Part shown: in pieces, positions 1-64,000 of the stretch
How positions within the stretch are numbered: position 1 is the stretch's first letter
Layout of the letters: every line of letters starts with the position of its first letter
Assembly: GCF_029887935.1 (NCBI RefSeq)
Contig: NZ_JARXRO010000020.1
Coordinates: 342,591 to 406,590, forward strand
Direction: 5' to 3'
Source: Luteimonas kalidii
Lineage (GTDB): Bacteria; Pseudomonadota; Gammaproteobacteria; Xanthomonadales; Xanthomonadaceae
Length of the DNA: 64,000 nt
Program-made: the position numbers and the translations under genes
Notes under the pieces: generated by a model
Databases searched by the model: none
What the model was told of the DNA's origin: nothing
The model's input: the letters and a program-made list of their open reading frames with translations, nothing else

Positions 1-675
1 GCCGGTCCAGTCGGCCTCGCGCAGCTTGTCCGGCAGCGTCTCGAGGTCGCCGTAGAGCTGGATGCCGATCAGGTCCAGCGACGGCGCCCGCGTCTTGAGC
101 GTGTCGATCAGCGCGCGGTCGAAGCCGGCGAGCGGCGTCATCACCGGGTGGTTCGGATCCTCGGCGTGGATCATCCGCGTGATCTGTTCCACCGCGTCCC
201 ACACCTTCGGGTTGCGGTGTTCGAGGTTCAGTTCGTTGCCGACCAGCCACATCAGCACGGCGGGATGGTCGCGATACAGGCGCACCTGTTCGCGCAGCTC
301 GTCCAGCTGCACGGCGACGGCGCGCGCGTCGTCGTAGTCGAAGCCGTGGCGCTCCTTGCCGACGGCCAGGCCCATGGCCACGGTCAGCCCGTTGCGGTGT
401 GCGCGATCGAGCATCGCGTGCACGTTGGCGACGTCGGTACCGGTGCTCCAGGTGCGCACCGAGTTGCCGCCGCGGGCCGCGAGCTGTTCGAGGTCGCCAC
501 TGGCCGAGCCCGCGCCGCGCACGACATAGGGCTGCCCGTCCACGAGCAGGCGGTACGCGCCGCCCTCTTCGACGATGCGGACTTCGGCGGGCGTCGACGC
601 CGGTGTCTCCGCGCGCGTGCCCGTGGCCAAGACACACATGCCCAGTGCCAGCAGGCACGCTCCCACTCCGCGCAT
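1..675 (-). CDS. Glycoside hydrolase family 2-like TIM-barrel protein, C-terminus outside the window
   Basis: The gene reads from an ATG at 675 and stays open to the window edge, so 225 N-terminal residues are visible. Residues 1-22 form a signal peptide ending in TRA-ET. The rest resembles the TIM-barrel catalytic domain of GH2-type retaining glycosidases (beta-galactosidase, beta-mannosidase, glucuronidase). The segment LMWLVGNELN (about 141-150) carries the Asn-Glu pair whose Glu148 would be the acid/base. The nucleophile Glu would lie further downstream. The N-terminal jelly-roll domains of full GH2 enzymes are absent, so this is a short single-domain form. The substrate cannot be read from the sequence. 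A xylanase gene lies nearby on the other strand. Confidence 0.72.
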   Translation of the reverse strand, partial: MRGVGACLLALGMCVLATGTRAETPASTPAEVRIVEEGGAYRLLVDGQPYVVRGAGSASGDLEQLAARGGNSVRTWSTGTDVANVHAMLDRAHRNGLTVAMGLAVGKERHGFDYDDARAVAVQLDELREQVRLYRDHPAVLMWLVGNELNLEHRNPKVWDAVEQITRMIHAEDPNHPVMTPLAGFDRALIDTLKTRAPSLDLIGIQLYGDLETLPDKLREADWTG

Positions 676-784
676 CCGTCCTCTCCCGATCCTGATGAAC
701 CCCCATGGTAGCGGCGGCCCCGGAGGCGGGCGCGTGGCCGGACATCGGCCCCGTCGATCGGCCGCGAATGGACCGGTCCGCGGG

Positions 785-1435
785 TCAGGGCGGGCTGGCG
801 CTTTCGAACAGGGTGCGCTGCGCCTCGAACGCGCGCCGGTAGGCGGGACGGGCCTCGCCGCGGGCGATGTAGTCCGGCAGGCTCGGGCCGGCCTCGAGCA
901 GGCCCGAGCCTTCCAGCCGCCTCAGCACCGTGACCATCAGCAGGTCGCCGGCGCTGAATTCGCGCTCCAGCCAGTCGCGATCGGCCAGGTGTCGCGACAG
1001 TTCGTCCAGCCGCACGCGCACGCGTGCGTCCAGCATCGCAAGATGCTCGGCCTGCCAGGGCTTGCCGCGCTCGCTCCAGGTGGCCGCTTCGCGTTCGACG
1101 ATCGGCGGCTCCACGGTGTTGAGCGCGGCGAACATCCACATGACCGCGCGCGAGCGCGCATCGGATCCGGCGGGAAGCAGTCCGGCGTGTCGTTGTGCGA
1201 TGTGCAGCACGATCGCGCCGGATTCGAACAGCACCAGATCGCCGTCGTCCAGCGTCGGGATCTGCCCGAACGGGCTGCGTGCACGATGCGGCGCCTGCTT
1301 CATGGCCTCGAACGACACCGTCCTGACGTCGTAGCGCTGCCCGACTTCCTCCAGCGCCCAGCGCACGCGCATGTCGCGCGCCAGCCCGCGTCCGCGGTCG
1401 GGCGAACGTTCGAACACGGTCAGGATCGGCGGCAT
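785..1435 (-). CDS. Glutathione S-transferase family protein
   Basis: This 216-residue protein has the two-part GST layout. The N-terminal thioredoxin-like half contains QIPTLDDGDLVLFESGAI (about residues 51-68), where the cis-Pro and the D/ES pair bind the gamma-glutamyl part of glutathione. The helical C-terminal half ends near 216. Such enzymes conjugate glutathione to electrophiles in the cytoplasm. The start at 1435 is chosen because MPPILTVFERSPD begins the GST fold and a GGGAGA ribosome-binding site precedes it. The reading frame stays open further upstream, but that stretch has no GST similarity and poor codon bias. The gene stands alone and its substrate is unknown. Confidence 0.85.
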   Translation of the reverse strand: MPPILTVFERSPDRGRGLARDMRVRWALEEVGQRYDVRTVSFEAMKQAPHRARSPFGQIPTLDDGDLVLFESGAIVLHIAQRHAGLLPAGSDARSRAVMWMFAALNTVEPPIVEREAATWSERGKPWQAEHLAMLDARVRVRLDELSRHLADRDWLEREFSAGDLLMVTVLRRLEGSGLLEAGPSLPDYIARGEARPAYRRAFEAQRTLFESASPP

Positions 1436-1723
1436 GAAGGTCTCCCGTTCGGCATGGCGTGGTGGACGTCGGAGCGATGACGAACGGGGGCAACGGCGAT
1501 CGACAGCGTTCGCTGCGACGCAGGCGGCGTCGTCGTGCAGGATGCCGTTCGCGGATGCCATGCGCCGGCACGTGCGCTCACAGGCAGGCCGCGGGGTTGC
1601 GGAGCAGCACGTGTGTGTGGCCATCGCAGCAGGGAGCGGCGTCGAACGCCGCTCGCGGCCGCCTGCATGCGCGGCGCGCGACCGCGCCTCGGGCATGACA
1701 GCGCTGGACTATTGAAAATCGTT

Positions 1724-1741
1724 TGAAACCAAACGGTTGCA
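1724..1741. promoter_or_regulatory. Inverted repeat TGAAACC-N4-GGTTGCA, possible LacI-type operator
   Basis: The dyad lies in the 677-base intergenic stretch (1436-2112) between the GST gene and the xylanase. Its half-sites resemble the LacI-family consensus TGnAACC/GGTTnCA but with four extra central bases. Binding is inferred only. Confidence 0.25.
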
Positions 1742-1832
1742 CACGTGTTCTTCATCTTTCTTTACGCGTTCGGAAACGCGAACCGGATCGCTTTTTCGCA
1801 CCGTCGTCGGGTGTTATTACTGGACGCGTCGA

Positions 1833-1848
1833 GTGGTAGCGCTACCAC
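1833..1848. promoter_or_regulatory. xyl-box-like palindrome ahead of the xylanase gene
   Basis: GTGGTAGCGCTACCAC is a perfect 16-base palindrome 264 bases upstream of the xylanase start. Its core TGGTAGCGCTACCA differs at one or two positions from the xyl-box TGGTAGCGCTAACA, which in Xanthomonas is the operator of the LacI-family repressor XylR for xylan utilisation genes. I infer xylose/xylo-oligosaccharide-dependent derepression. No xylR gene is in the window. The rest of 1436-2112 shows no gene that I can support. Confidence 0.6.
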
Positions 1849-2112
1849 CCGATGTGTTTCCCGCACCCGCTCGAGCACTCGCAGTACCCAGGGAGGGGCT
1901 GTCGTGTTGAAGCATTCGATCCCACGCCCAGGCGTGGCGCCATGTCATCGCGCAGGTCCGGATCCGGCACGCGCGATCCCCCACGACAACGGCGCGGCAT
2001 CGCCCCCGGCCCTGCATCCGCAGGGTCTCCATCATCCATGCACGTCCATCCATCGCCCACGGCACGCGGCGCATCCGCGGCCGCCCGGGCGCAACCTCTT
2101 TGGAGAACCACG

Positions 2113-3168
2113 ATGATGATGAAGTCCAGCCGCCGCGGCACGTTGACCGCAGCCTTGTTCCTCGGCGCCTCCGGCCTGCTTGCCGGCGGCGTGCAGGCGC
2201 AGACGCTCACCAGCAATTCCACCGGTACGCACGACGGCTACTACTACTCGTTCTGGAAGGACTCGGGCAGCGCCTCGATGACCCTACATCCGGGCGGACG
2301 CTACAGTTCGCAGTGGACCAGCAACACCAACAACTGGGTCGGCGGCAAGGGCTGGAATCCGGGCGGGCCGCGCGTGGTCAACTACTCCGGCTACTACGGG
2401 GTCAACAACAACCAGAACTCCTACCTCGCCCTGTACGGCTGGACCCGCAGCCCGCTGATCGAGTACTACGTGATCGAGAGCTACGGGTCGTACAACCCGG
2501 CCAGCTGCGCCGGCGGCGTCGACTACGGCAGTTTCCAGAGCGATGGCGCCACCTACAACGTGCGCCGCTGCCTGCGCCAGAACGCGCCGTCGATCGAAGG
2601 CAACAACAGCACGTTCTACCAGTACTTCAGCGTGCGCAATCCGAAGAAGGGCTTCGGCAACATCTCCGGCACCATTACCGTCGCCAACCACTTCAACTAC
2701 TGGGCCAGCCGCGGACTGAACCTGGGCAACCACGACTACATGGTCTTCGCCACCGAGGGCTACCAGAGCCAGGGCAGCAGCGACATCACCATCAGTTCCG
2801 GCGGCGGCAGCAATCCGCCTCCCGGGGGCGGCAGCAAGACCATCGTGGTGCGGGCGCGCGGTACCGCCGGCGGCGAGAACATCTCGCTCAAGGTCAACAA
2901 CGCCACCATCGCCAGCTGGACGCTCACCACCAGCATGGCCAACTACACCGCGACCACGTCGGCTTCCGGCGGTTCCGTTGTGGAGTTCACCAACGACGGC
3001 GGCAACCGCGACGTACAGGTCGACTACCTGAGCGTCAACGGCAGCGTCCGCCAGGCCGAGGCGCAGACCTACAACACCGGCGTCTACCAGAACGGTGCCT
3101 GCGGTGGCGGCAACGGCGGCAGCGAGTGGCTGCACTGCAACGGCGCGATCGGTTTCGGCAACCTCTGA
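2113..3168 (+). CDS. xynA: Endo-1,4-beta-xylanase, GH11, with C-terminal carbohydrate-binding module
   Basis: This 351-residue secreted enzyme would cleave internal beta-1,4 bonds of xylan. Residues 1-30 are a signal peptide ending QAQ. Residues about 31-230 are a GH11 jelly roll: Glu117 in SPLIEYYVIESYG is the expected nucleophile and Glu215 in FATEGYQSQG the acid/base. A glycine/proline linker (229-241) leads to a C-terminal beta-sandwich (about 242-351) resembling the calcium-dependent xylan-binding CBM60/CBM36 modules. The first of three consecutive ATGs is used, after GGAGA at 2102-2106. An xyl-box-like palindrome lies upstream, and the following gene starts four bases after the stop. 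Confidence is high for GH11 and moderate for the CBM family. Confidence 0.93.
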   Translation: MMMKSSRRGTLTAALFLGASGLLAGGVQAQTLTSNSTGTHDGYYYSFWKDSGSASMTLHPGGRYSSQWTSNTNNWVGGKGWNPGGPRVVNYSGYYGVNNNQNSYLALYGWTRSPLIEYYVIESYGSYNPASCAGGVDYGSFQSDGATYNVRRCLRQNAPSIEGNNSTFYQYFSVRNPKKGFGNISGTITVANHFNYWASRGLNLGNHDYMVFATEGYQSQGSSDITISSGGGSNPPPGGGSKTIVVRARGTAGGENISLKVNNATIASWTLTTSMANYTATTSASGGSVVEFTNDGGNRDVQVDYLSVNGSVRQAEAQTYNTGVYQNGACGGGNGGSEWLHCNGAIGFGNL

Positions 3169-3172
3169 CGGG

Positions 3173-4108
3173 ATGGGCGACACCATGGGCATGCACCGCG
3201 CGTCGATTCCGGTGCTGATGCTGGCACTGGGCATCGGCATCGGCGTGGCCGGAACGCACCTGGCGGGCAGGGATGCCGCGGCGTGCGGTCCGGTGGCGGC
3301 CACGGGACCGGATGGGCGGAGCGGGACGCCGCCTGCCGCGCATGCCCACCGGCCGGCGGCGTTCGCGCCGCCGGCCTTTTCCGCCACGCGCCCGGTGGCC
3401 GGTGCTGCCGGGGGAACCGCAGGCCAGAACCCCACCGCCGATCCGGAGCCCGACACGGATCAACTGCTCAAGGACCTGCTCACCCTGGCCTGGAATGATC
3501 GCCGCGACATGCGCGACAAGCTCGAGGATTTCCTCGTCGAACATCCGGGCCGTGACGGCATCGCCATCGCCAGCCGCGGCGTGTTCGACCTCGCGGCCAA
3601 TGCCGACGTGCTGCCCGACCACGCCCTGCAGGCGCTCTACCTCGACCAGCGCGATCCCGAATTCAAGCGCGTGCTGGCGCAGGTCGCGTCGATGCGTGGC
3701 GACAACAGCCTGATCGAACTGCATGCCGCCGAGGCCGCGACGGGCCTGCATGCGGCGACGCCCGGCGAACGCCAGCAGGCGCTGACGGCGCTCGCACGCA
3801 CCCGCCACGTGTCCGCCGCCGACCTCGCGGCGCCGCTGCTGCGCGATCCCGACACCGGCGTGGTGCTCGACGCGCTGCTGGCCCTGCGCGCCAGCGGCAA
3901 CCAGCGCCACGTCGCGCTGGCCGAACGCTTGCGCCGGCATCCCGACGAATCGGTGCGCTGGCTCGCCAACGACGTGGCGGCCGAGCTGCGCATGCTCAGC
4001 GAACACGCACGTACCCGCCTCGACGACGACGAACTCGCCGCGGAACTGCCCCCATTGCCGCTGCCGCCCGCCGACGGGCCGGCGCAGTGCGGGCGGGCGG
4101 CCGGCTGA
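3173..4108 (+). CDS. Membrane-anchored helical-repeat protein coupled to the xylanase gene
   Basis: The gene begins four bases after the xylanase stop, so the two are probably co-transcribed and perhaps translationally coupled. The 311-residue product has one N-terminal hydrophobic segment (about 13-28, SIPVLMLALGIGIGVAG), then an Ala/Pro/Gly-rich linker of about 70 residues, then an all-helical domain with HEAT-like helix pairs (about 95-295). I do not recognise a named family. The order anchor, flexible linker, helical domain is that of lipase-specific foldases, which fold a secreted partner in the periplasm. A similar role for the xylanase is inference. ATGs at 3185 and 3191 are alternative starts. 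Confidence 0.7.
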   Translation: MGDTMGMHRASIPVLMLALGIGIGVAGTHLAGRDAAACGPVAATGPDGRSGTPPAAHAHRPAAFAPPAFSATRPVAGAAGGTAGQNPTADPEPDTDQLLKDLLTLAWNDRRDMRDKLEDFLVEHPGRDGIAIASRGVFDLAANADVLPDHALQALYLDQRDPEFKRVLAQVASMRGDNSLIELHAAEAATGLHAATPGERQQALTALARTRHVSAADLAAPLLRDPDTGVVLDALLALRASGNQRHVALAERLRRHPDESVRWLANDVAAELRMLSEHARTRLDDDELAAELPPLPLPPADGPAQCGRAAG

Positions 4109-4236
4109 GGATCGATCCGCGTGCGGTCGGTGCGATGCGCCACGCCGCCCGCATCGCGCCTCTTCAGGTCATCGCCGCACGTGGAGGCGCGAGGCGTGCG
4201 GCAGGCCACGATCCGGCCGGCCCGCGCTGGCCCGTT

Positions 4237-4953
4237 TCAGTCCACGCCGGGCGACAGCACCAGCCGCACGGGGCGTGCGATCGCCTCCGCGAGCCTGTGC
4301 CTGAACTCGGTGCGCGGCAGTTCGAACGCGCCCATCCTCGACAGGTGCGGCTTGACGTACTGCACGTCGTGCAGCAGGTAGCCGCTGGCGCGCAGGCTGG
4401 CGCACAGGTGGGCGAACCCGACTGCGCCGGCGTTGTTGACCAGGTGGAACTGGCTCTCGCCGGCGAAGTAGCCGCCGATCGCCACGCCATACAGTCCGCC
4501 CACCAGCGCCTCGCCCTGCCACACCTCGATGCTGTGCGCCGCGCCCATGCGATGCAGCGCGCGGTAGGCGTCGGCCACGTCGTCCGTGATCCAGCTGTCC
4601 TGCTGCCGACGCGCGTTGCCCGCGCAATGCCCGATGACCTGGTCGAAGGCCGTGTCGAGGGTGACGCGGAACCGTCCCTGCCGCGCCAGGCGCCGCGTCT
4701 CCCTGCCCACCTGCACGCCTTCGATCGGCAATACGGCGCGCACCGGCGGATCGAACCAGTGCACGCGACCGGTGCGCTCGTCCGCCATCGGGAACAGGCC
4801 CGTGGCATACGCACGCACGAGGGTGTCCGCGCCCAGCGGCTGCGCGCCGTACAGCGCCCGCATCAGCGCATCGCTGTCGCCGCCCGAGACGCGCCTGGCG
4901 AGCGCGAGCAGCGCCCGCGCCACGCGCAGCCGCGATCGGCCCCACCTGCGCAT
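4237..4953 (-). CDS. aat: Leucyl/phenylalanyl-tRNA--protein transferase family protein (Aat-like)
   Basis: The 238-residue protein has the Aat core in order: YATGLFPMADE, WFDPPVRAVLPIEG, a region around WITDDVADAYRALH, then SIEVWQGEALVGGLYGVAIGG, GESQFH, and the C-terminal HDVQYVKPHLSRMGAFELPR. Aat moves Leu or Phe from tRNA to proteins with N-terminal Lys or Arg, marking them for ClpS/ClpAP (N-end rule). It is divergent: GESQFHLVNNA replaces the usual GESMFS-type segment. It may therefore be a second, specialised copy. The start is uncertain because no strong ribosome-binding site is seen; ATGs at 4968 and 4977 are alternatives. It stands alone on the minus strand. Confidence 0.8.
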   Translation of the reverse strand: MRRWGRSRLRVARALLALARRVSGGDSDALMRALYGAQPLGADTLVRAYATGLFPMADERTGRVHWFDPPVRAVLPIEGVQVGRETRRLARQGRFRVTLDTAFDQVIGHCAGNARRQQDSWITDDVADAYRALHRMGAAHSIEVWQGEALVGGLYGVAIGGYFAGESQFHLVNNAGAVGFAHLCASLRASGYLLHDVQYVKPHLSRMGAFELPRTEFRHRLAEAIARPVRLVLSPGVD

Positions 4954-5011
4954 CCACGAACCCGGCATCCCGCGCATCCCCCCGTGCAAGCGCCAGACGA
5001 TACGGGATGAA

Positions 5012-5042
5012 CGCGCCACCCGGAAGCAGGCCGGGTGGCGCG
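5012..5042. repeat. Strong hairpin without a T-run
   Basis: CGCGCCACCCGG and its complement CCGGGTGGCGCG form a 12-bp stem with a 7-base loop in the region between two divergent genes. No poly-T follows on either strand, so this is not a standard intrinsic terminator. It could be a leader structure of the aat-like mRNA. Confidence 0.4.
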
Positions 5043-5146
5043 CCACGCCTGCAACCGGGCATCGCAACGCGGACGGGCGCGCAGCGCGCCGCTGACGCCG
5101 TCAGGTACAGTCGCGCTCCAGCAAGACGCCACCTCCACGGACCCGC

Positions 5147-5692
5147 ATGACGCCGCACGCACGCCTGATCCTGCTGTTGCTGTGCCTGTGCGCATCGCGT
5201 GCCGGGGCGAGCGAACCCTGGCAGGGGTTGCGCCACGGCATGACGCCTGAGCAGGTGCAGCAGCGGTTTCCGCAGGCGAAGCCTCCCGCGGAACCGGACA
5301 CGCTGGCAGGCGGTGCGATCGAAGGCCTGCGTCTTCCGGGCGCGACACTCGCCGGGCATCCGGCCACGGTCGCCTACTTCTTCGGTCACGAAGGCCTGGT
5401 GCAGGCCAGCGCCACGTTGGACGACAGGCTGGCCCGCGCCGATGGCATGCAGGCGTTCGAGGCCATCGTCCGCGAACTCGCGGCCACCCACGGCGCCCCG
5501 CACGCGCAGGCCTGGACGCACGAGCCCTGGCAGCGACGCAGCATGGAATGGCGCGTCGAGGGCATCCCGCTCCGCGTGCTGTACAGCGACATGGGCGAGA
5601 CGTCGCTGGTGAAACTCATCTGGCAGGCGCGTCGCCCCGACGCCCCGCCGCCGCCGCGACTGGAGCTACCTGCGGGGGCCGCGGACCGCTAG
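5147..5692 (+). CDS. Hypothetical secreted protein
   Basis: The 181-residue product has a clear signal peptide (MTPHARLILLLLCLCASRAGAS). It is followed by a small mature domain with GLRHGMTPEQVQQRFPQ, a helix resembling the start of SmpA/BamE-like or similar short periplasmic domains that read G-M-T-x-x-Q-V. The protein ends in a proline-rich tail. No catalytic motif is visible. It stands alone. Codon usage is typical of the genome, so the gene is probably real, but no function can be assigned. Confidence 0.65.
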   Translation: MTPHARLILLLLCLCASRAGASEPWQGLRHGMTPEQVQQRFPQAKPPAEPDTLAGGAIEGLRLPGATLAGHPATVAYFFGHEGLVQASATLDDRLARADGMQAFEAIVRELAATHGAPHAQAWTHEPWQRRSMEWRVEGIPLRVLYSDMGETSLVKLIWQARRPDAPPPPRLELPAGAADR

Positions 5693-6123
5693 CGGACTGC
5701 TGCCGGATCACGGGCATCATCGCGGCTTGGCATCCGCGTCCCGATTGACATCATCGATGCGCTCGATGCCGGTCGATGCGCGCCGACCGCTGCAGCACGG
5801 CACGCGGCGACGCTTGCCGCACCTTGCGCTTGAGGATGTGTCGCCTCGTGCACGTTGCATCGCGCGTCGATACACGCGCTGTCTTCGTCGCGGCATGCGC
5901 AGCATGTCAATGCGGTGTCACATTGCATGCGGATCATGTGCGGGTCGCATCCATGCAGTGACTGGGTGCGCAGGGGGTTCGGGGAGCGGTCGGTGTCGAC
6001 GCCGCTCTCGCTGGTGATGTAGCAGTCCAGGAAGGGTTGTGCTTCTCCGGGGCGCAGTGCCGGGCTCGGCATGCGCGTCTCCCATCGCGTCGCAACTTCC
6101 TTCCGTCATCGAGAGCCAGCCCC
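5693..6123. other. Intergenic region upstream of the TonB-dependent receptor
   Basis: This 431-base stretch holds no supported gene. It must contain the receptor promoter. A TTGACA hexamer occurs at 5745-5750, but no convincing -10 follows at the right distance. Confidence 0.4.
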
Positions 6124-9100
6124 ATGCCCGCATTGTTGAGAACCGCGCTGTCCGGCGCGGTAGTGGTCGCGCTGTGTGTCGCGTCCCAGGCCTCCGCGAA
6201 CGAACGCGTCCCGGTCGAACAGCAAGTGTCCGGCGACCGCGGCGTCGCCACCGGCTCGGTGCTCGGGCGCGTGTTCGATCCGGCGACCGGCGAATACCTG
6301 CGCAATGCGCGCATCAAGCTCGACGGACGCCTGGTGGCGACGTCCGGCGAGCGCGGCGAGTTCCGCATCGCCGACCTGCCTGCCGGCCGCCACACGCTGG
6401 CGGTCGAGTTCACCGGCTTCGGTACCGTGCAGCAGGACGTGGAGGTCCGCGCGGGCGAGACCAGCGAACCGGTCTTCGAGCTGTTCAGCACGGTCGCCGT
6501 CGCGGACGATGCGGTGGCCATGGACACGGTGCAGGTCGTGGGCGCGCGCGAAGGCGATGCGCGCGCGATCATGGAACAGCGCGCGTCGATGAACATCACC
6601 AACACGCTGTCGGCCGACAGTTTCGGCGAGATCGCCGACGGCAACCCGGGCGAGTTCCTGAAGTACATGCCGGGCGTGGACTTCGACGTGGTGGCCGACG
6701 ATGCGCCGCGCAACATCTCCCTGCGCGGCCTGCCGGCCAAGTACACCGGGGTGACCCTCAACGGCATCAGCCTGCCCGGCATCGACGCCAACTCGTCCAG
6801 CTCGCGCACCTTCAGCTTCGAGCAGTCGGCGCTGGCCGGCGTGGATTCGATCAACATCTACAAGACCACCAGCGCCGACATGGACGCCAACGCGCCCGCC
6901 GGCACGATCGACATCCGCACCAAGCGCGCGTTCGACGCCAGCGGCCGCCGGGTGACCGTGTCCGTCGGCGGCACCACCCACGCCGGCCTGTGGGACAGCC
7001 GCAACACCGGCTGGATGGAAGGCGGATACGACCGCAAGTTCCTGCCTGCGACCACCGTCAACTATGCCGACGTCTTCCTGGACGGACGCCTGGGTGTCGC
7101 CGCCGGCATCAGCAGCGTCACCAACCTGGTGGAGCAGACCCAGATCACCGCCGGACGCAACTACGTCGCGACCGAGGCGAGCCCGTACCCGTACGCGGTC
7201 ACCTCGATCGGCGCCGCCGGCTACGACCGCGAGTACAACCGCCGGGTCGCGCAGCTGGGGCTCGACTTCAGGGCCACCGACGAGCTGATCCTGTCGCTGG
7301 CCGCCAACGTCAGCCGCGGCGACATCGATCCCAACACCATCACCCCCACGTTCTCCAACTCCCGCAGTTCGTCCGGCGATCCGTCGCTGGACTGGACCAC
7401 GAACTATCCCGAAGGGACGGCCACCCTCAACACCAACAACACCTACACCTACAAGCTCGGCTATTCGCGCAACTTCGTGCCCAGCTTCGTGTGGCAGAAC
7501 GAGTCGCTGAAGGTCGACGGCACGCTGTTCTCGGCCGCCTCCACCAGCCGCTACGACTCGGGCAAGAAGGGCCAGGTGTCGGACGTGCTCAATGCCATCA
7601 CCTCGACCGGCAACTACAGCGCATCGCGCAGCGACTGGATGCACCAGGACTGGCAGATCCAGCAGCTCGACGGCCCGGACTGGGCACTGCCGGAGAGCTA
7701 CACCATCGGCAGCTATGCCGGCGCGCTCGGCGCCTCGACGCGTCCGTCGATCCGCACCACCAGCGGCAGCAGCGCGGAACTCGACTACCGTGGCGGCGCC
7801 TTCAACGTCGAGTTCTACCAGGACATCGGCCAGGTGCCGGTCACCTGGAAGACCGGCCTGAAGGCCACCCGCGGCGAGTACGTGTTCGGCAACGATTCCG
7901 ACGCCAACATCTGGACCTACGACGGACCGCTCGACAACACCGCGTTCCTGCAGGCGGTGCAGAGTGCGAACCAGTGGCATTCGGGTGCGTCGGGCATGGA
8001 CGTCGCCACGCTGGGCGGCGGCGACCTGTATGTCTACAGCCTGTCGAAGATCTACCAGATGATGCAGGCGAATCCCGACCAGTGGGTGCATGACCCGACG
8101 CCGGCGCAGTGGTACAACGCGTACGTCGCCAACGCCAACGCGATGGACGAGGACATCCGCTCGGCGTACGTCATGGGCACGGCCGAGCTGACCGCGAAGC
8201 TGAAGGTGCAGGCCGGCCTGCGGTGGGAACGTACCGGCACCACCAGCCACGACTTCGACCCGCTCGCGCCCGAGGCGTTGGCCGCCGCTGGCTACGAGGT
8301 CGACGAGGACACCGGCCGCGCCACCACGATCGACGGCCTGGAGTACCAGTACTTCAGCAATCCGCGCACGCGCCGCACCTCCAGCTACGACGACTTCTTC
8401 CCCAGCGCATCGTTCAAGTACAGCTTCAGCGACGGCTTCGACCTCCAGGCCGGCTACAGCAGGACCATCCTGCGGCCCGAGGTGGCGGACCTGGCCGGCG
8501 TGTGGTCGATCGACTACGGCAGCGAGGACGGCGTGGTGCTCACGGCGCCGAACGTCAACCTGCTGCCCGAATATTCCGACAACCTGTCGGTGCGGCTGGT
8601 GAAGTACTTCGAGCCGGTGGGCCTGGTGGCCTTCGGCCTGTTCCACAACACGATCAAGGACCTGATCAGCGACGTCACGCTGACGCCCGGGGAGTTCGGC
8701 TACGACGGCGACGAGCCGGTCGACCTGGTCGCGACCCGCGACAACCTGGTCGACGACATCAGCGTCAACGGCTACGAGTTCGAGTTCAACCACGCGATGG
8801 ACTACCTGCCCGGTGCGCTCGCCGGGCTGACGGTGCGCGGCTCCTACTCGCACACCAATCCGTCGGTGGTGATGCCGCGCGTGGCGCAGCAGGTCGCCAA
8901 CCTCGGCTTCGCCTGGCGCCACGGACGCGCGCGCCTGAACCTCAACACGGTCTGGAGCGACGAGAAGGACCGCGGGCTCACCAACAACATCACCAACGCC
9001 TTCGGCCTGGTGATCAACCAGAAGCAGCCGTTCGACGACTACCTGGAAGTGAACATGTCCGGCGCGTTCACGCTGATCCCCAGGACCAGCGGCAACTGGC

Positions 9101-9261
9101 TGAGCCTGGAAGCCTATTTCAGCGCCAACAACCTGTTCGACCAGAACCGCCACACCGTCTACTCCAACGGCGAGACCGGCCTGGGCGAACGCGGACACCA
9201 CAGCCAGATCTACATCACCAGCGGCCGCCGGGCGTCGATCGGCCTGCGCGCCCGGTTCTGA
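6124..9261 (+). CDS. TonB-dependent outer-membrane receptor with N-terminal carboxypeptidase-regulatory-like domain
   Basis: The 1045-residue receptor has a signal peptide (to about residue 25). A CarboxypepD_reg-like domain follows (about 40-120; GRVFDPATGEYLRNARIKL), then the plug (about 140-270; NISLRGLPAKYTGVTLNGISLPG) and a long 22-strand barrel ending in Phe (IGLRARF), the signal for BAM insertion. This is the layout of large Xanthomonas-type receptors for polymer fragments or complex organic ligands rather than small siderophore receptors. It takes in its ligand using the proton motive force through TonB-ExbBD. The genes that follow encode a PhoD-type phosphatase and an exported MBL-fold enzyme, which suggests a phosphate-containing substrate; this is inference. 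The start at MPALLRTAL is chosen because the signal peptide begins there. Confidence 0.93.
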   Translation: MPALLRTALSGAVVVALCVASQASANERVPVEQQVSGDRGVATGSVLGRVFDPATGEYLRNARIKLDGRLVATSGERGEFRIADLPAGRHTLAVEFTGFGTVQQDVEVRAGETSEPVFELFSTVAVADDAVAMDTVQVVGAREGDARAIMEQRASMNITNTLSADSFGEIADGNPGEFLKYMPGVDFDVVADDAPRNISLRGLPAKYTGVTLNGISLPGIDANSSSSRTFSFEQSALAGVDSINIYKTTSADMDANAPAGTIDIRTKRAFDASGRRVTVSVGGTTHAGLWDSRNTGWMEGGYDRKFLPATTVNYADVFLDGRLGVAAGISSVTNLVEQTQITAGRNYVATEASPYPYAVTSIGAAGYDREYNRRVAQLGLDFRATDELILSLAANVSRGDIDPNTITPTFSNSRSSSGDPSLDWTTNYPEGTATLNTNNTYTYKLGYSRNFVPSFVWQNESLKVDGTLFSAASTSRYDSGKKGQVSDVLNAITSTGNYSASRSDWMHQDWQIQQLDGPDWALPESYTIGSYAGALGASTRPSIRTTSGSSAELDYRGGAFNVEFYQDIGQVPVTWKTGLKATRGEYVFGNDSDANIWTYDGPLDNTAFLQAVQSANQWHSGASGMDVATLGGGDLYVYSLSKIYQMMQANPDQWVHDPTPAQWYNAYVANANAMDEDIRSAYVMGTAELTAKLKVQAGLRWERTGTTSHDFDPLAPEALAAAGYEVDEDTGRATTIDGLEYQYFSNPRTRRTSSYDDFFPSASFKYSFSDGFDLQAGYSRTILRPEVADLAGVWSIDYGSEDGVVLTAPNVNLLPEYSDNLSVRLVKYFEPVGLVAFGLFHNTIKDLISDVTLTPGEFGYDGDEPVDLVATRDNLVDDISVNGYEFEFNHAMDYLPGALAGLTVRGSYSHTNPSVVMPRVAQQVANLGFAWRHGRARLNLNTVWSDEKDRGLTNNITNAFGLVINQKQPFDDYLEVNMSGAFTLIPRTSGNWLSLEAYFSANNLFDQNRHTVYSNGETGLGERGHHSQIYITSGRRASIGLRARF

Positions 9262-9329
9262 GCCGGACGCACCCGTCCCCGCGCGCCGATGTCCGGCGCG
9301 CCTGCAATCCACAAAAGGAGACACCGCAC

Positions 9330-10925
9330 GTGGCGGCATCCGCATATCTCGACCGGCGCGCGTTCCTGCGTGGCGCCGCCGCCATGGCGCTGTTCGCGGG
9401 GCTGGGGCCGGTCGGCAGCCTCCGGGCCGCGCCCGGCTTCCGGACCGACCCGTTCGCGCTCGGCGTGGCCTCGGGCGATCCCGCGCCCGACGGCGCCGTG
9501 CTCTGGACCCGGCTCGCGCCGGAGCCGCTGGCGCCGGCCGGTGGCATGCCGATGCATGCCGTGCCGGTGCAGTGGGAAGTCGCCGAGGACGCGCGGTTCG
9601 GCCGCATCGCCGCGCGCGGTGAGGCGATCGCGCGGCCCGAGCTCGGCCACAGCGTGCACGTGGAGGTCGCGGGACTGCAGCCGCAGCGCCCGTACTGGTA
9701 CCGGTTCCACGCGGGCGGCGCGAGCAGCCGCGTCGGACAGGTGCGCACGACGCCGCACGCGACCGCCGCCGCGGAGCGCGTGCGCATCGCGGTGGCCGGC
9801 TGCCAGCACTGGGAGGCCGGCTGCTTCACCGCCTACCGCCACCTGGCCGGCGAACCGGCGCTGGATGCCGTGTTCCACTACGGCGACTACATCTACGAAG
9901 GCGCGGGCAAACCCGGCAAGTCCATCGTCGACGCCGACGGCCGCCGCGTCGAGCGCCGGCACGTGGGCGACGAGATCTACACCCTCGACGACTACCGCCG
10001 CCGCTACGCGCAGTACAAGACCGATCCCGACCTGCAGGCCGCGCATGCCGCGGTCGCCTTCCTGCACACCTGGGACGACCACGAGATCGACAACAACTGG
10101 GCCAGCGCCCACGACCAGGACGGCGTGCCCGCGGAAATCTTCGCCCTGCGCCGGCACGCGGCCATGCAGGCCTGGTACGAGCACATGCCGGTCCGCCGCG
10201 CCCAGTTCCCGCGCGCCGACGGCCTCACGATGCATCGCCGCATCGACTACGGTCGCCTGCTGCGCGTGCACCTGATGGACACGCGGCAGTACCGCACGCA
10301 GCAGCGCTGCGATCCCTCGCTGCTGGCGAAGGGGCGCGCGTGCCGGCCTCTGGACGAGGCCGGCGACGAACAGATGCTCGGGCCGGCGCAGGAACGCTGG
10401 CTGGCGCAGGGGCTGTCGGGCGGATCGGCGTGGAACCTGCTGGCGCAGCAGGTGATGGTGATGCCGTTCCGGTATCCCGCCAGCCGCGCCGGCGGGCCGC
10501 TCAACACCGACGCGTGGAGCGGCTATCCGCAGGCGCGCCAGCGCCTGCTCGCGCTGATCGCGCAGCGCGCGCCCGGGAGCACCGTCATCGCCACCGGCGA
10601 CGTGCACAAGCACCATGCCGGCGTCGTGCCGTCCAATCCCGACGACCTGCTCGCCACGCCGGTCGCGGCCGAGTACGTCACCAGCTCGATCGCCTCGGGC
10701 GGCGATGGCGACGACCTGCCCGCGACCTGGGAGCAGGTGCCGTCCGAGAACCCGCACACCGCGCTGCTCAACAACCGGCGCGGCTACCAGGTGTTCGACA
10801 TCGACCGGCGTACATGGCGCACCGACGTGGTCGCGGTCGACCGCGTGTCGGTGGCCGGCGGTGCCAGGCGCCTCGTGGCCCGCCTGGCGACCGAGCGCGG
10901 CCGCCCCGGCGTGGAGGCGGCATGA
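9330..10925 (+). CDS. phoD: Alkaline phosphatase D family protein (PhoD-like), Tat-exported
   Basis: PhoD enzymes hydrolyse phosphate mono- and diesters outside the cytoplasm using Ca and Fe. The 531-residue product starts with GTG, preceded by AAAAGGAGA. It carries a twin-arginine signal (DRRAFLRGAAAMALF). An N-terminal fibronectin-like domain contains GVASGDPAPDGAVLWTRL, followed by the metallophosphatase core with HYGDYIYEG, TWDDHEIDNNW and ATGDVHKHH as metal-binding motifs. It lies 68 bases after the TonB receptor gene, and its stop overlaps the next start by ATGA, so the three probably form one operon. A link to phosphate starvation is likely for the family, but no Pho box was identified. 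Confidence 0.92.
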   Translation: MAASAYLDRRAFLRGAAAMALFAGLGPVGSLRAAPGFRTDPFALGVASGDPAPDGAVLWTRLAPEPLAPAGGMPMHAVPVQWEVAEDARFGRIAARGEAIARPELGHSVHVEVAGLQPQRPYWYRFHAGGASSRVGQVRTTPHATAAAERVRIAVAGCQHWEAGCFTAYRHLAGEPALDAVFHYGDYIYEGAGKPGKSIVDADGRRVERRHVGDEIYTLDDYRRRYAQYKTDPDLQAAHAAVAFLHTWDDHEIDNNWASAHDQDGVPAEIFALRRHAAMQAWYEHMPVRRAQFPRADGLTMHRRIDYGRLLRVHLMDTRQYRTQQRCDPSLLAKGRACRPLDEAGDEQMLGPAQERWLAQGLSGGSAWNLLAQQVMVMPFRYPASRAGGPLNTDAWSGYPQARQRLLALIAQRAPGSTVIATGDVHKHHAGVVPSNPDDLLATPVAAEYVTSSIASGGDGDDLPATWEQVPSENPHTALLNNRRGYQVFDIDRRTWRTDVVAVDRVSVAGGARRLVARLATERGRPGVEAA

Positions 10926-12250
10926 GCGCGCCGGCAACGCGCCTCCCCATCGCGCGCGTGGCACTGCTGGCATTGCTGCTGGCGGCAGGTGGTGCGCTTG
11001 CGACGCAGGCCGCGGCAGGCGACGCGCCGCGGGCGCAACAACCGCACGACAGCGGCCCCGACCGCGCCACCGTCGGCGCGCCGCTGCCCGCCTGGTCGCC
11101 GGGGGAACTCGACATCCACCACATCAGCACCGGCCGCGGCGATGCCTTGCTGTTCGTGTTCCCCGACGGCACCAGCCTGCTGAAGGACGCCAGCGGCAAG
11201 ACGGTGGAAGCGGCGCCGTTCTCGCTCCCGACCCGGCCCAACGCCTCGCGTCCGCCCGGCGAGTGGGTGGCGCGCTACGTGCAGCGCAGGCTGCCGGCCG
11301 GCTCGAAGGGGCTCGACTACGCGCTGATCTCGCATTTCCACGGCGACCACATGGGCGCGATCGTCGCGGATTCGCCGACGACCGCGCTGGGCGGCGACTA
11401 TCGCCTGAGCGGCATCACCGAGGTGGCCGAGCACGTGCCGATCGCGACCCTGCTCGACCGCGGCTGGCCGGACTACGCGTTCCCCGTGCCGATTCGCAAC
11501 GCGACCGTGGCCAACTACCGCGCCTTCGTCGAGTGGCAGGTGCGCCATCGCGGCCTGCGCGTCGAGCGGTTCACGCCGGGGCGGGGCGACCAGGTCCGGC
11601 TGCTGCGCGATCCGGCGGCCTATCCGTCGTTCGAGGTCCGCAACCTGTACGCCAACGGCGTGGTGTGGACGGGCCAGGGCCAGCGCACGCGCGCGCTGTT
11701 TCCGCCGGACGCGCTGCGCTCGTCCGGCACCAAGCCGACCGAGAACAAGCTCAGCACGGCGCTGCGCATCCGCTACGGCGCATTCGACTATTTCTCCGGC
11801 GGCGACCTGTCGTCGATCGACGAGGAAACCGCGTTCCAGCCGCCGGCGTGGCTCGATGTCGAACCGGTGGTCGCGCGCGCCAGCGGACCGGTGGACGTGA
11901 TGAAGGCCAATCACCACGGCAGCTGGGACGCCAACGGCGTGCCGGCGCTCGCTGCGCTGCAGCCGCGCGTGATCGTGGTGACCGCGCGCGCGGACGGACA
12001 TCCGGCGGTCAATACCTGGCGGCGCATGACCTCGGAGCGGGTCTGGCCGGGCGCGCGCGAGATCTTCATCACCGGCGTGTCGCCGGCCACGGCCGCGACC
12101 ACCTACGGCGTCGAGCGGGCCGCCGGCAGCCAGGGGCATGTGGTGGTCCGGGTGGAGCCGGGCGGCGCGACGTACCGGGTCTACGTGCTCGACGACGGCG
12201 ACGAGCGGATGCGGGTGAAGCGCGTGTCCGGCCCCTTCCGGTCGCGCTGA
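10922..12250 (+). CDS. Exported metallo-beta-lactamase-fold hydrolase (ComEC-type MBL domain)
   Basis: The start overlaps the phoD stop (ATGA), a sign of translational coupling. The 442-residue product has an N-terminal signal peptide (residues 1-32). Its MBL-fold domain opens with DIHHISTGRGDALLFVFPDG and carries the zinc motif HFHGDHMG (about 136-143). Further ligands are likely in FSGGDLSSID and KANHHGSWD. This pattern resembles the MBL domain of ComEC/Rec2 and secreted relatives, several of which act on phosphodiesters or nucleic acids. With PhoD and the TonB receptor it could help degrade a phosphodiester substrate at the cell surface; the substrate is unknown. Confidence 0.85.
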   Translation: MSAPATRLPIARVALLALLLAAGGALATQAAAGDAPRAQQPHDSGPDRATVGAPLPAWSPGELDIHHISTGRGDALLFVFPDGTSLLKDASGKTVEAAPFSLPTRPNASRPPGEWVARYVQRRLPAGSKGLDYALISHFHGDHMGAIVADSPTTALGGDYRLSGITEVAEHVPIATLLDRGWPDYAFPVPIRNATVANYRAFVEWQVRHRGLRVERFTPGRGDQVRLLRDPAAYPSFEVRNLYANGVVWTGQGQRTRALFPPDALRSSGTKPTENKLSTALRIRYGAFDYFSGGDLSSIDEETAFQPPAWLDVEPVVARASGPVDVMKANHHGSWDANGVPALAALQPRVIVVTARADGHPAVNTWRRMTSERVWPGAREIFITGVSPATAATTYGVERAAGSQGHVVVRVEPGGATYRVYVLDDGDERMRVKRVSGPFRSR

Positions 12251-12345
12251 GCGACGCGGCGCCGCGCATGCCGGCGTCGATCGGGCCCTGTCGGCAAGGG
12301 CTTCGTTATGCTGCCGTCCCGTCCTCGACTTCGCCGGACCACCAC

Positions 12346-12597
12346 ATGCGCGACGCAATGACCATCGCGGTGAGCGAGCTCTACCAGGGCATCCGCCACG
12401 ACCACTGGCACGGCAAGACCTTCCGCCAGTTCTGGGACTGGTTCAATGCGCGCTGCATCGACCTGGTGGCCGCGGCGGAAGCGGGCGAGCTGGCCGAGCT
12501 CGAAGTCGAGTTGCTGGCCGTGCGCGCGTCCGTCGAGGACGCCGGCTACATGGTGTCCAGCGATCGCCTGGGCGAGGTGATCGAACCACCGATGTGA
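12346..12597 (+). CDS. Small conserved-type hypothetical protein
   Basis: This 83-residue product is acidic and predicted mainly helical, with an aromatic patch (HDHWHGKTFRQFWDWFNARC) and an acidic helix after it. Codon use is typical for the genome. It starts 95 bases after the MBL gene. An ATG at 12358 is an alternative start. I do not recognise the family. Confidence 0.6.
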   Translation: MRDAMTIAVSELYQGIRHDHWHGKTFRQFWDWFNARCIDLVAAAEAGELAELEVELLAVRASVEDAGYMVSSDRLGEVIEPPM

Positions 12598-12649
12598 GCG
12601 CGTCGCGCTCGCGGCGCCGTCGAGGTGATGCGGCGACGCAACTACACGG

Positions 12650-13324
12650 CTACGGCCGCAGCGCCACCCAGCCGCGGAACGTGAAGCCGGCATAGAACAG
12701 CTCGATGCGGTCGAACCCCGCCTGCGCGAGCAGGCGGACCTCGTCGTCCGGGGCGATGACCGGCAGCCGTTCGCGGATCGCCGCGATCGACGCCTCGTCG
12801 CCCGGCTCCACGCGTCCGGTGGGCGAGGCGAACGCCGCATAGCGCCGCAGCCAGCGCGTCGCCTCCGGTTCGCCGGAATCGAAGCTGTGGTGCGCGACCA
12901 CCAGGGGCGCACCCGGCCTCAGCCGCCGCCACAGGGCGCGCAGCGTGCTCAGGCGCTGCTCCGGCGACAGGAAGTGCAGGGTGAGCAGGCAGGTGGCGCC
13001 GTCGAACGGTCCCGCCGGCGCAGCGTCGATGGTGCCTTCGACGAGCGTGGCGCGCGGCGACAGCGCGCCCATCGTCCGTTCCGCCAGCCGCAGCATCGGC
13101 GCGGAAGGGTCCACTCCCAGCAGCCGCCAGCTCGGGCGCGCCGTCGCGAACGCCTTCAGCTCCAGGCCGCCGCCCGCACCGAGCACCAGCACGTGCCCGT
13201 CGTCCGGCACGGCCTCGGCCAGCAGCAGTTCCGTCATCCGGTGCAGCGCGGCCAGGCCGGGCACCCTGGCCACCGGGCCTTCCAGGTAGCGGGCGACTGC
13301 ATCGGGATCCTCGAACGTGGACAT
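12650..13324 (-). CDS. Class I SAM-dependent methyltransferase
   Basis: The 224-residue protein has the Rossmann methyltransferase motifs: VLVLGAGGGLELKAFA (motif I, SAM-binding), LLGVDPSAPML (acidic end of strand 2), GTIDAAPAGPFDGATCLL and LRPGAPLVVAHHS. It transfers a methyl group from SAM to an unknown small substrate. It lies divergently from an Rrf2-type regulator gene, with only 49 bases between their starts and a TGTAAC-N7-GTTACA palindrome there, so it is probably under that regulator. The start at MSTFED is chosen because the family fold begins there; the frame is open 13 codons further, across the palindrome. Confidence 0.82.
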   Translation of the reverse strand: MSTFEDPDAVARYLEGPVARVPGLAALHRMTELLLAEAVPDDGHVLVLGAGGGLELKAFATARPSWRLLGVDPSAPMLRLAERTMGALSPRATLVEGTIDAAPAGPFDGATCLLTLHFLSPEQRLSTLRALWRRLRPGAPLVVAHHSFDSGEPEATRWLRRYAAFASPTGRVEPGDEASIAAIRERLPVIAPDDEVRLLAQAGFDRIELFYAGFTFRGWVALRP

Positions 13325-13355
13325 GGCGGCACCGGGCTTGACGAGAGCCCCTATT

Positions 13356-13374
13356 TGTAACATCGTTAGTTACA
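13356..13374. promoter_or_regulatory. Palindromic operator TGTAAC-N7-GTTACA
   Basis: A perfect 6-bp inverted repeat with 7-base spacer lies between the divergent methyltransferase and Rrf2-type genes. Its last base is the A of the Rrf2 ATG. Rrf2 proteins bind such dyads as dimers, so autorepression and control of the neighbour are the obvious reading. This is inference from position and symmetry. Confidence 0.6.
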
Positions 13375-13829
13375 TGAAGCGAGACAGCCGACTCTCCGCC
13401 GTGCTCCACGCGCTGCTGCACATGGCCGAGCACCGTGGCCCGATGACGTCCGAAGCGCTCGGACGCTGCCTGGGCACGCACCCGGTCGTGGTCCGTCGCA
13501 CCATGGGCCTGCTGCGCGAGGCCGGCCTCGTCAGTGCCGGGCGCGGACCCGCAGGCGGCTGGGCGATCGCCGTCGACCTGGCCACCGTCACCCTGCGCGA
13601 CCTGCATCAGGCGCTGGGCGAACCGGCGCTGTTCGCCGTCGGCCACCGCAGCGAACATCCGGACTGCCTGGTCGAGCAGGTGGTGAATGCCGCACTCGAC
13701 GATGCGTTCGACCAGGCCGAAGCGCTGCTGATGGAGCGCTTCGCCTCGGTCTCGCTGGCGCAGCTGGCGGCGGAGTTCGCGCACCGGCACCAGGCGCATC
13801 GCGCGCGCAGGCGCAGGAGCGCCGCATGA
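13374..13829 (+). CDS. Rrf2 family transcriptional regulator
   Basis: The 151-residue protein has an N-terminal winged helix (about 5-75: RLSAVLHALLHMAEH, MTSEALGRCLGTHPVVVRRTMGLLREAGLV, GPAGGWAIA). This is the Rrf2 arrangement, including the recognition helix and the GPxGG wing. A single Cys in HRSEHPDCLVEQV lies in the dimer/sensor helix. No three-cysteine Fe-S motif as in IscR or NsrR is present, so it probably senses thiol or electrophile stress. The operator-like palindrome abuts its start codon. Its stop overlaps the flavoprotein start (ATGA), placing both in one operon. Confidence 0.88.
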   Translation: MKRDSRLSAVLHALLHMAEHRGPMTSEALGRCLGTHPVVVRRTMGLLREAGLVSAGRGPAGGWAIAVDLATVTLRDLHQALGEPALFAVGHRSEHPDCLVEQVVNAALDDAFDQAEALLMERFASVSLAQLAAEFAHRHQAHRARRRRSAA

Positions 13830-14719
13830 TCCACGATGCGATCGTGGTCGGCGGCAGCTATGCCGGCATGGCCGCCGCGCTCCAGCTGCTGCGCGCACGG
13901 CGCCGGGTGCTGGTGATCGATGCGGGCCAGCGGCGCAATCGCGCCGCGGTCACCTCGCACGGGTTCCTCGGCCACGACGGCAGCGATCCCGCGGAGATCG
14001 CCCGCACCGCACGCGCGCAACTCGCGCGCTACCCCACCCTGAGGTGGGCGGACGACACCGCGGTCTCGGCCTCGGGCGAACGCGACGCGTTCACCGTGGT
14101 CGCCCGCAGCGGCGGTGCCCACCGGGGCCGTCGCCTGCTGCTCGCGATCGGCGTCTCCGACACACTGCCCGCGCTGCCGGGCCTGGCCGAACGCTGGGGC
14201 CGGAGCGTGTTCCATTGCCCCTACTGCCACGGCTACGAGCTCGACCGCGGCGCGATCGGCGTGCTCGCCGCCGGGCCGATGTCGCTGCACCAGGCGATGC
14301 TGCTGCCGGACTGGGGGTCGGTGACGCTGCTGGCCAACGGCCTGCTGGAGCCCGATGCCGCCACGCGCGAGGCGCTGGCACAGCGGGGCGTCGCGATCGA
14401 GGCCACCCCCGTCGCCCGGATCGAGGGCCAGGCCGATGTCGTGCTGGCCGACGGGCGCGTGCTGCCCTTCGCCGGTCTGTTCGTCGCCTCGCGCAATGCG
14501 CCCGCGGGCGTCCTCGCGCAGCGCCTGGGTTGCGAACTGGTGGACACGCCCATGGGATCCCAGATCCGCACCGACGAGGCGAAACGGACCACCGTGCCCG
14601 GCGTCTACGCCTGCGGCGACGCCGCGCGCGCGCCGCATTCGGTCTCGCTGGCCGTGGGCGACGGCGCCTGGGCGGGGGCGCAGGTGCACCAGTCCCTGGT
14701 CTTCCCGGCCGGGGGGTGA
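13826..14719 (+). CDS. NAD(P)/FAD-dependent oxidoreductase, thioredoxin reductase-like
   Basis: The 297-residue flavoprotein has an FAD-binding [10 protein letters not shown] near the N-terminus (8-18). A redox-active CPYC motif (131-134, in [11 protein letters not shown]) lies where thioredoxin reductases have CATC. The C-terminal FAD motif is [12 protein letters not shown]. It probably transfers electrons from NAD(P)H to a disulfide or a low-molecular-weight thiol target; the exact partner is unknown. It is coupled by ATGA overlap to the Rrf2 regulator, which suggests a stress-induced redox unit together with the divergent methyltransferase. Confidence 0.88.
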
Positions 14720-14975
14720 ACCGCCCCGGGGTCCTGCCGGACCACCCCGTTCACGTCCGTTTCCCCGCTGGGGCCCGAAGTGCTGTATGGTGCGCCCACT
14801 GTTCAAAGCGGGATCACGGTACATCGTGGCCCGATGCGGTAGATCACAGGTGCCATGGTCGAAGACGGCCGCTCCAGACGATCCGCTACATCGCTCGCGT
14901 TACCCCTTGCTCGATACAGTCCCGGCACCGCGCATCGCGGGCCGTGTGTCCCCAACTGATCCAAGGAGTAACACC

Positions 14976-15185
14976 ATGTCTGAACGTCAGACCGGCACCG
15001 TCAAGTGGTTCAACGACGCCAAGGGCTTCGGCTTCATCACCCCGCAGAGCGGTCCCGACCTGTTCGTGCACTTCCGTTCCATCCAGGGCAGCGGCTTCAA
15101 GTCGCTCCAGGAAGGACAGGCCGTGTCGTTCAAGGTCGCGCAGGGCCAGAAGGGCCTGCAGGCCGAGGAAGTGCAGGCCGAGTAA
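14976..15185 (+). CDS. cspA: Cold shock protein, CspA family
   Basis: The 69-residue protein is a single OB-fold cold-shock domain with both RNA-binding motifs: GFGFITP (RNP1) and LFVHF (RNP2), preceded by [12 protein letters not shown]. It binds single-stranded RNA and DNA and acts as an RNA chaperone. AAGGAG at 14963-14968 sets the start. The 256 bases upstream contain no gene and would hold the long 5' leader usual for csp genes. A strong terminator follows. Confidence 0.97.
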
Positions 15186-15220
15186 GCCTGCCGCGACGTC
15201 CGCGTCGCACCTGCTACGAC

Positions 15221-15253
15221 AAAAACCCCGGGCGGCGACGCCCGGGGTTTTTT
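15221..15253 (+). terminator. Intrinsic terminator after the cold shock gene
   Basis: AACCCCGGGCG, a GCGA-type loop and CGCCCGGGGTT form a GC-rich hairpin with flanking A and T runs (TTTTTT on the plus strand), 36 bases after the csp stop. The A-run on the other side could let it act in both directions, but the minus-strand gene downstream reads away from it. Confidence 0.9.
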
Positions 15254-15334
15254 CATGGATGTCCGTCCGGACTCGCGGTATCCGGATGCGTCGCGCGCAT
15301 GCGCAGACATCAGTCGCGATGAGAGGCGGAACAG

Positions 15335-16261
15335 CTACAGATGCCGGTCGAGGAACGCCAGCATCGCCTTCGCGATCTCGTCGCCGTGGGTCTCGAGCGC
15401 GAGATGGCCGGTATCCAGGAAGCGCACCTGGGCATCGGGGTTGTCGCGTTTGAACGCCTCGGCGCCGGCCGGCAGGAAGAACGGATCGCGGCGGCCCCAG
15501 ATCGCCAGCGTCGGCGGACGGTGCGCGCGGAAGTACGCGTGCAGTTGCGCGTACTGCCTCACATTGCTGCCGTAGTCGGCGAGCAGTTCCACCTGCGGCT
15601 CCACGCCGATGCGTTCGATCGCGGCGGCCGCCAGCTGCCAGGGCTCCGGCGCGATCAGCGACGGGTCCGGTGCGCCCTCGGTGTACTGCCAGCGGATCAT
15701 GTCGGGCGTGTTGAAGCGGCGCAGCGCGGCGAGGTTCTCCGCGGTCGGCGCGTCCCAGGCCTTGCGCATGTCGGCCCAGCCCTCGCTCAGTCCCTCCTCG
15801 TAGGCGTTGCCGTTCTGGCTCACGATCGCCGTGATCCGCTCCGGGTGCCGCACCGCCAGGCGCCAGCCCACGGGCGCGCCATAGTCGAACACGTACAGCG
15901 CGTAGCGCTCCACACCCTTGGCCGCGGTGAACGCATCCACCACCTCGGTCAGCTGGTCGAAGGTGTACCGGAACTCCGTGCCCGGCCGCACGTTGGTCTG
16001 GCCGAAGCCCGGCAGGTCCGGCGCGACCACGTGGTAGCGCTGCGCCAGCTGCGGGATCAGGTCGCGGAACATGTACGACGAGGCCGCGAAGCCGTGCAGC
16101 AGCAGCACGGTCGGCGTCTGCGGCGAGCCGGCTTCGCGGTAGAACACGTCCACGCCCTGGACCTCGAGCGTGCGGTGGTGGACCGGTACCGGCCGGTCCG
16201 CGGCGTGTGCGGTGGTCGCGACGCCGAGCAGGAGGGGGAGGAGGGCGGCAATGGGTTTCAT
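15335..16261 (-). CDS. Exported alpha/beta-fold hydrolase (haloalkane dehalogenase/epoxide hydrolase type)
   Basis: The 308-residue product has a signal peptide (MKPIAALLPLLLGVATTAHAA). Its alpha/beta-hydrolase core has the oxyanion motif HGFAASSYMF, PDLPGFGQT, and VFDYGAPVGWRLA, where Asp is the nucleophile as in haloalkane dehalogenases and epoxide hydrolases. The acid and base are expected in WGRRDPFFL and GHLALE. The start follows GGAGA. It is divergent from the CGNR regulator gene with symmetric half-sites between them. A close paralogue lies at 44085-45059, also exported and with the same DYGAPVG motif. Substrate unknown. Confidence 0.88.
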   Translation of the reverse strand: MKPIAALLPLLLGVATTAHAADRPVPVHHRTLEVQGVDVFYREAGSPQTPTVLLLHGFAASSYMFRDLIPQLAQRYHVVAPDLPGFGQTNVRPGTEFRYTFDQLTEVVDAFTAAKGVERYALYVFDYGAPVGWRLAVRHPERITAIVSQNGNAYEEGLSEGWADMRKAWDAPTAENLAALRRFNTPDMIRWQYTEGAPDPSLIAPEPWQLAAAAIERIGVEPQVELLADYGSNVRQYAQLHAYFRAHRPPTLAIWGRRDPFFLPAGAEAFKRDNPDAQVRFLDTGHLALETHGDEIAKAMLAFLDRHL

Positions 16262-16294
16262 GGGATCTCCAGGCGGGGAAGTGTTTCGGCCCGA

Positions 16295-16385
16295 ATAACC
16301 GTATAAAACAGAAATGGAGGTTACTCGACGGTGGCGAAGGATGGCCCGGATGTAGTAACCTGTCAACACCTGATTTGAAGGTTAC
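16295..16385. promoter_or_regulatory. Paired TAACC/GGTTA half-sites in a divergent promoter
   Basis: Four half-sites lie between the hydrolase and CGNR genes: ATAACC 16295-16300, GGTTAC 16319-16324, GTAACC 16355-16360 and GGTTAC 16380-16385. They form two inverted pairs with 18 and 19 bases between halves, and the last ends two bases before the CGNR start. A dimeric regulator, plausibly the CGNR protein, is the natural candidate; this is inference. Confidence 0.45.
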
Positions 16386-16387
16386 GC

Positions 16388-16990
16388 ATGCCGACCCCTG
16401 TCCAGCCCCCACCGCAAGCCGACCCGCCGCTCGTGGGTGACCACTTGGCGATGGACCTGCTCAACACCCAGGCCCGGGTGGACGGCGCCGACGCCGACGC
16501 GTGGACGTCCGGCGCCGACGTGCTGCACTGGCTGGCGCGCCAGGGCATCGTTCCGGCCGCGGGTGGCGGAAGCGTGGACGAAGCGGAACTGCTCGCGCGC
16601 GCCGTCGACCTGCGCGCGCAGGCACGCCGGCTGATCGTCGCGCGCACGCAGGGCCGGGCCGACGATCCCGCCGGCCTCAATGCGCACCTGCATGCCTGTC
16701 CCGCCACGCCGAGCCTGGAGCGCGACGGGGCGGGCGGTTTCGTCCTGGTCCGGCTGGCGCGCGGCGATGCGGTCGCACGCCTGCTGCTGCCGGTGGCCGA
16801 GGCGGTGGCCGGACTGCTGGCGGAGGCGGATTTCAGCCTGGTGCGCCAGTGCGAGCATCCCGACTGCGTGCTGTGGTTCTTCGATCGCACCAAGTCGCAC
16901 CGGCGCCGCTGGTGCAGCATGGCGGTGTGCGGCAACCGCCACAAGGCGGCGCGGTTCCGCGCCAGCCGGCGGGACGGCGCGGCGGGCTGA
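16388..16990 (+). CDS. CGNR zinc-finger transcriptional regulator (ABATE domain)
   Basis: The 200-residue protein has an N-terminal ABATE-type domain (about 15-140; GDHLAMDLLNTQ near the start). It ends with the CGNR zinc finger (about 154-190): CEHPDCVLWFFDRTKSHRRRWCSMAVCGNRHKA, giving four Cys ligands and the name-giving CGNR. These proteins are predicted DNA-binding regulators of stress or catabolic genes. It is divergent from the exported hydrolase, with paired symmetric half-sites in between, so it probably controls that gene and itself. Confidence 0.9.
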   Translation: MPTPVQPPPQADPPLVGDHLAMDLLNTQARVDGADADAWTSGADVLHWLARQGIVPAAGGGSVDEAELLARAVDLRAQARRLIVARTQGRADDPAGLNAHLHACPATPSLERDGAGGFVLVRLARGDAVARLLLPVAEAVAGLLAEADFSLVRQCEHPDCVLWFFDRTKSHRRRWCSMAVCGNRHKAARFRASRRDGAAG

Positions 16991-17054
16991 TCCGCGTGCG
17001 GGACGCGGTCGCGCCGGAACCCGGGCTCCGGCGCGACGAGCGGCGAGGACAGCC

Positions 17055-17498
17055 TCAGGGCAGCGGCGTGCGCATCCCGACCGCCAGCCGGTTCCAGCCG
17101 TTGATTTCCACTACCAGGAAGGTCAGCTCGGCGATGCCGGTCGGATCGAAGTGCTCCAGCAGCGGCGCGTAGTCGGCGTCGGCGGCATTGGTCGCCTCGA
17201 TCCGGGTCAGCGATTCGGCCCAGCCCAGCGCGGCGCGCTCGCGCGCGTCGAACAGCCGGCTTTCGCGCCATCCGGCGAGGGTGTCGAGCTTGCGCTGGTC
17301 CTCGCCGGCCTCGCGCAGTTCGCGTGCGTGCATGTCCAGGCAGTAGGCGCAGCCGTTGATCTGCGACACGCGCAGCTTCACCAGTCCGGACAGGCGCGGG
17401 TCGAGGCTGCCGCCGTGCAGGGATTCGGCCAGGGCGAGCATCGCCTTGAATGCCTTGGGGGCGAGTCGGGGATAGGGAACGCGAGGGTGCTGGGACAT
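17055..17498 (-). CDS. Carboxymuconolactone decarboxylase family protein (AhpD-like)
   Basis: The 147-residue all-helical protein has the AhpD-type redox motif INGCAYCLDMHARELREAG, with Cys50, Cys53 and His57. Such proteins reduce peroxides or act as alkylhydroperoxidase partners. An ECF-type promoter (GTCACG-N16-CGTCCT) lies 43 bases ahead of the start, and a GGAGAG ribosome-binding site precedes the ATG. The sigma-factor gene lies directly upstream. CMD proteins are the classic partners of ECF41 sigma factors. Confidence 0.93.
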   Translation of the reverse strand: MSQHPRVPYPRLAPKAFKAMLALAESLHGGSLDPRLSGLVKLRVSQINGCAYCLDMHARELREAGEDQRKLDTLAGWRESRLFDARERAALGWAESLTRIEATNAADADYAPLLEHFDPTGIAELTFLVVEINGWNRLAVGMRTPLP

Positions 17499-17541
17499 CG
17501 AACTCTCCGGTCGTGGCGGCCACCGTGGCCGCTTCTCCGGG

Positions 17542-17569
17542 AGGACGGACGCGCGTGTGCGTGCGTGAC
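17542..17569 (-). promoter_or_regulatory. ECF41-type promoter of the carboxymuconolactone decarboxylase gene
   Basis: On the minus strand GTCACG (17564-17569) and CGTCCT (17542-17547) are separated by exactly 16 bases. This matches the ECF41 consensus TGTCACA-N16-CGTC. The same motif with identical spacing precedes the sigma gene. Transcription would begin about 35 bases before the ATG at 17498. Confidence 0.8.
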
Positions 17570-17577
17570 ACCCGCGC

Positions 17578-18441
17578 TCAGTGCAGCCGCAGCTTGTCCG
17601 GATTCATCTGGTTGAGCACTTCGACGATCCGCTCGCCGTCGCTGACGATCGTGGTCACCATCTCCAGCCTTCCGTGCAGGAAGCGCAGCCCCGCCGGTTC
17701 TCCGTTCACCCGGCCGATCCGCCACTGCGTTTCACGCGGCACGCGCCGCGCCACCGCCCAGTACAGCCGGGCGATGCGTTCGGCGCCTTCCAGTGGCCGC
17801 AGCGCGGCGTTGGTCTTGCCGCCGCCGTCCGAGCGCAGGCGCGCATCGGCGTGCAGCAGCGCCTCGATCGCCTCGCGGTCGCCGCTGGACGAGGCCTGCA
17901 GGAAACGTTCGAGCAGTGCGCGGTGGCGTTCGGGCGCGACGTCGGGAAACCGCGCGCGCCCCGCCTGCACGCGTTCGCGCGCGCGATGCACCATCTGCCG
18001 GCAGTTCGCCTCGCCCTGGCCGAGCATCGCCGCGATGTGCGCGTAGTCGTAGTCGAACACCTCGCGCAGCAGGAAGGCTGCGCGTTCCTCCGGGCCCAGT
18101 CGCTCGAGCAGCGCGAGGAACGCGATCGACACCTGCTCGGCGAGTTCCGCGCGTCCGGCCGGACCGGGCGACTCGTCGATGGTCAACGGCTCGGGCAGCC
18201 AGGGACCGATGTAGTCAGTCCGCGCGGTGCTGGCCAGGCGCAGGCGGTCGATGCCCAGCCGGGTGACGGCCGCCACCAGCCATCCGGTCGGGTCGCGGAC
18301 CGCGGCCGGGTCGGCCTGGCGCCAGCGCAGCCAGGCGTCCTGCACCGTGTCCTCGGCATCGGCGCGCGTGCCGAGCATCCGGTAGGCGAGCGCCAGCAGG
18401 CGCGGGCGATGGGTTTCGAAGATCCGGTCGTGCGAGGTCAT
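17578..18441 (-). CDS. sigJ: ECF41 family RNA polymerase sigma factor (SigJ-like) with C-terminal SnoaL-like domain
   Basis: The 287-residue protein has sigma region 2 (about 8-75; RMLGTRADAEDTVQDAWLRW) and region 4 (about 103-162; FDYDYAHIAAMLGQGEANCRQ). A C-terminal NTF2/SnoaL-like domain follows (about 172-287). All three signatures of ECF41 factors are present: WLPEP (81-85) in the linker, DGGGK (205-209) and NPDKL (280-284). In this group the C-terminal domain replaces an anti-sigma factor and tunes activity. A GTCACG-N16-CGTCCT promoter ends six bases before the start codon, so the gene is probably autoregulated and its mRNA nearly leaderless. The CMD gene follows 79 bases downstream. 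Confidence 0.95.
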   Translation of the reverse strand: MTSHDRIFETHRPRLLALAYRMLGTRADAEDTVQDAWLRWRQADPAAVRDPTGWLVAAVTRLGIDRLRLASTARTDYIGPWLPEPLTIDESPGPAGRAELAEQVSIAFLALLERLGPEERAAFLLREVFDYDYAHIAAMLGQGEANCRQMVHRARERVQAGRARFPDVAPERHRALLERFLQASSSGDREAIEALLHADARLRSDGGGKTNAALRPLEGAERIARLYWAVARRVPRETQWRIGRVNGEPAGLRFLHGRLEMVTTIVSDGERIVEVLNQMNPDKLRLH

Positions 18442-18447
18442 GCCGGG

Positions 18448-18475
18448 AGGACGGATGGGGGCGTGCGGGCGTGAC
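18448..18475 (-). promoter_or_regulatory. ECF41-type autoregulatory promoter of the sigma gene
   Basis: GTCACG (18470-18475) and CGTCCT (18448-18453) on the minus strand are separated by 16 bases. The -10 ends six bases before the ATG at 18441, so the transcript would begin at or next to the start codon. No Shine-Dalgarno sequence is seen there, consistent with a leaderless mRNA. Confidence 0.8.
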
Positions 18476-18682
18476 AACGACCACCGGACCGCGATGGCGG
18501 GGCCCGGTGGCCAGCGCGCCTGCCGCATTCTGCACCCACCCACGCCATGCGGCCTGCGACGCGCCCTCGCTCGCGCAGGCTGATGTCGGCCTTGCCATGA
18601 ACCCCGGCACCCCAGGCGGCGAAGGAGGCCGGGAACATGGTCGACCTGGCAGGCGACCGGTGCCGCCCCGCCGCTGCAAAGG

Positions 18683-19333
18683 CTAGGCGCCCGCCGGCAC
18701 GGGAGTGTTGAGCAGCTGCTGTTCCCAGAGATAGGCGATGCCGCTGCCGCCGACGTGGTACTTCAGCACCTCCGTCAGTTCCGCGGCATGTTCGGTGCGG
18801 GCCCAGTCGCGCTGCCATTCCGAAGCCACCGCCAGCCAGGTCATCATGTTGGCGCCGGCGAAGAGCATGCGCTGGATCGCGACCTCGTGCGCCTCGACCG
18901 ACGTGCCGCCGGAGGCATCGGTCACGACGGTGACGTCCCAGCCTTCGCCGAGCGCCTGGATCACCGGCATCGCCACGCAGATCTCGGTCCACAGCCCGGC
19001 GATGATCAACTGCTTGCGGCCGGTCGCCTTCACCGCGTCCACCACCTTGCGGTCTTCCCAGGTGTTGATGAAGGTGCGGTCGATCACCTCCTGGCCGGGG
19101 AACACGTCCGTGATCTGCGGGAACAGGAATCCGCCGCGCCCGGCGATCACGCTGGTCAGGATGGTGGGGACGCCGAAGGCCTTCGCGGTCTTGGCCAGCG
19201 CGGTGGTGTTGTTGACGACCGCCTGCGGGTCGTGACTGTTGAGGTTCGCCAGCTGGTAGGGCTGGTGGTCGATCAGCACGAGGACCGAATCCTCGGGACG
19301 AAGCAGGGAGTCGAGGCCGTTGCGGATCTTCAT
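18683..19333 (-). CDS. Isochorismatase-family cysteine hydrolase (YcaC-like)
   Basis: The 216-residue protein shows the family triad region: VLVLIDHQPYQL with the catalytic Asp, the middle Lys region at DAVKATGRKQLIIAG, and the nucleophile Cys in LWTEICVAMPVIQALGEG. YcaC-like members hydrolyse small amides or related compounds; the physiological substrate is generally unknown. AGGAG precedes the ATG at 19333. A LysR regulator gene lies divergently 253 bases away and is a likely controller. Confidence 0.9.
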   Translation of the reverse strand: MKIRNGLDSLLRPEDSVLVLIDHQPYQLANLNSHDPQAVVNNTTALAKTAKAFGVPTILTSVIAGRGGFLFPQITDVFPGQEVIDRTFINTWEDRKVVDAVKATGRKQLIIAGLWTEICVAMPVIQALGEGWDVTVVTDASGGTSVEAHEVAIQRMLFAGANMMTWLAVASEWQRDWARTEHAAELTEVLKYHVGGSGIAYLWEQQLLNTPVPAGA

Positions 19334-19586
19334 GGAAAACTCCTGGGCTGCCGCGCAGGGCAGCATTCGATGGGGGACGGGGATGCGCATGCCGGCCGGA
19401 CCGCGGCGCGCCGGAACACTGTGTCACCGGCACCGCCGGGCCGGTAGCGCCATCGCGTGTCAAGCTGTGTCGCGCACGGCGGAACGCCACGCCCGATTCG
19501 CCACTGCGGCGTCGCGCCGTCGCGTCGCCCGCATAAGCGAAGCGCATGCGGGAACGTACCCCACGACTTCAGCGGAACACACACGG

Positions 19587-20501
19587 ATGGACATCGAAGC
19601 GTTGCGCACCTTCGTCGCCGTGGCCGACGCCGGCGGCATCTCGCCCGCCGCGCGCCGCCTGGGCGTGCCGAAGTCGATCGTCAGCCGGCGGCTCGCGCGT
19701 CTCGAGGCCGACCTCGGCGTGCAGCTGCTCGCGCGCACCACGCGCGGCGCCGCGGTCACCGAGGCCGGGCTCGCGTTCCGCGACCATGCCGCGCGCGCGT
19801 GCGCCGAGATCGACGCTGCGCGCGACACGCTGTCGCCGTCGGGCGAACTGCGCGGCCGGCTGCGCATTTCCGCGCCGCTGTCCTTCGGCCCTACGCACTT
19901 CGCCCCCGTGCTGGCCGACCTCGCGCAGCACCATCCGCAGCTGCACGTGCACACCGTCTACAGCGACCGCTTCGTCGACCTGGTCGCCGAAGGCTTCGAC
20001 TGCGCGATCCGGGTGGGCTACCTCGAGGATTCGAGCCTGATCGCGCGCCGCGTCGGGCCGCTGTACGGCAAGCTCGTCGCCAGCCCGGACTACATCCGCG
20101 CCCACGGCGCTCCCGAGACCCCGGACGAACTCGCCGCGCACGAGGCGCTGATGCAGGGTACCGAGACCTGGCAGTTCCGCGATGGCGAGCGCGTCGTGAG
20201 CGTGCGTCCCAGCGGCCGCTTCAAGGCAGACAACGGCACCGCGCTGCTCGCCGCCGCGCTTGCCGGCCTGGGCGTGGGCTGGCTGCCCGACGGTTTGACC
20301 GACGAACACGTCGCCTCGGGCGCGCTGGTGCCGCTCATGACCCGGTTCCCGCCGCCGCCGGCCGGCATCTACGTGATCCGCCCGCCGGGCTCGCAGCCCA
20401 CGCGCAAAGTGCGCGCGCTCACCGATCTGCTGATCGCGTGCTTCGGCCAGGGCACACCCGCGGCGCAGAACCCATCGCTGCACGTCGCGGCATCGCCCTG
20501 A
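19587..20501 (+). CDS. LysR family transcriptional regulator
   Basis: The 304-residue protein has an N-terminal LysR helix-turn-helix (about 1-60; MDIEALRTFVAVADAGGISPAARRLGVPKSIVSRRLARLE). A type-2 periplasmic-binding-like effector domain follows (about 90-295; RLRISAPLSFGPTHFAPVLADL). It is of the CrgA/DsdC-like subgroup that often controls a divergent enzyme gene. The divergent neighbour is the isochorismatase-family hydrolase at 18683-19333. The inducer is unknown. Confidence 0.92.
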   Translation: MDIEALRTFVAVADAGGISPAARRLGVPKSIVSRRLARLEADLGVQLLARTTRGAAVTEAGLAFRDHAARACAEIDAARDTLSPSGELRGRLRISAPLSFGPTHFAPVLADLAQHHPQLHVHTVYSDRFVDLVAEGFDCAIRVGYLEDSSLIARRVGPLYGKLVASPDYIRAHGAPETPDELAAHEALMQGTETWQFRDGERVVSVRPSGRFKADNGTALLAAALAGLGVGWLPDGLTDEHVASGALVPLMTRFPPPPAGIYVIRPPGSQPTRKVRALTDLLIACFGQGTPAAQNPSLHVAASP

Positions 20502-20523
20502 CGGGCACGACGCCGTCGCCCGG

Positions 20524-21384
20524 TCAGGCCGACCAGTCCATCCACTCGCCCGGCGACAGCAGGCGGACCTCGAGTGCATGCGAGCGGGCCGCCGCGCGCA
20601 GCCGGTCGAGCGGGGCGTCGATCTCGACGTAGTCGGCCATGCCGGAGACACCGTAATGGATCGGCACCAGCGCGCGCGCGCCGAGGATGGTCGCGGCCGC
20701 GACCGCCTGCTCCGGCGTCAGCACGCCGGGCTGTCCGCTGACCGGCCTGCGGAAACCGAAGCGCGCGCCGTTGACCGGCAGGAACGCGGCATCGAACGGA
20801 CCGTACTGGCGTCCGATCTTCCACCAGTGCCCGTGCCACAGCGTGTCGCCGCCATGGAAGATGCGGCGCCCGCCGGCCGACACGACCCACGACACCTGCG
20901 GGTCGCCGTAGCCGTCCGCAGCCGGCACCGCGGTCGCGGTGAAGTCACCGAGCAGCTGCGGCTCCCAGTGCGCGGCGGGCCACGCGCGCGCGGCGTCCGG
21001 GAGCGGACGCGGATTGACGCCGGCCGGATGGACCAGGGCGCCCCCGGCACCGAGCACGTCCGCCACCGCCCGCGCATCGAAATGATCCGCATGGGCATGG
21101 GTCACCAGCACGTAGCGGGTGCCCGGTGCATCGCCGACCGGCACCAGTCGATCGGGCAGCGCGTCGCCCCAGGCCGTCGGGTCGACCAGCGGATCGATGA
21201 ACAGGCTCGCCTCCGGGAGCTGCAGGCGGATGCCGGCCCAGGCCAGGCGCTGGATGCGCAGGCCGGCGCGCGTGCCGGCCGCGATCGTCCCGGAGGGCGC
21301 CAGCGCCGCGGCGGCGAGGCCGGCGCATCCGCGCAGGAACCACCTGCGGCCCGGCTGCGCGCGCGTCGCGTCGCCGCCGCTCAT
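20524..21384 (-). CDS. Tat-exported MBL-fold metallo-hydrolase (UlaG/NAPE-PLD-like)
   Basis: The 286-residue protein has a twin-arginine-type signal (RRWFLRGCAGLAAAALA) and an MBL-fold domain with THAHADHFD as the zinc motif. HGGDTLWHG and PIHYG supply further ligands. The pattern LAWAGIRLQLPEASLFIDPL is typical of UlaG/NAPE-PLD-like beta-lactamase superfamily members, which cleave lactones, phosphodiesters or related substrates. The start overlaps the upstream MBL gene's stop (ATGA), so the two are coupled. A LysR gene is divergent to the pair. Confidence 0.88.
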   Translation of the reverse strand: MSGGDATRAQPGRRWFLRGCAGLAAAALAPSGTIAAGTRAGLRIQRLAWAGIRLQLPEASLFIDPLVDPTAWGDALPDRLVPVGDAPGTRYVLVTHAHADHFDARAVADVLGAGGALVHPAGVNPRPLPDAARAWPAAHWEPQLLGDFTATAVPAADGYGDPQVSWVVSAGGRRIFHGGDTLWHGHWWKIGRQYGPFDAAFLPVNGARFGFRRPVSGQPGVLTPEQAVAAATILGARALVPIHYGVSGMADYVEIDAPLDRLRAAARSHALEVRLLSPGEWMDWSA

Positions 21385-22199
21385 GCGCGCGCGCTCCGCA
21401 TCGCGATCGCGGCGTCCAGCGAGAACACCGACTGGGCCACGATCGCCTCGAGGTTGCGCTGGTGCCACTCGCGCTCGAACGCCACCGCGACCACGCCCGG
21501 CGCCAGGCAGTCCTCGAGCGCGATCGCGGCGATGCGTGCGTCCGGATCGCGTGCGTCGACGCGGATCGCCACCACCGCCGAAGCCAGCCGGTCGAGATAG
21601 TGCAGCGCATGTTCGAGCACCTCGCCACCGAAACGGCCGATGTGCCCGCCGACCACGGTGCTGCGGCCGAACTGCCGCATGCGTCCGATCGCGGTCCGGA
21701 CCTGGGCCGGATCCGCCCTGGACAGGTAGACGATGCGACCGACGATGTTGTCGCCGGCGCACACGAGGTCGGCGCTGGGCACATCCACGCTGAGATGGTC
21801 CATTGTCTTGCCCGGATTGTGCAGCAAACGCAGCTCGTGGCGGCCCCAGCGGATGCGCAGCGCGGAGTCGAACACCACCTCAGGGTCGCGGTAGACCGCG
21901 TCCTCGCGCCGGTTCTGGGACAGGAACGCCTGGCGGTGGTTGCGGTGCGCGACCACCAACGCCCGCGGAAACAGCGGCAGCGCGGCGAGGTGGTCGCTCA
22001 TGAAGTGGGTGGTGGCGATCACACGCACCGTCTTGCCCATCTGGTCGCACAGCACGTGGCGCAGCCATCGCGCGTCGTCCGCGCCGGCGAGCGCGTCGAC
22101 CAGCAGCACGTCCTCGCCGTCGACGAACGCGGTGGCCACCGACTGGTACGCGTCGCCGACGAACAGGTGGACGTCGCGTTCGATCCGTTCGTGCTGCAT
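21381..22199 (-). CDS. MBL-fold hydrolase, divergent zinc motif
   Basis: This 272-residue protein has an MBL-like fold: LFVGDAYQSVATAFVDGEDVLLVDAL, then ATTHFMSDHLAALPLF, and LLHNPGKTMDHLSVDV, LVCAGDNIVG and VVGGHIGRFGG further on. The usual HxHxDH motif reads THFMSDH, so the first His is kept, the second is replaced by Met-Ser, and Asp-His remains. The enzyme may bind one metal or use a different set of ligands. It is the first gene of a two-gene operon with the Tat-exported MBL protein and is divergent from a GcvA-like LysR gene. The start at MQHERIERD is preferred; the frame is open upstream to 22262. Confidence 0.75.
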   Translation of the reverse strand: MQHERIERDVHLFVGDAYQSVATAFVDGEDVLLVDALAGADDARWLRHVLCDQMGKTVRVIATTHFMSDHLAALPLFPRALVVAHRNHRQAFLSQNRREDAVYRDPEVVFDSALRIRWGRHELRLLHNPGKTMDHLSVDVPSADLVCAGDNIVGRIVYLSRADPAQVRTAIGRMRQFGRSTVVGGHIGRFGGEVLEHALHYLDRLASAVVAIRVDARDPDARIAAIALEDCLAPGVVAVAFEREWHQRNLEAIVAQSVFSLDAAIAMRSARA

Positions 22200-22286
22200 C
22201 GCGTGCACCGCTGTGGTCGGGTGGGCATCGTCGACGACGCGACAATCGGTGACAAACGACAAATGCCGGGGTACGGATGAGCAAAA

Positions 22287-22301
22287 CTATCCTGATAGGA
22301 T
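22287..22301. promoter_or_regulatory. Overlapping dyads CTATC-CT-GATAG and ATCCT-GAT-AGGAT
   Basis: Two perfect five-base inverted repeats share the same 15 bases in the divergent interval between the MBL-fold and LysR genes. They run into the proposed LysR ATG at 22300. They could be an operator. If so, the LysR start may instead be the in-frame GTG at 22330. Confidence 0.35.
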
Positions 22302-23241
22302 GCAGCGGTCCCGTGGCCCGAGCGCATCGGTGAAGCCCCGCCATCCCGCCCCCCTCAATGCGCTGCGTGCGTTCGAAGCGGCCGCGCGCTGCCTGAGTTT
22401 CCAGGCGGCCGCCGCGCAGCTGTTCGTCACCCCGGCGGCGGTCAGCCACCAGGTGAAGCGGCTGGAGGCCTGGCTCGGCGTGCCGCTGTTCCGGCGCGGA
22501 CACCGCTCGGTCGAACTGACCCGCGAGGGCGAGGCGCTGGCGACGTCGCTGCATGCGCTGTTCGGCCAGCTCGACCTCGCGCTCGATCGCGCGATGGACG
22601 CCGGCAGCGCCGACCTGCGCGTGAGCACGGTCGAATCGTTCGCCGCGAAATGGCTCGCGCCGCGGCTGCACCGTTTCCACCGCGACCATCCCGGGATCCG
22701 CCTGCGGATCGAGACCGGCGACGCGCACGCCGTGCCCGGGCGCGACGGCGTCGACGTCGCGATCCGCTATGGCCGCGGCGGCTACCGCGGCGTGCGCAGC
22801 GAACGCCTGATGCCCGCGCCGGTGTTCCCGGTCTGCGCACCTGGCGTGGCCGCCGATCCTCGCCGGCCACTGGCCAGGCCGGCCGACCTGCGCCACCACG
22901 TGCTGGTGCATGACGACAGCGCCGAGGGCCGGGCAGGCGTGCCCGACTGGCGTGCGTGGCTCGACGCCGCGGGCGCCGCGCGCGTGCGCGCTGGCGCTGG
23001 ACCGGTGTTCGGCGGCATGCACCTCGCCCAGGAGGCCGCCATCGCCGGGCTGGGCGTGGCGCTCGGCACCGGTCCGCTGGTCGAAGACGACCTGCAGCGC
23101 GGTCGCCTGCACATGCCCTTCGACCTCGCGCTCGACAATGCGTACGCGTTCTGGCTCGTGCGCCCGCCCGGCGAGGGCGCGAAGCCAGATGTCGATGCGT
23201 TCTGCAGCTGGCTGCGACACGAGGTCGACGCGTCGCGTTGA
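22300..23241 (+). CDS. LysR family regulator, GcvA-like
   Basis: The 313-residue protein has the GcvA-type N-terminus (PLNALRAFEAAARCLSFQAAAAQLFVTPAAVSHQVKRLE, about 15-55). A LysR substrate-binding domain follows (about 103-300), with VSTVESFAAKWLAPRLHRF and GRGGYRGV, typical of this subgroup. It probably regulates the divergent two-gene MBL-fold operon. No clear ribosome-binding site was found, and GTG at 22330 is an alternative start. Confidence 0.9.
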   Translation: MQRSRGPSASVKPRHPAPLNALRAFEAAARCLSFQAAAAQLFVTPAAVSHQVKRLEAWLGVPLFRRGHRSVELTREGEALATSLHALFGQLDLALDRAMDAGSADLRVSTVESFAAKWLAPRLHRFHRDHPGIRLRIETGDAHAVPGRDGVDVAIRYGRGGYRGVRSERLMPAPVFPVCAPGVAADPRRPLARPADLRHHVLVHDDSAEGRAGVPDWRAWLDAAGAARVRAGAGPVFGGMHLAQEAAIAGLGVALGTGPLVEDDLQRGRLHMPFDLALDNAYAFWLVRPPGEGAKPDVDAFCSWLRHEVDASR

Positions 23242-23389
23242 CGGGTCGCCACGGCGGCGCATCCAGCCCTCCGACGACCGCTGGTCGGAAGCCCATCGCC
23301 CCTCACGTGGCCGCCCGACCGCGGGTGGTACGGTCGGTGTCCGCGTATCCGACAGGACGCTCCCTGCCAACCGCGTCCTGGAGAACGTC

Positions 23390-23794
23390 ATGACCCGCAT
23401 CCGATCATCGGGGCAGAGCCCCGTCGCACAGGTCCACGACGTCGGTACGCGTTGGAACCGCGCCACACTCGCCCACACGGCCGCAGCGCGCCCGGCCGCC
23501 AGTTCCCTGCACGCTGCCGCGAACGAACCCTCCCGCGCGCCGGCGCACGACGACAGCGACTCGCATGTCCGCGCCGGCGACATCACGCTCGAACAGTTGC
23601 TGGACCGGTTGCGCACCACGGCCCGCGACCCCGGTTCGCACCGGGCTGCCGCGCCGCTGATGGCGCTGATCGCGTCCGACATCCGCGCCGGATTGCATGC
23701 ATGGCCGACCGGCCTGCCACGCAACCCCGCGCGTTCCCTTCGGGCGTGGCGACAGCGCTACAACGGGCTGGGGCGCGACCTGCAGGGCACCTGA
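23390..23794 (+). CDS. Hypothetical protein
   Basis: The 134-residue product has a low-complexity, Ala/Ser-rich first half. Its second half is an amphipathic helical region around DITLEQLLDRLRTTARDPG, LMALIASDIRAGLHAW and SLRAWRQRYNGLGRDLQG. Third-position GC bias is strong in the second half and supports coding. GGAGAACGTC precedes the ATG. It lies just ahead of the histidine kinase gene on the same strand. No family is recognised. Confidence 0.55.
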   Translation: MTRIRSSGQSPVAQVHDVGTRWNRATLAHTAAARPAASSLHAAANEPSRAPAHDDSDSHVRAGDITLEQLLDRLRTTARDPGSHRAAAPLMALIASDIRAGLHAWPTGLPRNPARSLRAWRQRYNGLGRDLQGT

Positions 23795-23863
23795 TGCCGC
23801 TCGCCGCATCCGGCACGCGGACCCGCACGTGGCGCGAGACCTCCGCATGCCGGGCCGCCGCCG

Positions 23864-25006
23864 ATGATGCATGAATTCCTCGGCCTCCACCGCAGCGAAC
23901 TGATCGCCCGTTGCCACGCGAAGGTGCTGCTGCGCGCGGCGGGCGCGCGGACCCGCTTCGCGGGCGACCACGCCCACGGCATCCACCTGTTCATCGATCA
24001 GCTGGTGGCCACCCTGCGCGCCGAACGGATACCCGGTGCCCCGCACGCGCCTCCGCCGGATGCGCCCGCGCTGCCGGACATGGGGCAGTCGGCCACCCTG
24101 CACGGGCGCGAGCTCATGCGCGGAGGATTCACGGTGGAAGAGGTCGTGCACGACTACGGCGATCTGTGCCAAGCCATCTCCGACCTGGCGTTCGAGCGCG
24201 ACGAGCCGATCACCGTGCACGAGTTCCGGATCCTCAACCGCTGCCTGGACGACGCCATCGCCTGCGCGGTGACCGAGTACGGCCACCAGCACGACCTGGC
24301 CGTCGCGGCCGACCACCTGGGCTCGACCAGCCTGCGCCTGGGCATGCTCGCGCACGAGCTGCGCAACCAGCTGTGTACCGCGACCCTGGCGTTGGCGGTC
24401 CTCAAGGAGGGCAAGGTGGGCGTCTCCAGCGGCACCGGCAAGGTGCTCGAACGCGCCCTCACCGGGCTGGGGCAGCTGATCGACCGTTCGCTGGCGGAAG
24501 TACGTGCCACCGCCGGTACCGCCGTGCATCGCACGCTGCTGCCGCTGGCCGAATTCGTCTACGAAGCGCGCATCATCGCGTCGCTGGGGGCGGCGCAGCA
24601 GGGTGGGCGCATGGTCGTGCCCGACATCGCGCCGACGCTGGCCATCCTCGCCGATCGCGACCTGATGCAGGCCGCCGTCGGCAACCTGCTGCAGAACGCG
24701 TTCAAGCATTCGCCGGCCGGCGCGGAGATCACGTTGAGCGCCCGTGCGGCCGGAAACCGCATCCTCATCGAGATCCGCGACCAGTGCGGCGGCCTGCCCG
24801 CGGGCGCCGCGGAACGCATGTTCTCGCCGTACACCCAGCTGGGCGGCAACCGCAGCGGCGTGGGTCTGGGGCTGTCCATCGCCAGGCGAAGCGTGGAGGC
24901 GAACCAGGGCCATCTGCGCGTGCGCGACCTGCCCGGCAGCGGTTGCGTGTTCACCATCGACCTGCCCCGGCACCGAACCGCGCACGCGGTACTGCCGGTG
25001 CACTGA
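23864..25006 (+). CDS. Sensor histidine kinase with helical RsbRD-like N-terminal domain
   Basis: The 380-residue soluble kinase lacks transmembrane segments. Its N-terminal helical domain (about 1-150) resembles the RsbRD/globin-like sensor helices (MHEFLGLHRSELIARCHAKV). The H-box follows (MLAHELRNQL, His near 164). The HATPase domain (about 250-372) has NLLQNAFKHSPAG (N-box), IRDQCGGLP (G1) and GVGLGLSIARRSV (G2). It autophosphorylates and passes phosphate to a receiver. The CheY-like gene at 25499 and the CheX-like gene after it are candidate partners. Confidence 0.88.
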   Translation: MMHEFLGLHRSELIARCHAKVLLRAAGARTRFAGDHAHGIHLFIDQLVATLRAERIPGAPHAPPPDAPALPDMGQSATLHGRELMRGGFTVEEVVHDYGDLCQAISDLAFERDEPITVHEFRILNRCLDDAIACAVTEYGHQHDLAVAADHLGSTSLRLGMLAHELRNQLCTATLALAVLKEGKVGVSSGTGKVLERALTGLGQLIDRSLAEVRATAGTAVHRTLLPLAEFVYEARIIASLGAAQQGGRMVVPDIAPTLAILADRDLMQAAVGNLLQNAFKHSPAGAEITLSARAAGNRILIEIRDQCGGLPAGAAERMFSPYTQLGGNRSGVGLGLSIARRSVEANQGHLRVRDLPGSGCVFTIDLPRHRTAHAVLPVH

Positions 25007-25074
25007 ACTGCGTTGCGCAGCATCACGCCCGCGGCACGCTGCCGGCACGGGCGGCCTGCCGCGCTCCACGCGCG

Positions 25075-25245
25075 ATGACTCCCATCGCGACAGGCACACG
25101 CAGATGGACCGCAAGACCCCCCACCCGGGACCAGCGGAAGGTCCCGGCCGGTATCGCCGGGGCGGGACCGCAGACCGGGCAGCAGCGCAGGAACGCGGCG
25201 GCCAACGACAAGTCTGCCCGCAAGCGCCAGTCGCTCAGGAAGTAG
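25075..25245 (+). CDS. Possible small basic protein
   Basis: The 56-residue frame ends with TAG just ahead of a strong intrinsic terminator. Its second half is basic and rich in Lys/Arg/Asn/Gln (NDKSARKRQSLRK at the end), with reasonable third-position GC. No Shine-Dalgarno sequence is obvious, and the first dozen codons look unbiased, so start and reality are uncertain. No family is recognised. Confidence 0.4.
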   Translation: MTPIATGTRRWTARPPTRDQRKVPAGIAGAGPQTGQQRRNAAANDKSARKRQSLRK

Positions 25246-25266
25246 GCCTGCGCGATGCGCGAGACA

Positions 25267-25292
25267 GGGCCGCGTGCAGGCGCGGCCCTTTT
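25267..25292 (+). terminator. Intrinsic terminator
   Basis: GGGCCGCG and CGCGGCCC pair across a six-base loop (TGCAGG) and are followed by TTTT. It lies 21 bases after the stop of the possible small basic gene, downstream of the histidine kinase gene. Confidence 0.75.
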
Positions 25293-25498
25293 CATGTGCG
25301 CGGGCACCGGGCGCGTATGTCGCCTCGTGGTCGCGTGTGCAACGCGGGAGGGCAGCGGGCCGGCGCGCCCACCGCGCCCGCGTCCGCTGCGGCGCGTCCC
25401 CCGACGCATCCGGCAACGATCGTCCTCAAGCATCGGGCGCCCCGGCCGCTATTGCAGGCAGGCCCCGCGGGCGTGCGCGCCCCGAACAGGAGACACCG

Positions 25499-25867
25499 AT
25501 GACCGCACGACCCACCGTGCTGCTGTGCGACGACTCACGCGCGCTGCGCATGCTCGCGGCCGGCCAGCTCGGCGAAGCCGGGTTCGACGTGGTGGGCGAG
25601 GCCGGCAACGGCCTGGAGGCGGTGTCGCAGTACCAGGCGCTGCGCCCGGACCTGGTGCTGCTGGACCTGGTGATGCCCGAGTGCGACGGCCGCCAGGCGC
25701 TGGCCCGCATCCTCGAGCACGACCCGCAGGCGCGGGTGGTGATCCTCAGCTCGCTCGGCGCCCAGAGCGACATCGCCGACTGCCTGCGCCTGGGCGCACG
25801 TTCCTACCTGCAGAAGCCCATCGACCCCGAAGCGATGGAACGCGTGCTCCACCAGGTGCTCGCCTGA
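25499..25867 (+). CDS. CheY-like single-domain response regulator
   Basis: The 122-residue receiver has the acidic pocket LLCDDSR (DD near 10-11), the phospho-acceptor Asp in LVLLDLVMPECDG (about residue 56), the Thr/Ser position in VVILSSLG, and the Lys in YLQKPID. There is no output domain, so it signals by protein contact as CheY does. AGGAGA precedes the ATG. A CheX-like gene follows 36 bases downstream, and a histidine kinase gene lies upstream. Confidence 0.95.
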   Translation: MTARPTVLLCDDSRALRMLAAGQLGEAGFDVVGEAGNGLEAVSQYQALRPDLVLLDLVMPECDGRQALARILEHDPQARVVILSSLGAQSDIADCLRLGARSYLQKPIDPEAMERVLHQVLA

Positions 25868-25903
25868 CGGCGACCCGACCGACCGATCGATAGAGGGCAC
25901 ACG

Positions 25904-26761
25904 ATGGCAGCGAAATTCCTGGGCCAGTTCCTGCTGGAACGCGGCGTGATCACCGCGCCGCAGCTGCTGGCCGCGATCGACGCGCAGCGCGCGTCCAACC
26001 CGCTGCTCGGCGAGCTGGCGGTGCGCAAAGGCTGGCTGGACGAGACGCAGGCGCGTCGCATCCACCAGCGCCAGCGCGTGGAGGATCGCCGCTTCGGCGA
26101 CATCGCGCTGGAGATGGGCGTGCTCGACCAGGACCGGCTCGATGCATTGCTCGAAGCGCAGAAGGCGGCGCGCAAGATGCTCGGCCAGGTGCTGGTGGAG
26201 CAGGGCGCGATCGATGCCCGGCGGCTGCAGGTCGAACTGGCGCTGCATCGTGCCGACCAGGAACAGGCGCGCCACGCACTGGAAAGCGTGGTCGCCAGCC
26301 ACCCGGTGGGCGACCTGGCCACCAGCGCGATCGACCTGTGCGCGCGGCTGTTCCCGCGCATGCTCGGCAGCCAGTGCCTGCCGGCCGAAGTGCTGTCGCC
26401 GGACGAACTCGACGCCTGGCCGTGCGTGGCCCACGTGCGCGTGGAAGGCGAGCGTCCGCTCGGCATCGGCCTGGCCTGCGACCTGCCCGCCGCGCGCGCG
26501 CTGGCCTGCGCCCTGCTGCGGATCGCACCGGAAGACTGCGACGACGCACTGGCGCTCGACGCGCTGGGCGAGATGGTCAACGTGCTGATGGGTTACCTCG
26601 TGCGCGACGTGCTCGTCGACGACGAGGCCCGCTATCGCGCGCTGCCGCCGGAGACGTCCGTCCCCGCCCGCATCCTCGCAGGCGATCGCGAACGCAGCCT
26701 GGCGGTCGGCATGGGCTCGCAACTCGGCGCCTTCGTCCTGCTCGTGGATCGCCCCGCGTAG
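25904..26761 (+). CDS. CheX-like phosphatase-type protein with four N-terminal GspE/MshE-N-like repeats
   Basis: In this 285-residue protein residues 5-115 contain four helical repeats of the form xLGxxLxxxGxLxxxxLxxxLxxQ (5-28, 34-57, 63-86, 92-115). They resemble the N-terminal repeats of type II secretion/MSHA ATPases that bind c-di-GMP. Residues about 130-280 resemble the CheC/CheX/FliY fold, with ALALDALGEMVNVLMGYL matching the E-x2-N phosphatase signature. It may dephosphorylate the CheY-like protein encoded just upstream. The TAG stop lies inside a REP-like element (26757-26790). Confidence 0.72.
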   Translation: MAAKFLGQFLLERGVITAPQLLAAIDAQRASNPLLGELAVRKGWLDETQARRIHQRQRVEDRRFGDIALEMGVLDQDRLDALLEAQKAARKMLGQVLVEQGAIDARRLQVELALHRADQEQARHALESVVASHPVGDLATSAIDLCARLFPRMLGSQCLPAEVLSPDELDAWPCVAHVRVEGERPLGIGLACDLPAARALACALLRIAPEDCDDALALDALGEMVNVLMGYLVRDVLVDDEARYRALPPETSVPARILAGDRERSLAVGMGSQLGAFVLLVDRPA

Positions 26762-26790
26762 CCCGGACAAGCCCAAAGGCCGCATCCGGG
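26757..26790. repeat. REP-like element, reverse-type unit
   Basis: CGTAGCCCGGA...CGCATCCGGG is one palindromic unit of a family found repeatedly in this window. It overlaps the stop codon of the CheX-like gene. Confidence 0.85.
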
Positions 26791-26873
26791 ACGCCGCGTC
26801 ACCGACCTGGCATCGCGTGCGGATGATGATGTGATTGCGGATCTCCGAATCCCGGATCCCGGACTCCCGGACT

Positions 26874-26956
26874 CCCCGGGTGCGCTGCGCTTACCCGGGC
26901 TACGCGTCGGCGTGGCATGGATGCGTAGCCCGGAAAGGCCGAAGGTCGCATCCGGG
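26874..26956. repeat. REP-like element pair
   Basis: A forward unit (26874-26904, CCCCGGGTGCG...CCCGGGCTACG) and a reverse unit (26924-26956) face each other. Short CCCGGA repeats lie just upstream (26850-26873). The 26762-27082 interval holds only these repeats and no gene. Confidence 0.85.
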
Positions 26957-27082
26957 ATTGCATGGGCCTCCGGCATCCGGCGTCGGGATTGCGCGCCTCC
27001 GTCCGACGTGCCCCGGGTGCGCGTCGCGCATACCCGGCGACAGGTACGCGATGTCCTGGCGGCGCGATCGGGCTGCGGCGTG

Positions 27083-28567
27083 TCAGAGTTCCGACCGGAT
27101 CGAACTCGTGGCGAAGCCCCACAGCAGTTTCGCCATGTTCGCCGGCGCGCGCGCCTGCCTGTGGGTGAAGGCCAGCAGCGTGTCCAGGCCCGCGCGATCG
27201 TAGAGGCGGCCGGCGATCAGGACGGCGTATTGATCCCGCGCGTGCGCGATGTCGTCCAGCGGGTTCGCATCCAGCACCACCAGATCCGCCGCGTATCCCA
27301 CCGCGACCCTGCCATGGCGTGCGTCCTGGCGGACGTAGCGCGCCGCATCCAGCGTGGCGGCGCGCAGCACTTCGGCCGGCGACAGCCCGGCGCGGACCAG
27401 CAATGCCAGTTCGTCGTGGTAGCGGAAGCCGCCGATGGCCGTGTCGGTGCCGACCAGGACCGGTACGCCGGCCCGGTAAGCGGCGCCGGTCAATGCCAGT
27501 CCGTGCTCGAACCAGGCCTGCAGCGCCGCCTCGCCACGTGCGCCCGGATAGCGAGCGACCGTCGCCGCGAGGTCGTCGTTCCAGGCCCAGCGCGAGAGCG
27601 GGTCGAGCCAGGCGAGCCGCGGATCGCCGGTGAACCGCGGATCGCGCGCGCGGGCATCCTCCTCGCGCGTGACATGCGTCGGCACGAACCACGCGCCGCC
27701 CGCACGCATCGCCGCGAACGCGCGCCGACAGCGCGGCGCATCGAACCCGGCCACCATGCGTTCGGCCAGGCGCACCGGATCTTCACCGTCGAGTGCGCCG
27801 CTGCGCCACGCGTCCGCGTCGTCGGAGCAGTGGCGGGGAAACAGATGCGCATGCTCGAAGCTGCGCTGGCCCGCGGCCAGCGCCTGGTCCAGCGAGACGG
27901 CCCTGGGCAGGTGCCCGACCACCGGCATGCCCAGGCGACGCGCCTCCGTGGCGAGGCGCTGGTAGGTCGCAGGCGCGAGGCGGTTGTAGACCTTCAGCGC
28001 ATCCAGTCCGCGCGCGTGGTAACGCGTGGCCAGGATCGCGGCGTCGCCCGGTTCCAGATCGGCGCGTTCGAAGTGGAAGCTCGCGACTTCGACGAATCGC
28101 GGCCCCGCCATGCGTCCCTCCGCCGCCGCCTTCGACCAGCGACGCTTGTCCTCCACGCACGCGATGAGCGCGTCGCGCACACCGGGGCAGTCCATCAGGT
28201 CACGGGTGCCGGTGATGCCGTTGGCCACCATCAGCGGCAGGTGCAGCTGGGGCGAGCGCTGGAACGCATGCGTGTGCATGTCCCAGAACCCCGGCACCAG
28301 GTATCGCCCGCCCGCTTCGAGCACCGGCACGCCGGGCGCGGCGAACAGGCCGGGACCGATGGCGGTGATGAGGCCGCGTTCGATCAGCACGTCGGTCGGC
28401 GGACCGGCCACGCCGTGTTCGACATCGATCACCCGCACCTGACGGATCAGCCGGGTATCGGCGGGGTGGGGGAGCGGCGCATCGGCGGGCGGCCACAGGA
28501 CGGCCAGTACCAGCAGGCACGCGATGCCCGCCGCGCCGAGGCAGACGATCCGCAACAGGTGACGCAT
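27083..28567 (-). CDS. Amidohydrolase family protein, membrane-anchored or exported
   Basis: The 494-residue protein starts with a hydrophobic segment (about 2-28, a signal anchor). It has the metal-dependent amidohydrolase pattern: VPGFWDMHTHAFQ (metal His pair), the Lys region DALKVYNRLAP, VVGHLPR and SFEHAHLF (later His ligands), VLVGTDTAIGG (Asp ligand), and a C-terminal segment GRVAVGYAADLVVLDANPLDDI, typical of imidazolonepropionase/prolidase-like members. It hydrolyses an unknown C-N bonded substrate, perhaps dipeptides. GGAG precedes the ATG at 28567; an in-frame start at 28588 is possible. REP-like elements flank the gene. Confidence 0.9.
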   Translation of the reverse strand: MRHLLRIVCLGAAGIACLLVLAVLWPPADAPLPHPADTRLIRQVRVIDVEHGVAGPPTDVLIERGLITAIGPGLFAAPGVPVLEAGGRYLVPGFWDMHTHAFQRSPQLHLPLMVANGITGTRDLMDCPGVRDALIACVEDKRRWSKAAAEGRMAGPRFVEVASFHFERADLEPGDAAILATRYHARGLDALKVYNRLAPATYQRLATEARRLGMPVVGHLPRAVSLDQALAAGQRSFEHAHLFPRHCSDDADAWRSGALDGEDPVRLAERMVAGFDAPRCRRAFAAMRAGGAWFVPTHVTREEDARARDPRFTGDPRLAWLDPLSRWAWNDDLAATVARYPGARGEAALQAWFEHGLALTGAAYRAGVPVLVGTDTAIGGFRYHDELALLVRAGLSPAEVLRAATLDAARYVRQDARHGRVAVGYAADLVVLDANPLDDIAHARDQYAVLIAGRLYDRAGLDTLLAFTHRQARAPANMAKLLWGFATSSIRSEL

Positions 28568-28816
28568 GCGCCGCTCCACCGGGGCCATGGCGGCAGCGTG
28601 CGTGGGCGGTGCGGGAGTGTCGCGGGCCGATGGTCAACCCCACCATCGGCACAGGGTCGCGGGGGCCGGAGGCACGCGGAAGTTCCGGGTGCGCTTTAGC
28701 TTGTCCAGGCGACGCGCGGGTCGCGTCGATGCGACGCCTGGAGATGGGCCGAGGCGGCATGCAGGAGCTGGGTCGGGGTCCGGCATCGGGAGCACGCGCG
28801 CGTCTCGATCCGCGTG

Positions 28817-28886
28817 CCCCGGGTGCGCTTCACCCGGACCACGGTGCGTCGCGTAGCCCGGATAAGGCCGCAGGCCGCATCCGGGG
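28817..28886. repeat. REP-like element pair
   Basis: A forward unit (28817-28843) and a reverse unit (28852-28886) are in inverted arrangement. They sit in the gene-free interval 28568-29208, in which I see nothing else but repeats. Confidence 0.85.
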
Positions 28887-28935
28887 AATGCGTCGGCGTC
28901 TCGCTCGGGAGAATGCGTGCGGATCGACGTGGGTG

Positions 28936-29006
28936 CCCCGGGTGCGCTTCGCTTACCCGGGCTACGGTGTCGCGTCGCCCGGATAAGGCCGCGGGCCGCA
29001 TCCGGG
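28936..29006. repeat. REP-like element pair
   Basis: A forward unit (28936-28966) and a reverse unit (28973-29006) lie 50 bases after the previous pair, so the two pairs form a small cluster. Confidence 0.85.
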
Positions 29007-29208
29007 AAGTGCGTCGGTGCCCGGCATCGGCGATGCCCGTGCATCGATCCCGGACGTGCGCCGGGTGTGCGTCGGGTGCGCCCCTGTTCCCCGGGCACGA
29101 CGCATCGCGCGTACACCTGGCGACGCGTGGCGTGCCGGGGCAGACGGCGTCGAACCGCGTGTCTGGATCCCCTACGGACGCGTACAAGCGCGAGTCCGGA
29201 TCGCCGAC

Positions 29209-29239
29209 AAAAAAAGAAGGCGGGCCGAAGCCCGCCTTC
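29209..29239 (-). terminator. Intrinsic terminator of the BON lipoprotein gene
   Basis: On the minus strand a perfect 10-bp stem (GAAGGCGGGC with its complement, four-base loop) is followed by seven T residues. It is 75 bases downstream of the BON gene stop. Confidence 0.92.
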
Positions 29240-29313
29240 CGATACTGCATCGACACTGGCCGGATGTTGCACCGTGACGCGCGCGACCGGCGTGTCGAAC
29301 ACGCGCGACCGGC

Positions 29314-29805
29314 TTACTCGGCGGCGGCGCCGACGGTCAGGCCGCTGGCGTCGACGTTGGTCACGCCTTCGATCTCGCGCGCGATCCGGGTCGCGGTGTC
29401 GGCCTGCGCCTGGCTCTCGACTTCACCGCGCAGCGTCACCACGCCATTGAGCGTGTCGACGTTGATGTCGAGGCCGGACACGTCCGCCTCGGCCAGCAGC
29501 GAGGACTTCACCTTGGTGGTGATCCAGGTATCGTCGACCGGCTGGTCGGAATTCTGGCCGTCGCCCAGGCCGGGATTGGTATCCATGCCGGCATCGGCCG
29601 TGGCATCCATGGCCGGGTCGGTCGGGGTCTGCGCATCGGCGGTGGTGGGGCCGACGGGCGGGGTGGCGGTCTGGTCGGCCGGCGTCATCTCGGCGGTCTC
29701 GTCGACTTCGGCCGTGGTGTCGGCTTCGTTCGCGCAACCCACGGCGAAGGCGAGCGCCGACGACAGGGCAATGGCAAGGGGGATTCGGGTGGCGGACATC
29801 TTCAT
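29314..29805 (-). CDS. BON-domain lipoprotein
   Basis: The 163-residue product has a lipoprotein signal (SSALAFAVGCANEA, lipobox AVGC). An acidic, Thr/Pro/Asp-rich low-complexity linker follows (about 27-92), then one BON domain (about 93-160; ITTKVKSSLLAEADVSGLDINVD and GVVTLRGEVESQAQ). BON domains occur in OsmY-like periplasmic proteins that protect the envelope in osmotic stress and may contact phospholipid. GGAG precedes the start and a strong terminator follows, so it is a single-gene unit. Confidence 0.93.
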   Translation of the reverse strand: MKMSATRIPLAIALSSALAFAVGCANEADTTAEVDETAEMTPADQTATPPVGPTTADAQTPTDPAMDATADAGMDTNPGLGDGQNSDQPVDDTWITTKVKSSLLAEADVSGLDINVDTLNGVVTLRGEVESQAQADTATRIAREIEGVTNVDASGLTVGAAAE

Positions 29806-30233
29806 CGGGAATGCTCCGGGTGCTGGGAGGGTCCGCAGTGTCGCCGTGGGGGTGTCCACGACGCGTGACTGGATGCGGGGCCAGGTTAACGGTCCGTAAT
29901 TCCCGTTCACCTTCCGGACGGTCGTGTGGACGATGGGCGCTTGTCCAGGCGCCGATCGGCGAGCAGGCTGCATGCCATTCAGGATGCCGTGCGGTATCAG
30001 GTGCCGCACGCCGATTCACCCGGTACCGAGCATGCGCAAGGGGGCGCGAGCCGCCCCCCACGACCGGCCTCTGCGAATCCGCTCGTCAATGTGCCGCTGC
30101 ATTCTCGTGGCGTCCGGCCTCCTGCATGTCCCGCACAAGGACGGTCGAAGCGTCACTTGCCAATTGCAAGCCGGGGTATCGGTGCCGGCCAGGATCGGGC
30201 AGGGTGTGTCCGCCGGGGCGGCACGCGCTCGCG
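29806..30233. other. Gene-free interval
   Basis: These 428 bases upstream of the BON gene contain its promoter. I see no further gene, repeat or RNA that I can support. Confidence 0.35.
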
Positions 30234-30377
30234 TCAACTGCCGCCCTGGCGCTTCTCGGCCTTGTCGCCCTTGTCAGGATTGGACAGCTTGCCCGGCTGC
30301 GCGTCTTCGCGCTTCGGTGGCGGTGCCTTCTCCTGCTGCGACTTCTTCATGCTGTCGGGTGTCTGGGGCGTGCCCAT
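30234..30377 (-). CDS. Small hydrophilic protein
   Basis: The 47-residue product is very polar (Lys, Gln, Pro, Asp, Gly; segments MKKSQQEKAPPPKRED and NPDKGDKAEK) and probably disordered. GGAAAG precedes the ATG, and stop and bias fit a real short gene. Such proteins are often stress-induced, but no family is recognised. Confidence 0.55.
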   Translation of the reverse strand: MGTPQTPDSMKKSQQEKAPPPKREDAQPGKLSNPDKGDKAEKRQGGS

Positions 30378-30637
30378 GGCGTTCTTTCCGATGCGGCGGA
30401 TCGCCGGGAGCGCACAGCCTGCGCCGGACGGGGTCATGCGCGTGTGCATACGGCGGCGCGACGCCTGTGCCGCATGCGCCGCAGGGCGCCGTGTGTTGGT
30501 CGGGATCCGTCCGGAGGCGCTTCGCCGATCGGGTGACGGTGGGGACGGCGTCTGTCGCGCGGCCGTGGGCCGCGCGGGGGTGCGTGTCGGCGTTCGGGGT
30601 GTACGCGAATTGGCGGCGCGTTGCGATCGGTCATGGT

Positions 30638-30667
30638 CCCGGATGCGCTTCGCTTATCCGGGCTACG
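30638..30667. repeat. Single REP-like element, forward type
   Basis: A complete 30-base forward unit beginning CCCGGATGCGCTTCG and ending CCGGGCTACG. No inverted partner lies nearby. The rest of 30378-30717 shows no gene. Confidence 0.85.
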
Positions 30668-30717
30668 CGGATGCGCGGTCTGCGCGACGTGAACCGGCAT
30701 GTGCCGAGCGCGCGACG

Positions 30718-31851
30718 CTACGGCGCCCCGTCGCCGCTGCGTTCGGCCAGCGGCCTGGCGTGCTGCACCAGGGTCATGAGCAGCTTGCCCGGCTCTTCGG
30801 CGATGATCTCGTGGGCCGAGTGCTCGAACCATTCGAAGTGCTTGGCCGGCGCCTGCACCGTCTCGAACCATTCGCGCGCCACGTAGGAGTTCACGCTGCG
30901 GTCGTGGCGCCCTGCCAGCACGATCAGCGGGCATTCCAGGCGCCGCACGTCGCTCATGTCGACGCCCACGATATCGCTGAACAGGAAGTCCTGCGAATAG
31001 ACGTTGCCCTCGTAGGCGCGCCGGGCCTGCTCGTCGGAATACTCCGGCGACAGGCGCACGGCGATACCGTCGATCTGACCGGTGCGGTAGGCCATCACGC
31101 CGCCGAAGTGGTCGGACCACTTCCGCTCGAGCGCGATGTCGGCCAGCGGGATCCGGCCGCCGGACTGCGCATACGGCGCGATCGATTCCAGGTCGGCGAC
31201 GGCCTGCCGATTGCCGGCCTTGCGCGCTGCCTCCAGCGCGAATGCGTAGCCGCGCCGCTCGCTTTCCGGGATGTCGATGGCCTGGCCCATGCCGATGTAG
31301 GCGTGCAGCCACTCCGGGCGGCGCAGTGCGAACTTCAGGCCGACATAACTGCCCCACGACGTGCCCAGCACGAACAGCTTGTCCTGGTCGAACTCGTCGC
31401 GCAGCCACGCCACCACCTCCTCGGTATCGTCGACGAAGCGCTCCGGCGTCATCGTCGGCGCCACCTGCTCCGGATCGCTGGCCAGATGGGTCTTGCCCGA
31501 TCCGCGCTGGTCCCAGTGGACCACGGTGAAGTATTCCTCCAGCCCGCGGGTGCCCCACCAGGCCATGGTGGAGGTGGGAAACCCGGGCCCGCCGTGCAGG
31601 ATCAGCAGCACCGGGTTGGCACGGTCCGCGCCGCGGATGCTCATGAACTGCGGGATGCCGCCGATCGGCACCATCTCGTAGCGCTCGACCCCACGCGGGG
31701 TCACGATCCTGCGCAGTTCGCGGATGACCTCGACCGCTTCCGCCCGGTTCTTCGGCGGTGCCGGCTCGGCGCTCCATGCAAGCAACGGAGCAGACAGAAT
31801 CAGGACCGCAAGGAAGAAGGCCGTACAGCGCGACACGTGCGCCGCACGCAT
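30718..31851 (-). CDS. Exported proline iminopeptidase-like alpha/beta hydrolase
   Basis: The 377-residue product has a signal peptide (about 1-28, ending AWSA). Its hydrolase core has HGGPGFPTST (oxyanion hole typical of prolyl iminopeptidases), HWDQRGSGKT, and GTSWGSYVG, containing the nucleophile Ser in GxSxG. The acid/base pair is likely in VLAGRHDRSV and FEHSAHEI. It would cleave N-terminal residues, perhaps proline, from peptides in the periplasm. The start is chosen at MRAAHVSR because the signal peptide begins there; the spacing to GGGGAGG is unusually short. Confidence 0.9.
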   Translation of the reverse strand: MRAAHVSRCTAFFLAVLILSAPLLAWSAEPAPPKNRAEAVEVIRELRRIVTPRGVERYEMVPIGGIPQFMSIRGADRANPVLLILHGGPGFPTSTMAWWGTRGLEEYFTVVHWDQRGSGKTHLASDPEQVAPTMTPERFVDDTEEVVAWLRDEFDQDKLFVLGTSWGSYVGLKFALRRPEWLHAYIGMGQAIDIPESERRGYAFALEAARKAGNRQAVADLESIAPYAQSGGRIPLADIALERKWSDHFGGVMAYRTGQIDGIAVRLSPEYSDEQARRAYEGNVYSQDFLFSDIVGVDMSDVRRLECPLIVLAGRHDRSVNSYVAREWFETVQAPAKHFEWFEHSAHEIIAEEPGKLLMTLVQHARPLAERSGDGAP

Positions 31852-32236
31852 CCTCCCCGCTGGCCGGGTAGCTTTTTCGACGCGGCGCGCGGACGGGGGG
31901 CGCGGCTGCGTATGGCGCGGACAAACTGCGGCGTGCTGAAAGCGTGCGGTGTCCATCTCGTTCCTGCGCTGGATGCGTGATGACTGGACGGGGGCGCCAG
32001 TGCACTTGTGACCGTTGAACGTAAGACCGCGCGGAGCTCCCGCGATCCACGTCGATCCGGTCCAGACCGGCGACCTGAAGTGCCCCGGGCCGGCGGCGCG
32101 CCACCGTACCATCCGGTCGCCGGAGACGCAGTCGACAGTGCACGGTGACCCAGGGTGGCTGGCGACGGCAAGCAGGATCCTCCGGTCGACGCGAGCGGAA
32201 TGGTCAATGTCGGGCGGTGCCGTTCGCAACGTGCCG
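31852..32236. other. Gene-free interval
   Basis: These 385 bases between two minus-strand genes show no supported gene, repeat or terminator. They should contain the promoter of the iminopeptidase-like gene. Confidence 0.35.
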
Positions 32237-32767
32237 CTACCAGGGCAGGCCGTCCAGATCGATCACGCCCGGCGCCACCGGCCCGCGGTCGGGATGCAGC
32301 AGCATGCACCGCGCCGTCCAGCGCTGCGGGGGCAGCCCGGGCTGCGCGTAGCGGACCTCCGACGACACCGCCTGCCAGCCGAGCGTCCCGTAGAACGGCA
32401 CCAGGGCGTCGGCGCACAGCAGCAGCCCCTGGCGCGCGCCCCAGGCGTCGAACCACATCGGCATGGTCTCCCGCAGCAGCCGCGACGCGATGCCGCACCC
32501 ACGCTCGCCGGGCAGCACGACCAGGTTGTTGAGCCCGATGACGCGTACCGCGCGATCGTCGAACTGCACCGTGCGTTCGATCGCGTTGTAGAAGCCGGCC
32601 AGCCGGCCCTCGTGCAGCCCGAGCACGGACCAGTCCGGCGTGGCCCACACCGTCCGGCGCACGATCTCGAACCGGTCGAATGCATGCGACGCCGCCGCGG
32701 CCAGCTCGTCGCGCCGCGTATCCGGCAGATCGCCGAACCGGACCACCTGGATCTCGAGCGGGGTCAT
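32237..32767 (-). CDS. GNAT family N-acetyltransferase
   Basis: The 176-residue protein has the GNAT core. LNNLVVLPGERGCGIASRLLRETM (about 82-105) contains the acetyl-CoA pyrophosphate-binding motif in a degenerate form (ERGCGIASRLL instead of RGxGxG/A). The C-terminal part PFYGTLGWQAVSSEVRY is typical of the fold. It transfers an acetyl group from acetyl-CoA to an unknown amine. It is a single gene. Confidence 0.82.
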   Translation of the reverse strand: MTPLEIQVVRFGDLPDTRRDELAAAASHAFDRFEIVRRTVWATPDWSVLGLHEGRLAGFYNAIERTVQFDDRAVRVIGLNNLVVLPGERGCGIASRLLRETMPMWFDAWGARQGLLLCADALVPFYGTLGWQAVSSEVRYAQPGLPPQRWTARCMLLHPDRGPVAPGVIDLDGLPW

Positions 32768-32936
32768 GGCCGTTGCATCATGCGCGGCATGCGTGGCGTG
32801 CGTGTGTGTGGCGCGGACGACATGGCGTCCGCACGGATCCGTTCGCGCCAGCCAGGGGGATGTACGGCGCCGGCGGAGACGAGCGTCGAGGCGCAACGGC
32901 GTCGCGCGCCCTCAGGGGCGGTCTTCCGCGTGGTCG

Positions 32937-33317
32937 CTACTGCTCCGCCGGCGGCTCCCACAGTTCCACCTTGTTGCCGTCCGGATCGATCACCCAGCCG
33001 AACTTGCCCTGTTCGGACACGTCGGTCCTGTCCAGCACGTGGCAGCCTTCGTCGCGCAGCGCGGCCAGCAGCGCGTCCAGGTCCGCGACCCGGAAATTGA
33101 TCATGAAGCTGGCTGTGCCGGGCGCCATGTACTCCGTGTCCTGCGCGAACGCGCTCCACAGCGTCATGCCTTTCGGGCTGCCGTCGCCGCCCCACGTGAA
33201 CATCGTGCCGCCCCATTCGGTCACGTCCAGGCCGAGGTGGTCGCGGTACCACGCGCCCAGGGCGCTGGGGTCGGGCGACTTGAAGAAGATCCCGCCGATG
33301 CCGGTGACGCGCTGCAT
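32937..33317 (-). CDS. VOC family protein (glyoxalase/bleomycin resistance-like)
   Basis: The 126-residue protein has two beta-alpha-beta-beta-beta modules. The first is GIGGIFFKSPDPSALGAWYRDHLG; the second contains MINFRVADLDALLAAL and ends FGWVIDPDGNKVELWEPP, where the Glu is the usual metal ligand. VOC members include glyoxalases, extradiol dioxygenases and thiol transferases; the reaction here is unknown. GGAGG precedes the ATG. Confidence 0.92.
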   Translation of the reverse strand: MQRVTGIGGIFFKSPDPSALGAWYRDHLGLDVTEWGGTMFTWGGDGSPKGMTLWSAFAQDTEYMAPGTASFMINFRVADLDALLAALRDEGCHVLDRTDVSEQGKFGWVIDPDGNKVELWEPPAEQ

Positions 33318-33479
33318 GCCTGCCTCCAGGAAGGGTCCGCCACCCGTGGCCGGATGGCGCGGGCGCATGCGAGCGGTCCGGGGAGCCCGCTCCGCCGCGG
33401 GACTGTGCCACGAAACACGACGACCTTGGGCACCGCCGCCGATCGCGGCCGCATGCGGCGCCTGTCGGTGCCAGAGCCG

Positions 33480-33672
33480 AAGGATGCTTCGGGATACCAG
33501 GGCGTCCGGTATGCGCGATACCTTCCGGGATGCGCGACTCTTCGCCATGCACGATCTTCCGCCATGCATGCGACTTGCCGGAACGCGCTTGGAGCGTGCA
33601 CGCGTCCTCGCGAATCCGCGAATCCGCGATTCTCGATCCTCGCGATTTCCGCGAATCCGCGATCTCCAAGAT
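33480..33672. repeat. Low-complexity stretch with degenerate short repeats
   Basis: This gene-free part of 33318-33890 contains repeated short words: GCGCGA/ATGCGCGA variants near 33510-33545, and GAATCCGCGA with AATCCGCGATT variants near 33613-33665. It leads directly into a REP-like pair. It looks like decayed repeat material. Confidence 0.5.
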
Positions 33673-33673
33673 C

Positions 33674-33757
33674 CCCGGATGCGCTTCGCTTATCCGGGCT
33701 ACGGTTGCGGGCCACGTCGACGCGTAGCCCGGATAAGGCCGCAGGCCGCATCCGGGG
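33674..33757. repeat. REP-like element pair
   Basis: A forward unit (33674-33703) and a reverse unit (33723-33757) face each other. Both are close to consensus. Confidence 0.88.
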
Positions 33758-33838
33758 ATCCGCGACACGCTTGGATGCATGCAACCCGTGCCGGGCTGCG
33801 CTCAAGCACCTTGTCGGCGCGCACTTCGATCCGGCATT

Positions 33839-33868
33839 CCCGGATGCGCTTCGCTTATCCGGGCTACG
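33839..33868. repeat. Single REP-like element, forward type
   Basis: A complete forward unit ends 22 bases before the stop of the small membrane protein gene (minus strand). It is followed by a partial reverse fragment, GTCCGGATAAGCG. Confidence 0.85.
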
Positions 33869-33890
33869 TGGTCCGGATAAGCGTCGAGGG

Positions 33891-34106
33891 CTACGCCGAC
33901 TGCCCTGTCGGGCGCCCGGCGCGGTACGGCACCACGAACAGGTACAGGCCGCTCAGCAGCTGCAGCGCCAGCGGCGGCAGCGGTGCGTAGGTGATCCAGG
34001 GCGGCGGCGGGCCGAACACCATCGCGACGAAGTTGGCCACCACCGTCAGCACGAACAGCATCGAGACCCACCGGTGCAGCTGTCGGATGCCACGGCTCGC
34101 GCTCAT
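33891..34106 (-). CDS. Small membrane protein
   Basis: The 71-residue product has two predicted transmembrane helices (about 13-32 and 43-61). Its start overlaps the stop of the VOC gene (ATGA), so it is the third gene of an AraC-VOC-membrane protein operon. The family is not recognised. Confidence 0.75.
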   Translation of the reverse strand: MSASRGIRQLHRWVSMLFVLTVVANFVAMVFGPPPPWITYAPLPPLALQLLSGLYLFVVPYRAGRPTGQSA

Positions 34107-34513
34107 GGCGCGCCCTGCTGCTGGATCATCTTCCAGCCGTTGCCCGACGGGTCGCGGAAGCCCGCGTCCACCGTGCCGTAGCGGTCCATCGGTTCCTGGG
34201 TGAACTCCACCCCGGCCGCGCGCATGCGCGCATGCGCCGCCCGGCAATCGGCCACCGTCAACACCAGCGGCGGCATCGCGCCCTTGGCCACCAGCGCCTG
34301 CGCCGCCTGCGCCGTGGCCGCGTCGAGTACCGGCGGCCCGGGCAGGAACAGCCCGAGCTGGAACGACGGCTGTCCGGGATGCTGCACCGTCAGCCAGCGA
34401 TAACCGCCGTTGCTCACGTCCGTATGCACCCGGAAGCCGAGCTTGTCCACGTAGAACGACAGCGCCTCGTCCTGGTCCCGCACGTACAGCCCCACCACGC
34501 CCACACCTTCCAT
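34103..34513 (-). CDS. VOC family protein
   Basis: The 136-residue protein has the two-module VOC fold: VGLYVRDQDEALSFYVDKLGFRVHTD at the start and VEFTQEPMDRYGTVDAGFRDPSGNGWKMIQ at the end. The final position holds Lys-Met rather than the common metal-ligand Glu, so metal use is uncertain. It overlaps the AraC gene stop by one base (TGATG) and the membrane gene start (ATGA). The tight coupling suggests that the AraC protein controls its own operon. Confidence 0.9.
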   Translation of the reverse strand: MEGVGVVGLYVRDQDEALSFYVDKLGFRVHTDVSNGGYRWLTVQHPGQPSFQLGLFLPGPPVLDAATAQAAQALVAKGAMPPLVLTVADCRAAHARMRAAGVEFTQEPMDRYGTVDAGFRDPSGNGWKMIQQQGAP

Positions 34514-34992
34514 CACATGACATCCGCGGATTCGACGGTGGACGTTGTACCGGCCGCGCGCCGCCGCCGCTTCTCCGAAACTGCGGAATCGAGGTCCGGC
34601 CGGTGCGCGGCGCCCAGCACGCAGGCGGGCACGAGGGCGGGCGCCTGCACCGCGGCGCGTGCGTCGAGCCGCAGCTGTCCCGGGTGCGTGCCGGTGATCT
34701 CGCGGAACACCCGGCCGAACGTGCCCAGGCTGCTCCATCCGGTCCGGAAGGCGATGTCGGACACCGGCAGGTCGGTCTCGCGCAGCAGCGTGGCCGCGCG
34801 TTCGATGCGGCGCGTGAGCAGGTACCGGTGCGGCGGCAGGCCGAACGCCTGCCTGAAGGCACGTGCGAAGTGGGCGGGCGACACCGCGCTCACTTCGGCC
34901 AGGCGCCGGACAGGCCAGTCCTCGTGCGAGGCGGCGTCGATGCGGTCCCTGGCGCGCAGCAGGCGTCGCAGCAGTTTCGGGTCCTGGGGCAT
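34513..34992 (-). CDS. AraC family transcriptional regulator, N-terminal DNA-binding domain
   Basis: The 159-residue protein carries the two helix-turn-helix motifs of AraC/XylS at its N-terminus (about 8-105; SHEDWPVRRLAEVSAVSPAHFARAFRQ and LPVSDIAFRTGWSSLGTFGRVFRE). A short tail follows instead of an N-terminal sensing domain. It is the first gene of a three-gene operon. Small AraC proteins of this type followed by a VOC gene are common. The signal is unknown. Confidence 0.92.
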   Translation of the reverse strand: MPQDPKLLRRLLRARDRIDAASHEDWPVRRLAEVSAVSPAHFARAFRQAFGLPPHRYLLTRRIERAATLLRETDLPVSDIAFRTGWSSLGTFGRVFREITGTHPGQLRLDARAAVQAPALVPACVLGAAHRPDLDSAVSEKRRRRAAGTTSTVESADVM

Positions 34993-35143
34993 GCGTTCGT
35001 GGTGACGGGTCGTGCGGTCGGCAGCCGGGCGCGAGCATACGCCACGGGCGGGCGCGGCGATGTTTGCTTCACCGGCGGTCCCGCTTCAGACGGCCGGGCG
35101 GGCACACCGGACCGGGCCATGGGCCGCGATACGATCCCGAGAT

Positions 35144-35239
35144 CCCGGATGCGCTTCGCTTATCCGGGCTACGGGGCCCGGGTTACGTTTCGGGCCACGG
35201 TAGGCGTAGCCCGGATAAGGCCGCAGGCCGCATCCGGGG
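35144..35239. repeat. REP-like element pair
   Basis: A forward unit (35144-35173) and a reverse unit (35205-35239) form an inverted pair with 31 bases between. The gene-free stretch 34993-35387 consists largely of these elements. Confidence 0.88.
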
Positions 35240-35324
35240 ATCCGCGACACCCCCTCGATGCACACGCACCTCTCGTATGGGCGCAATCACGAAACTTGCC
35301 GGATCGCGTTTCCGATCCCGCGAT

Positions 35325-35354
35325 CCCGGATGCGCTTCGCTTATCCGGGCTACG
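35325..35354. repeat. Single REP-like element, forward type
   Basis: A complete consensus forward unit lies 34 bases downstream of the GNAT gene stop (minus strand). Confidence 0.88.
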
Positions 35355-35387
35355 GTGGACTTCGCGGGCTTGCCCTTGCGTGCCTCT

Positions 35388-35846
35388 TCATGACAGCGGC
35401 GTGACGTACTTGATCCACTCGCCGCGATAGCCCATGCGCTCGTAGAGCGCACGTGCGCCGGTGTTCTCCGGCAACACGTACAGCTGCATCATCCGGTAAC
35501 CCCTGTCGCGCGCCCAGGATTGCGCGGCTTCGATGAGCGCGCGGCCCACGCCTCGCCCCTCGGTCTTCTCCGCCACCACGAGGTCGGACACGTGGCCGAT
35601 CGGCGCCTGCGTGTAGTAGTCGGTCACTGTCCTGACGTGCACGAATCCGAGCAGCCCGTCGCCGTCCTCGGCCACCAGCACCTCGACCTCCGGACTGCGC
35701 AGGTCGATGACCGCCGCGATGGTCTCCGTGTCCACGGCCGAGATCCGCTCACGGTCGCGGCCCGGCGGCGTGCCGTGTTCGGCCAGGCGCGGCACCAGCG
35801 CCAGGATGGCGTCGCGGTCGGCGGTCGAGGCGGGACGGATGTGCAT
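35388..35846 (-). CDS. GNAT family N-acetyltransferase
   Basis: The 152-residue protein has the full GNAT pattern. The segment VSDLVVAEKTEGRGVGRALIEAAQSWAR (about 87-114) contains the acetyl-CoA motif GRGVGRAL. YVLPENTGARALYERMGY is the typical C-terminal motif. It acetylates an unknown amine. It is a single gene with REP elements on its downstream side. Confidence 0.92.
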   Translation of the reverse strand: MHIRPASTADRDAILALVPRLAEHGTPPGRDRERISAVDTETIAAVIDLRSPEVEVLVAEDGDGLLGFVHVRTVTDYYTQAPIGHVSDLVVAEKTEGRGVGRALIEAAQSWARDRGYRMMQLYVLPENTGARALYERMGYRGEWIKYVTPLS

Positions 35847-35938
35847 GGCGCGAGCCTCGTCTCGGAAGTTGGTCCGCGCGGGCAGTTGCGGAAAAAAGCG
35901 CCGCGCTGGACCGGATGCTCGACGCGCGGTGGCAGGCC

Positions 35939-36424
35939 TCAATCCCGGCAATACCCCTCGCCCGGCTTCACCGTCAGGCAGTCCTGCTTGCCGGCGAGGT
36001 ACTTCAGGCCGGTGGCGTCGCCATCGGTGGGCACGGCGGTTTCCGCCACGCGGTCGCGCATGAAGCGCAGGCCTTCGGCGGTCACCGAGCCGTCGAACGT
36101 GCCGGAGTTGTCGAGATCCCACTGCATCTCCATGGTGACGCCGCCGCCCGGCTTCGCGGCCACCACCAGGTACATGCCCTCCACACCGGTCCAGCGACCG
36201 AGGTAGTCGGCGTCCGCCATCGCGGTGTCGGCGGGCGGAGGCGGCGCGGTGGGCGCGGCGGGCGTGGTGCCGGTGTCCATGTCCTGACCGGCAGCTGCGG
36301 CGTCTGCCGGTGCCGGCGACAGGGCGGCAGTCGCTGCGTCGGGTCCGGACGCGTCCGCAGCGGGCTTTCGATCGGAACACGCGGCCAGCGCGACAACGGC
36401 AAGCACGAGGGCGAGAGTCTTCAC
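35939..36424 (-). CDS. Hypothetical lipoprotein
   Basis: The 161-residue product starts with GTG after GGAGA. It has a lipoprotein signal (KTLALVLAVVALAACSD, lipobox LAAC). An Ala/Pro-rich linker (about 20-70) leads to a small C-terminal domain (about 74-161) starting YLGRWTGVEGMYLVV, with two cysteines near the end (QDCLTV, GYCRD) that could form a disulfide. Probably anchored in the outer membrane. No named family. Confidence 0.78.
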   Translation of the reverse strand: MKTLALVLAVVALAACSDRKPAADASGPDAATAALSPAPADAAAAGQDMDTGTTPAAPTAPPPPADTAMADADYLGRWTGVEGMYLVVAAKPGGGVTMEMQWDLDNSGTFDGSVTAEGLRFMRDRVAETAVPTDGDATGLKYLAGKQDCLTVKPGEGYCRD

Positions 36425-36736
36425 GGGATCTCCGGAGCGGATGGGTCGACGACCCGGTTGCGCCACCCTACGAACGAGGATGTTCATGCAGCGTCACTGT
36501 GTTCGAAGCCGTTCCATCGCGGATTCCCGCAGTGTCCATGGGACGAGGCGACGCTGGCGTATCGCTTCCGTGCCGCCTCATTTCAAGAAGAGCGCGAGGT
36601 GCGCTCAGGCGGCGCAGGCAGATGAATCCCGCACGGCGGCATCAAGCCGCTGGGTAGGTGTGCGGGCTTCGCCGCGTTCCGGTGTCGCGTCGCGCGGCGA
36701 ACCGGAAGATCCCTGCCGCATCGGCGCGCCGACAAC

Positions 36737-36949
36737 TCAGCCCTGCACGGGCTCGCGCAACGGCGTCGGAGCGGTGGGGTCCACGGGCTGATCCGGCACT
36801 GGATCGATCGGCGTGTCGGGGACCGGGTCGATGGGCGTGTCGGGAACGGGGTCGACCGGTGTGTCGGGCACAGGATCGATCGGCGTATCGGGGACCGGAT
36901 CGCGGGCGGGATGCGGGATCTGACCGGGGATGTCGCGAGGGTTCGGCAT
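36737..36949 (-). CDS. Small proline-rich repeat protein
   Basis: The 70-residue product consists largely of five tandem octapeptides DPVPDTP[IV] (about 17-56), coded by a 24-base repeat, with the ends DIPGQIPHPARDP and DPTAPTPLREPVQG. AGGA precedes the ATG. There is no signal peptide. The repeat would form an extended acidic rod. The gene-free stretches on both sides (36425-36736 and 36950-37228) show nothing I can name. Confidence 0.6.
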   Translation of the reverse strand: MPNPRDIPGQIPHPARDPVPDTPIDPVPDTPVDPVPDTPIDPVPDTPIDPVPDQPVDPTAPTPLREPVQG

Positions 36950-37228
36950 GGAGTGTCCTGGTCGTCGACGGCACTGGAGGCTAGCCGGGTGCGCGGCAAC
37001 GCAGGGTGATGCCTACGGCGCCCAGGCTTCACGCGCCAGCCGCGCACGTCAGCGCGGCAGGAACGGCGAGTGCGGGTCTGGCAGGAACAGCACGCGTGGC
37101 ATGGCCTGCGTGGAGTGACGGCTCGGCGCGTTGACGAACACGATCAGGCCATCGCCCGATGGTCGGTACGCATGGACAGAGCCCGGGCGAGCCGCGTCGG
37201 GTGCGGGAGTCGCTCCCGGTGGACGGGC

Positions 37229-37582
37229 TCAGGCCCCCAGCAGTTCCACGTCGAACTTGAGCGTGGCGTTCGGCGGGATGACGCCACCGGCGCCGCGTGC
37301 GCCGTAGCCCAGGCTGGCCGGGATGATGAGGGTGCGCCGGCCGCCTTCCTTCATGCCCTGCACGCCTTCGTCCCAGCCCTGGATGACCATGCCCTCGCCC
37401 AGCGCGAACACGAAGGGCTCGGCGCGATCCCGGCTGGAATCGAACTTCGCGCCCTGCTCGCCGCCGTCGAACAGCCAGCCGGTGTAATGCACGACCACGT
37501 TGCGTCCGGGCCTGGCTTCGGCGCCGGTGCCGACGACGGTGTCCTCGAACTGCAGGCCGGAGGCGGTGGTGGTAAAGGGCAT
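37229..37582 (-). CDS. FKBP-type peptidyl-prolyl cis-trans isomerase
   Basis: The 117-residue protein is a single FKBP domain with the conserved pocket: VVHYTGWLFDG, FDSSRDRAEPFVFALGEGMVIQGWDEGVQGMKEGGRRTLIIP and LGYGARGAGGVIPPNATLKFDVELL. It speeds proline isomerisation in protein folding. No signal peptide, so cytoplasmic. Confidence 0.97.
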   Translation of the reverse strand: MPFTTTASGLQFEDTVVGTGAEARPGRNVVVHYTGWLFDGGEQGAKFDSSRDRAEPFVFALGEGMVIQGWDEGVQGMKEGGRRTLIIPASLGYGARGAGGVIPPNATLKFDVELLGA

Positions 37583-37815
37583 GCAGGGATCCTCGTGCGG
37601 ATGGAGTGCGTGGCCGCGCAGTGTACCGCCCGCGGCCGATCAGACTTCAACGTTCGGGCGGGCAAGCGTCGCGCGCTTTCGAGCCGCACGGCCCGATCGT
37701 CAAGACGCTCAATCGGGCAGAGCGCAGGGCGCGCAGGCAAGACGGTCCCCGTCGGCCAATCGGTGCGACAGAAGCAAGAGCGCCGATCTGTCGTCCCGGG
37801 TCCACGACCAGCGCG

Positions 37816-38757
37816 TCAGAACAGATGTCCAAGATCGTCGGCGAAACGGAACCCCGACAGCAGCCAGCCGCCATCGCCCCGGTACCAGACGAACTGCCAG
37901 TTCATGGCGTAACGCTCCCTGCGCTGGAGGAACATCAGCCGCATCACGCTGTCGCCGATGGTGTCGTTGCGCAACAGCTCGTAGTCGAGCACCTTGCCGT
38001 AGCGGCCATCCGCCATCGGCATGCTCTCCTCGAGCTTGTCGATCAGCGGGTCCAACTGGTCCGGGTCGATCACCGAATGCGCCACCAGGAGGTCCAGTGC
38101 CCCCCGCACGTCCCCGCCGACGGACTGCATCACGCGGTCGCTGAGCGCCACGGCCTCGTCCGCGGACGGGATCGGGCGGGCGGCGACGGGGGTGGCGTGC
38201 GTGGCGGTCCGGGCATGCTTCGGTTCCTGGCGGCCAGCCAGGAGCTCGTTCAGCGCGGCCGCGTAAATCTCGTACGCGGCGTCCCGCTCGGGCAAGGGCT
38301 GGCTCGCCAGGCCCGCCGCACGATTGGCGGCATGCGAGGCGCGCCGGAAGCGCTGGCCGAGCCCGGTACCGTAGAACGTGACGAGCGCCTCCATGTCCTC
38401 GTCGCTCAGTGTCGCGGCGAGCGTCTGCGTAAACGCATCGATGGCGGGTGCCCGCGAGTAAGCGCACCCCGTGGCCAGCATGTCGAGGTACAGGTTCCTG
38501 GCCTTGGGCCAGTCCTCGTCTCCGGGCACGATGCCGCCGAACATCTCGGGAGATTTCGCGACCAGCACCGCGACGTCTTCGTCGCGCGCCTTCTCACGGC
38601 AGACCGCCAGGCCCTCCTCGAATGCCTGGTCGTACTCCATGGCCGCGGTGAGCCGCTCCGCGCGGGCGAGAGTCGTCGGCGATGGCTCCTGCGCGATGAT
38701 CGCACCGGGCAGAAGGGCGACTCCCAACAGCAGGGGAAGAATCCGGATACGCGTCAT
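37816..38757 (-). CDS. Hypothetical secreted helical protein
   Basis: The 313-residue product has a signal peptide (about 1-22, LLLGVALLPGAIIAQ) and an all-helical mature part with two pairs of cysteines in the first half (VCREKARDED, TGCAYSRAP). DMEALVTFYGTGLGQRFRRA resembles the helix of DUF2059-like secreted proteins; this is a weak resemblance. GAGGAGA precedes the ATG. Function unknown. Confidence 0.72.
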   Translation of the reverse strand: MTRIRILPLLLGVALLPGAIIAQEPSPTTLARAERLTAAMEYDQAFEEGLAVCREKARDEDVAVLVAKSPEMFGGIVPGDEDWPKARNLYLDMLATGCAYSRAPAIDAFTQTLAATLSDEDMEALVTFYGTGLGQRFRRASHAANRAAGLASQPLPERDAAYEIYAAALNELLAGRQEPKHARTATHATPVAARPIPSADEAVALSDRVMQSVGGDVRGALDLLVAHSVIDPDQLDPLIDKLEESMPMADGRYGKVLDYELLRNDTIGDSVMRLMFLQRRERYAMNWQFVWYRGDGGWLLSGFRFADDLGHLF

Positions 38758-39016
38758 TGGTCTCCTCGACAGTTCTCCAAACACCACGTCCAATCGGGCG
38801 CGGCGCAAAGGGACGACAGCCGTGCGCTGAACCGCCGTGCGGACAGGCGGAGCTCGAGCTCGATGCCGGCCGTGGCCGCATCGAGTCTGCGCTCCTCTCT
38901 TTCCATGGCGTCCCCGGGCCTGACGGGGGAAGCTTACACTCTGGCTGAGCTGTCGCCGGCGGACTGCCCGTGCGGGATCTGGCCGCCCCGACAGGCGATC
39001 CTGCGCAGTGCTCACA

Positions 39017-39379
39017 CTACTTCTGCGACGCCCCGAGTTCGGTCGACAGGTACTCGCTCAGCTCCCGGATGTTCCTGGCGAACTCGGCCTCCAGGTCGAT
39101 CCCGCATTTGTGCGCGAGCACCAGGATCGACCAGAGACAGTCCGAGAGTTCATGGCCGAGCTTCGCTTGCCAGTCGTCGATCGTGCGGACACCGGCGCGG
39201 GCCTGGATCAGTTTCGCCAGGTCGCCCACGTCACCTACGAAGCCGAGCGCCAGTTCTTCCGTGGTCCAGACGCGTCCGTGGCGCCTGATCTCGAGTCGTT
39301 CGTAGAGCGCGTTGAGATCAAGTGCCGATTGCTGGAGGTCACCGAGTTTCATATGGGTCTCGCTGGATTCAGATTGCAT
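39017..39379 (-). CDS. MazG-like nucleotide pyrophosphohydrolase
   Basis: The 120-residue protein has the all-alpha NTP pyrophosphatase core with GFVGDVGDLAKLIQ (replacing the usual E-x-x-E first motif) and GHELSDCLWSILVLAHKCG (second motif, E-x-x-D). MazG-type enzymes hydrolyse NTPs to NMP and PPi. The weakened first acidic motif leaves activity uncertain. An ATG at 39352 is an alternative start; neither has a good ribosome-binding site. Confidence 0.75.
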   Translation of the reverse strand: MQSESSETHMKLGDLQQSALDLNALYERLEIRRHGRVWTTEELALGFVGDVGDLAKLIQARAGVRTIDDWQAKLGHELSDCLWSILVLAHKCGIDLEAEFARNIRELSEYLSTELGASQK

Positions 39380-39401
39380 GGAGTGCGGTAGCCTGCATCC
39401 G

Positions 39402-39692
39402 TCACTTCCGCCGTCGCCGCGTGCGCGCCCGCCATGCCCAGGCCGCCAGCACGCTGAACCCGAAGAGCACGAGGAGTGCGAACGCGACAGCGGGCAGGGA
39501 GGGTCCGAAGGACCACGTGATCGAACGGCAGACGGCCAGTGGGTCGTTCCGGAACGCGTGGCAGGGGGATCCCGGGCCAGCGGACATCCACCATGCGATG
39601 GCCGCATACGCTAGAGACAGCGTGGCGACGAGCACAACGAAGACGGGAATGGCCAGGCGCAGCAGGGGGCTCAACCCTCTCGGTGCATCCAT
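39402..39692 (-). CDS. Small membrane protein
   Basis: The 96-residue product has two transmembrane helices (about 13-36 and 65-87) and a basic tail (RARTRRRRK). A TTG at 39710 in the same frame overlaps the stop of the upstream gene and could be the real start. The two genes are probably co-transcribed. No family recognised. Confidence 0.65.
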   Translation of the reverse strand: MDAPRGLSPLLRLAIPVFVVLVATLSLAYAAIAWWMSAGPGSPCHAFRNDPLAVCRSITWSFGPSLPAVAFALLVLFGFSVLAAWAWRARTRRRRK

Positions 39693-39706
39693 GCCTGCCG
39701 GACCGT

Positions 39707-40438
39707 TCAACGCGTGGGAACAGCGGGATGCACCGCAGGACGGTAGGCATCATGTGCTGACGCACGCCCGGTCCAGGCGGGAAGCGGAATCCCGCGCGCC
39801 TGCATCACGCCGCTGCGCACGGCCTCGTACACGTGCTCCAGCAGGATTCCCTGCGAGCACCAGACCTTGCCGTGCGCGATGCGCCAATGCGGCATCTCAC
39901 CGGCCCGGTAGCTGGCGAGCATGTGCTCGGACAGTTCCGATTCGAGTGCCACCTCCTGCCTGAAGCTGAGCGTCCTCAGCTGCGGCGAGGGCTTGCCGGC
40001 AGGGTCGAAGCGGATGTCGCCGCACGAGGCCCACTGGCCGTCGACCGCCCGGTGGACCGGAATCGCCTGGTACTTGTGGAGCCACGGGCCCTCTTCGGAC
40101 AGCGCCACGAACAGCAGCGCGCTACCGAAGCGCGCGAATGGCGGGAAGCCGTAATGATCAGCCACGTTGAACTCGACCAGTTCCCCGGGGAACGCCCCGG
40201 CGATCGGCTCCAGGACACGGTAGCGTGCGGTGTAGAGCGAATCCATGGTGATGCAGTCCGGCTCGCCGCTCTGCTTGGACGCCTGCTCGCAGGGATCGGG
40301 TGCCTCCTCGATGGAGAGGCGTTCGCCTACGAACACGAAGGTCTCGACCGGTTGCGGTTCAGCGGCTGCAGCAGGCTGCGGGCCACAGAGCACGCCGACC
40401 GACCAGGCCAGAGCCGCACATGTGCGATGGATGCGCAT
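39707..40438 (-). CDS. Hypothetical secreted protein
   Basis: The 243-residue product has a signal peptide (about 1-26, ending AAAAE). The mature part begins VETFVFVGERLSIEE and has cysteines near PDPCEQ and PDCITM. It resembles the tissue-inhibitor/netrin-like small secreted proteins only in its opening pattern (FVGERLS... YRVLEPIAGAFPGELVEF), a similarity I would not rely on. Function unknown. Confidence 0.68.
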   Translation of the reverse strand: MRIHRTCAALAWSVGVLCGPQPAAAAEPQPVETFVFVGERLSIEEAPDPCEQASKQSGEPDCITMDSLYTARYRVLEPIAGAFPGELVEFNVADHYGFPPFARFGSALLFVALSEEGPWLHKYQAIPVHRAVDGQWASCGDIRFDPAGKPSPQLRTLSFRQEVALESELSEHMLASYRAGEMPHWRIAHGKVWCSQGILLEHVYEAVRSGVMQARGIPLPAWTGRASAHDAYRPAVHPAVPTR

Positions 40439-40552
40439 CCCTACGAACTCCCCTTCATCTGCAATCGGAATCCCGCTCCCGGTTGACGGCACGGAGGCCG
40501 GTCCCGGACTCCGGAACCCGACTCCTCTGTCTCGGCAGCGCGGACCCGGAAC

Positions 40553-41557
40553 TCAGGCTGTGGACGCCTCCGGCCGTCGCCATTCTGCCGGACGTGGCTC
40601 CCATTCGCCTTCGCCCAGTACCGCCTCGACCAGGTGGACCAGCGGAAACCCGAGTTCGGTCTCCGCGCCCTGGCCGGCATCCTCCCAGCGGGCTGCGAGC
40701 ACGAACGCACGGAACGCGGATTCATCCTGCTTCGCTGCCAGGCGGGTGATGGTGGCGGCCAGGTCGTAGGCCAGCTCCTCGCCATCGCCGACCCGGAACG
40801 CCTTGCCGGACCAGAACGCCTGGATGCGCTCGCGGTTCCACCAGCCAAGGTGGCGGGCATGCATCTCGGCGGGGCTGTACAGGCGCAGGCGGGGGTCGGC
40901 CATCCGGGGCAGGAGGGCCTGCTCGACATTGACCGCAATGCCTTCGTTGAGCCACACCGGCAGCGGCAGGTGGGTGAGCAGCGCGTGGGTGAGTTCGTGC
41001 ACGACGACCGGCTCGAGGTCGTCCAGGCCATCGTGCCAGCTGGCGAAGTGGCCGTAGCCATCATTGATGAACACACCGCTGGACGGCGCGTGGTCGCCGC
41101 CTGCCGGACTGTAGTGGTCCAGGTAGTCGTAGTAGGTCTCGCGCGAGGCGAACACCATGACGACATAGGGGCCGTGTCCGCCGTCGCATGCGAGCGGCCC
41201 CAGCCGCGTGCGGATGGCCCGCAGCGCCTGTTCGCACCTGTCCAGGACCAGCGTCGCCGTGCGCCCGGGCAGCGAAGACAGGAGCAGGAAATTCGCGGCG
41301 GCCTGTCGCACGTACTCGCCGTCGGGCAGCGCCGTGCCCAGCGCGTCCAGCCACTGTCGGGCCGCAGCGGTGAAGTAGCGGTCGAGCACTGCATTGTCGG
41401 CCTGCCTGACAGTGGCACTCATCGCCTCCCACGCGGGAATCGGGAACCGGGTGCCGGCACGCCAGTGCATGGCAACGTCGACACGTTCGGCCTCAGGCGC
41501 CTCCATACGTGCGCGCGGAGCCGGTGCCTTGGGCTTGCCGAAGATCCAACCCAGCAT
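40553..41557 (-). CDS. Gluzincin-like metallopeptidase (peptidase MA-like)
   Basis: The 334-residue protein has no signal peptide. Residues 184-207 give VVVHELTHALLTHLPLPVWLNEGIA: the HExxH zinc motif (His187, Glu188, His191) with the downstream NEG Glu205 as probable third ligand. This is the pattern of peptidase MA/gluzincin-type enzymes. The upstream segment MVFASRETYYDYL and the C-terminal half are helical and fit the family. Substrate unknown. Confidence 0.85.
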   Translation of the reverse strand: MLGWIFGKPKAPAPRARMEAPEAERVDVAMHWRAGTRFPIPAWEAMSATVRQADNAVLDRYFTAAARQWLDALGTALPDGEYVRQAAANFLLLSSLPGRTATLVLDRCEQALRAIRTRLGPLACDGGHGPYVVMVFASRETYYDYLDHYSPAGGDHAPSSGVFINDGYGHFASWHDGLDDLEPVVVHELTHALLTHLPLPVWLNEGIAVNVEQALLPRMADPRLRLYSPAEMHARHLGWWNRERIQAFWSGKAFRVGDGEELAYDLAATITRLAAKQDESAFRAFVLAARWEDAGQGAETELGFPLVHLVEAVLGEGEWEPRPAEWRRPEASTA

Positions 41558-41693
41558 GCGTCACGTGCCTCCCTGCATCACGGACCGGGGCGCGAGCGCG
41601 CGCCCGGCGCTTCCCGAACGATGAACCTGACCCCGTCCGGCCTGCCTCCGCCGACGAGCGTCCGTGGCGTGCACCTGGCCGCGTCCGTCACGC

Positions 41694-42005
41694 TCAGACA
41701 CTGCCCTCGCGCTCGACGACCAGGATCCTGGCCTCGCCGACGGGATGGGCGACATGCTCCGTTCCGACCGCGGCATAGAACACGTCGCCCGTCTCGAGGA
41801 GGGTGCTGTGCTCCACCCCGGCCTCGCGATAGCGCATCTCCACCCGGCCATCGAGGACGGCGAACACCTCCTCGCCGTCGTTGACGTGCCACTTGTAGGG
41901 CGCGTCGGTCCAGTGCAGGCGCGTGGTGATGCCGCCCATGTTGGCGATGTCGGTGGCGCCCCAGGGGCGGTCCGCCTTGAAGGTGCTGCCGCGGAAGATC
42001 TTCAT
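41694..42005 (-). CDS. Cupin domain-containing protein
   Basis: The 103-residue protein is a single cupin barrel. The first motif appears as WHVNDGEEVFAVLDGRVEMRY, with His and Glu metal ligands. The second is GDVFYAAVGTEHVAHPVG, with His. It may bind a metal and a small ligand. A single gene. Confidence 0.9.
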   Translation of the reverse strand: MKIFRGSTFKADRPWGATDIANMGGITTRLHWTDAPYKWHVNDGEEVFAVLDGRVEMRYREAGVEHSTLLETGDVFYAAVGTEHVAHPVGEARILVVEREGSV

Positions 42006-42075
42006 GCAGGATCCAATCGCCGGTGGAAGTGCGCCGGGGAAGGGTATCGCACCCCGTGACGGCATGTTCTGGAGG

Positions 42076-43281
42076 TCAAGGCGTGCCCGGGCGCAGCGAC
42101 TGCGCGTGCGCCCACAGCGCTTCGAAGATCGCCACGTAGGCTTCGACCGAATCCTCTCCGGAGGTGTTGGTGAACACGATCACGCCGGTGTCCAGCGCGG
42201 GGCTGGCGAGCATCTCGGTGCGCAGCCCCGGGTCGCCGCCGCCGTGGCCGACGAAGCGGGTGTTGAACTTGGTCTGCCAGAACAGGCCGGAGTTCTTCTC
42301 GGCCACGTCCACGTTGTCGGGTTTGCGGTTGGCGGTGAACTGCAGCCGCGTCATCTCGAGCACCGATTCGCGCGACAGCACGCGGGTACCTTCGTACTCG
42401 CCGCCCTGCAGCAGGGCGATGAAGAACTTCGACAGGTCGTCGACCGACGTGCGCAGCCCGCCGTCGGGCCAGGTCACCAGGCCGTAGGGCTGGATCGGCA
42501 GCTGCATGCCGTCCTGCGAGACGTAGAGCGTGGCGTGGTCGTCCATCGGCGCATCGGCCATGAACCAGCGCGTGCGGGCCATGCCCAGCGGCACGAAGAA
42601 GTGTTCGCGCGTGTAGGCGTCGAGCGACTGCCCGGTGGCGCGTTCCACCGCGTGCCCGGCCAGCGCCGCGCCGATGTTGGAGTATTCGCGATGCGTGCCG
42701 GGCGCCACTTCGAGGAAGTTCGCGTCCGCGTAGTCGCCGCCGCCGGGGGTGAAGTAGCCGGCCAGGAACCCGCCCAGCGGCTGCGGCGCATCGCGGCCAA
42801 AGTGGTAGCCGCGTGAATACACCGCCCAGCGGTCGGTGATGCCGGACGTATGCGTGGCCAGGTGACGCAGGGTGATGGGCGGGCCGGGCCGGTGCGGGTT
42901 GCGCACCGGGAACGGCACCGCCCGCTGGATGTCGGCATCCAGCGACAGCTGGCCCTGCTCGACCGCGCGCATCATCGCGGCGCCGGTGATGGTCTTGCTG
43001 ATCGAGGCGATGTTCATCACCGTCTCCGGGGTGAACGGCGTGCCCGCCTCGCGATTGGCGTGGCCGTAGCCGGCGCGCCAGGCCACCCTGCCGTCAACGA
43101 TGATCGCCGCCGCCATGCCGACGATCCCGCCCTGCGCCATCTGCTGCCGGATGCGCGCGTCGATCGATGCGCCCGCAGGCACGGGGGCGTCGGATGGTGG
43201 CGCCTGCGCGAAAACGCACGGCGGCGCCAGCGCCAGGAGGCATGCGAGCGTCATGGCCAGGGCCAGGCGGCGGTTCGGCAT
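42076..43281 (-). CDS. Serine hydrolase, class C beta-lactamase-related
   Basis: The 401-residue product has a signal peptide (about 1-25, ending VFAQ). The class C beta-lactamase/esterase active-site motifs are present: SISK (Ser93 nucleophile, Lys96), YSN in HREYSNIGAAL (about 215) and HGGGDPG near 350. Members include AmpC, DD-peptidases and esterases (EstB). The long, divergent sequence suggests an esterase or DD-peptidase-type enzyme rather than a resistance beta-lactamase. No AmpR-type regulator is adjacent. Confidence 0.9.
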   Translation of the reverse strand: MPNRRLALAMTLACLLALAPPCVFAQAPPSDAPVPAGASIDARIRQQMAQGGIVGMAAAIIVDGRVAWRAGYGHANREAGTPFTPETVMNIASISKTITGAAMMRAVEQGQLSLDADIQRAVPFPVRNPHRPGPPITLRHLATHTSGITDRWAVYSRGYHFGRDAPQPLGGFLAGYFTPGGGDYADANFLEVAPGTHREYSNIGAALAGHAVERATGQSLDAYTREHFFVPLGMARTRWFMADAPMDDHATLYVSQDGMQLPIQPYGLVTWPDGGLRTSVDDLSKFFIALLQGGEYEGTRVLSRESVLEMTRLQFTANRKPDNVDVAEKNSGLFWQTKFNTRFVGHGGGDPGLRTEMLASPALDTGVIVFTNTSGEDSVEAYVAIFEALWAHAQSLRPGTP

Positions 43282-43492
43282 CAGCAATTCCCGACAGGAA
43301 GCCACGACGGCCCGGGCCGGATCATGCGCCGCCCGCCTTGCGGATGTCGATGGGGCGGCGGCGACGAAGTTCGCCCGACGGCTTGCGTTCGGCTTCAGGA
43401 CAAGCGATCCGAAGTCCATGACCGCAGGGATCGAGAAGTACAGCGCCACGCCGAACGTCATACCTGCCTGCGAGCACCCGTCGCGTTTGCGT

Positions 43493-43873
43493 CTATCCCA
43501 GAAAGATCGCGATCGGCATCGCGATATAGCCGAGAGCAGCCAGCAGCCATGGACCGAGCCGCCAGGACCGGAAGCGCGCGCCGAAGTCGCCTTTCCGCCA
43601 TCGGTACACCTGCCTGATCGCCAGCCAGATCTGCAGCACTGCCGCCACCGGGTAGGTGGTCGTCCAGAGGAGCGCGGGCATCATGCCGGGGCCGAAATGA
43701 TCCGCGTGAGCGGCGAACCAGGGACCGCAGGCCAGCCACGCAAGCCCCAGTACGGGCACCAGGATGCCCGGCAGGCCCTGCTGCACCGGTTCGGCTGGAC
43801 CCTCGGGCATCGATGGGACAGGTGCCGATTCGCCTGCCGGTGGCGGCGAGCCCGGCCACCAGGGGTCCTGCAT
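43493..43873 (-). CDS. Integral membrane protein
   Basis: The 126-residue product has a proline-rich N-terminus and three predicted membrane helices (about 35-52, 65-85 and 103-124). The family is not recognised. It stands alone, divergent from the exported hydrolase gene. Confidence 0.68.
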   Translation of the reverse strand: MQDPWWPGSPPPAGESAPVPSMPEGPAEPVQQGLPGILVPVLGLAWLACGPWFAAHADHFGPGMMPALLWTTTYPVAAVLQIWLAIRQVYRWRKGDFGARFRSWRLGPWLLAALGYIAMPIAIFLG

Positions 43874-44084
43874 CGGTCGTCTCCCGCTTTGCGCCGGTCG
43901 ACGCCACTGTGCACGAGGCGGGTCGGTCTCCGCCACTGCTGCAGTTCGTCCGTCACTGGCTCGCGCGTCATTGGTGTAACCGGGAAGCTTCCGCGAGCGA
44001 ATACAGAGCCATGGTCGCGCGGCTGACCTGTCCAGGTGCTGCGTTCCCCACACGATCGACATCGGCTCGAGCGAGGACTTGTTC

Positions 44085-45059
44085 ATGGGCTACGGACTGC
44101 AGATGCACCTGAAGAACTGGCTGGTCAGCGTGGCGGTAGCTGCGAGCTTGCTGGCCGGCTTCACGCCGACGGCTCGGGCTGCTCCGCTGCTGTCGAGTCA
44201 TGCGACGACGACCTATCACAGGACGGAGATCGATGGCGTCGGGATCTTCTATCGCGAAGCCGGACCGAAAGATGCGCCGACCATCGTCCTGCTGCATGGT
44301 TTTCCGACCTCGTCCCGCCAGTACGAGACGCTCATCCCGCTGCTGGCCACCCGATACCACATCATCGCGCCGGATTACCCGGGCTTCGGCCAAAGCGACG
44401 CACCCGATCCGTCCGCCTTCCCCTATACGTTCGATCATCTCGCCAAGGTGATGGATGACCTGCTGGTACGCCTGAAGGTGGAGCGCTACAGCCTGTACAT
44501 CCACGATTACGGCGCTCCGGTCGGCTTCCGGATGATGCTCGCGCATCCGGAGCGGCTGGACGCGCTCATCACGCAGAACGGCAATGCCTATCGGGAAGGC
44601 CTGGGCAGGAAGTGGCCCGGCATGGCCGAATACTGGGCCGACCCCCAAGGCCACCCGCAGGTGCTCGAGGCCTTCCTGTCGTTCGACACCACGATGCAGC
44701 GCCATACCGCCGGCACATCGCATCCGGAGCGCTACAACCCGCAAGCCTGGCTCGACGAGTTCGCGCACCTCGCCAGGCCGGGGCAACGCGCGATCCAGTC
44801 GGCGCTGCTCTACGACTACCGGACCAATGTCGCGGCCTACCCGCAGTGGCAGGCCTGGCTTCGCGAACACCAGCCGCCGACCCTCGTCGTATGGGGCGCC
44901 AACGACCCGTCCTTCATCGCCGCGGGCGGTGCTGCGTTCAAGCGGGACCTGCCTGGCGCGGAGGTCCACCTGCTCGACGCGGGCCACTTCGCGCTCGACG
45001 AGAAGACCGACGAGATCGCGCGCCTGATCCTCGATTTCATGGCACGGCATTCCGAATAA
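44085..45059 (+). CDS. Exported alpha/beta-fold hydrolase (haloalkane dehalogenase/epoxide hydrolase type)
   Basis: The 324-residue product has a signal peptide (about 7-33, LVSVAVAASLLAGFTPTARA). Its core shows HGFPTSSRQY, PDYPGFGQS, HDYGAPVGFRMML (nucleophile Asp), WGANDPSFI (acid) and GHFALDE (base). It is paralogous to the exported hydrolase at 15335-16261, with the same FYREAG, QNGNAY and DYGAPVG signatures. The two may act on different substrates in the periplasm. ATG at 44103 is an alternative start. Confidence 0.88.
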   Translation: MGYGLQMHLKNWLVSVAVAASLLAGFTPTARAAPLLSSHATTTYHRTEIDGVGIFYREAGPKDAPTIVLLHGFPTSSRQYETLIPLLATRYHIIAPDYPGFGQSDAPDPSAFPYTFDHLAKVMDDLLVRLKVERYSLYIHDYGAPVGFRMMLAHPERLDALITQNGNAYREGLGRKWPGMAEYWADPQGHPQVLEAFLSFDTTMQRHTAGTSHPERYNPQAWLDEFAHLARPGQRAIQSALLYDYRTNVAAYPQWQAWLREHQPPTLVVWGANDPSFIAAGGAAFKRDLPGAEVHLLDAGHFALDEKTDEIARLILDFMARHSE

Positions 45060-45367
45060 TATCGAGCGAACGGGCCGTTTCTTCCGGTTGGCGCGCTCTT
45101 GGGAAAGTTTTGGTCGCGCCGCCCCGCTTCCATGCGATGGTCGAGCAGACCCTCGGTCGCCCTGTGACGTCACGGCCAAGGGGACGGCCGCGGCGGGGTG
45201 CGGACGTGGACGAGGTGACCGGCTGGTTGCCTCGGTCTCCTCTGGTCCCCTGCGCCGTCGCCGACGGCCGGTGTCCGCCGCCCGGCCATGCACGCGTTGG
45301 CTCCAGTGCAGGGGATCGATGCGTGACGCGTGGCCCGGGCCGCGCGCACGCTCACGCTGGAGGCGAT
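45060..45367. other. Gene-free interval
   Basis: About 300 bases between two plus-strand genes. I see no gene or repeat; the papain-like protease promoter should be here. Confidence 0.35.
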
Positions 45368-45925
45368 ATGAAAAGGATCCTGCTGCTGTTGTGCCTGCCA
45401 CTGCTGCTCGCCGGGTGTTGCCGGCCGCCGGTCATCGGTTCGCAACCGGTCACGCTGCGGGCGCAGGACACGGGAATGTGGTGCTGGGCCGCCAGTGCAC
45501 AGATGGTGATGCAACACCTCGGCACCAACGTCAGCCAGTGCACCCAGGCCAACGACCGGTTCGGCCGCAGCGACTGCTGCAACAGCCCGGTGCCGAACGC
45601 ATGCGTCAATGGCGGCTGGCCGGAGTTCGACCGATACGGCTTCAGCTTCCAGACCACGTCCGATGCGCCACTGAGCTGGGCCGACGTGCGCAAGGAGATC
45701 CATTGCCGCAAGAAGCCGTTCGCATACAGCTGGCACTGGAACGGGGGCGGCGGCCACATGATGGTCGTGATCGGCTATGTCACGATCGATGGCGTGAATT
45801 ACGTGACCATCAACGACCCGTGGGCCCCCGGTGTCGGAGACCAGCGCGTGATCACCTACGACGCCTATGTCAGCGGCGCGGGATACACGCACTGGAACGA
45901 CTACTACAACGTCACCCGACTCTAG
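45368..45925 (+). CDS. Papain-like cysteine protease lipoprotein
   Basis: The 185-residue product has a lipobox (LLLAGC, lipidated Cys17). It is followed directly by a papain-like/C39-like protease domain: QDTGMWCWAASAQMVMQ contains the catalytic Cys39, GGGGHMMVVIGY the catalytic His130, and NDPW the Asn/Asp. Additional cysteines (CTQ, CC, NACV, IHC) suggest disulfides. This pattern matches the PF12385 papain-like group found next to secreted partners or type VI effectors. A good ribosome-binding site (GGAGGCGAT) precedes the start. The next gene follows after 9 bases. Confidence 0.88.
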   Translation: MKRILLLLCLPLLLAGCCRPPVIGSQPVTLRAQDTGMWCWAASAQMVMQHLGTNVSQCTQANDRFGRSDCCNSPVPNACVNGGWPEFDRYGFSFQTTSDAPLSWADVRKEIHCRKKPFAYSWHWNGGGGHMMVVIGYVTIDGVNYVTINDPWAPGVGDQRVITYDAYVSGAGYTHWNDYYNVTRL

Positions 45926-45934
45926 GAGCACGCC

Positions 45935-46573
45935 ATGAAACTGCTTATCCTGCTCCTCGCATGCGCCGTGATCGGCCACGCCGGAGCGCAAACCATGAGC
46001 CAGCAGCCACCCGTTGCAGATGCCCGGCTGGCCACGGAGGTCGCCGGCAAGTCCCTGTCGACGCTGTCGCAGCTGGTGACGGAACAGAACTACCGCGCGA
46101 TGGGTTTCGAATCCGCCGGAGAAGCCGCCGATGCCACGTTGGGTGCGCCGATCCCGGTGTACCTGGTCCAGCTGGACGAACTGCGCGCTTACGCGGGCGG
46201 CGATCCGGCCGCACTGCTCCGGCCGCTGCAGCAGGTGGTGTTTCCGGTGAACGTCGACGGCGCGACGCGCTCGGGCATCACGGTCGAGAACGCGGACAAG
46301 GGCTGGCAGGCGAGCGGATTCGGCAGCCCCGCCTTGACCAGAGGGCTGGTCGACGCCATCCGTGCCTCCGGCGCGGCCGAGCCGATGGCGGTGCACGTCG
46401 CTGCGCTGCGCACGTACTTCATCGGCTTCCACGCTGGCGACGGCACCCTGATGTTCGCGCCGATCCGTGACGAGCCGGAGTTCGAGTTCCGGGCCGGCGC
46501 GGCCGTTCCCGCCACCCAGGCGTTGCTCGCGCTGCGCCCGGCGGCGTTGCGGTACAACGGCCTGCCGCTCTGA
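45935..46573 (+). CDS. Secreted partner of the papain-like protease
   Basis: The 212-residue product has a signal peptide (about 1-18, ending HAGAQ) and starts nine bases after the protease stop. The mature domain opens with LSTLSQLVTEQNYRAMGFESAGEA. It has no catalytic motif, and I recognise no family. The tight spacing suggests an inhibitor, chaperone or substrate of the protease. Confidence 0.72.
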   Translation: MKLLILLLACAVIGHAGAQTMSQQPPVADARLATEVAGKSLSTLSQLVTEQNYRAMGFESAGEAADATLGAPIPVYLVQLDELRAYAGGDPAALLRPLQQVVFPVNVDGATRSGITVENADKGWQASGFGSPALTRGLVDAIRASGAAEPMAVHVAALRTYFIGFHAGDGTLMFAPIRDEPEFEFRAGAAVPATQALLALRPAALRYNGLPL

Positions 46574-46715
46574 GCGTCGTGTTCCGCCCGCCAGGCGCGA
46601 GCCTCGCACGGATGCGCGGCTTTCGCCTGCCGGGGGGCATTTGATCGCGCTCAGCAGGCAGAGTTCGCAGCCGGTCCACGTGGCGCCTGACGGGTTGCGG
46701 CATGCTCGCGCCGCC

Positions 46716-47159
46716 TCACGCGAGGCCGGGTGGACCTGAGCCTGGTCCCATCGGCGATTCGCCCGTGGATCGCGCCAAGGTGCGAAGGGCGTCCATGGCG
46801 GCTTCGGCCTGCCCGACCGGCACGAACAGATGGTCGTGGCAGACGCCGGCCACGACGTTACAGCCGATGCCGGCCTGTGCGAGTGCCTGCGAGAACGCGG
46901 CGGTCAGGCCGACGGCCGACAGGTCCGACTGGACGGTGAGGGTGATCCAGGCGGCAGTGAAGGCGACCGGCAGGTCCAGTTCCACCGAAACCTGCTCCGG
47001 GATGATGACCGAAAGGCCTTCGGGTTCGCGAATGGACGCAACCACATGGGCCGGGTCGAGCGGGAATCCGGCGGGCAGGGTGACGAACGCGTAGCGGCCT
47101 GGATCGAGTTCCGGCTGCATGTGGAGCAGCAGTTCCTTGAGGTCGGCGATCGCCTGCAT
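46716..47159 (-). CDS. ACT-domain protein
   Basis: The 147-residue protein is of the DUF2241/CASTOR-type ACT family: ADLKELLLHMQPELDPGRYAFV at the start, SVIIPEQVSVELDLPVAFTAAWITLTVQSDL in the middle, and the C-terminal ACT-like LAQAGIGCNVVAGVCHDHLFVPVGQAEAAMDAL. Such proteins are predicted amino-acid-binding regulators. AGGGAAAA precedes the ATG. Confidence 0.88.
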   Translation of the reverse strand: MQAIADLKELLLHMQPELDPGRYAFVTLPAGFPLDPAHVVASIREPEGLSVIIPEQVSVELDLPVAFTAAWITLTVQSDLSAVGLTAAFSQALAQAGIGCNVVAGVCHDHLFVPVGQAEAAMDALRTLARSTGESPMGPGSGPPGLA

Positions 47160-47645
47160 TGCTTTTCCCTTACTTGTCCCGATCCAGCAGAAGGCGTTCG
47201 ATCTCCTCGCGCTCGTCCGGCGTGCGCTGGAAGTCGGCAGGATATGCACGCAGCACATCATGCGCGCAGCCATCCGATGCTCGTCGCCCAGCAGGAAGCT
47301 CAACCCTGAGGCCTGTTTCGCTTTCGGCGAGCCTATGGCGTATCCGAGGGCCGGCACAAGCTCCACGTCCCGCTCCGGAGGGAGCACCTGGATCAGATCA
47401 GCGCCCCCGCCCCCTTCGTCGAACCGGGCGAGGACCATGTCCCTGACACCTGTTTGCCTCCCCTTGGCCCCCACTTCCGCAAGGATCGGGGGTCAAGAGT
47501 TCCCTTCACCGACCGTTAGATGTATTGATGGCCACGGTCGGCCGGCCGCGGCGGCCGGGAAGACGCGGGTCCCCGCCTGGCCGCTTTTCGCGGTGCGACG
47601 GGGAAGGGGCAGCATCCTTGCCGTTCTCGTCATGGAGCCGCACTC
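47160..47645. other. Gene-free interval
   Basis: These 486 bases lie between the ACT gene (minus) and the GGDEF-EAL gene (plus). A minus-strand reading ending at 47171 with a gene-like last 30 codons (DEREEIERLLLDRDK at the end) lacks a credible start and may be the remnant of a small gene. Nothing else is supported. Confidence 0.35.
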
Positions 47646-50318
47646 ATGCCAGCACGGGACGCAGCACAGGCGCACGGCGAGATCGGCGCAGATCAGGCCG
47701 GCGCACGCGGATGGCCGTCCAGCTCGCTTCTGTGGGCGCTGGCGTTGCTGCTGCTGGGCCTGCTGGGCACGGCGGCGATCGCGCGTCACGAGTGGGCGCA
47801 GCAGCAGCGGCGAGCCGAGTCGCTGCAGCAGGCATTGGCGAGTGCGGCGCAGTCGCGCATGCGCCAGCCGCTGCAGGGCGCGGCGATGGTGCTGCGCTCG
47901 ATGCAGACCGTGTTCCTGTCCAGCAAGGGCATGAACCAGCAGGAGTTCGCCCACTACCAGCACAACCTGCGTCCGCACGAGTTGGCGCAGGGCTACGTGC
48001 TCACCGCCTTCGCGCAGCGCCAGGCCAGCTCCGACCCTCCCGGGCCGGACGCGTATCGCTACCAGTTCGTGGCGCCGCTGGACGGAAACGAGGTCCTGCT
48101 CGGCTTCGATATCAGCCGGCAGCCGGAAAACCTGCGGGCACTGCAGCTGGCGCGCGACCGCGACCTGCCGACCGCGTCGGCACCGTTCCAGCTGCTGCAG
48201 TTCGAGGGTGGGGCGGACAGCGCGCTGGGGATCACCGTGCGCCTGCCGGTCTATTCCCACGGCACGGTTCCGCTGACGGTGGCCGAACGCCGGGCCCGCG
48301 AGATCGGCGCGCTGGCAGTCAGCCTGCGGCTGGAGCCGATGATCACCCGGGCGCTGGAGGGCCGGATCCTGGATGACATGCACGTGCAGATCCGCGATCT
48401 GGACGCGCCGCCGGGCCAGGACCTGGTCTTCGCCTCCGCGCAGCCCGATGCGGATCGCACGCAGCAGGTGCGGAAAATGGATTTCGGCGGCCGCCGCTGG
48501 GAGATGCGCCTGTGGCCACGCGGGGACACCGCCGAATGGGGGCCGCTGCGCGCGATCCTCGTCGCCGGCACCACGATCAGCGTGCTGCTGGCGCTGCTGC
48601 TGTGGTCGCAGATGACCACCCGGCAGCGTGCGGTGGAGCTGGGGCGACGGATGAGCCTGCGCTTCGGCGAAAGCGAAGCGCGCTTTCGCACCCTCAACGA
48701 GCTGCTGCCGGCGCTGGTGCTGCTGGCCAACGGCGATGGCAGCCGGATCACCTACGCCAACCAGGCGTCCCGCGAGTTGCTCGGCGATGTGGTGGGGCTG
48801 CCCCTGTGCGCGCTGTTCGCCAGCATCAGTGCCTGCGAGGACGCCATCGCCATGGCGACGGGCGGCAGTGGCTGGCGCAGCCAGGAAGCCATGCTGGCCC
48901 CGGCGGGCTTCGCCCCGTTCTGGATCAATGCGTCGCTGGCGCAGGTGGAGGTGGAGGGCGTTCCACACCTGCTGATGGTCGCCACGGATACCAGTGCGCA
49001 GCGTGCGATGACCGAGCGTCTGCATTACCAGGCCACCCACGACGAGCTGACCGGGCTGCTCAATCGTCGCGAGTTCGAGCGGCTGCTGCGCGAAGCGCTG
49101 GCCGGCCATGACGGGGCTGCGGCGCCCGTGCCGTTTGCGCTGCTGTACTTCGACCTGGACCAGTTCAAGCTGATCAACGATCTGTCCGGGCACGCGGCGG
49201 GCGACCAGTTGCTGGTGCAGCTGGTGCGGGCGATGCGCGCCGAACTCGGGCCCGGCAGCATCCTGGCCCGGCTGGGCGGAGACGAGTTCGGCGTGCTGGC
49301 GCCCGGCGTGGACCTGGCACGGGCCGAAGCGCTGGCCGAGCGCATCCGCCGCGCCATCGAGCGGCACACCTTCCGCTGGTTCGAACGCACCTACACGCTC
49401 AGCGCCAGCATCGGCCTGGTCATGGTCGAGGGCAAGGGCGACACGCTCAAGGACCTGCTGGCCTGGGCCGACAGTGCGTGCTACCAGGCCAAGGAACGCG
49501 GGCGCAACCGCGTGTGCACGTATCGCGACGATGCCGCCAGCACCCACCGCATCGGGGAGATGGAGTGGGCCAACCGCCTGCGCGGGGCGCTGGAGCAGGG
49601 GCATCTGCTGCTCGACTACCAGGAGCTGGTGGCGCTGGACCCGGCGGCGGATGCCGGGGTGCATGTGGAACTGCTGCTGCGCCTACGCGACCCTGCTGGC
49701 GGCGTGATCCTGCCCGGCGCGTTCATCGGCGCAGCCGAGCGCTACGGGCTGATGCCGGCCGTGGACCGCTGGGTGATCCGGACCGCGCTGGCCAACTTCT
49801 CGCGGCTGCATCCGGGCGGCGCGCAGCTGCACAGCTGTGCGATCAATCTGTCCGGTGCCAGCGTCGAGGACGACGGCCTGGCGGACTTCATCCTCGATGC
49901 GGTGGCCACGTTCGGGGTGCCGCCGCAGCGGCTGTGTTTCGAGATCACCGAAACGGTGGCGGTGCGCGATCTGCAGCGCGTCGCCCAGGTGATCGAGCGC
50001 CTGCGCGCGGCCGGATGCCGGATCGCGCTGGATGATTTCGGCGCCGGCATGTCCTCGTTCGGTTACCTGAAGAACCTGCCGGTGGACAGCATCAAGATCG
50101 ACGGCAGCTTCGTGCGCGACCTGGGGCGCGACCCGGTCAGCCGCATCATCGTCGATGCGGTGACCCGGATCGGCCACGAGCGCCGGCTGCAGGTGCTCGC
50201 GGAATGGGTGGAGGAGGAGAGCGTGCTGTCGGTGCTGCGCGAGCTCGGCGTGGACTATGCCCAGGGCTTCCTGCTGCATCGGCCCGAGCGGGTGGTGTTC
50301 CAGCGTGACGTTGCATGA
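47646..50318 (+). CDS. CHASE-PAS-GGDEF-EAL c-di-GMP signalling protein
   Basis: The 890-residue membrane protein has a transmembrane helix at about 28-46, a periplasmic CHASE domain (about 70-300) and a second helix (about 305-325). A PAS domain (about 345-440), a GGDEF domain (about 450-615) with an intact LGGDEFG motif, and an EAL domain (about 625-880) follow. In the EAL domain the signature reads VELLLRL rather than EALLR, but ITETVA, DDFGAG, KIDGSFV and GVDYAQGF are present, so phosphodiesterase activity is likely. It would both make and break c-di-GMP in response to an external ligand. Confidence 0.95.
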
Positions 50319-50368
50319 GCGCCCTATACTCGTGGGCCCGCAGACCATCCACCCCAAGGACCCGGACC

Positions 50369-50797
50369 ATGACCGATCGCAGCCGCCGAGACCTCCTCCT
50401 CGCCGCCACCGCCCTGGCGGTCGGCGCGACCGCCACCGGCGCCCGCGCGGCCGCGTCCACGCCCGCCAGCAAGGCATCGTTCCCGCCGGTCGTGCACCAC
50501 GTGTTCTTCTGGCTGAAGAATCCGGAGTCCAGCGAGGATCTCGCCGCACTGCTCGCCGGCCTGCGCACGCTGGCGGGCATCGACACCGTGCGGGGCATCC
50601 ACATCGGCGTGCCGGCGGATACCGAGCAGCGCGGCGTCGTCGACGGCAGCTACAGCGCCTCGGAGCTGCTGTTCTTCGACGACGTCGCCGGGCAGAACGC
50701 GTACCAGGTCCATCCCATCCACAAGCAGTTCGTCGCCGACTGCGAGCACCTGTGGGAGCGGGTGGTGGTGTATGACGTCAAGGCTGTCGCGCCGTAA
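50369..50797 (+). CDS. Tat-exported Dabb (stress-responsive alpha/beta barrel) domain protein
   Basis: The 142-residue product has a twin-arginine signal ([17 protein letters not shown]). It has a Dabb-type alpha/beta barrel domain (about 45-140), with [14 protein letters not shown] near the start and [24 protein letters not shown] near the end. It is 50 bases downstream of the GGDEF-EAL gene. The function of most members is unknown. AAGGA precedes the ATG. Confidence 0.88.
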
Positions 50798-50884
50798 CTC
50801 ATTCGCTCCCGGAAAGTGGCGGGTACATCCTGTGCGTCGCGCCGCGGCACGCATCCAGCGACTCAGCCTGGGGCGGTGGCTCGC

Positions 50885-50919
50885 GACGGAGGGAATTTAC
50901 TTGCTCAGTTCCCTCCGTC
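50885..50919. repeat. Inverted repeat at the left end of the accessory island
   Basis: GACGGAGGGAA and TTCCCTCCGTC form a perfect 11-bp inverted repeat with a 13-base AT-rich loop. The right arm extended by one base, TTCCCTCCGTCC (50909-50920), recurs in direct orientation at 54025-54036. GC content falls at this point. Confidence 0.75.
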
Positions 50920-51001
50920 CTCTTTAGATCTTTAAGTATGCTCTTTGTGGTCTCCATTCAGTTTTGCCGCGATTGATTGAACTGCTTCTGGGAGGCTCAC
51001 C

Positions 51002-51580
51002 GTGCCAAGCGTTTTCTTCTCCTACTCACATGCTGACGAGATCTTGCGGAATCAGCTAGAAAAGCAACTCTCCATGCTCAAACGTCAGGGCGTGATTGAA
51101 ACTTGGCATGACCGACGCATCGGCGCCGGCCAACACATTGACGCTATCATCGACCAGCACATCAACAGAGACGAAATTATTCTCTTGCTGGTCAGCCCCG
51201 ATTTCGTCGACTCTGACTATTGCTACAACATCGAGATGAAACGCGCCTTAGAGCGTCACGAAGCGGGCGAAGCAATCGTAATTCCTGTCATCCTGCGTCA
51301 TTGCGACTGGCATGACGCTCCGTTCGGAAAGCTTATGGCAACGCCACCTGACGGCAAGCCCGTTAAGGCCTGGCCAGACATCGATGAGGCTTTCCTGCAT
51401 GTGGTAAAAGCAGTGCGTGAAGCAGCGCAGCGCTGTGGTACGGCTTCTGGTCACGCGCGGAGTACCAAGATCCCACTCCCCGCCCGAGCCCACGCTCGTC
51501 TCCACAACACCTGGACCAAGATCCAGCAATCTCCGTCTTGCGAAGTCGTTTACTCAGATGGACAAGGACCGTTTTCGTGA
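51002..51580 (+). CDS. TIR-domain protein, N-terminal part of a frameshifted gene
   Basis: It starts with GTG after GGGAGG. Residues 2-139 are a bacterial TIR domain: VFFSYSHADEILRNQLEKQL, WHDRRIGAG, and LLLVSPDFVDSDYCYNIEM with the probable catalytic Glu78. Such TIR domains cleave NAD or make signalling nucleotides during phage defence. After about residue 140 the frame turns into unlike sequence and ends at 51580. The +1 frame carries a continuation (PRSSNLRL...) of the C-terminal domain usual for this TIR family. A single-base change near 51417-51485 (a CTCCCC run is there) would restore a protein of about 323 residues. A mutation, a sequencing error or programmed frameshifting could explain this. 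Confidence 0.85.
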   Translation: MPSVFFSYSHADEILRNQLEKQLSMLKRQGVIETWHDRRIGAGQHIDAIIDQHINRDEIILLLVSPDFVDSDYCYNIEMKRALERHEAGEAIVIPVILRHCDWHDAPFGKLMATPPDGKPVKAWPDIDEAFLHVVKAVREAAQRCGTASGHARSTKIPLPARAHARLHNTWTKIQQSPSCEVVYSDGQGPFS

Positions 51581-51971
51581 TGAGACGTTCGAATACATCT
51601 CGCGCTACTTCGATAATTCGCTATCAGAGCTCAGCGAACGGAACACTGGCTATGAAGGAGTGTTCCGTCGCGTTGATGCCAACAGATTCTTCGCCACCAT
51701 CTACAAGGATGGGCAAGATGTTGCGCGCGCCACCATTTACATGGGTGGCATTCTCGGCAGTGGTATTAACTACATTCAAGGCCAGACCACGACAGAGAGC
51801 TCACTCAACGAGTCCCTCACAGTAGATGCTGATGATCAGTCCCTGTATCTGACCAGCCTTGGCATGAGTTCTTTCGTACATGCGCGCGGCCAGAAGCTCT
51901 CCCAGGAGGGGGCTGCTGAACTCCTATGGGGCCTAGTGATGCAGCCACTACAACAGCGCAGCACCTGGTAG
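51558..51971 (+). CDS. C-terminal domain of the TIR protein, out of frame
   Basis: The frame can be read from 51417; the first internal ATG gives 137 residues and overlaps the TIR frame by 23 bases. No ribosome-binding site precedes this ATG. The sequence MDKDRFRDETFEYISRYFDNSLSEL, the middle ANRFFATIYKDGQDVARATIYMGG and the end EGAAELLWGLVMQPLQQR match, from memory, the domain that follows TIR in many single-chain TIR proteins. I therefore read it as the separated second half of the same gene, though it could be translated alone by reinitiation. Function unknown, probably a sensor or oligomerisation domain. Confidence 0.65.
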   Translation: MDKDRFRDETFEYISRYFDNSLSELSERNTGYEGVFRRVDANRFFATIYKDGQDVARATIYMGGILGSGINYIQGQTTTESSLNESLTVDADDQSLYLTSLGMSSFVHARGQKLSQEGAAELLWGLVMQPLQQRSTW

Positions 51972-51980
51972 GAGGTGGAA

Positions 51981-52451
51981 ATGTTGGGCGCAGAAGAGTT
52001 CTCAGTAGGAACGATTGGCGACGCAACACCGCTGGCGCTGATCCTTCCTCGCAACGAGCACGAGCCGACGGCCCTGATTGGACGTGCCACACAAGGCGAT
52101 GCTCGTGCCATCTTCTTTCTTGATGACAGGAACCTGTTCAAGTCTTTCGAGTGCGCAGGAAACAGCCATTGGACCGGGTTACAGATCCAAGGCGTGAGGA
52201 TCGAAGTTGACGAAACCAGCGCTTTTGATCCGGAACGACAATGGCCCAAAGCCGGCTGCGTACTCCGGCAGTCCACACAACTGCTCGCTGTGGCGGCAGG
52301 AAACTTCCAATCCTCACGTGGAACAGAACTTGTTCTGCTTGTAGACGATCTGGCACCAGCGTCTCATAAGGCAGCCTTCTCGCGCTGGCAGATCAGCCTT
52401 GGCCAGGGCTTCGAAAAACGGGTTTTACACAGTATTGATGCGGACAAGTAG
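51981..52451 (+). CDS. Unknown protein coupled to the TIR gene
   Basis: The 156-residue product starts nine bases after the preceding stop, with AGGAGG at the right distance; a GTG two codons earlier is an alternative. It is predicted mixed alpha/beta: ALIGRATQGDARAIFFLDDRNLFKSFECAGN, TGLQIQGVRIEVDET and TELVLLVDDLAPASHK. No family is recognised. The spacing makes it the second gene of a TIR operon and thus a candidate partner or regulator. Codon use is less GC-rich than the chromosome. Confidence 0.7.
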   Translation: MLGAEEFSVGTIGDATPLALILPRNEHEPTALIGRATQGDARAIFFLDDRNLFKSFECAGNSHWTGLQIQGVRIEVDETSAFDPERQWPKAGCVLRQSTQLLAVAAGNFQSSRGTELVLLVDDLAPASHKAAFSRWQISLGQGFEKRVLHSIDADK

Positions 52452-52491
52452 GTTTCCCTCCATTTGGGCTTTCCCTGCTCTCACCAAGAAG

Positions 52492-53229
52492 CTATCCACG
52501 AAACGCGGGCACATAGATGTATCCCTCATCCACACTTCCAAACACTTGGTCTCGCTGCCCAGCTTGGTAGAGCGCACCGATATACATGCAGATGATCGCA
52601 TCCAACATATCCTCGTTTCGCTTGAGCTCGCGCCCGACCAAATGCTGGATATGATCCGGCTCAACCTGCCTTCTAACGTCATCGGGCACATGGAGAGGCA
52701 GCAGGCTAGATGTCGCCAGGGAGCAGATAAGCCTGCCAAGTTCTATCTGTCCGACTCGCTTTTGGCCGACTGTCCCCTTCTTGTATGGCAGTCTTTCGCG
52801 CAACCCGAAGATCTCGATCAGCGCGGGATGCGGGTAGCACTCCAGCTGCCAACGCTGGCCCGTCGGGCCTAGGTGCCTGAACCCGAGTCGCTCAAGGTGG
52901 TTGGAGAGCACTACGCCGTCGGAATTAGGGTATCTGGCCAAGCTTGATGCATGGCATGAAGCCTTCCTGCCACCATACGCACACCCAAGCTCTCGCTCGC
53001 AGGCGCGCATTCCGACCTCGTTTGAGATAACGAGCGGCGCGTCAATCGCCACCCCGTGCAGGTCCGGAACACACCTCAGGGCTTCAATGACCGCGCCGAT
53101 GCCGTAGTGGTCTCCGGAAACCGAGTGGAGAATTACCGAGTTCCCTGCAATCCGACCAATCGCAAGTGCCGTCGGGTTGCGCGTACCCAGCCATGCCAAG
53201 TCCACACCGGCAATTATTCGATCGCCCAT
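52492..53229 (-). CDS. DUF429-type predicted RNase H-like nuclease
   Basis: The 245-residue protein has the RNase H-like fold: IIAGVDLAWLGTRNPTALAIG (first strand, Asp), GVAIDAPLVIS (second acidic site), and ECYPHPALIEIFGL, followed by EDMLDAIICMYIGAL with the last acidic residue. This is the DUF429 pattern, predicted nucleases or phosphatases of unknown role. It is converging on the TIR operon and lies three bases after the gene upstream (53233-53952). Confidence 0.82.
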   Translation of the reverse strand: MGDRIIAGVDLAWLGTRNPTALAIGRIAGNSVILHSVSGDHYGIGAVIEALRCVPDLHGVAIDAPLVISNEVGMRACERELGCAYGGRKASCHASSLARYPNSDGVVLSNHLERLGFRHLGPTGQRWQLECYPHPALIEIFGLRERLPYKKGTVGQKRVGQIELGRLICSLATSSLLPLHVPDDVRRQVEPDHIQHLVGRELKRNEDMLDAIICMYIGALYQAGQRDQVFGSVDEGYIYVPAFRG

Positions 53230-53232
53230 CGT

Positions 53233-53952
53233 CTAAACTACTGACGCGACTTGGCGGTCCGTCGCCGGCTCGCACGTGACCCAGCCAAGATACAGGGTTG
53301 GGCCCGTCGTGCGCGGAACCTTCGCCAGCTGTCCATCTGACACGGTCGCCCCTAAAGCCGCGCCGAAAGCGATGTAGTCCGTAAGCGATACAGGATCCGA
53401 CCGGAACGACTGGACGATCATCACCGCGTGCGCGGCTCCGAAGCGTTCTGCCTCGATGAGCGCCGACGCAGTGCGATGGAAAAGCTGGTACCGAAGTGCG
53501 TGGTCGGGAGGATGCTGCGCACCGAGCACTTTGCACAGGTGCTGCAGACGCGCCAGCTTGCCGGGCGAGGCGTCTCGCAGCCAGTCCCACAGCGGATCCC
53601 CGAACGTTTCACCCGCCTTTCCTTCCACGGACATCGATACGTATCCGCCCGGCGTTTTCAGCAGTGCCCAGACGTCGTTTTGCGAGGCTTTGCCACGCCC
53701 TTCCAGCTTGACCTTATGCTCCGGTAGTACGATCAAGGCAGTCGCGCTTGCCAGCTGTTCCTGCGTATCGAGCAGCGCCACGATCGGCGCGGGTATGCCG
53801 CGCTCGGAGTGCCTGGCCGCCTCCCAAGACACCGCAGTCTCGAACGCCGATGCGCCCCGTACCCAGTGCTTTTCCGGATCGGCCAGCAGTTGGCGCCAGG
53901 CCGATGGGCCACAAGACGGAATGAGTATTCGTGTCACAGGCTTCTCCCCCAT
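53233..53952 (-). CDS. Unknown protein, DUF6946-like, linked to DUF429
   Basis: The 239-residue protein opens with ILIPSCGPSAWRQLLADPEKHWVRGASAFETAVSWEAA, a pattern I associate, by memory, with DUF6946. It contains VSMSVEGKAGETFGDPLWDW, an E-x-K context that could be a PD-(D/E)XK nuclease core. It is probably translated with the DUF429 gene, three bases downstream. A function in nucleic-acid metabolism or defence is possible but unproven. Confidence 0.6.
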   Translation of the reverse strand: MGEKPVTRILIPSCGPSAWRQLLADPEKHWVRGASAFETAVSWEAARHSERGIPAPIVALLDTQEQLASATALIVLPEHKVKLEGRGKASQNDVWALLKTPGGYVSMSVEGKAGETFGDPLWDWLRDASPGKLARLQHLCKVLGAQHPPDHALRYQLFHRTASALIEAERFGAAHAVMIVQSFRSDPVSLTDYIAFGAALGATVSDGQLAKVPRTTGPTLYLGWVTCEPATDRQVASVV

Positions 53953-54020
53953 GCAGACGTCTCGTTCCCGGACGGATCAGCGGGACCCAGGTCGGTGTCG
54001 ATTGGCCCGCGACGCGAGGA

Positions 54021-55478
54021 TTAATTCCCTCCGTCCCCTTTTGGCGGTCGAGCGCGTGGCGCTTTATTGGCAGGCCTTCTCTTTGATGGTTGGCGAACTG
54101 TTGCGGCTATCTTCCCGCCGGCACGCTCACTTGCTTCCTCGCTGTAAGGTTCGCCGTAAATTTCTTGATAAGTTGAGTAAAAATCTTCTCGCTGTCTAAA
54201 TTTCTCGAAGAGCGGCCAAGCATGATAAGCGGCTTGGTCAAGCATCTCTCCTGACCTTCCTATCTCTCTCATCAGATCGATCGCTTGATCGTAGTCTTCC
54301 TGTAAGACAAGCAGTGCTAGCTTGAAGTCACGATAGCTGGCAGTCCAGTCAACAGATGCCAGAATATCTCTAGCTGCATCGTCTTTGTCAGAAAACTTCT
54401 TCGCAATTGCCGTGTTTATTAATCTTACGCGGTAGTCGAGTTCGCTGAGGTCCTTCTTCATCGGTGCTGTCAAGGAAAACTCTCCGAAGTCAGATGCTGT
54501 TCTCCATCTTTTGTCCTCGAGTGCTTGGTAGAGCAGGGCATTGATGGATTCGTGCACATCAGCAGCCTCTGCAGGAAAAACTTTCATCCAGAGGGTATGG
54601 CAAAGCATAAATCCAACCTTTGACATGACGCGGAGCATTCCCGCTAGGTCTGCGGGGGAGACTCCAAGTTGATGGCCAGGTCGAATCGTCGGGTCGATTT
54701 TGCAAGATTCGCGAGTGCAAACAGAAATGTACTGCTCATTTACAACCCCGTCGTTGTGCGCGAGCAAGTTCCTTCTCTGACTAAATTCAACGAAAAGCGG
54801 CCATTCATCGAATTTTCTAAGCGGGAGTCCGAACTTCTTTTCGAGCTGAGAGAACTGTTCGATATAACTGTCGCGCCGGAAAGAGTCGATCTCCTTTTCC
54901 AGCATTGCGCGACTTGCTGATTCAATATCAGAAAATTCCAAGAGATCGACTAGGGTAATCTCCCTAGAAATTCCTTTCAGAAGTTCGAAGTTCTTGAGAT
55001 ATATTTGCTTTAGTAGCCTCCCTATAAATGCATCGAATACGCAGAATCCTTGCATAAATAGGCTTCTGGCGAGTAGTGGGACACTATTGTCTTCAAGGAG
55101 TCGATGTTGTTTTGCCATTGCGGCGGAGAACTCCACGAAGTCTCTGGCGTTATCGAAGATGATTTCCAAGCCCTCGTGTGGGTCTTCATCGACGAACGCC
55201 TCAATTTTCCTTCGAGTTTTTTCGATCTCGTTCCTTTGCCAAGTCGCGAGATGCGGAAGCACGACCTGTGTTGTCTGAAATATATTCCAGATCGACTCTA
55301 AGTATGTCCTTATGACCACATGTAGTTCTGGGAGGGCGGGTTCAGCATCTTCTAGGTGATCAGGTAGCTCGGCTTTCGCCGTCGCTTTCTGCCTCTTTTG
55401 CGGGGCAGGTGCGATCCCTTTGCCTTTGGTTCCCGTGCTTCCCTTGTTGCTTTTACCAGTATTCTCGACAGCTGCCAT
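54021..55478 (-). CDS. RX4H (HEPN-type) motif protein, function unknown
   Basis: The 485-residue protein has a basic, low-complexity start (about 1-40). An all-helical body follows with EFSQRRNLLAHNDGVVNEQY (about 231-250), where Arg236-N-L-L-A-His241 is an RX4H motif typical of HEPN ribonuclease domains of toxin/abortive infection proteins. The C-terminus is basic and ends GDGGN, coded by the same bases that form the direct repeat at 54025-54036. The gene has atypical, AT-rich codon use. It stands alone, with a terminator separating it from nrdJb. No partner antitoxin is adjacent. Confidence 0.72.
   Translation of the reverse strand: MAAVENTGKSNKGSTGTKGKGIAPAPQKRQKATAKAELPDHLEDAEPALPELHVVIRTYLESIWNIFQTTQVVLPHLATWQRNEIEKTRRKIEAFVDEDPHEGLEIIFDNARDFVEFSAAMAKQHRLLEDNSVPLLARSLFMQGFCVFDAFIGRLLKQIYLKNFELLKGISREITLVDLLEFSDIESASRAMLEKEIDSFRRDSYIEQFSQLEKKFGLPLRKFDEWPLFVEFSQRRNLLAHNDGVVNEQYISVCTRESCKIDPTIRPGHQLGVSPADLAGMLRVMSKVGFMLCHTLWMKVFPAEAADVHESINALLYQALEDKRWRTASDFGEFSLTAPMKKDLSELDYRVRLINTAIAKKFSDKDDAARDILASVDWTASYRDFKLALLVLQEDYDQAIDLMREIGRSGEMLDQAAYHAWPLFEKFRQREDFYSTYQEIYGEPYSEEASERAGGKIAATVRQPSKRRPANKAPRARPPKGDGGN
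54025..54036. repeat. Direct repeat TTCCCTCCGTCC, right copy
   Basis: The 12 bases repeat those at 50909-50920 in the same orientation. The copy lies in the last codons of the HEPN-type gene. It may be the right boundary of an inserted segment of about 3.1 kb. Confidence 0.55.
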
Positions 55479-55522
55479 TCCGTCGTCCCCTTCTTTTGAA
55501 CTGCCAGGTGACCATGCTCAAG

Positions 55523-55556
55523 AAAAAGGCCAGGTTCATTTCTGAACAACTGGCCT
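55523..55556 (-). terminator. Intrinsic terminator of nrdJb
   Basis: On the minus strand AGGCCAG, an inner TGAAC/GTTCA stem and CTGGCCT are followed by TTTT. It is about 35 bases after the nrdJb stop and separates it from the HEPN-type gene. Confidence 0.88.
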
Positions 55557-55590
55557 CTCCGCCTTTCCGCACGCAACGATCTCACTCATC

Positions 55591-56373
55591 TCACCCGCAC
55601 TTGCTATACCCACAATTCAAACAGGTCGCACATCCGTCCATCAGCACCAGCGCCTTGGTGCTGCACTTGTGGCACATGCTGGCGGAGGGCGGGAACGAGG
55701 CGCCGTCGCCGGTGACTTCGATGTCGCCGACGGGCTCGGGGTAGCCGGGGTCTTCGGGGGTGGCGTCTACGTCAGAGTTTTTTTTTGACTGCTGTTCGTA
55801 GGCGCGGCGCTTCTCGGCGATCAGGGCCTTCTGCGCGGGGCTCATCTGCGGGTCGTGCAGCATGCCGATCTGCTTGAGGTGGTCCTCGACGATGCTGCCC
55901 AGTTCGGCCACCAGGCTGGGCATGTACACGCCGCCGGCCTTGAAGTAGCCGCCCTTGGGGTCGAACACGGCCTTCATCTCTTCCACCAGGAAGGTCACGT
56001 CGCCGCCCTTGCGGAACACGGCGCTCATGATGCGGGTGAGCGCGACGATCCACTGGAAATGCTCCATCGACTTGGAGTTGATGAAGATCTCGAACGGGCG
56101 GCGGTGCTCGTGCTCGGTGCCGGCGTTGAGCACGATGTCGTTGATGGTCACGTACATGGCGTGCTCCACCAGCGGCGACTTGATCTTGTAGGTGCTGCCG
56201 ATCAGCACCTCGGGGCGCTCGATGCGCTCGTGCATCTGGATCACGTCGGCGGTCTTGGGCAGCTCGGCCTCCACCTGCTCGCGCGGCACGGACGCGGCCT
56301 TCACGGCCTTCTCCTTGTCCTCGGGGGTGACGACGGCATAACCCGTGATTTTCTTGTCGATCTTGACGGCCAT
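55591..56373 (-). CDS. nrdJb: Class II ribonucleotide reductase, NrdJb subunit
   Basis: The 260-residue protein matches the C-terminal part of split B12-dependent ribonucleotide reductases as in Pseudomonas aeruginosa NrdJb. It has an N-terminal TSCPD-like domain (EHEHRRPFEIFINSKSMEHFQW, GGDVTFLVEEMKAVFDPKGG). A C-terminal zinc ribbon (about 234-260; CHKCSTKALV, CATCLNCGYSKCG) probably carries the redox cysteines that re-reduce the active site of NrdJa. The histone H1-like gene separates it from nrdJa, in contrast to the adjacent genes in Pseudomonas. Confidence 0.93.
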   Translation of the reverse strand: MAVKIDKKITGYAVVTPEDKEKAVKAASVPREQVEAELPKTADVIQMHERIERPEVLIGSTYKIKSPLVEHAMYVTINDIVLNAGTEHEHRRPFEIFINSKSMEHFQWIVALTRIMSAVFRKGGDVTFLVEEMKAVFDPKGGYFKAGGVYMPSLVAELGSIVEDHLKQIGMLHDPQMSPAQKALIAEKRRAYEQQSKKNSDVDATPEDPGYPEPVGDIEVTGDGASFPPSASMCHKCSTKALVLMDGCATCLNCGYSKCG

Positions 56374-56450
56374 TGCGTGATCCTGGTGCTGCGGGGGAAC
56401 GGGGTGTGGGTGTCGCGGGGTGACGCAGGGTGGGGCGGGCCTGGTCCCGG

Positions 56451-56477
56451 CCCCTCTCCCGCCGGGCGGGAGAGGGG
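56451..56477. repeat. Perfect 13-bp hairpin CCCCTCTCCCGCC
   Basis: The 13-base arms meet with a one-base loop, just after the stop of the histone H1-like gene on the minus strand. No T-run follows, so it is a small dispersed palindrome rather than a standard terminator. Confidence 0.7.
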
Positions 56478-56491
56478 AGGGAACGCGAGAC

Positions 56492-57022
56492 TTACTTCTT
56501 CTTCGCCGCCTTCTTGGCGGTCGCTTTCTTCGCCGGCGCCTTCTTCGCTGCGGCCTTCTTCGCCGGCGCCTTCTTCGCCGTGGCCTTCTTGCCGGCCTGC
56601 TTCATGGTCTTCTTCGCGGGGGCCTTCTTGGCCGCCGCCTTCTTCGCGGGCGCCTTGCGGGCCGGGGCCTTCTTCGCGCTCGCCTTCTTCGCAGGCGCCT
56701 TTTTGGCCGCGGCCTTCTTCGCCGGTGCCTTCTTGCTGGACTTCTTCGCGGCGGTCTTGCCGGTCTTGGCCTTCAGTGCGGCCACTTCGCGCTTGCCGGC
56801 GGCACTGGTGCTGGCCAGGGACTTCTTGGCCGCGGCCACGCGCTGGCCCACTGCCTTCCTCGCCTTGCCCGCCGTGGTGGCGGCCCGGGCGGCGGTCTTC
56901 TTCGCGCTGGTGACGGCGCTGCTGGCCTTCTCCGCCACGGTCTTGCCGATGTCCTTGGCCGTCTCGGCGACGGATTCGGCGGCGTGGGTCAGGGTCTGTG
57001 CGACCCCGTTGCCGTTGCTCAT
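56492..57022 (-). CDS. Histone H1-like DNA-binding protein
   Basis: The 176-residue protein has an Ala-rich helical N-terminal part (about 1-80). Its C-terminal half is built of [17 protein letters not shown] repeats ending AKKAAKKK. Such bacterial H1-like proteins bind DNA non-specifically and compact it. GAGGA precedes the ATG at 57022. It lies between nrdJb and nrdJa, on the same strand. Confidence 0.93.
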
Positions 57023-57150
57023 GGGTGTGTCCTCGTCAGTTTGCTTTTTTTCGGTGATCGGGTTACGGGCCAAAGTGCCCGTGGGCGAAATATGGAGCGC
57101 GAAGTGCGCGCTACGCAAGCAAAACCGCGAGGGGGTGTGCCCCCACCCCG

Positions 57151-57208
57151 ACCCTCCACCCGCGGAGCGGGGGAGGGAACACTTCAGTTCTTCCCCGCGA
57201 GCGGGGAA
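57151..57208. repeat. Two palindromes between nrdJa and the H1-like gene
   Basis: CCCTCCaCCCGC-gga-GCGGGGGAGGG (57151-57176) and CTTCCCCGC-GA-GCGGGGAAG (57189-57208) are GC-rich hairpins without T-runs. They resemble the palindrome at 56451-56477 and those at 63012-63123, another small repeat family of the genome. Confidence 0.65.
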
Positions 57209-57289
57209 GGGAGTACATCGTCGGGGATGTCGCGTGGGCGGTGGCGGAGCGGGCGTGCCTTCCGTGGACCTGTCCGTCGTGGCCCGGTG

Positions 57290-59440
57290 TCAGAACTTTC
57301 CGTAGTAGCCCTCTTTCAGGGCATCGAACAGGTTGGCGGCGGTGTGGGTCTCGCCGTCGTATTCGATCTGCTCGTTGCCCTTGACCTCGATGGTGCTGCC
57401 GTCGTCCAGCTCGAAGCGGTAGGTGGTGTTGGCCAGGTCCGTCTCCTTGACCAGCACGCCCTGGAAGGCGGCCGGGTTGAAGCGGAACGTGGTGCAGCCC
57501 TTCAGCCCCTGCTGGTAGGCGTAGCGGTAGATGTCCTTGAAGTCCTCGTAGGGGTAGTCGGTGGGGACGTTCGCGGTCTTGGAGATGGACGAGTCCACCC
57601 ACACCTGCGCGGCGGCCTGCACGTCGACGTGCTCCTTCGGGGTGATGTCGTCGGCGGAGATGAAATAGTCCGGCAGCTGCGCGTCGGGCGCCTCGGAGAA
57701 CGGCATCGCCTTGGGGTTGACCAGCTCGCGGTAGGCCAGCAGCTCGTACGACCAGACGTCCACCTTCTCCTTGGACTTCTTGCCTTCGCGGATCACGTTG
57801 CGGCTGTAGTGGTGGGCGAAGCTGGGCTCGATGCCGTTGGAGGCGTTGTTGGCCAGGCTCAGCGAGATGGTGCCGGTGGGCGCGATCGAGCTGTGGTGGG
57901 TGAAGCGCGCGCCGGTCTCGGCCAGCTGTTCGACCAGCTCGGGCGCGACTTCGGCGATCTTCTGCATGTAGCGGCTGTAGCGCGCGTGCAGCACCTTGCC
58001 CTCGATCTTCTGGCCCAGGCGCCAGCCGTCCTTCGCCATCTCCGGGCGCTTGCGCAGCATGGCGGCGGTGACCTCGAACTGCTCGTCCATGATCGGGGCC
58101 GGGCCCTTTTCCTGGGCCAGCGTGAGGCCGGTTTCCCAGCCGGCCACCGCCATCTCGCGGGCGATGCGGCTGGTGAACTCGCAACTGGCCGACGAGCCGT
58201 ACTTCATCTGCAGCATCGTCACCGTGCTGCCCAGGCCCAGGAAGCCCATGCCGTGGCGGCGCTTGCGCATGATCTCGGCCTGCTGCTGCGGCAGCGGCAG
58301 GCCGTTCACCTCGACCACGTTGTCGAGCATGCGGGTGAACACGCGCACGACTTCCTTGTATTCCTCCCAGTCGAAGGACGCCTGGTCGGTGAAGGGGTCG
58401 CGCACGAACTTGGTCAGGTTGACCGAACCCAGCAGGCAGGCGCCGTAGGGCGGCAGCGGCTGCTCGCCGCAGGGGTTGGTGGCGCGGATGGTCTCGCACC
58501 ACCAGTTGTTGTTCATCTCGTTGACCTTGTCGATCAGGATGAACCCCGGCTCGGCGTAGTCGTAGGTCGAGACCATGATCATGTCCCACAGGTGCCGGGC
58601 CTTGATGTGGCCGTAGACCTTGCAGGCCACCATGCCGTCGTCGCGGCTGATGTAGCCGTCGCTGTGCGGCCAGTCGCGCCAGGTGACGGTGTCGGCATCG
58701 GTGAAGTCGATGTCGCCGGCTTCCTTGTCGCTGATCGGGAACACCAGCGGCCACTCGGCGTCGTGTTCCACCGCGTCCATGAAGCCGTCGGTGATCAGCA
58801 GGCTCAGGTTGAACTGGCGCAGGCGCCCGTCCTCGCGCTTGGCGCGGATGAAGTCGCGCACGTCCGGATGGCTGACGTCGAAGGTGCCCATCTGCGCGCC
58901 GCGGCGGCCGCCGGCGCTTGATACGGTGAAGCACATCTTGTCGTAGATATCCATGAAGGACATCGGACCCGACGTGTACGCGCCGGCGCCGGCGACGAAC
59001 GCGCCGCGCGGGCGCAGCGTGCTGAATTCATAGCCGATGCCGCAGCCTGCCTTGAGCGTCAGCCCGGCCTCGTGGACCTTGTCCAGGATGCCGTCCATCG
59101 AATCGGTGATGGTGCCGCTGACGGTGCAGTTGATGGTGCTGGTGGCGGGCTTGTGCTCGAGCGCGCCGGCGTTGGACGTGATGCGGCCGGCGGGGATCGC
59201 CCCGCGGCGCAGCGCCCACAGGAACCGCTCGTTCCAGTACTTCTGCTTCTCCGGGGTGGCCTCGGCCTCGGACAGCGCGCGGGCGACACGCTGGTAGGTG
59301 CCGTCGATGTCGGCATCCACCGGCTCCCCGTGCTTGGTCTTGAGCCGGTACTTCTTGTCCCAGATGTCCTGCGAGGCGGGCTGCATCGGGATCTCCCGCT
59401 GGGCGGGCGTCTTCACTGCTTCCAGACGAACGGTGCTCAT
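57290..59440 (-). CDS. nrdJa: Class II (adenosylcobalamin-dependent) ribonucleotide reductase, NrdJa
   Basis: The 716-residue catalytic subunit reduces ribonucleotides to deoxyribonucleotides by a radical made from adenosylcobalamin. The pattern is that of class II enzymes: TSTINCTVSGT (N-terminal redox Cys), GCGIGYEFSTLRP, NPCGEQPLPPYGACLLGSVNLT (thiyl-radical Cys and Glu) and HHSSIAPTGTISL. It ends at YYGKF without the C-terminal domain, which is provided by NrdJb. Start MSTVRLEAV is preceded by GGAGAGGAGATGG; the frame is open further upstream but without similarity. Confidence 0.96.
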   Translation of the reverse strand: MSTVRLEAVKTPAQREIPMQPASQDIWDKKYRLKTKHGEPVDADIDGTYQRVARALSEAEATPEKQKYWNERFLWALRRGAIPAGRITSNAGALEHKPATSTINCTVSGTITDSMDGILDKVHEAGLTLKAGCGIGYEFSTLRPRGAFVAGAGAYTSGPMSFMDIYDKMCFTVSSAGGRRGAQMGTFDVSHPDVRDFIRAKREDGRLRQFNLSLLITDGFMDAVEHDAEWPLVFPISDKEAGDIDFTDADTVTWRDWPHSDGYISRDDGMVACKVYGHIKARHLWDMIMVSTYDYAEPGFILIDKVNEMNNNWWCETIRATNPCGEQPLPPYGACLLGSVNLTKFVRDPFTDQASFDWEEYKEVVRVFTRMLDNVVEVNGLPLPQQQAEIMRKRRHGMGFLGLGSTVTMLQMKYGSSASCEFTSRIAREMAVAGWETGLTLAQEKGPAPIMDEQFEVTAAMLRKRPEMAKDGWRLGQKIEGKVLHARYSRYMQKIAEVAPELVEQLAETGARFTHHSSIAPTGTISLSLANNASNGIEPSFAHHYSRNVIREGKKSKEKVDVWSYELLAYRELVNPKAMPFSEAPDAQLPDYFISADDITPKEHVDVQAAAQVWVDSSISKTANVPTDYPYEDFKDIYRYAYQQGLKGCTTFRFNPAAFQGVLVKETDLANTTYRFELDDGSTIEVKGNEQIEYDGETHTAANLFDALKEGYYGKF

Positions 59441-59706
59441 GCGTCTGCCATCTCCTCTCCGGCCAGGGTACGTGCCGCGGCCTGTTGTTGTTATGGGTGG
59501 AATCGAATCGGGGCGATGCCGCCGGCCCGGGGGTCCGGGCGTGGCGACGGGTCGGTGGCGGTCACGCGGGCGCGCGTCCGCCGAAGGGTTGCGGGATGCC
59601 GGTTGTGCTGCGCGGTGTCGCCATTGCGCGTCCCCTGTCGCCTCGGCTGCCGGGTCTGCCGCGGGTCGTCCAAACCCCATGCCTTGGGCTTGTTACGACG
59701 GGCTGA

Positions 59707-59722
59707 CCCCAACATCTTGTGG
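59707..59722. promoter_or_regulatory. Possible NrdR box ahead of nrdJa
   Basis: CCCCAACATCTTGTGG is a partly symmetric site. On the minus strand the core CAAGATGTTG matches the NrdR consensus CwAtATaTwG at 8 of 10 positions. Only one copy is clear, whereas NrdR sites usually come in pairs. It lies about 270 bases before the start, in the 537-base interval 59441-59977, in which I see no other feature. Confidence 0.35.
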
Positions 59723-59977
59723 CGGGCCGGGCCAAGCTACGCGCGCCTCCAGGTGAAGTCAACAGCTTGCGGGGCGCGCCCGACGAAAGTCGCGCCGTGC
59801 CGCGGCGGGCCGCCGGAAAGTCCCCGTTCAGCTGGATCGGCGCGTCGGCGACGACACTTCCACCGGCCGGTCTTGATGCACTGCGGCGTAGCCGATGCGC
59901 ATTCCGGGTTGCCGGAGTCGCGGCCGGCGCCCATCTTTGCCGGTCCTCCTTTCCGCCCCCTTGGTCGAACCGTCGCC

Positions 59978-61405
59978 ATGCGTCCAGCGCCCACCCTGCT
60001 CGTCCTCGCCGCCGCCGCCGCGTTCGGCGGTTTCGCCGCCACCGTCATCCGCGATGCGGTGCAGACGCCCGCGCAGGCGGCCGAACCGGCCGCCGCGCTG
60101 CCGGTACCCACGGTGACCGCGCTGCCGATGGCGGTCGACGGCCAGGCGCTGCCGTCGCTGGCGCCGATGCTGCAGCGGGTGACGCCCTCGGTGGTCAGCG
60201 TGCAGGCCGCGCAGCGCCGGCAGGTCAGCCCGTTCGTCAACGATCCGTTCTTCCGCCGCATGTTTCCCGAGCTGTCGCAGGAGCGCATCGCGCGTTCGCT
60301 GGGCTCGGGCGTGATCGTCGATGCGGCCAACGGCTACGTGCTGACCAACCACCACGTGATCGAGAACGCCGACGAGGTGTCGGTGACCCTGGCCGACGGC
60401 CGCAGCCTGGAAGCCGAGTTCATCGGCTCCGATCCCGACACCGACGTGGCGCTGATGCGCATCGCCGCCGACGGGCTGACCGCGCTGCCGCTGGCGGCCG
60501 CGCAGCTGTCGGTGGGCGATTTCGTGGTGGCCGTGGGCAACCCGTTCGGCGTCGGCCAGACGGTCACCTCGGGGATCGTCTCGGCGGTCGGCCGCAGCAA
60601 CGTGCCGGGCGTGGGCTACCAGAATTTCATCCAGACCGATGCCTCGATCAACCCGGGCAACTCCGGCGGCGCGCTGGTCAACCTGCGCGGCGAGCTGGTG
60701 GGCATCAACACCGCCAGCTTCAACCCGCGCGGCAGCGCCGCCGGCAACATCGGCCTGGGCTTCGCGATCCCGGTGGAGCTGGCGCGCAACGTGATGCAGC
60801 AGCTGGCCAGCACCGGCATGGTGCGCCGCGGCACCCTGGGTATCGACACCCAGCAGGTGGACGCGCGCCTGGCCACCGCGCTGGGGCTCGACGAACCGCG
60901 CGGCGTGGTGGTGACGCGCGTGCACGGCGAGTCGGGCGCGGCCGCCGCGGGCCTGCGCACCGGCGACGTGATCACCGCCGCCGACGGCCAGCGCATGGAC
61001 GACCCGGTGTCGCTGCGCAATTTCCAGGGCCTGCAGCCGCTGGACGCGCCGGTGACCCTGGACGTGCTGCGCGACGGCAAGCCGCTGAAGGTCACCGCGC
61101 GCCTGCGCGCGCAGCCGCGCGACGGCGCCAGCTACGACGAACGCCTGGCCGGCGCCACCCTGGCCGACCTGCCCGAAGCCGTGCGCCGCCAGAACCCCAA
61201 CGCGCGCGGCGTGCTGGTGGAGCAGGTGGAGGCCGGCAGCCGCGCGTACCGCAACGGCCTGCGCGAGGGCGATTTCATCTTCGCCGCCAATGCCGGCGAG
61301 TTCGGCGATCTGGCCGGATTCCGCGACAGCCTGTCGGACTCGCCCGACCAGCTGGTGCTGCGGATTTCACGCGGAGGACGCGTCGGAAACCTGATCATGC
61401 AGTGA
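59978..61405 (+). CDS. degP: DegP/HtrA-type periplasmic serine protease with two PDZ domains
   Basis: The 475-residue product has a signal peptide or anchor (about 1-35). Its trypsin-like domain has the triad: His in TNHHVIEN (about 125), Asp in DTDVALM (about 155) and Ser in GNSGGALVN (about 229). PDZ1 lies at about 285-370 and PDZ2 at about 385-475. It degrades or holds misfolded envelope proteins. No convincing ribosome-binding site was seen at the ATG, which was chosen because the signal sequence starts there. No sigma-E-type promoter was identified. Confidence 0.95.
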   Translation: MRPAPTLLVLAAAAAFGGFAATVIRDAVQTPAQAAEPAAALPVPTVTALPMAVDGQALPSLAPMLQRVTPSVVSVQAAQRRQVSPFVNDPFFRRMFPELSQERIARSLGSGVIVDAANGYVLTNHHVIENADEVSVTLADGRSLEAEFIGSDPDTDVALMRIAADGLTALPLAAAQLSVGDFVVAVGNPFGVGQTVTSGIVSAVGRSNVPGVGYQNFIQTDASINPGNSGGALVNLRGELVGINTASFNPRGSAAGNIGLGFAIPVELARNVMQQLASTGMVRRGTLGIDTQQVDARLATALGLDEPRGVVVTRVHGESGAAAAGLRTGDVITAADGQRMDDPVSLRNFQGLQPLDAPVTLDVLRDGKPLKVTARLRAQPRDGASYDERLAGATLADLPEAVRRQNPNARGVLVEQVEAGSRAYRNGLREGDFIFAANAGEFGDLAGFRDSLSDSPDQLVLRISRGGRVGNLIMQ

Positions 61406-61458
61406 CTGGCGTCCCTTCGACGTCCCGCGCCCCCGCGCCCCTTCTCCAGGAGATGACG

Positions 61459-61821
61459 ATGAGCCCCAACTCGACTGATGCCATGAAGACCAACCTCGGC
61501 GAAGCCGGTGCCCACCTCAAGAACGCCGCCACCGACGCCGGCAGCGCGATCAAGAACGCCGCCCACGTGGCTGGCGACGAACTGCGCATGGGCCGCTCGG
61601 CGGTCAAGTCCGACCTGGCCGATTCGGCGCTGGCCGGCATCGCCGCGCTGGAAGAGGGCGGTGGCGCCGCGCGCGAGCAGATGGACCAGTTGATGGACAA
61701 GGGCCGCGACCTGATCGACAGCGCCGCCGACCTGATCCGCGAGCGCCCGATCGCCTCGTTCGGCGCCGCGTTCGCCGCCGGCTGGATCATCGCCAAGCTC
61801 GCCCGCAGCGGCGACCGGTAA
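61459..61821 (+). CDS. DUF883/ElaB-YqjD family membrane protein
   Basis: The 120-residue protein has an amphipathic helical body (about 10-85) and a C-terminal membrane helix (about 98-115; ERPIASFGAAFAAGWIIAKLARS). This matches ElaB/YqjD proteins that tether ribosomes to the inner membrane in stationary phase. CAGGAG precedes the ATG. It is the first of three genes in the order seen for yqjD-yqjE-yqjK. Confidence 0.92.
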   Translation: MSPNSTDAMKTNLGEAGAHLKNAATDAGSAIKNAAHVAGDELRMGRSAVKSDLADSALAGIAALEEGGGAAREQMDQLMDKGRDLIDSAADLIRERPIASFGAAFAAGWIIAKLARSGDR

Positions 61822-61830
61822 TCCCGCGAC

Positions 61831-62409
61831 GTGGAAGGGGGACACCCCAACGACGACGCCGGGCGCGACGACAAGGCGCCCGGGCTGGATGAAAGCGTGC
61901 GCGCGCTCAACAGTGCGCGCAAGCAGGCGGTCGACGCGAGCCGCGGGACCGGGCGCGCGCTGCGGCGCCTGGTCGCGGCCGATTTCGCGCTGGCCCGCAG
62001 CGCGTTCGGCCGCGGGCTGGCCTGGGCCGGCGCGGCGACCGTGTTCGGCGCGTCGGCCTGGTTGCTGATCACCGGCACCCTGATCGCGCTGATGCAGCGC
62101 AACGGGATGTCGTGGCTGACCTCGCTGGCGATGGCCGCGCTGGTGAGCGTGGTGGCCGCGGTGTTTTCCGCCTGGCGGGTGTCGCGTTATTTCGACTACA
62201 CCGGCATGCATGCCACGCGGCGCCAGCTGACCAAGCTCGGCCTGTTCGACGAGGACGGCAGCGCCGACGACGATGACGACGATCCGCCGCCGGACATCTC
62301 GCCCGAAGCCGCTGCAGCGGCCGCCGCCGCCCGCGCGGCGAAGTCCGCGGCGCAGGCGTCGGCCGCAAGCCATGTGCGTCCGGCCGGCGTGCCACCGGGA
62401 GCCTCCTGA
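61831..62409 (+). CDS. Phage holin superfamily III (YqjE-like) membrane protein
   Basis: The 192-residue product starts with GTG nine bases after the previous stop. It has two membrane helices (about 65-87 and 97-118) with an acidic, Ala-rich C-terminal tail (DEDGSADDDDDD). This matches YqjE/holin superfamily III proteins of stress-response operons, not a phage gene. Its stop overlaps the next start (TGATG). Confidence 0.85.
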   Translation: MEGGHPNDDAGRDDKAPGLDESVRALNSARKQAVDASRGTGRALRRLVAADFALARSAFGRGLAWAGAATVFGASAWLLITGTLIALMQRNGMSWLTSLAMAALVSVVAAVFSAWRVSRYFDYTGMHATRRQLTKLGLFDEDGSADDDDDDPPPDISPEAAAAAAAARAAKSAAQASAASHVRPAGVPPGAS

Positions 62410-62894
62410 TGCGGTTCGAGCGCCTGCGCGATGAAGTGGTGATGGCCGAGCGCCGCGTGGAAACGCGGATGCTGCGCGCGCAGACCAACTGGCGCGTGCT
62501 CAAGACGGTCTGGCGCGAGAGCTGGACGCCGGCACGCATCCTCGCCGTCGGCCTGGCCGGCGGTTTCCTGTTCGGGCGCACGAAGCCGTTGCGCAAGATG
62601 CGCGCGGTCTCGCCCACGCGCTGGATCCAGCTGGCGACCAGCATCTCCGGTCTGATGGCCACCTTCCGCGCCAAGCACGCGGCCGAATCGGCCGAGGTCG
62701 CCGCGGCCGATGCCGGGCAGGCGGCAGCCGAGGCCGAGGAGACCGTCGAGGCCGTGGCCACCGGCGCGCCGGATGTGGAACTCACCCCGGACACCCCTGT
62801 CCGCAGCGTGTCCGACGCGCGCCGTCGCCCCGAAGCCCCCTGGACCGGCGAACCCCGCCCGGCCGAAGCCGCGACCGAAGTCTCCGAGCGCTGA
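62409..62894 (+). CDS. Hypothetical protein, third gene of the YqjD/YqjE operon
   Basis: The 161-residue product has a helical start with one hydrophobic segment (about 42-58, ARILAVGLAGGFLFG) and a long Ala/Glu-rich tail. Position and size fit the yqjK-like third gene of the operon. No further family is recognised. Confidence 0.75.
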   Translation: MRFERLRDEVVMAERRVETRMLRAQTNWRVLKTVWRESWTPARILAVGLAGGFLFGRTKPLRKMRAVSPTRWIQLATSISGLMATFRAKHAAESAEVAAADAGQAAAEAEETVEAVATGAPDVELTPDTPVRSVSDARRRPEAPWTGEPRPAEAATEVSER

Positions 62895-63272
62895 GCCGCA
62901 TATCTCGCGTTGCTCTTCTTTCTCGTTTGCGGGGTGTGCGCCCTCCACGGTGGAAGGAGCCGAAGGCGCGAGTGGGGGTCGACTCCGGCGCCGCGCCTTG
63001 CTGTTCGTTCCCCCGCTAGCGGGACGTTGCGCCCTTCACGGGTGAAAGGTGCCGACGCGGATGGGGGTCCGGCGCCCCGTGATTGCCCTCCCTTCGGACC
63101 ACCTTCCCCGTCGACGGGGGAAGCAAAGCGCGGGCATGCCGAAGCCGCGCCGCTGCGGTTCCTTCCCCGTCGAAGCGGGCGAAAGAGCGCCCGGGTCTTC
63201 GACGTCGCCCCCATCACAGGGCCGTCCCCCGCCGCGGTGTCATGATCGCGTCCCGATTCCGCCGCGCCCGCC
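62895..63272. repeat. Gene-free region with several short GC-rich palindromes
   Basis: CCCGCTAGCGGG (63012-63023), the CTTCAC-GG-GTGAAAG unit near 63034-63048 and CCCCGTCGACGGGG within 63103-63123 are dispersed palindromes. They are similar in style to those flanking the H1-like gene. No gene is supported here. The region should contain the promoter of the AI-2E transporter gene. Confidence 0.6.
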
Positions 63273-64000
63273 ATGGCCCACGACGCGATTGCACCCACGC
63301 CCGATGCTCCGCTGGTCGATGCGACCCCGCCGCCGCCGCTGCGGCCGCGCGCCTCGACCGCGGCCCTCGTGCTGGCGACGCTCGCGGTGGGCTACACGCT
63401 CTGGGCCGCGCAGGCGCTGCTGCTGCCGGTGCTGCTGGCGATGTTCTTCGCCCTGGTGGCCAGCCCGGTGCTGCGCCTGCTGCGGCGGCTGTGGGTGCCG
63501 CGCTTCCTGGCCGCGCTGCTGGTGGTCTGCGGCGGCCTGGCCGCGTTCGGCGCGCTGGGCTACCAGATGCTGCCCTCGGCGATGGCCTGGGCGCGCGAGG
63601 CGCCGCGCGAGATGCGCCAGCTCGCGCCCAAGCTGCGCGAGCTGACCCGGCCGATGCACGAGGCCAACCAGGCCGCCGAGAACTTCGCCCGCGCCGCGGG
63701 GGGCGAGACCGGGCGTCAGCCGCAGCTGGTGCGCACGGTGGTGGATCCGTTCCAGAAGCTCACCGAGACGCCGCGCCTGCTGGCCTCGCTGCTGGCGGTG
63801 GTGCTGCTGACGTTCTTCTTCATGGTGTACGGCGAGAAGCTGCAGCGGCACGCGATCGCGCTGCTGCCCGGGCGGCAGCAGAAGAAGTTCACCGTCGAGA
63901 TCCTGCAGTCGATCGAGCGCGAGGTCTCGCGCTACGTGCTGACCATCAGCCTGATCAACGCCGTGGTCGGCCTGCTGTTCGCGTGCGTGCTGTACTTCAT
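63273..64000 (+). CDS. AI-2E family transporter (PerM-like), 3' end outside the window
   Basis: 242 residues are visible and the frame is open at the window edge. A proline-rich start leads into membrane helices at about 30-66 and 74-96, then the helical segment APKLRELTRPMHEANQAAENF and a further pair (about 176-190 and 228-242). This matches the N-terminal half of AI-2E/PerM family permeases, which export small molecules or act as Na+/H+ antiporters. Confidence 0.9.
   Translation, partial: MAHDAIAPTPDAPLVDATPPPPLRPRASTAALVLATLAVGYTLWAAQALLLPVLLAMFFALVASPVLRLLRRLWVPRFLAALLVVCGGLAAFGALGYQMLPSAMAWAREAPREMRQLAPKLRELTRPMHEANQAAENFARAAGGETGRQPQLVRTVVDPFQKLTETPRLLASLLAVVLLTFFFMVYGEKLQRHAIALLPGRQQKKFTVEILQSIEREVSRYVLTISLINAVVGLLFACVLYF

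Follow-up and report, generated by a model that had tools for sequence, protein, structure and literature searches.

A Probable Hotspot of Defense-Like Gene Turnover in Luteimonas kalidii, Peppered with TIRYT-Type Repeats

Genes at the locus

Near the right end of the window—the whole stretch of 64,000 nucleotides of Luteimonas kalidii DNA that was analyzed—lies a group of accessory genes that the initial annotation described as a single defense island, inserted site specifically between two copies of a 12-bp direct repeat. How did such a mixture of genes come together, and what is the repeat that appears to frame it? The features on which the argument depends are these, with positions numbered from the first letter of the window.

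50315–50797, + strand: Dabb-domain gene (Pfam PF07876, 1.5e-17), left border of the putative hotspot; conserved beside the variable interval in six relatives of the same genus
50882–50922, no strand: inverted pair (hairpin form) of the putative TIRYT-type terminal repeat, including the left 12-mer at 50909–50920
51002–51580, + strand: TIR gene, first part, with the TIR domain (TIR_2, 1.7e-14; PDLC00420 positions 1–149, 5.5e-82)
51558–51971, + strand: TIR gene, second part, in a different frame (PDLC00420 positions 184–317, 5e-48)
51975–52451, + strand: ORF3, the TIR gene's conserved partner, with a predicted all-beta structure (model pLDDT 89.3)
52492–53229, − strand: DUF429 gene, phage-defense candidate PDC-S44 (Pfam, 2.7e-15; PADLOC, 2.9e-64)
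53233–53952, − strand: DUF6946 gene (Pfam PF22187, 5e-70)
54021–55478, − strand: HEPN-like gene, 485 aa, with R236-x4-H241 invariant in 5/5 sequences
54023–54038, − strand: solitary exact copy of the putative terminal repeat (0 mismatches to GGGGACGGAGGGAATT), including the right 12-mer at 54025–54036
55591–56373, − strand: TSCPD-domain gene (Pfam PF12637, 1.1e-07), right border; found in 43 of 52 same-genus genomes

Pfam bears out the TIR and DUF429 genes first reported and identifies one more gene as DUF6946, but the "TIR operon" appears instead to be one TIR gene split over two frames and followed by ORF3. Both halves match a single ThsB-labelled PADLOC model, PDLC00420, and 18 of the 19 distinct relatives have the gene in a single open frame; because it occupies two frames here, at least the TIR module may be inactive. 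The partnership with ORF3 is constant, the TIR gene lying upstream at all 19 distinct ORF3 loci examined, and a fold search with the predicted structure of ORF3 gave no significant match. The DUF429 gene matches PADLOC model PDLC05019 (PDC-S44) over positions 9–249 of 259. Its pairing with DUF6946 was otherwise seen only in a sister genome, G414, and was absent in all six of the other relatives opened. The R-x4-6-H motif is a mark of the HEPN RNase family, and the HEPN-like gene carries it; a Pfam scan of that gene gave no HEPN match, and a single-sequence fold model (pLDDT 40.7) was unusable.

Some of the initial picture stands. The region is accessory and leans toward defense, as judged from PDC-S44, the ThsB-labelled model, and the R-x4-H motif; its G+C is low (0.542, 0.609, and 0.485 vs. 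0.689 to the left); no integrase or transposase family was recognized among the Pfam matches to the scanned genes of 50315–56373; and its composition, as had been suspected, is found under no system name that we could find. What does not stand is the idea of one inserted, repeat-bracketed island.

The repeat and its relatives

The two 12-mers, TTCCCTCCGTCC, were found again on the same strand at the positions first described, and the left one is indeed part of an exact 11-bp inverted repeat, whose other arm, GACGGAGGGAA, lies at 50885–50895. Each of the two arms of the longer inverted pair differs from the 16-bp motif around the 12-mer, GGGGACGGAGGGAATT, at 2 positions. The right copy sits, as annotated, in the 3′ end of the HEPN-like gene, where it codes for the final residues KGDGGN*. 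Direct repeats of 12 bp within 4 kb are common per se (335 distinct 12-mers across the window), and only 2 of these fall in 50800–55600. In the 3.96-Mb genome, the 12-mer occurs four times, twice at the locus and twice on another contig (C12), and its reversed control occurs once.

Comparison of sequences leads us to assign GGGGACGGAGGGAATT to TIRYT-type Y1/HUH transposase elements as their terminal inverted repeat, with the 12-mer at its core. The 16-bp motif is present in 13 of 149 same-family genomes, our own counted (reversed control, 0), with up to 11 exact copies in one related genome. Five same-family genomes have a Y1/HUH gene with the motif within ~1.3 kb; it stands on both sides of the Y1 gene in three of them (L081, L085, and L097), whereas the other two (L080 and L089) have it on a single side and its partner is degenerate or distant. 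When two of these motif-associated Y1 proteins were scanned with NCBIfam REP_Tyr_transpos, for which the cut-off is 80, one passed with a score of 83.0 and one fell below with 73.3. An inverted GGGG[AT]C pair was present at the gene's own flanks in 9 of 30 Y1 loci, compared with 23 of 870 crossed pairs and with 3 of 30 for the direct orientation. The published consensus of TIRYT/TIRtron repeats is GGGGWSAS (subclass 2.1; PMC6006769), with which GGGGACGG agrees at 7 of 8 positions only.

The motif is dispersed as a mobile-element end and brackets Y1 genes in relatives, and the proposal that the 12-mers are attachment sites fails. In L. kalidii itself, we recognized no intact cognate element: there is a single Y1_Tnp gene with one degenerate repeat upstream (3 mismatches in 16), and a search of its flanks found no inverted partner.

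Turnover between conserved flanks

By sequence comparison, the locus appears to be a gene-turnover hotspot between the Dabb gene and the TSCPD/nrdJ genes. The variable region spans about 50797/50930 to 55520/55591, and the gene with the lowest G+C (54021–55478) falls outside the 12-mer bracket, so that the bracket cannot serve as the border of an island. Six same-genus genomes have both flanks, and the contents of their intervals vary and differ from those of the window; none offers the empty site with a single 12-mer that a site-specific insertion would have left, the shortest interval (0.9 kb) still holding one gene.

The most informative relative is G414, which retains DUF429–DUF6946 as a 97.7% identical block (52479–54029) in an interval from which TIR, ORF3, and the HEPN-like gene are absent. 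Homology stops at 54029, inside the right repeat copy, and a repeat with 3 mismatches lies just beyond the other end of the block. Because G414 has only the DUF429–DUF6946 pair, with homology ending inside the repeat, the bracket is not one insertion; because it shares this inner block and not the neighbors on either side, exchange must also occur inside the interval. Nor does the same gene set recur at other TIR–ORF3 loci: DNA examined around the 19 distinct ones contained no DUF429, DUF6946, or HEPN-like gene at any of them, and a repeat of the tested cores was likewise absent from all 19. On these gene neighborhoods, TIR–ORF3, DUF429–DUF6946, and the HEPN-like gene do not appear to form one system.

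Repeats of this kind are dense in hotspots, with 24 in 27,473 bases vs. 3 in 101,696 outside, a count whose cores include the motif first noticed in this same hotspot. Without the two GGGGACGGAGG cores, the figures are 12 and 2 (8 of the 12 being in one genome, G028). The repeats occur as hairpin pairs and clusters, the paired form having complementary arms often followed by T's, and copies frequently lie at gene 3′ ends, several genes terminating in the repeat. In another genome, G123, three copies of a 434-bp unit each finish at a repeat plus TTTAGATC. The flank outside the repeat recurs together with the repeat start next to 11 of 72 copies, vs. 2 of 72 for the inside.

Competing explanations and known systems

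Since the repeat is a mobile-element end, scattered through a hotspot that swaps its genes, we regard the stretch as a patchwork rather than a single island, and we think it probable that this is a modular hotspot of defense-like genes peppered with TIRYT ends. Such a hotspot would have gathered separate small modules—the two-frame TIR gene with ORF3, DUF429 with DUF6946, and the HEPN-like gene—while TIRYT-type elements seeded it with solitary and paired repeats, between genes or as gene 3′ ends. Turnover could have proceeded by exchange through the conserved flanks and by rearrangement at the repeats, perhaps aided by TIRYTs active in ancestors or in trans. The modules may serve phage defense, with the TIR protein as an NAD-consuming or signal-making effector, ORF3 as its sensor or regulator, and the HEPN-like protein as an RNase.

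Might the repeats be mere passengers, the whole interval being swapped by plain homologous exchange through the flanking genes? Relatives that keep the flanks and replace the interval, which has no recognized integrase, make this a serious contender, although one we would not favor, because G414 shares the inner block and neither neighboring side and because the repeats are concentrated within the interval. A bolder idea is that the elements are cargo-carrying TIRtrons, in which gene cassettes flanked by terminal repeats would be mobilized in single-strand form by TIRYT transposases acting in trans and lined up in arrays, so that defense genes would travel by a route resembling that of integrons. 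The tandem units of G123, the repeats at both ends of the G414 block, the genes that end in the repeat, and the recurring outside flank all point this way, but tandem units also arise by unequal exchange between repeats, the 19 other TIR–ORF3 loci have no adjoining repeat, L. kalidii has no recognized active cognate transposase, and no single cassette was seen to be excised or inserted. We judge this reading unlikely, and capture and stacking of defense cassettes by TIRYTs in a chromosomal hotspot, independent of a tyrosine recombinase, is possible but similarly doubtful.

That the repeats are nothing but transcription terminators is very improbable: the hairpin with its T's and the preference for gene 3′ ends suit such a role, yet genomes of different genera share the 16-mer, Y1 genes are bracketed by it, and solitary copies have no second arm. 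A terminator role for the paired copies is compatible with the TIRYT-end reading too. Least credible of all, to the point that we give it almost no weight, is an island inserted site specifically, with 12 bp duplicated as attachment sites; the identity of the two 12-mers and the position of one of them at the 3′ end of a gene do invite it, but there is no empty site, the gene of lowest G+C lies beyond the bracket, the inner block of G414 contradicts it, and the motif brackets Y1 genes in other genera.

The modular hotspot turns a repeat-bracketed "island" into a question that can be tested: do TIRYT elements, which are common and little understood, help to assemble defense hotspots? It also singles out for testing one module, the TIR gene and its conserved partner, for whose predicted fold no significant match emerged.

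How do these pieces compare with what is already known? The TIR gene resembles Thoeris in its match to the ThsB-labelled model, but a PADLOC scan of six island genes gave no ThsA match, and the conserved partner here is ORF3. The DUF429 gene matches PDC-S44 over its full length; that system is a candidate only, and here the gene adjoins DUF6946. As in integron cassette arrays, genes are separated by one repeat and tandem cassette copies exist (in G123), but the repeat is that of a Y1 transposase family, and an integron integrase was not recognized at the hotspot. With the REP/RAYT (REP-associated tyrosine transposase) systems (PMC2817692), the elements share the transposase family, inverted flanking repeats, and copies scattered between genes, but the repeat lacks a GTAG-type head, individual copies contain no palindrome, and copies per genome are few. 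The TIRYT/TIRtron elements (PMC6006769) differ in that the repeats here lie among the accessory genes of a hotspot, in a genome with no recognized intact element of its own; like this repeat at the Y1 genes of related genomes, theirs flank a Y1/HUH gene in inverted orientation and start with GGGG[AT]C, and they likewise form dimers and clusters.

The Dabb-TSCPD hotspot

We read this locus as a real, defence-leaning hotspot, built of separate modules and seeded with the terminal repeats of TIRYT elements. It spans about 4.8 kb between a Dabb and a TSCPD gene:

50315..50797, +, Dabb gene
50882..50922, hairpin pair of repeats, one arm being the left 12-mer (50909-50920)
51002..51580 and 51558..51971, +, TIR gene in two open frames
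51975..52451, +, ORF3
52492..53229, -, DUF429 gene
53233..53952, -, DUF6946 gene
54021..55478, -, HEPN-like gene
54023..54038, solitary exact repeat that includes the right 12-mer (54025-54036)
55591..56373, -, TSCPD gene

The 12-mer pair and the 11-bp inverted repeat at its left copy, which the initial annotation had reported, lie exactly where it placed them when the sequence is re-checked; its further suggestion, that everything from 50909 to 54036 arrived as a single bracketed unit, is contradicted by the relatives. Of 52 same-genus genomes searched, 43 bear TSCPD, and from these came 22 loci, two of them ending at contig borders, that we aligned through their flanking genes. Both flanks are present in six, at intervals of about 5.4 kb (G123), 4.5 kb (G028), 4.7 kb (G414), 2.5 kb (G416), 0.9 kb (G409) and 4.7 kb (G438). 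The G123 interval holds an AAA/STAND-like gene, that of G028 a different TIR gene with a CBS gene, and that of G414 a DUF6988 gene whose 69%-identical counterpart is the sole gene in G409. Alone among the six, G414, the nearest to the window by TSCPD (98%), has island genes in common with it: the DUF429-DUF6946 block (52479-54029) is 97.7% identical, and TIR, ORF3 and HEPN-like genes are absent from its hotspot. Because G414 holds only this inner block, which ends at 54029, inside the right repeat, the bracket did not come in as one unit. Just beyond the other end of the block, G414 carries a repeat-like sequence with three mismatches, judged by eye.

Outside the hotspot, between TSCPD and a gene at 57290-59680 that we take to be NrdJ, lies a lysine/alanine-repeat, histone H1-like gene (56492-57118), far less conserved among relatives than its neighbours.

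Genes of the modules

TIR domains either consume NAD+ or produce signals. The two TIR frames match a single 319-aa ThsB-labelled model, at 1-149 and 184-317. ORF3 was found at 20 loci, 19 of them distinct (L099 duplicates L185), and in all 19 a TIR gene lies upstream on the same strand, a scan that, having begun from ORF3, is uninformative on TIR genes without it. The gap is -3 to 11 bases in 11 loci and 236-295 in seven; in L184 it is unmeasurable. Since in 18 of the 19 relatives a single open frame runs for 311-335 codons, counted from the match start (the exception, L184, stops after 22 codons), the window's TIR gene is, judged by sequence, broken or mis-sequenced. ORF3 is confidently modelled as all-beta (pLDDT 89.3, pTM 0.83), and a structural search with the model gave no significant match. 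In Rhodobacterales (L102 4456-8444; L183 4441-8442), a very large gene often lies directly 3' of the pair; it has no Pfam or PADLOC match, and at least 1333 aa are visible in L183.

The DUF429 protein matches PDC-S44 at 2.9e-64. DUF6946 scores above cut-off in two of 299 genomes from the order, ours being one, and DUF429 near DUF6946 was not found in six relatives. Of 368 other genomes in the class, 3 encode relatives of the HEPN-like protein; R-x4-H is invariant in all five aligned sequences, and R-x4-6-H is the mark of HEPN RNases. A relative in Nostoc is part of a gene row that also includes a type IIG restriction-methylation gene and a helicase, and one in Crinalium adjoins a type I restriction gene.

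Repeats of the TIRYT kind

The 12-mer occurs four times in the genome (3.96 Mb, 20 contigs), twice in the window and twice on contig C12, where both copies read AAAAGGGGACGGAGGGAATT and lie 906 bases apart in another accessory locus, adjoining an 893-aa gene with HSDR_N, AAA and S1 matches; its reversed control occurs once. Direct repeats of this length within 4 kb are no rarity: the window holds 335 distinct 12-mers so repeated, but segment 50800-55600 only two. The C12 locus (L005 4845-10251), with the 893-aa gene, holds four repeat copies at 0-2 mismatches and several GGGGTCAG-type repeats.

The exact 16-mer GGGGACGGAGGGAATT is present in 13 of 149 same-family genomes, ours included, and its reversed pattern in none of the 149. 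At up to two mismatches, the examined loci hold 96 copies, which stand alone, form hairpins of two copies a short spacer apart, or lie around Y1_Tnp genes. Five genomes have a Y1 gene beside the motif: exact inverted copies flank it in L081; copies at 0-2 mismatches lie on both sides in L085 and L097; in L080 the copy at the 3' end is exact, and a degenerate upstream one was read by eye; and L089 has a 150-aa frame with an exact copy upstream and an inverted one about 1.3 kb after it. Two of the five proteins were scanned with NCBIfam REP_Tyr_transpos (cut-off 80), one passing at 83.0 and one falling below at 73.3. An inverted GGGG[AT]C pair (at least 16 nt) occurs at the flanks of 9 of 30 Y1 loci; the figures for comparison are 23 of 870 for crossed flank pairs and 3 of 30 for the direct orientation. 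PMC3733652 and PMC6006769 name such Y1 elements TIRtrons and their enzymes TIRYT, and describe terminal repeats that share GGGGWSAS and occur as dimers and clusters. GGGGACGG agrees with GGGGWSAS at seven of eight positions, and the sister repeats GGGGTCAG and GGGGACAG at all eight. The window's repeat belongs to a known kind.

Repeat density and tandem flanks

Eight 14-base repeat cores, at one mismatch or fewer, gave 24 matches in 27,473 bases of seven hotspots versus 3 in 101,696 bases outside, a partly circular count, as the set of cores includes the present motif and a close variant of it; without these two it is 12 versus 2, with 8 of the 12 in G028. Reversed cores matched nowhere in either set. 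The same hotspot in G028, another species, has a cluster of eight GGGGTCAG-type repeats (L014 876-2600). The motif also supplies the last codons of several genes, among them the HEPN-like gene, a 210-aa gene on C12 (ending KGDGGN) and a 276-aa gene in G416 (ending KGDGVN).

Of 72 copies, 11 have their outside flank repeated alongside and 2 their inside flank; the same comparison gave 0-2 when offset by 20 nt or more, and 8 at offset 10, an offset that still overlaps these structures. Short locus-specific flanks are tandemly repeated with the first repeat bases at L089 8960-9015, L150 9003-9045, L080 9987-10035 and L085 12491-12530, which may mark repeated insertions at a single spot. Such repetition is what stepwise insertion at existing repeat ends would produce, but tandem units could also come from unequal exchange between repeats. 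In G123, a 434-bp unit containing a 93-aa frame is present in three copies (96-99.5% identical), each terminating at repeat + TTTAGATC. Against a general cassette role stand the 19 distinct TIR-ORF3 loci elsewhere, none with a repeat beside it, and the genome's sole Y1_Tnp gene, which has one copy upstream with 3 mismatches in 16 (L006 1921-1936, on C11) and for which no inverted partner was found; together, that copy and gene are possibly a decayed element of TIRYT type.

We found no description, in the open-licence literature, of such repeats concentrated among the accessory genes of a hotspot; the kind of repeat itself is known.
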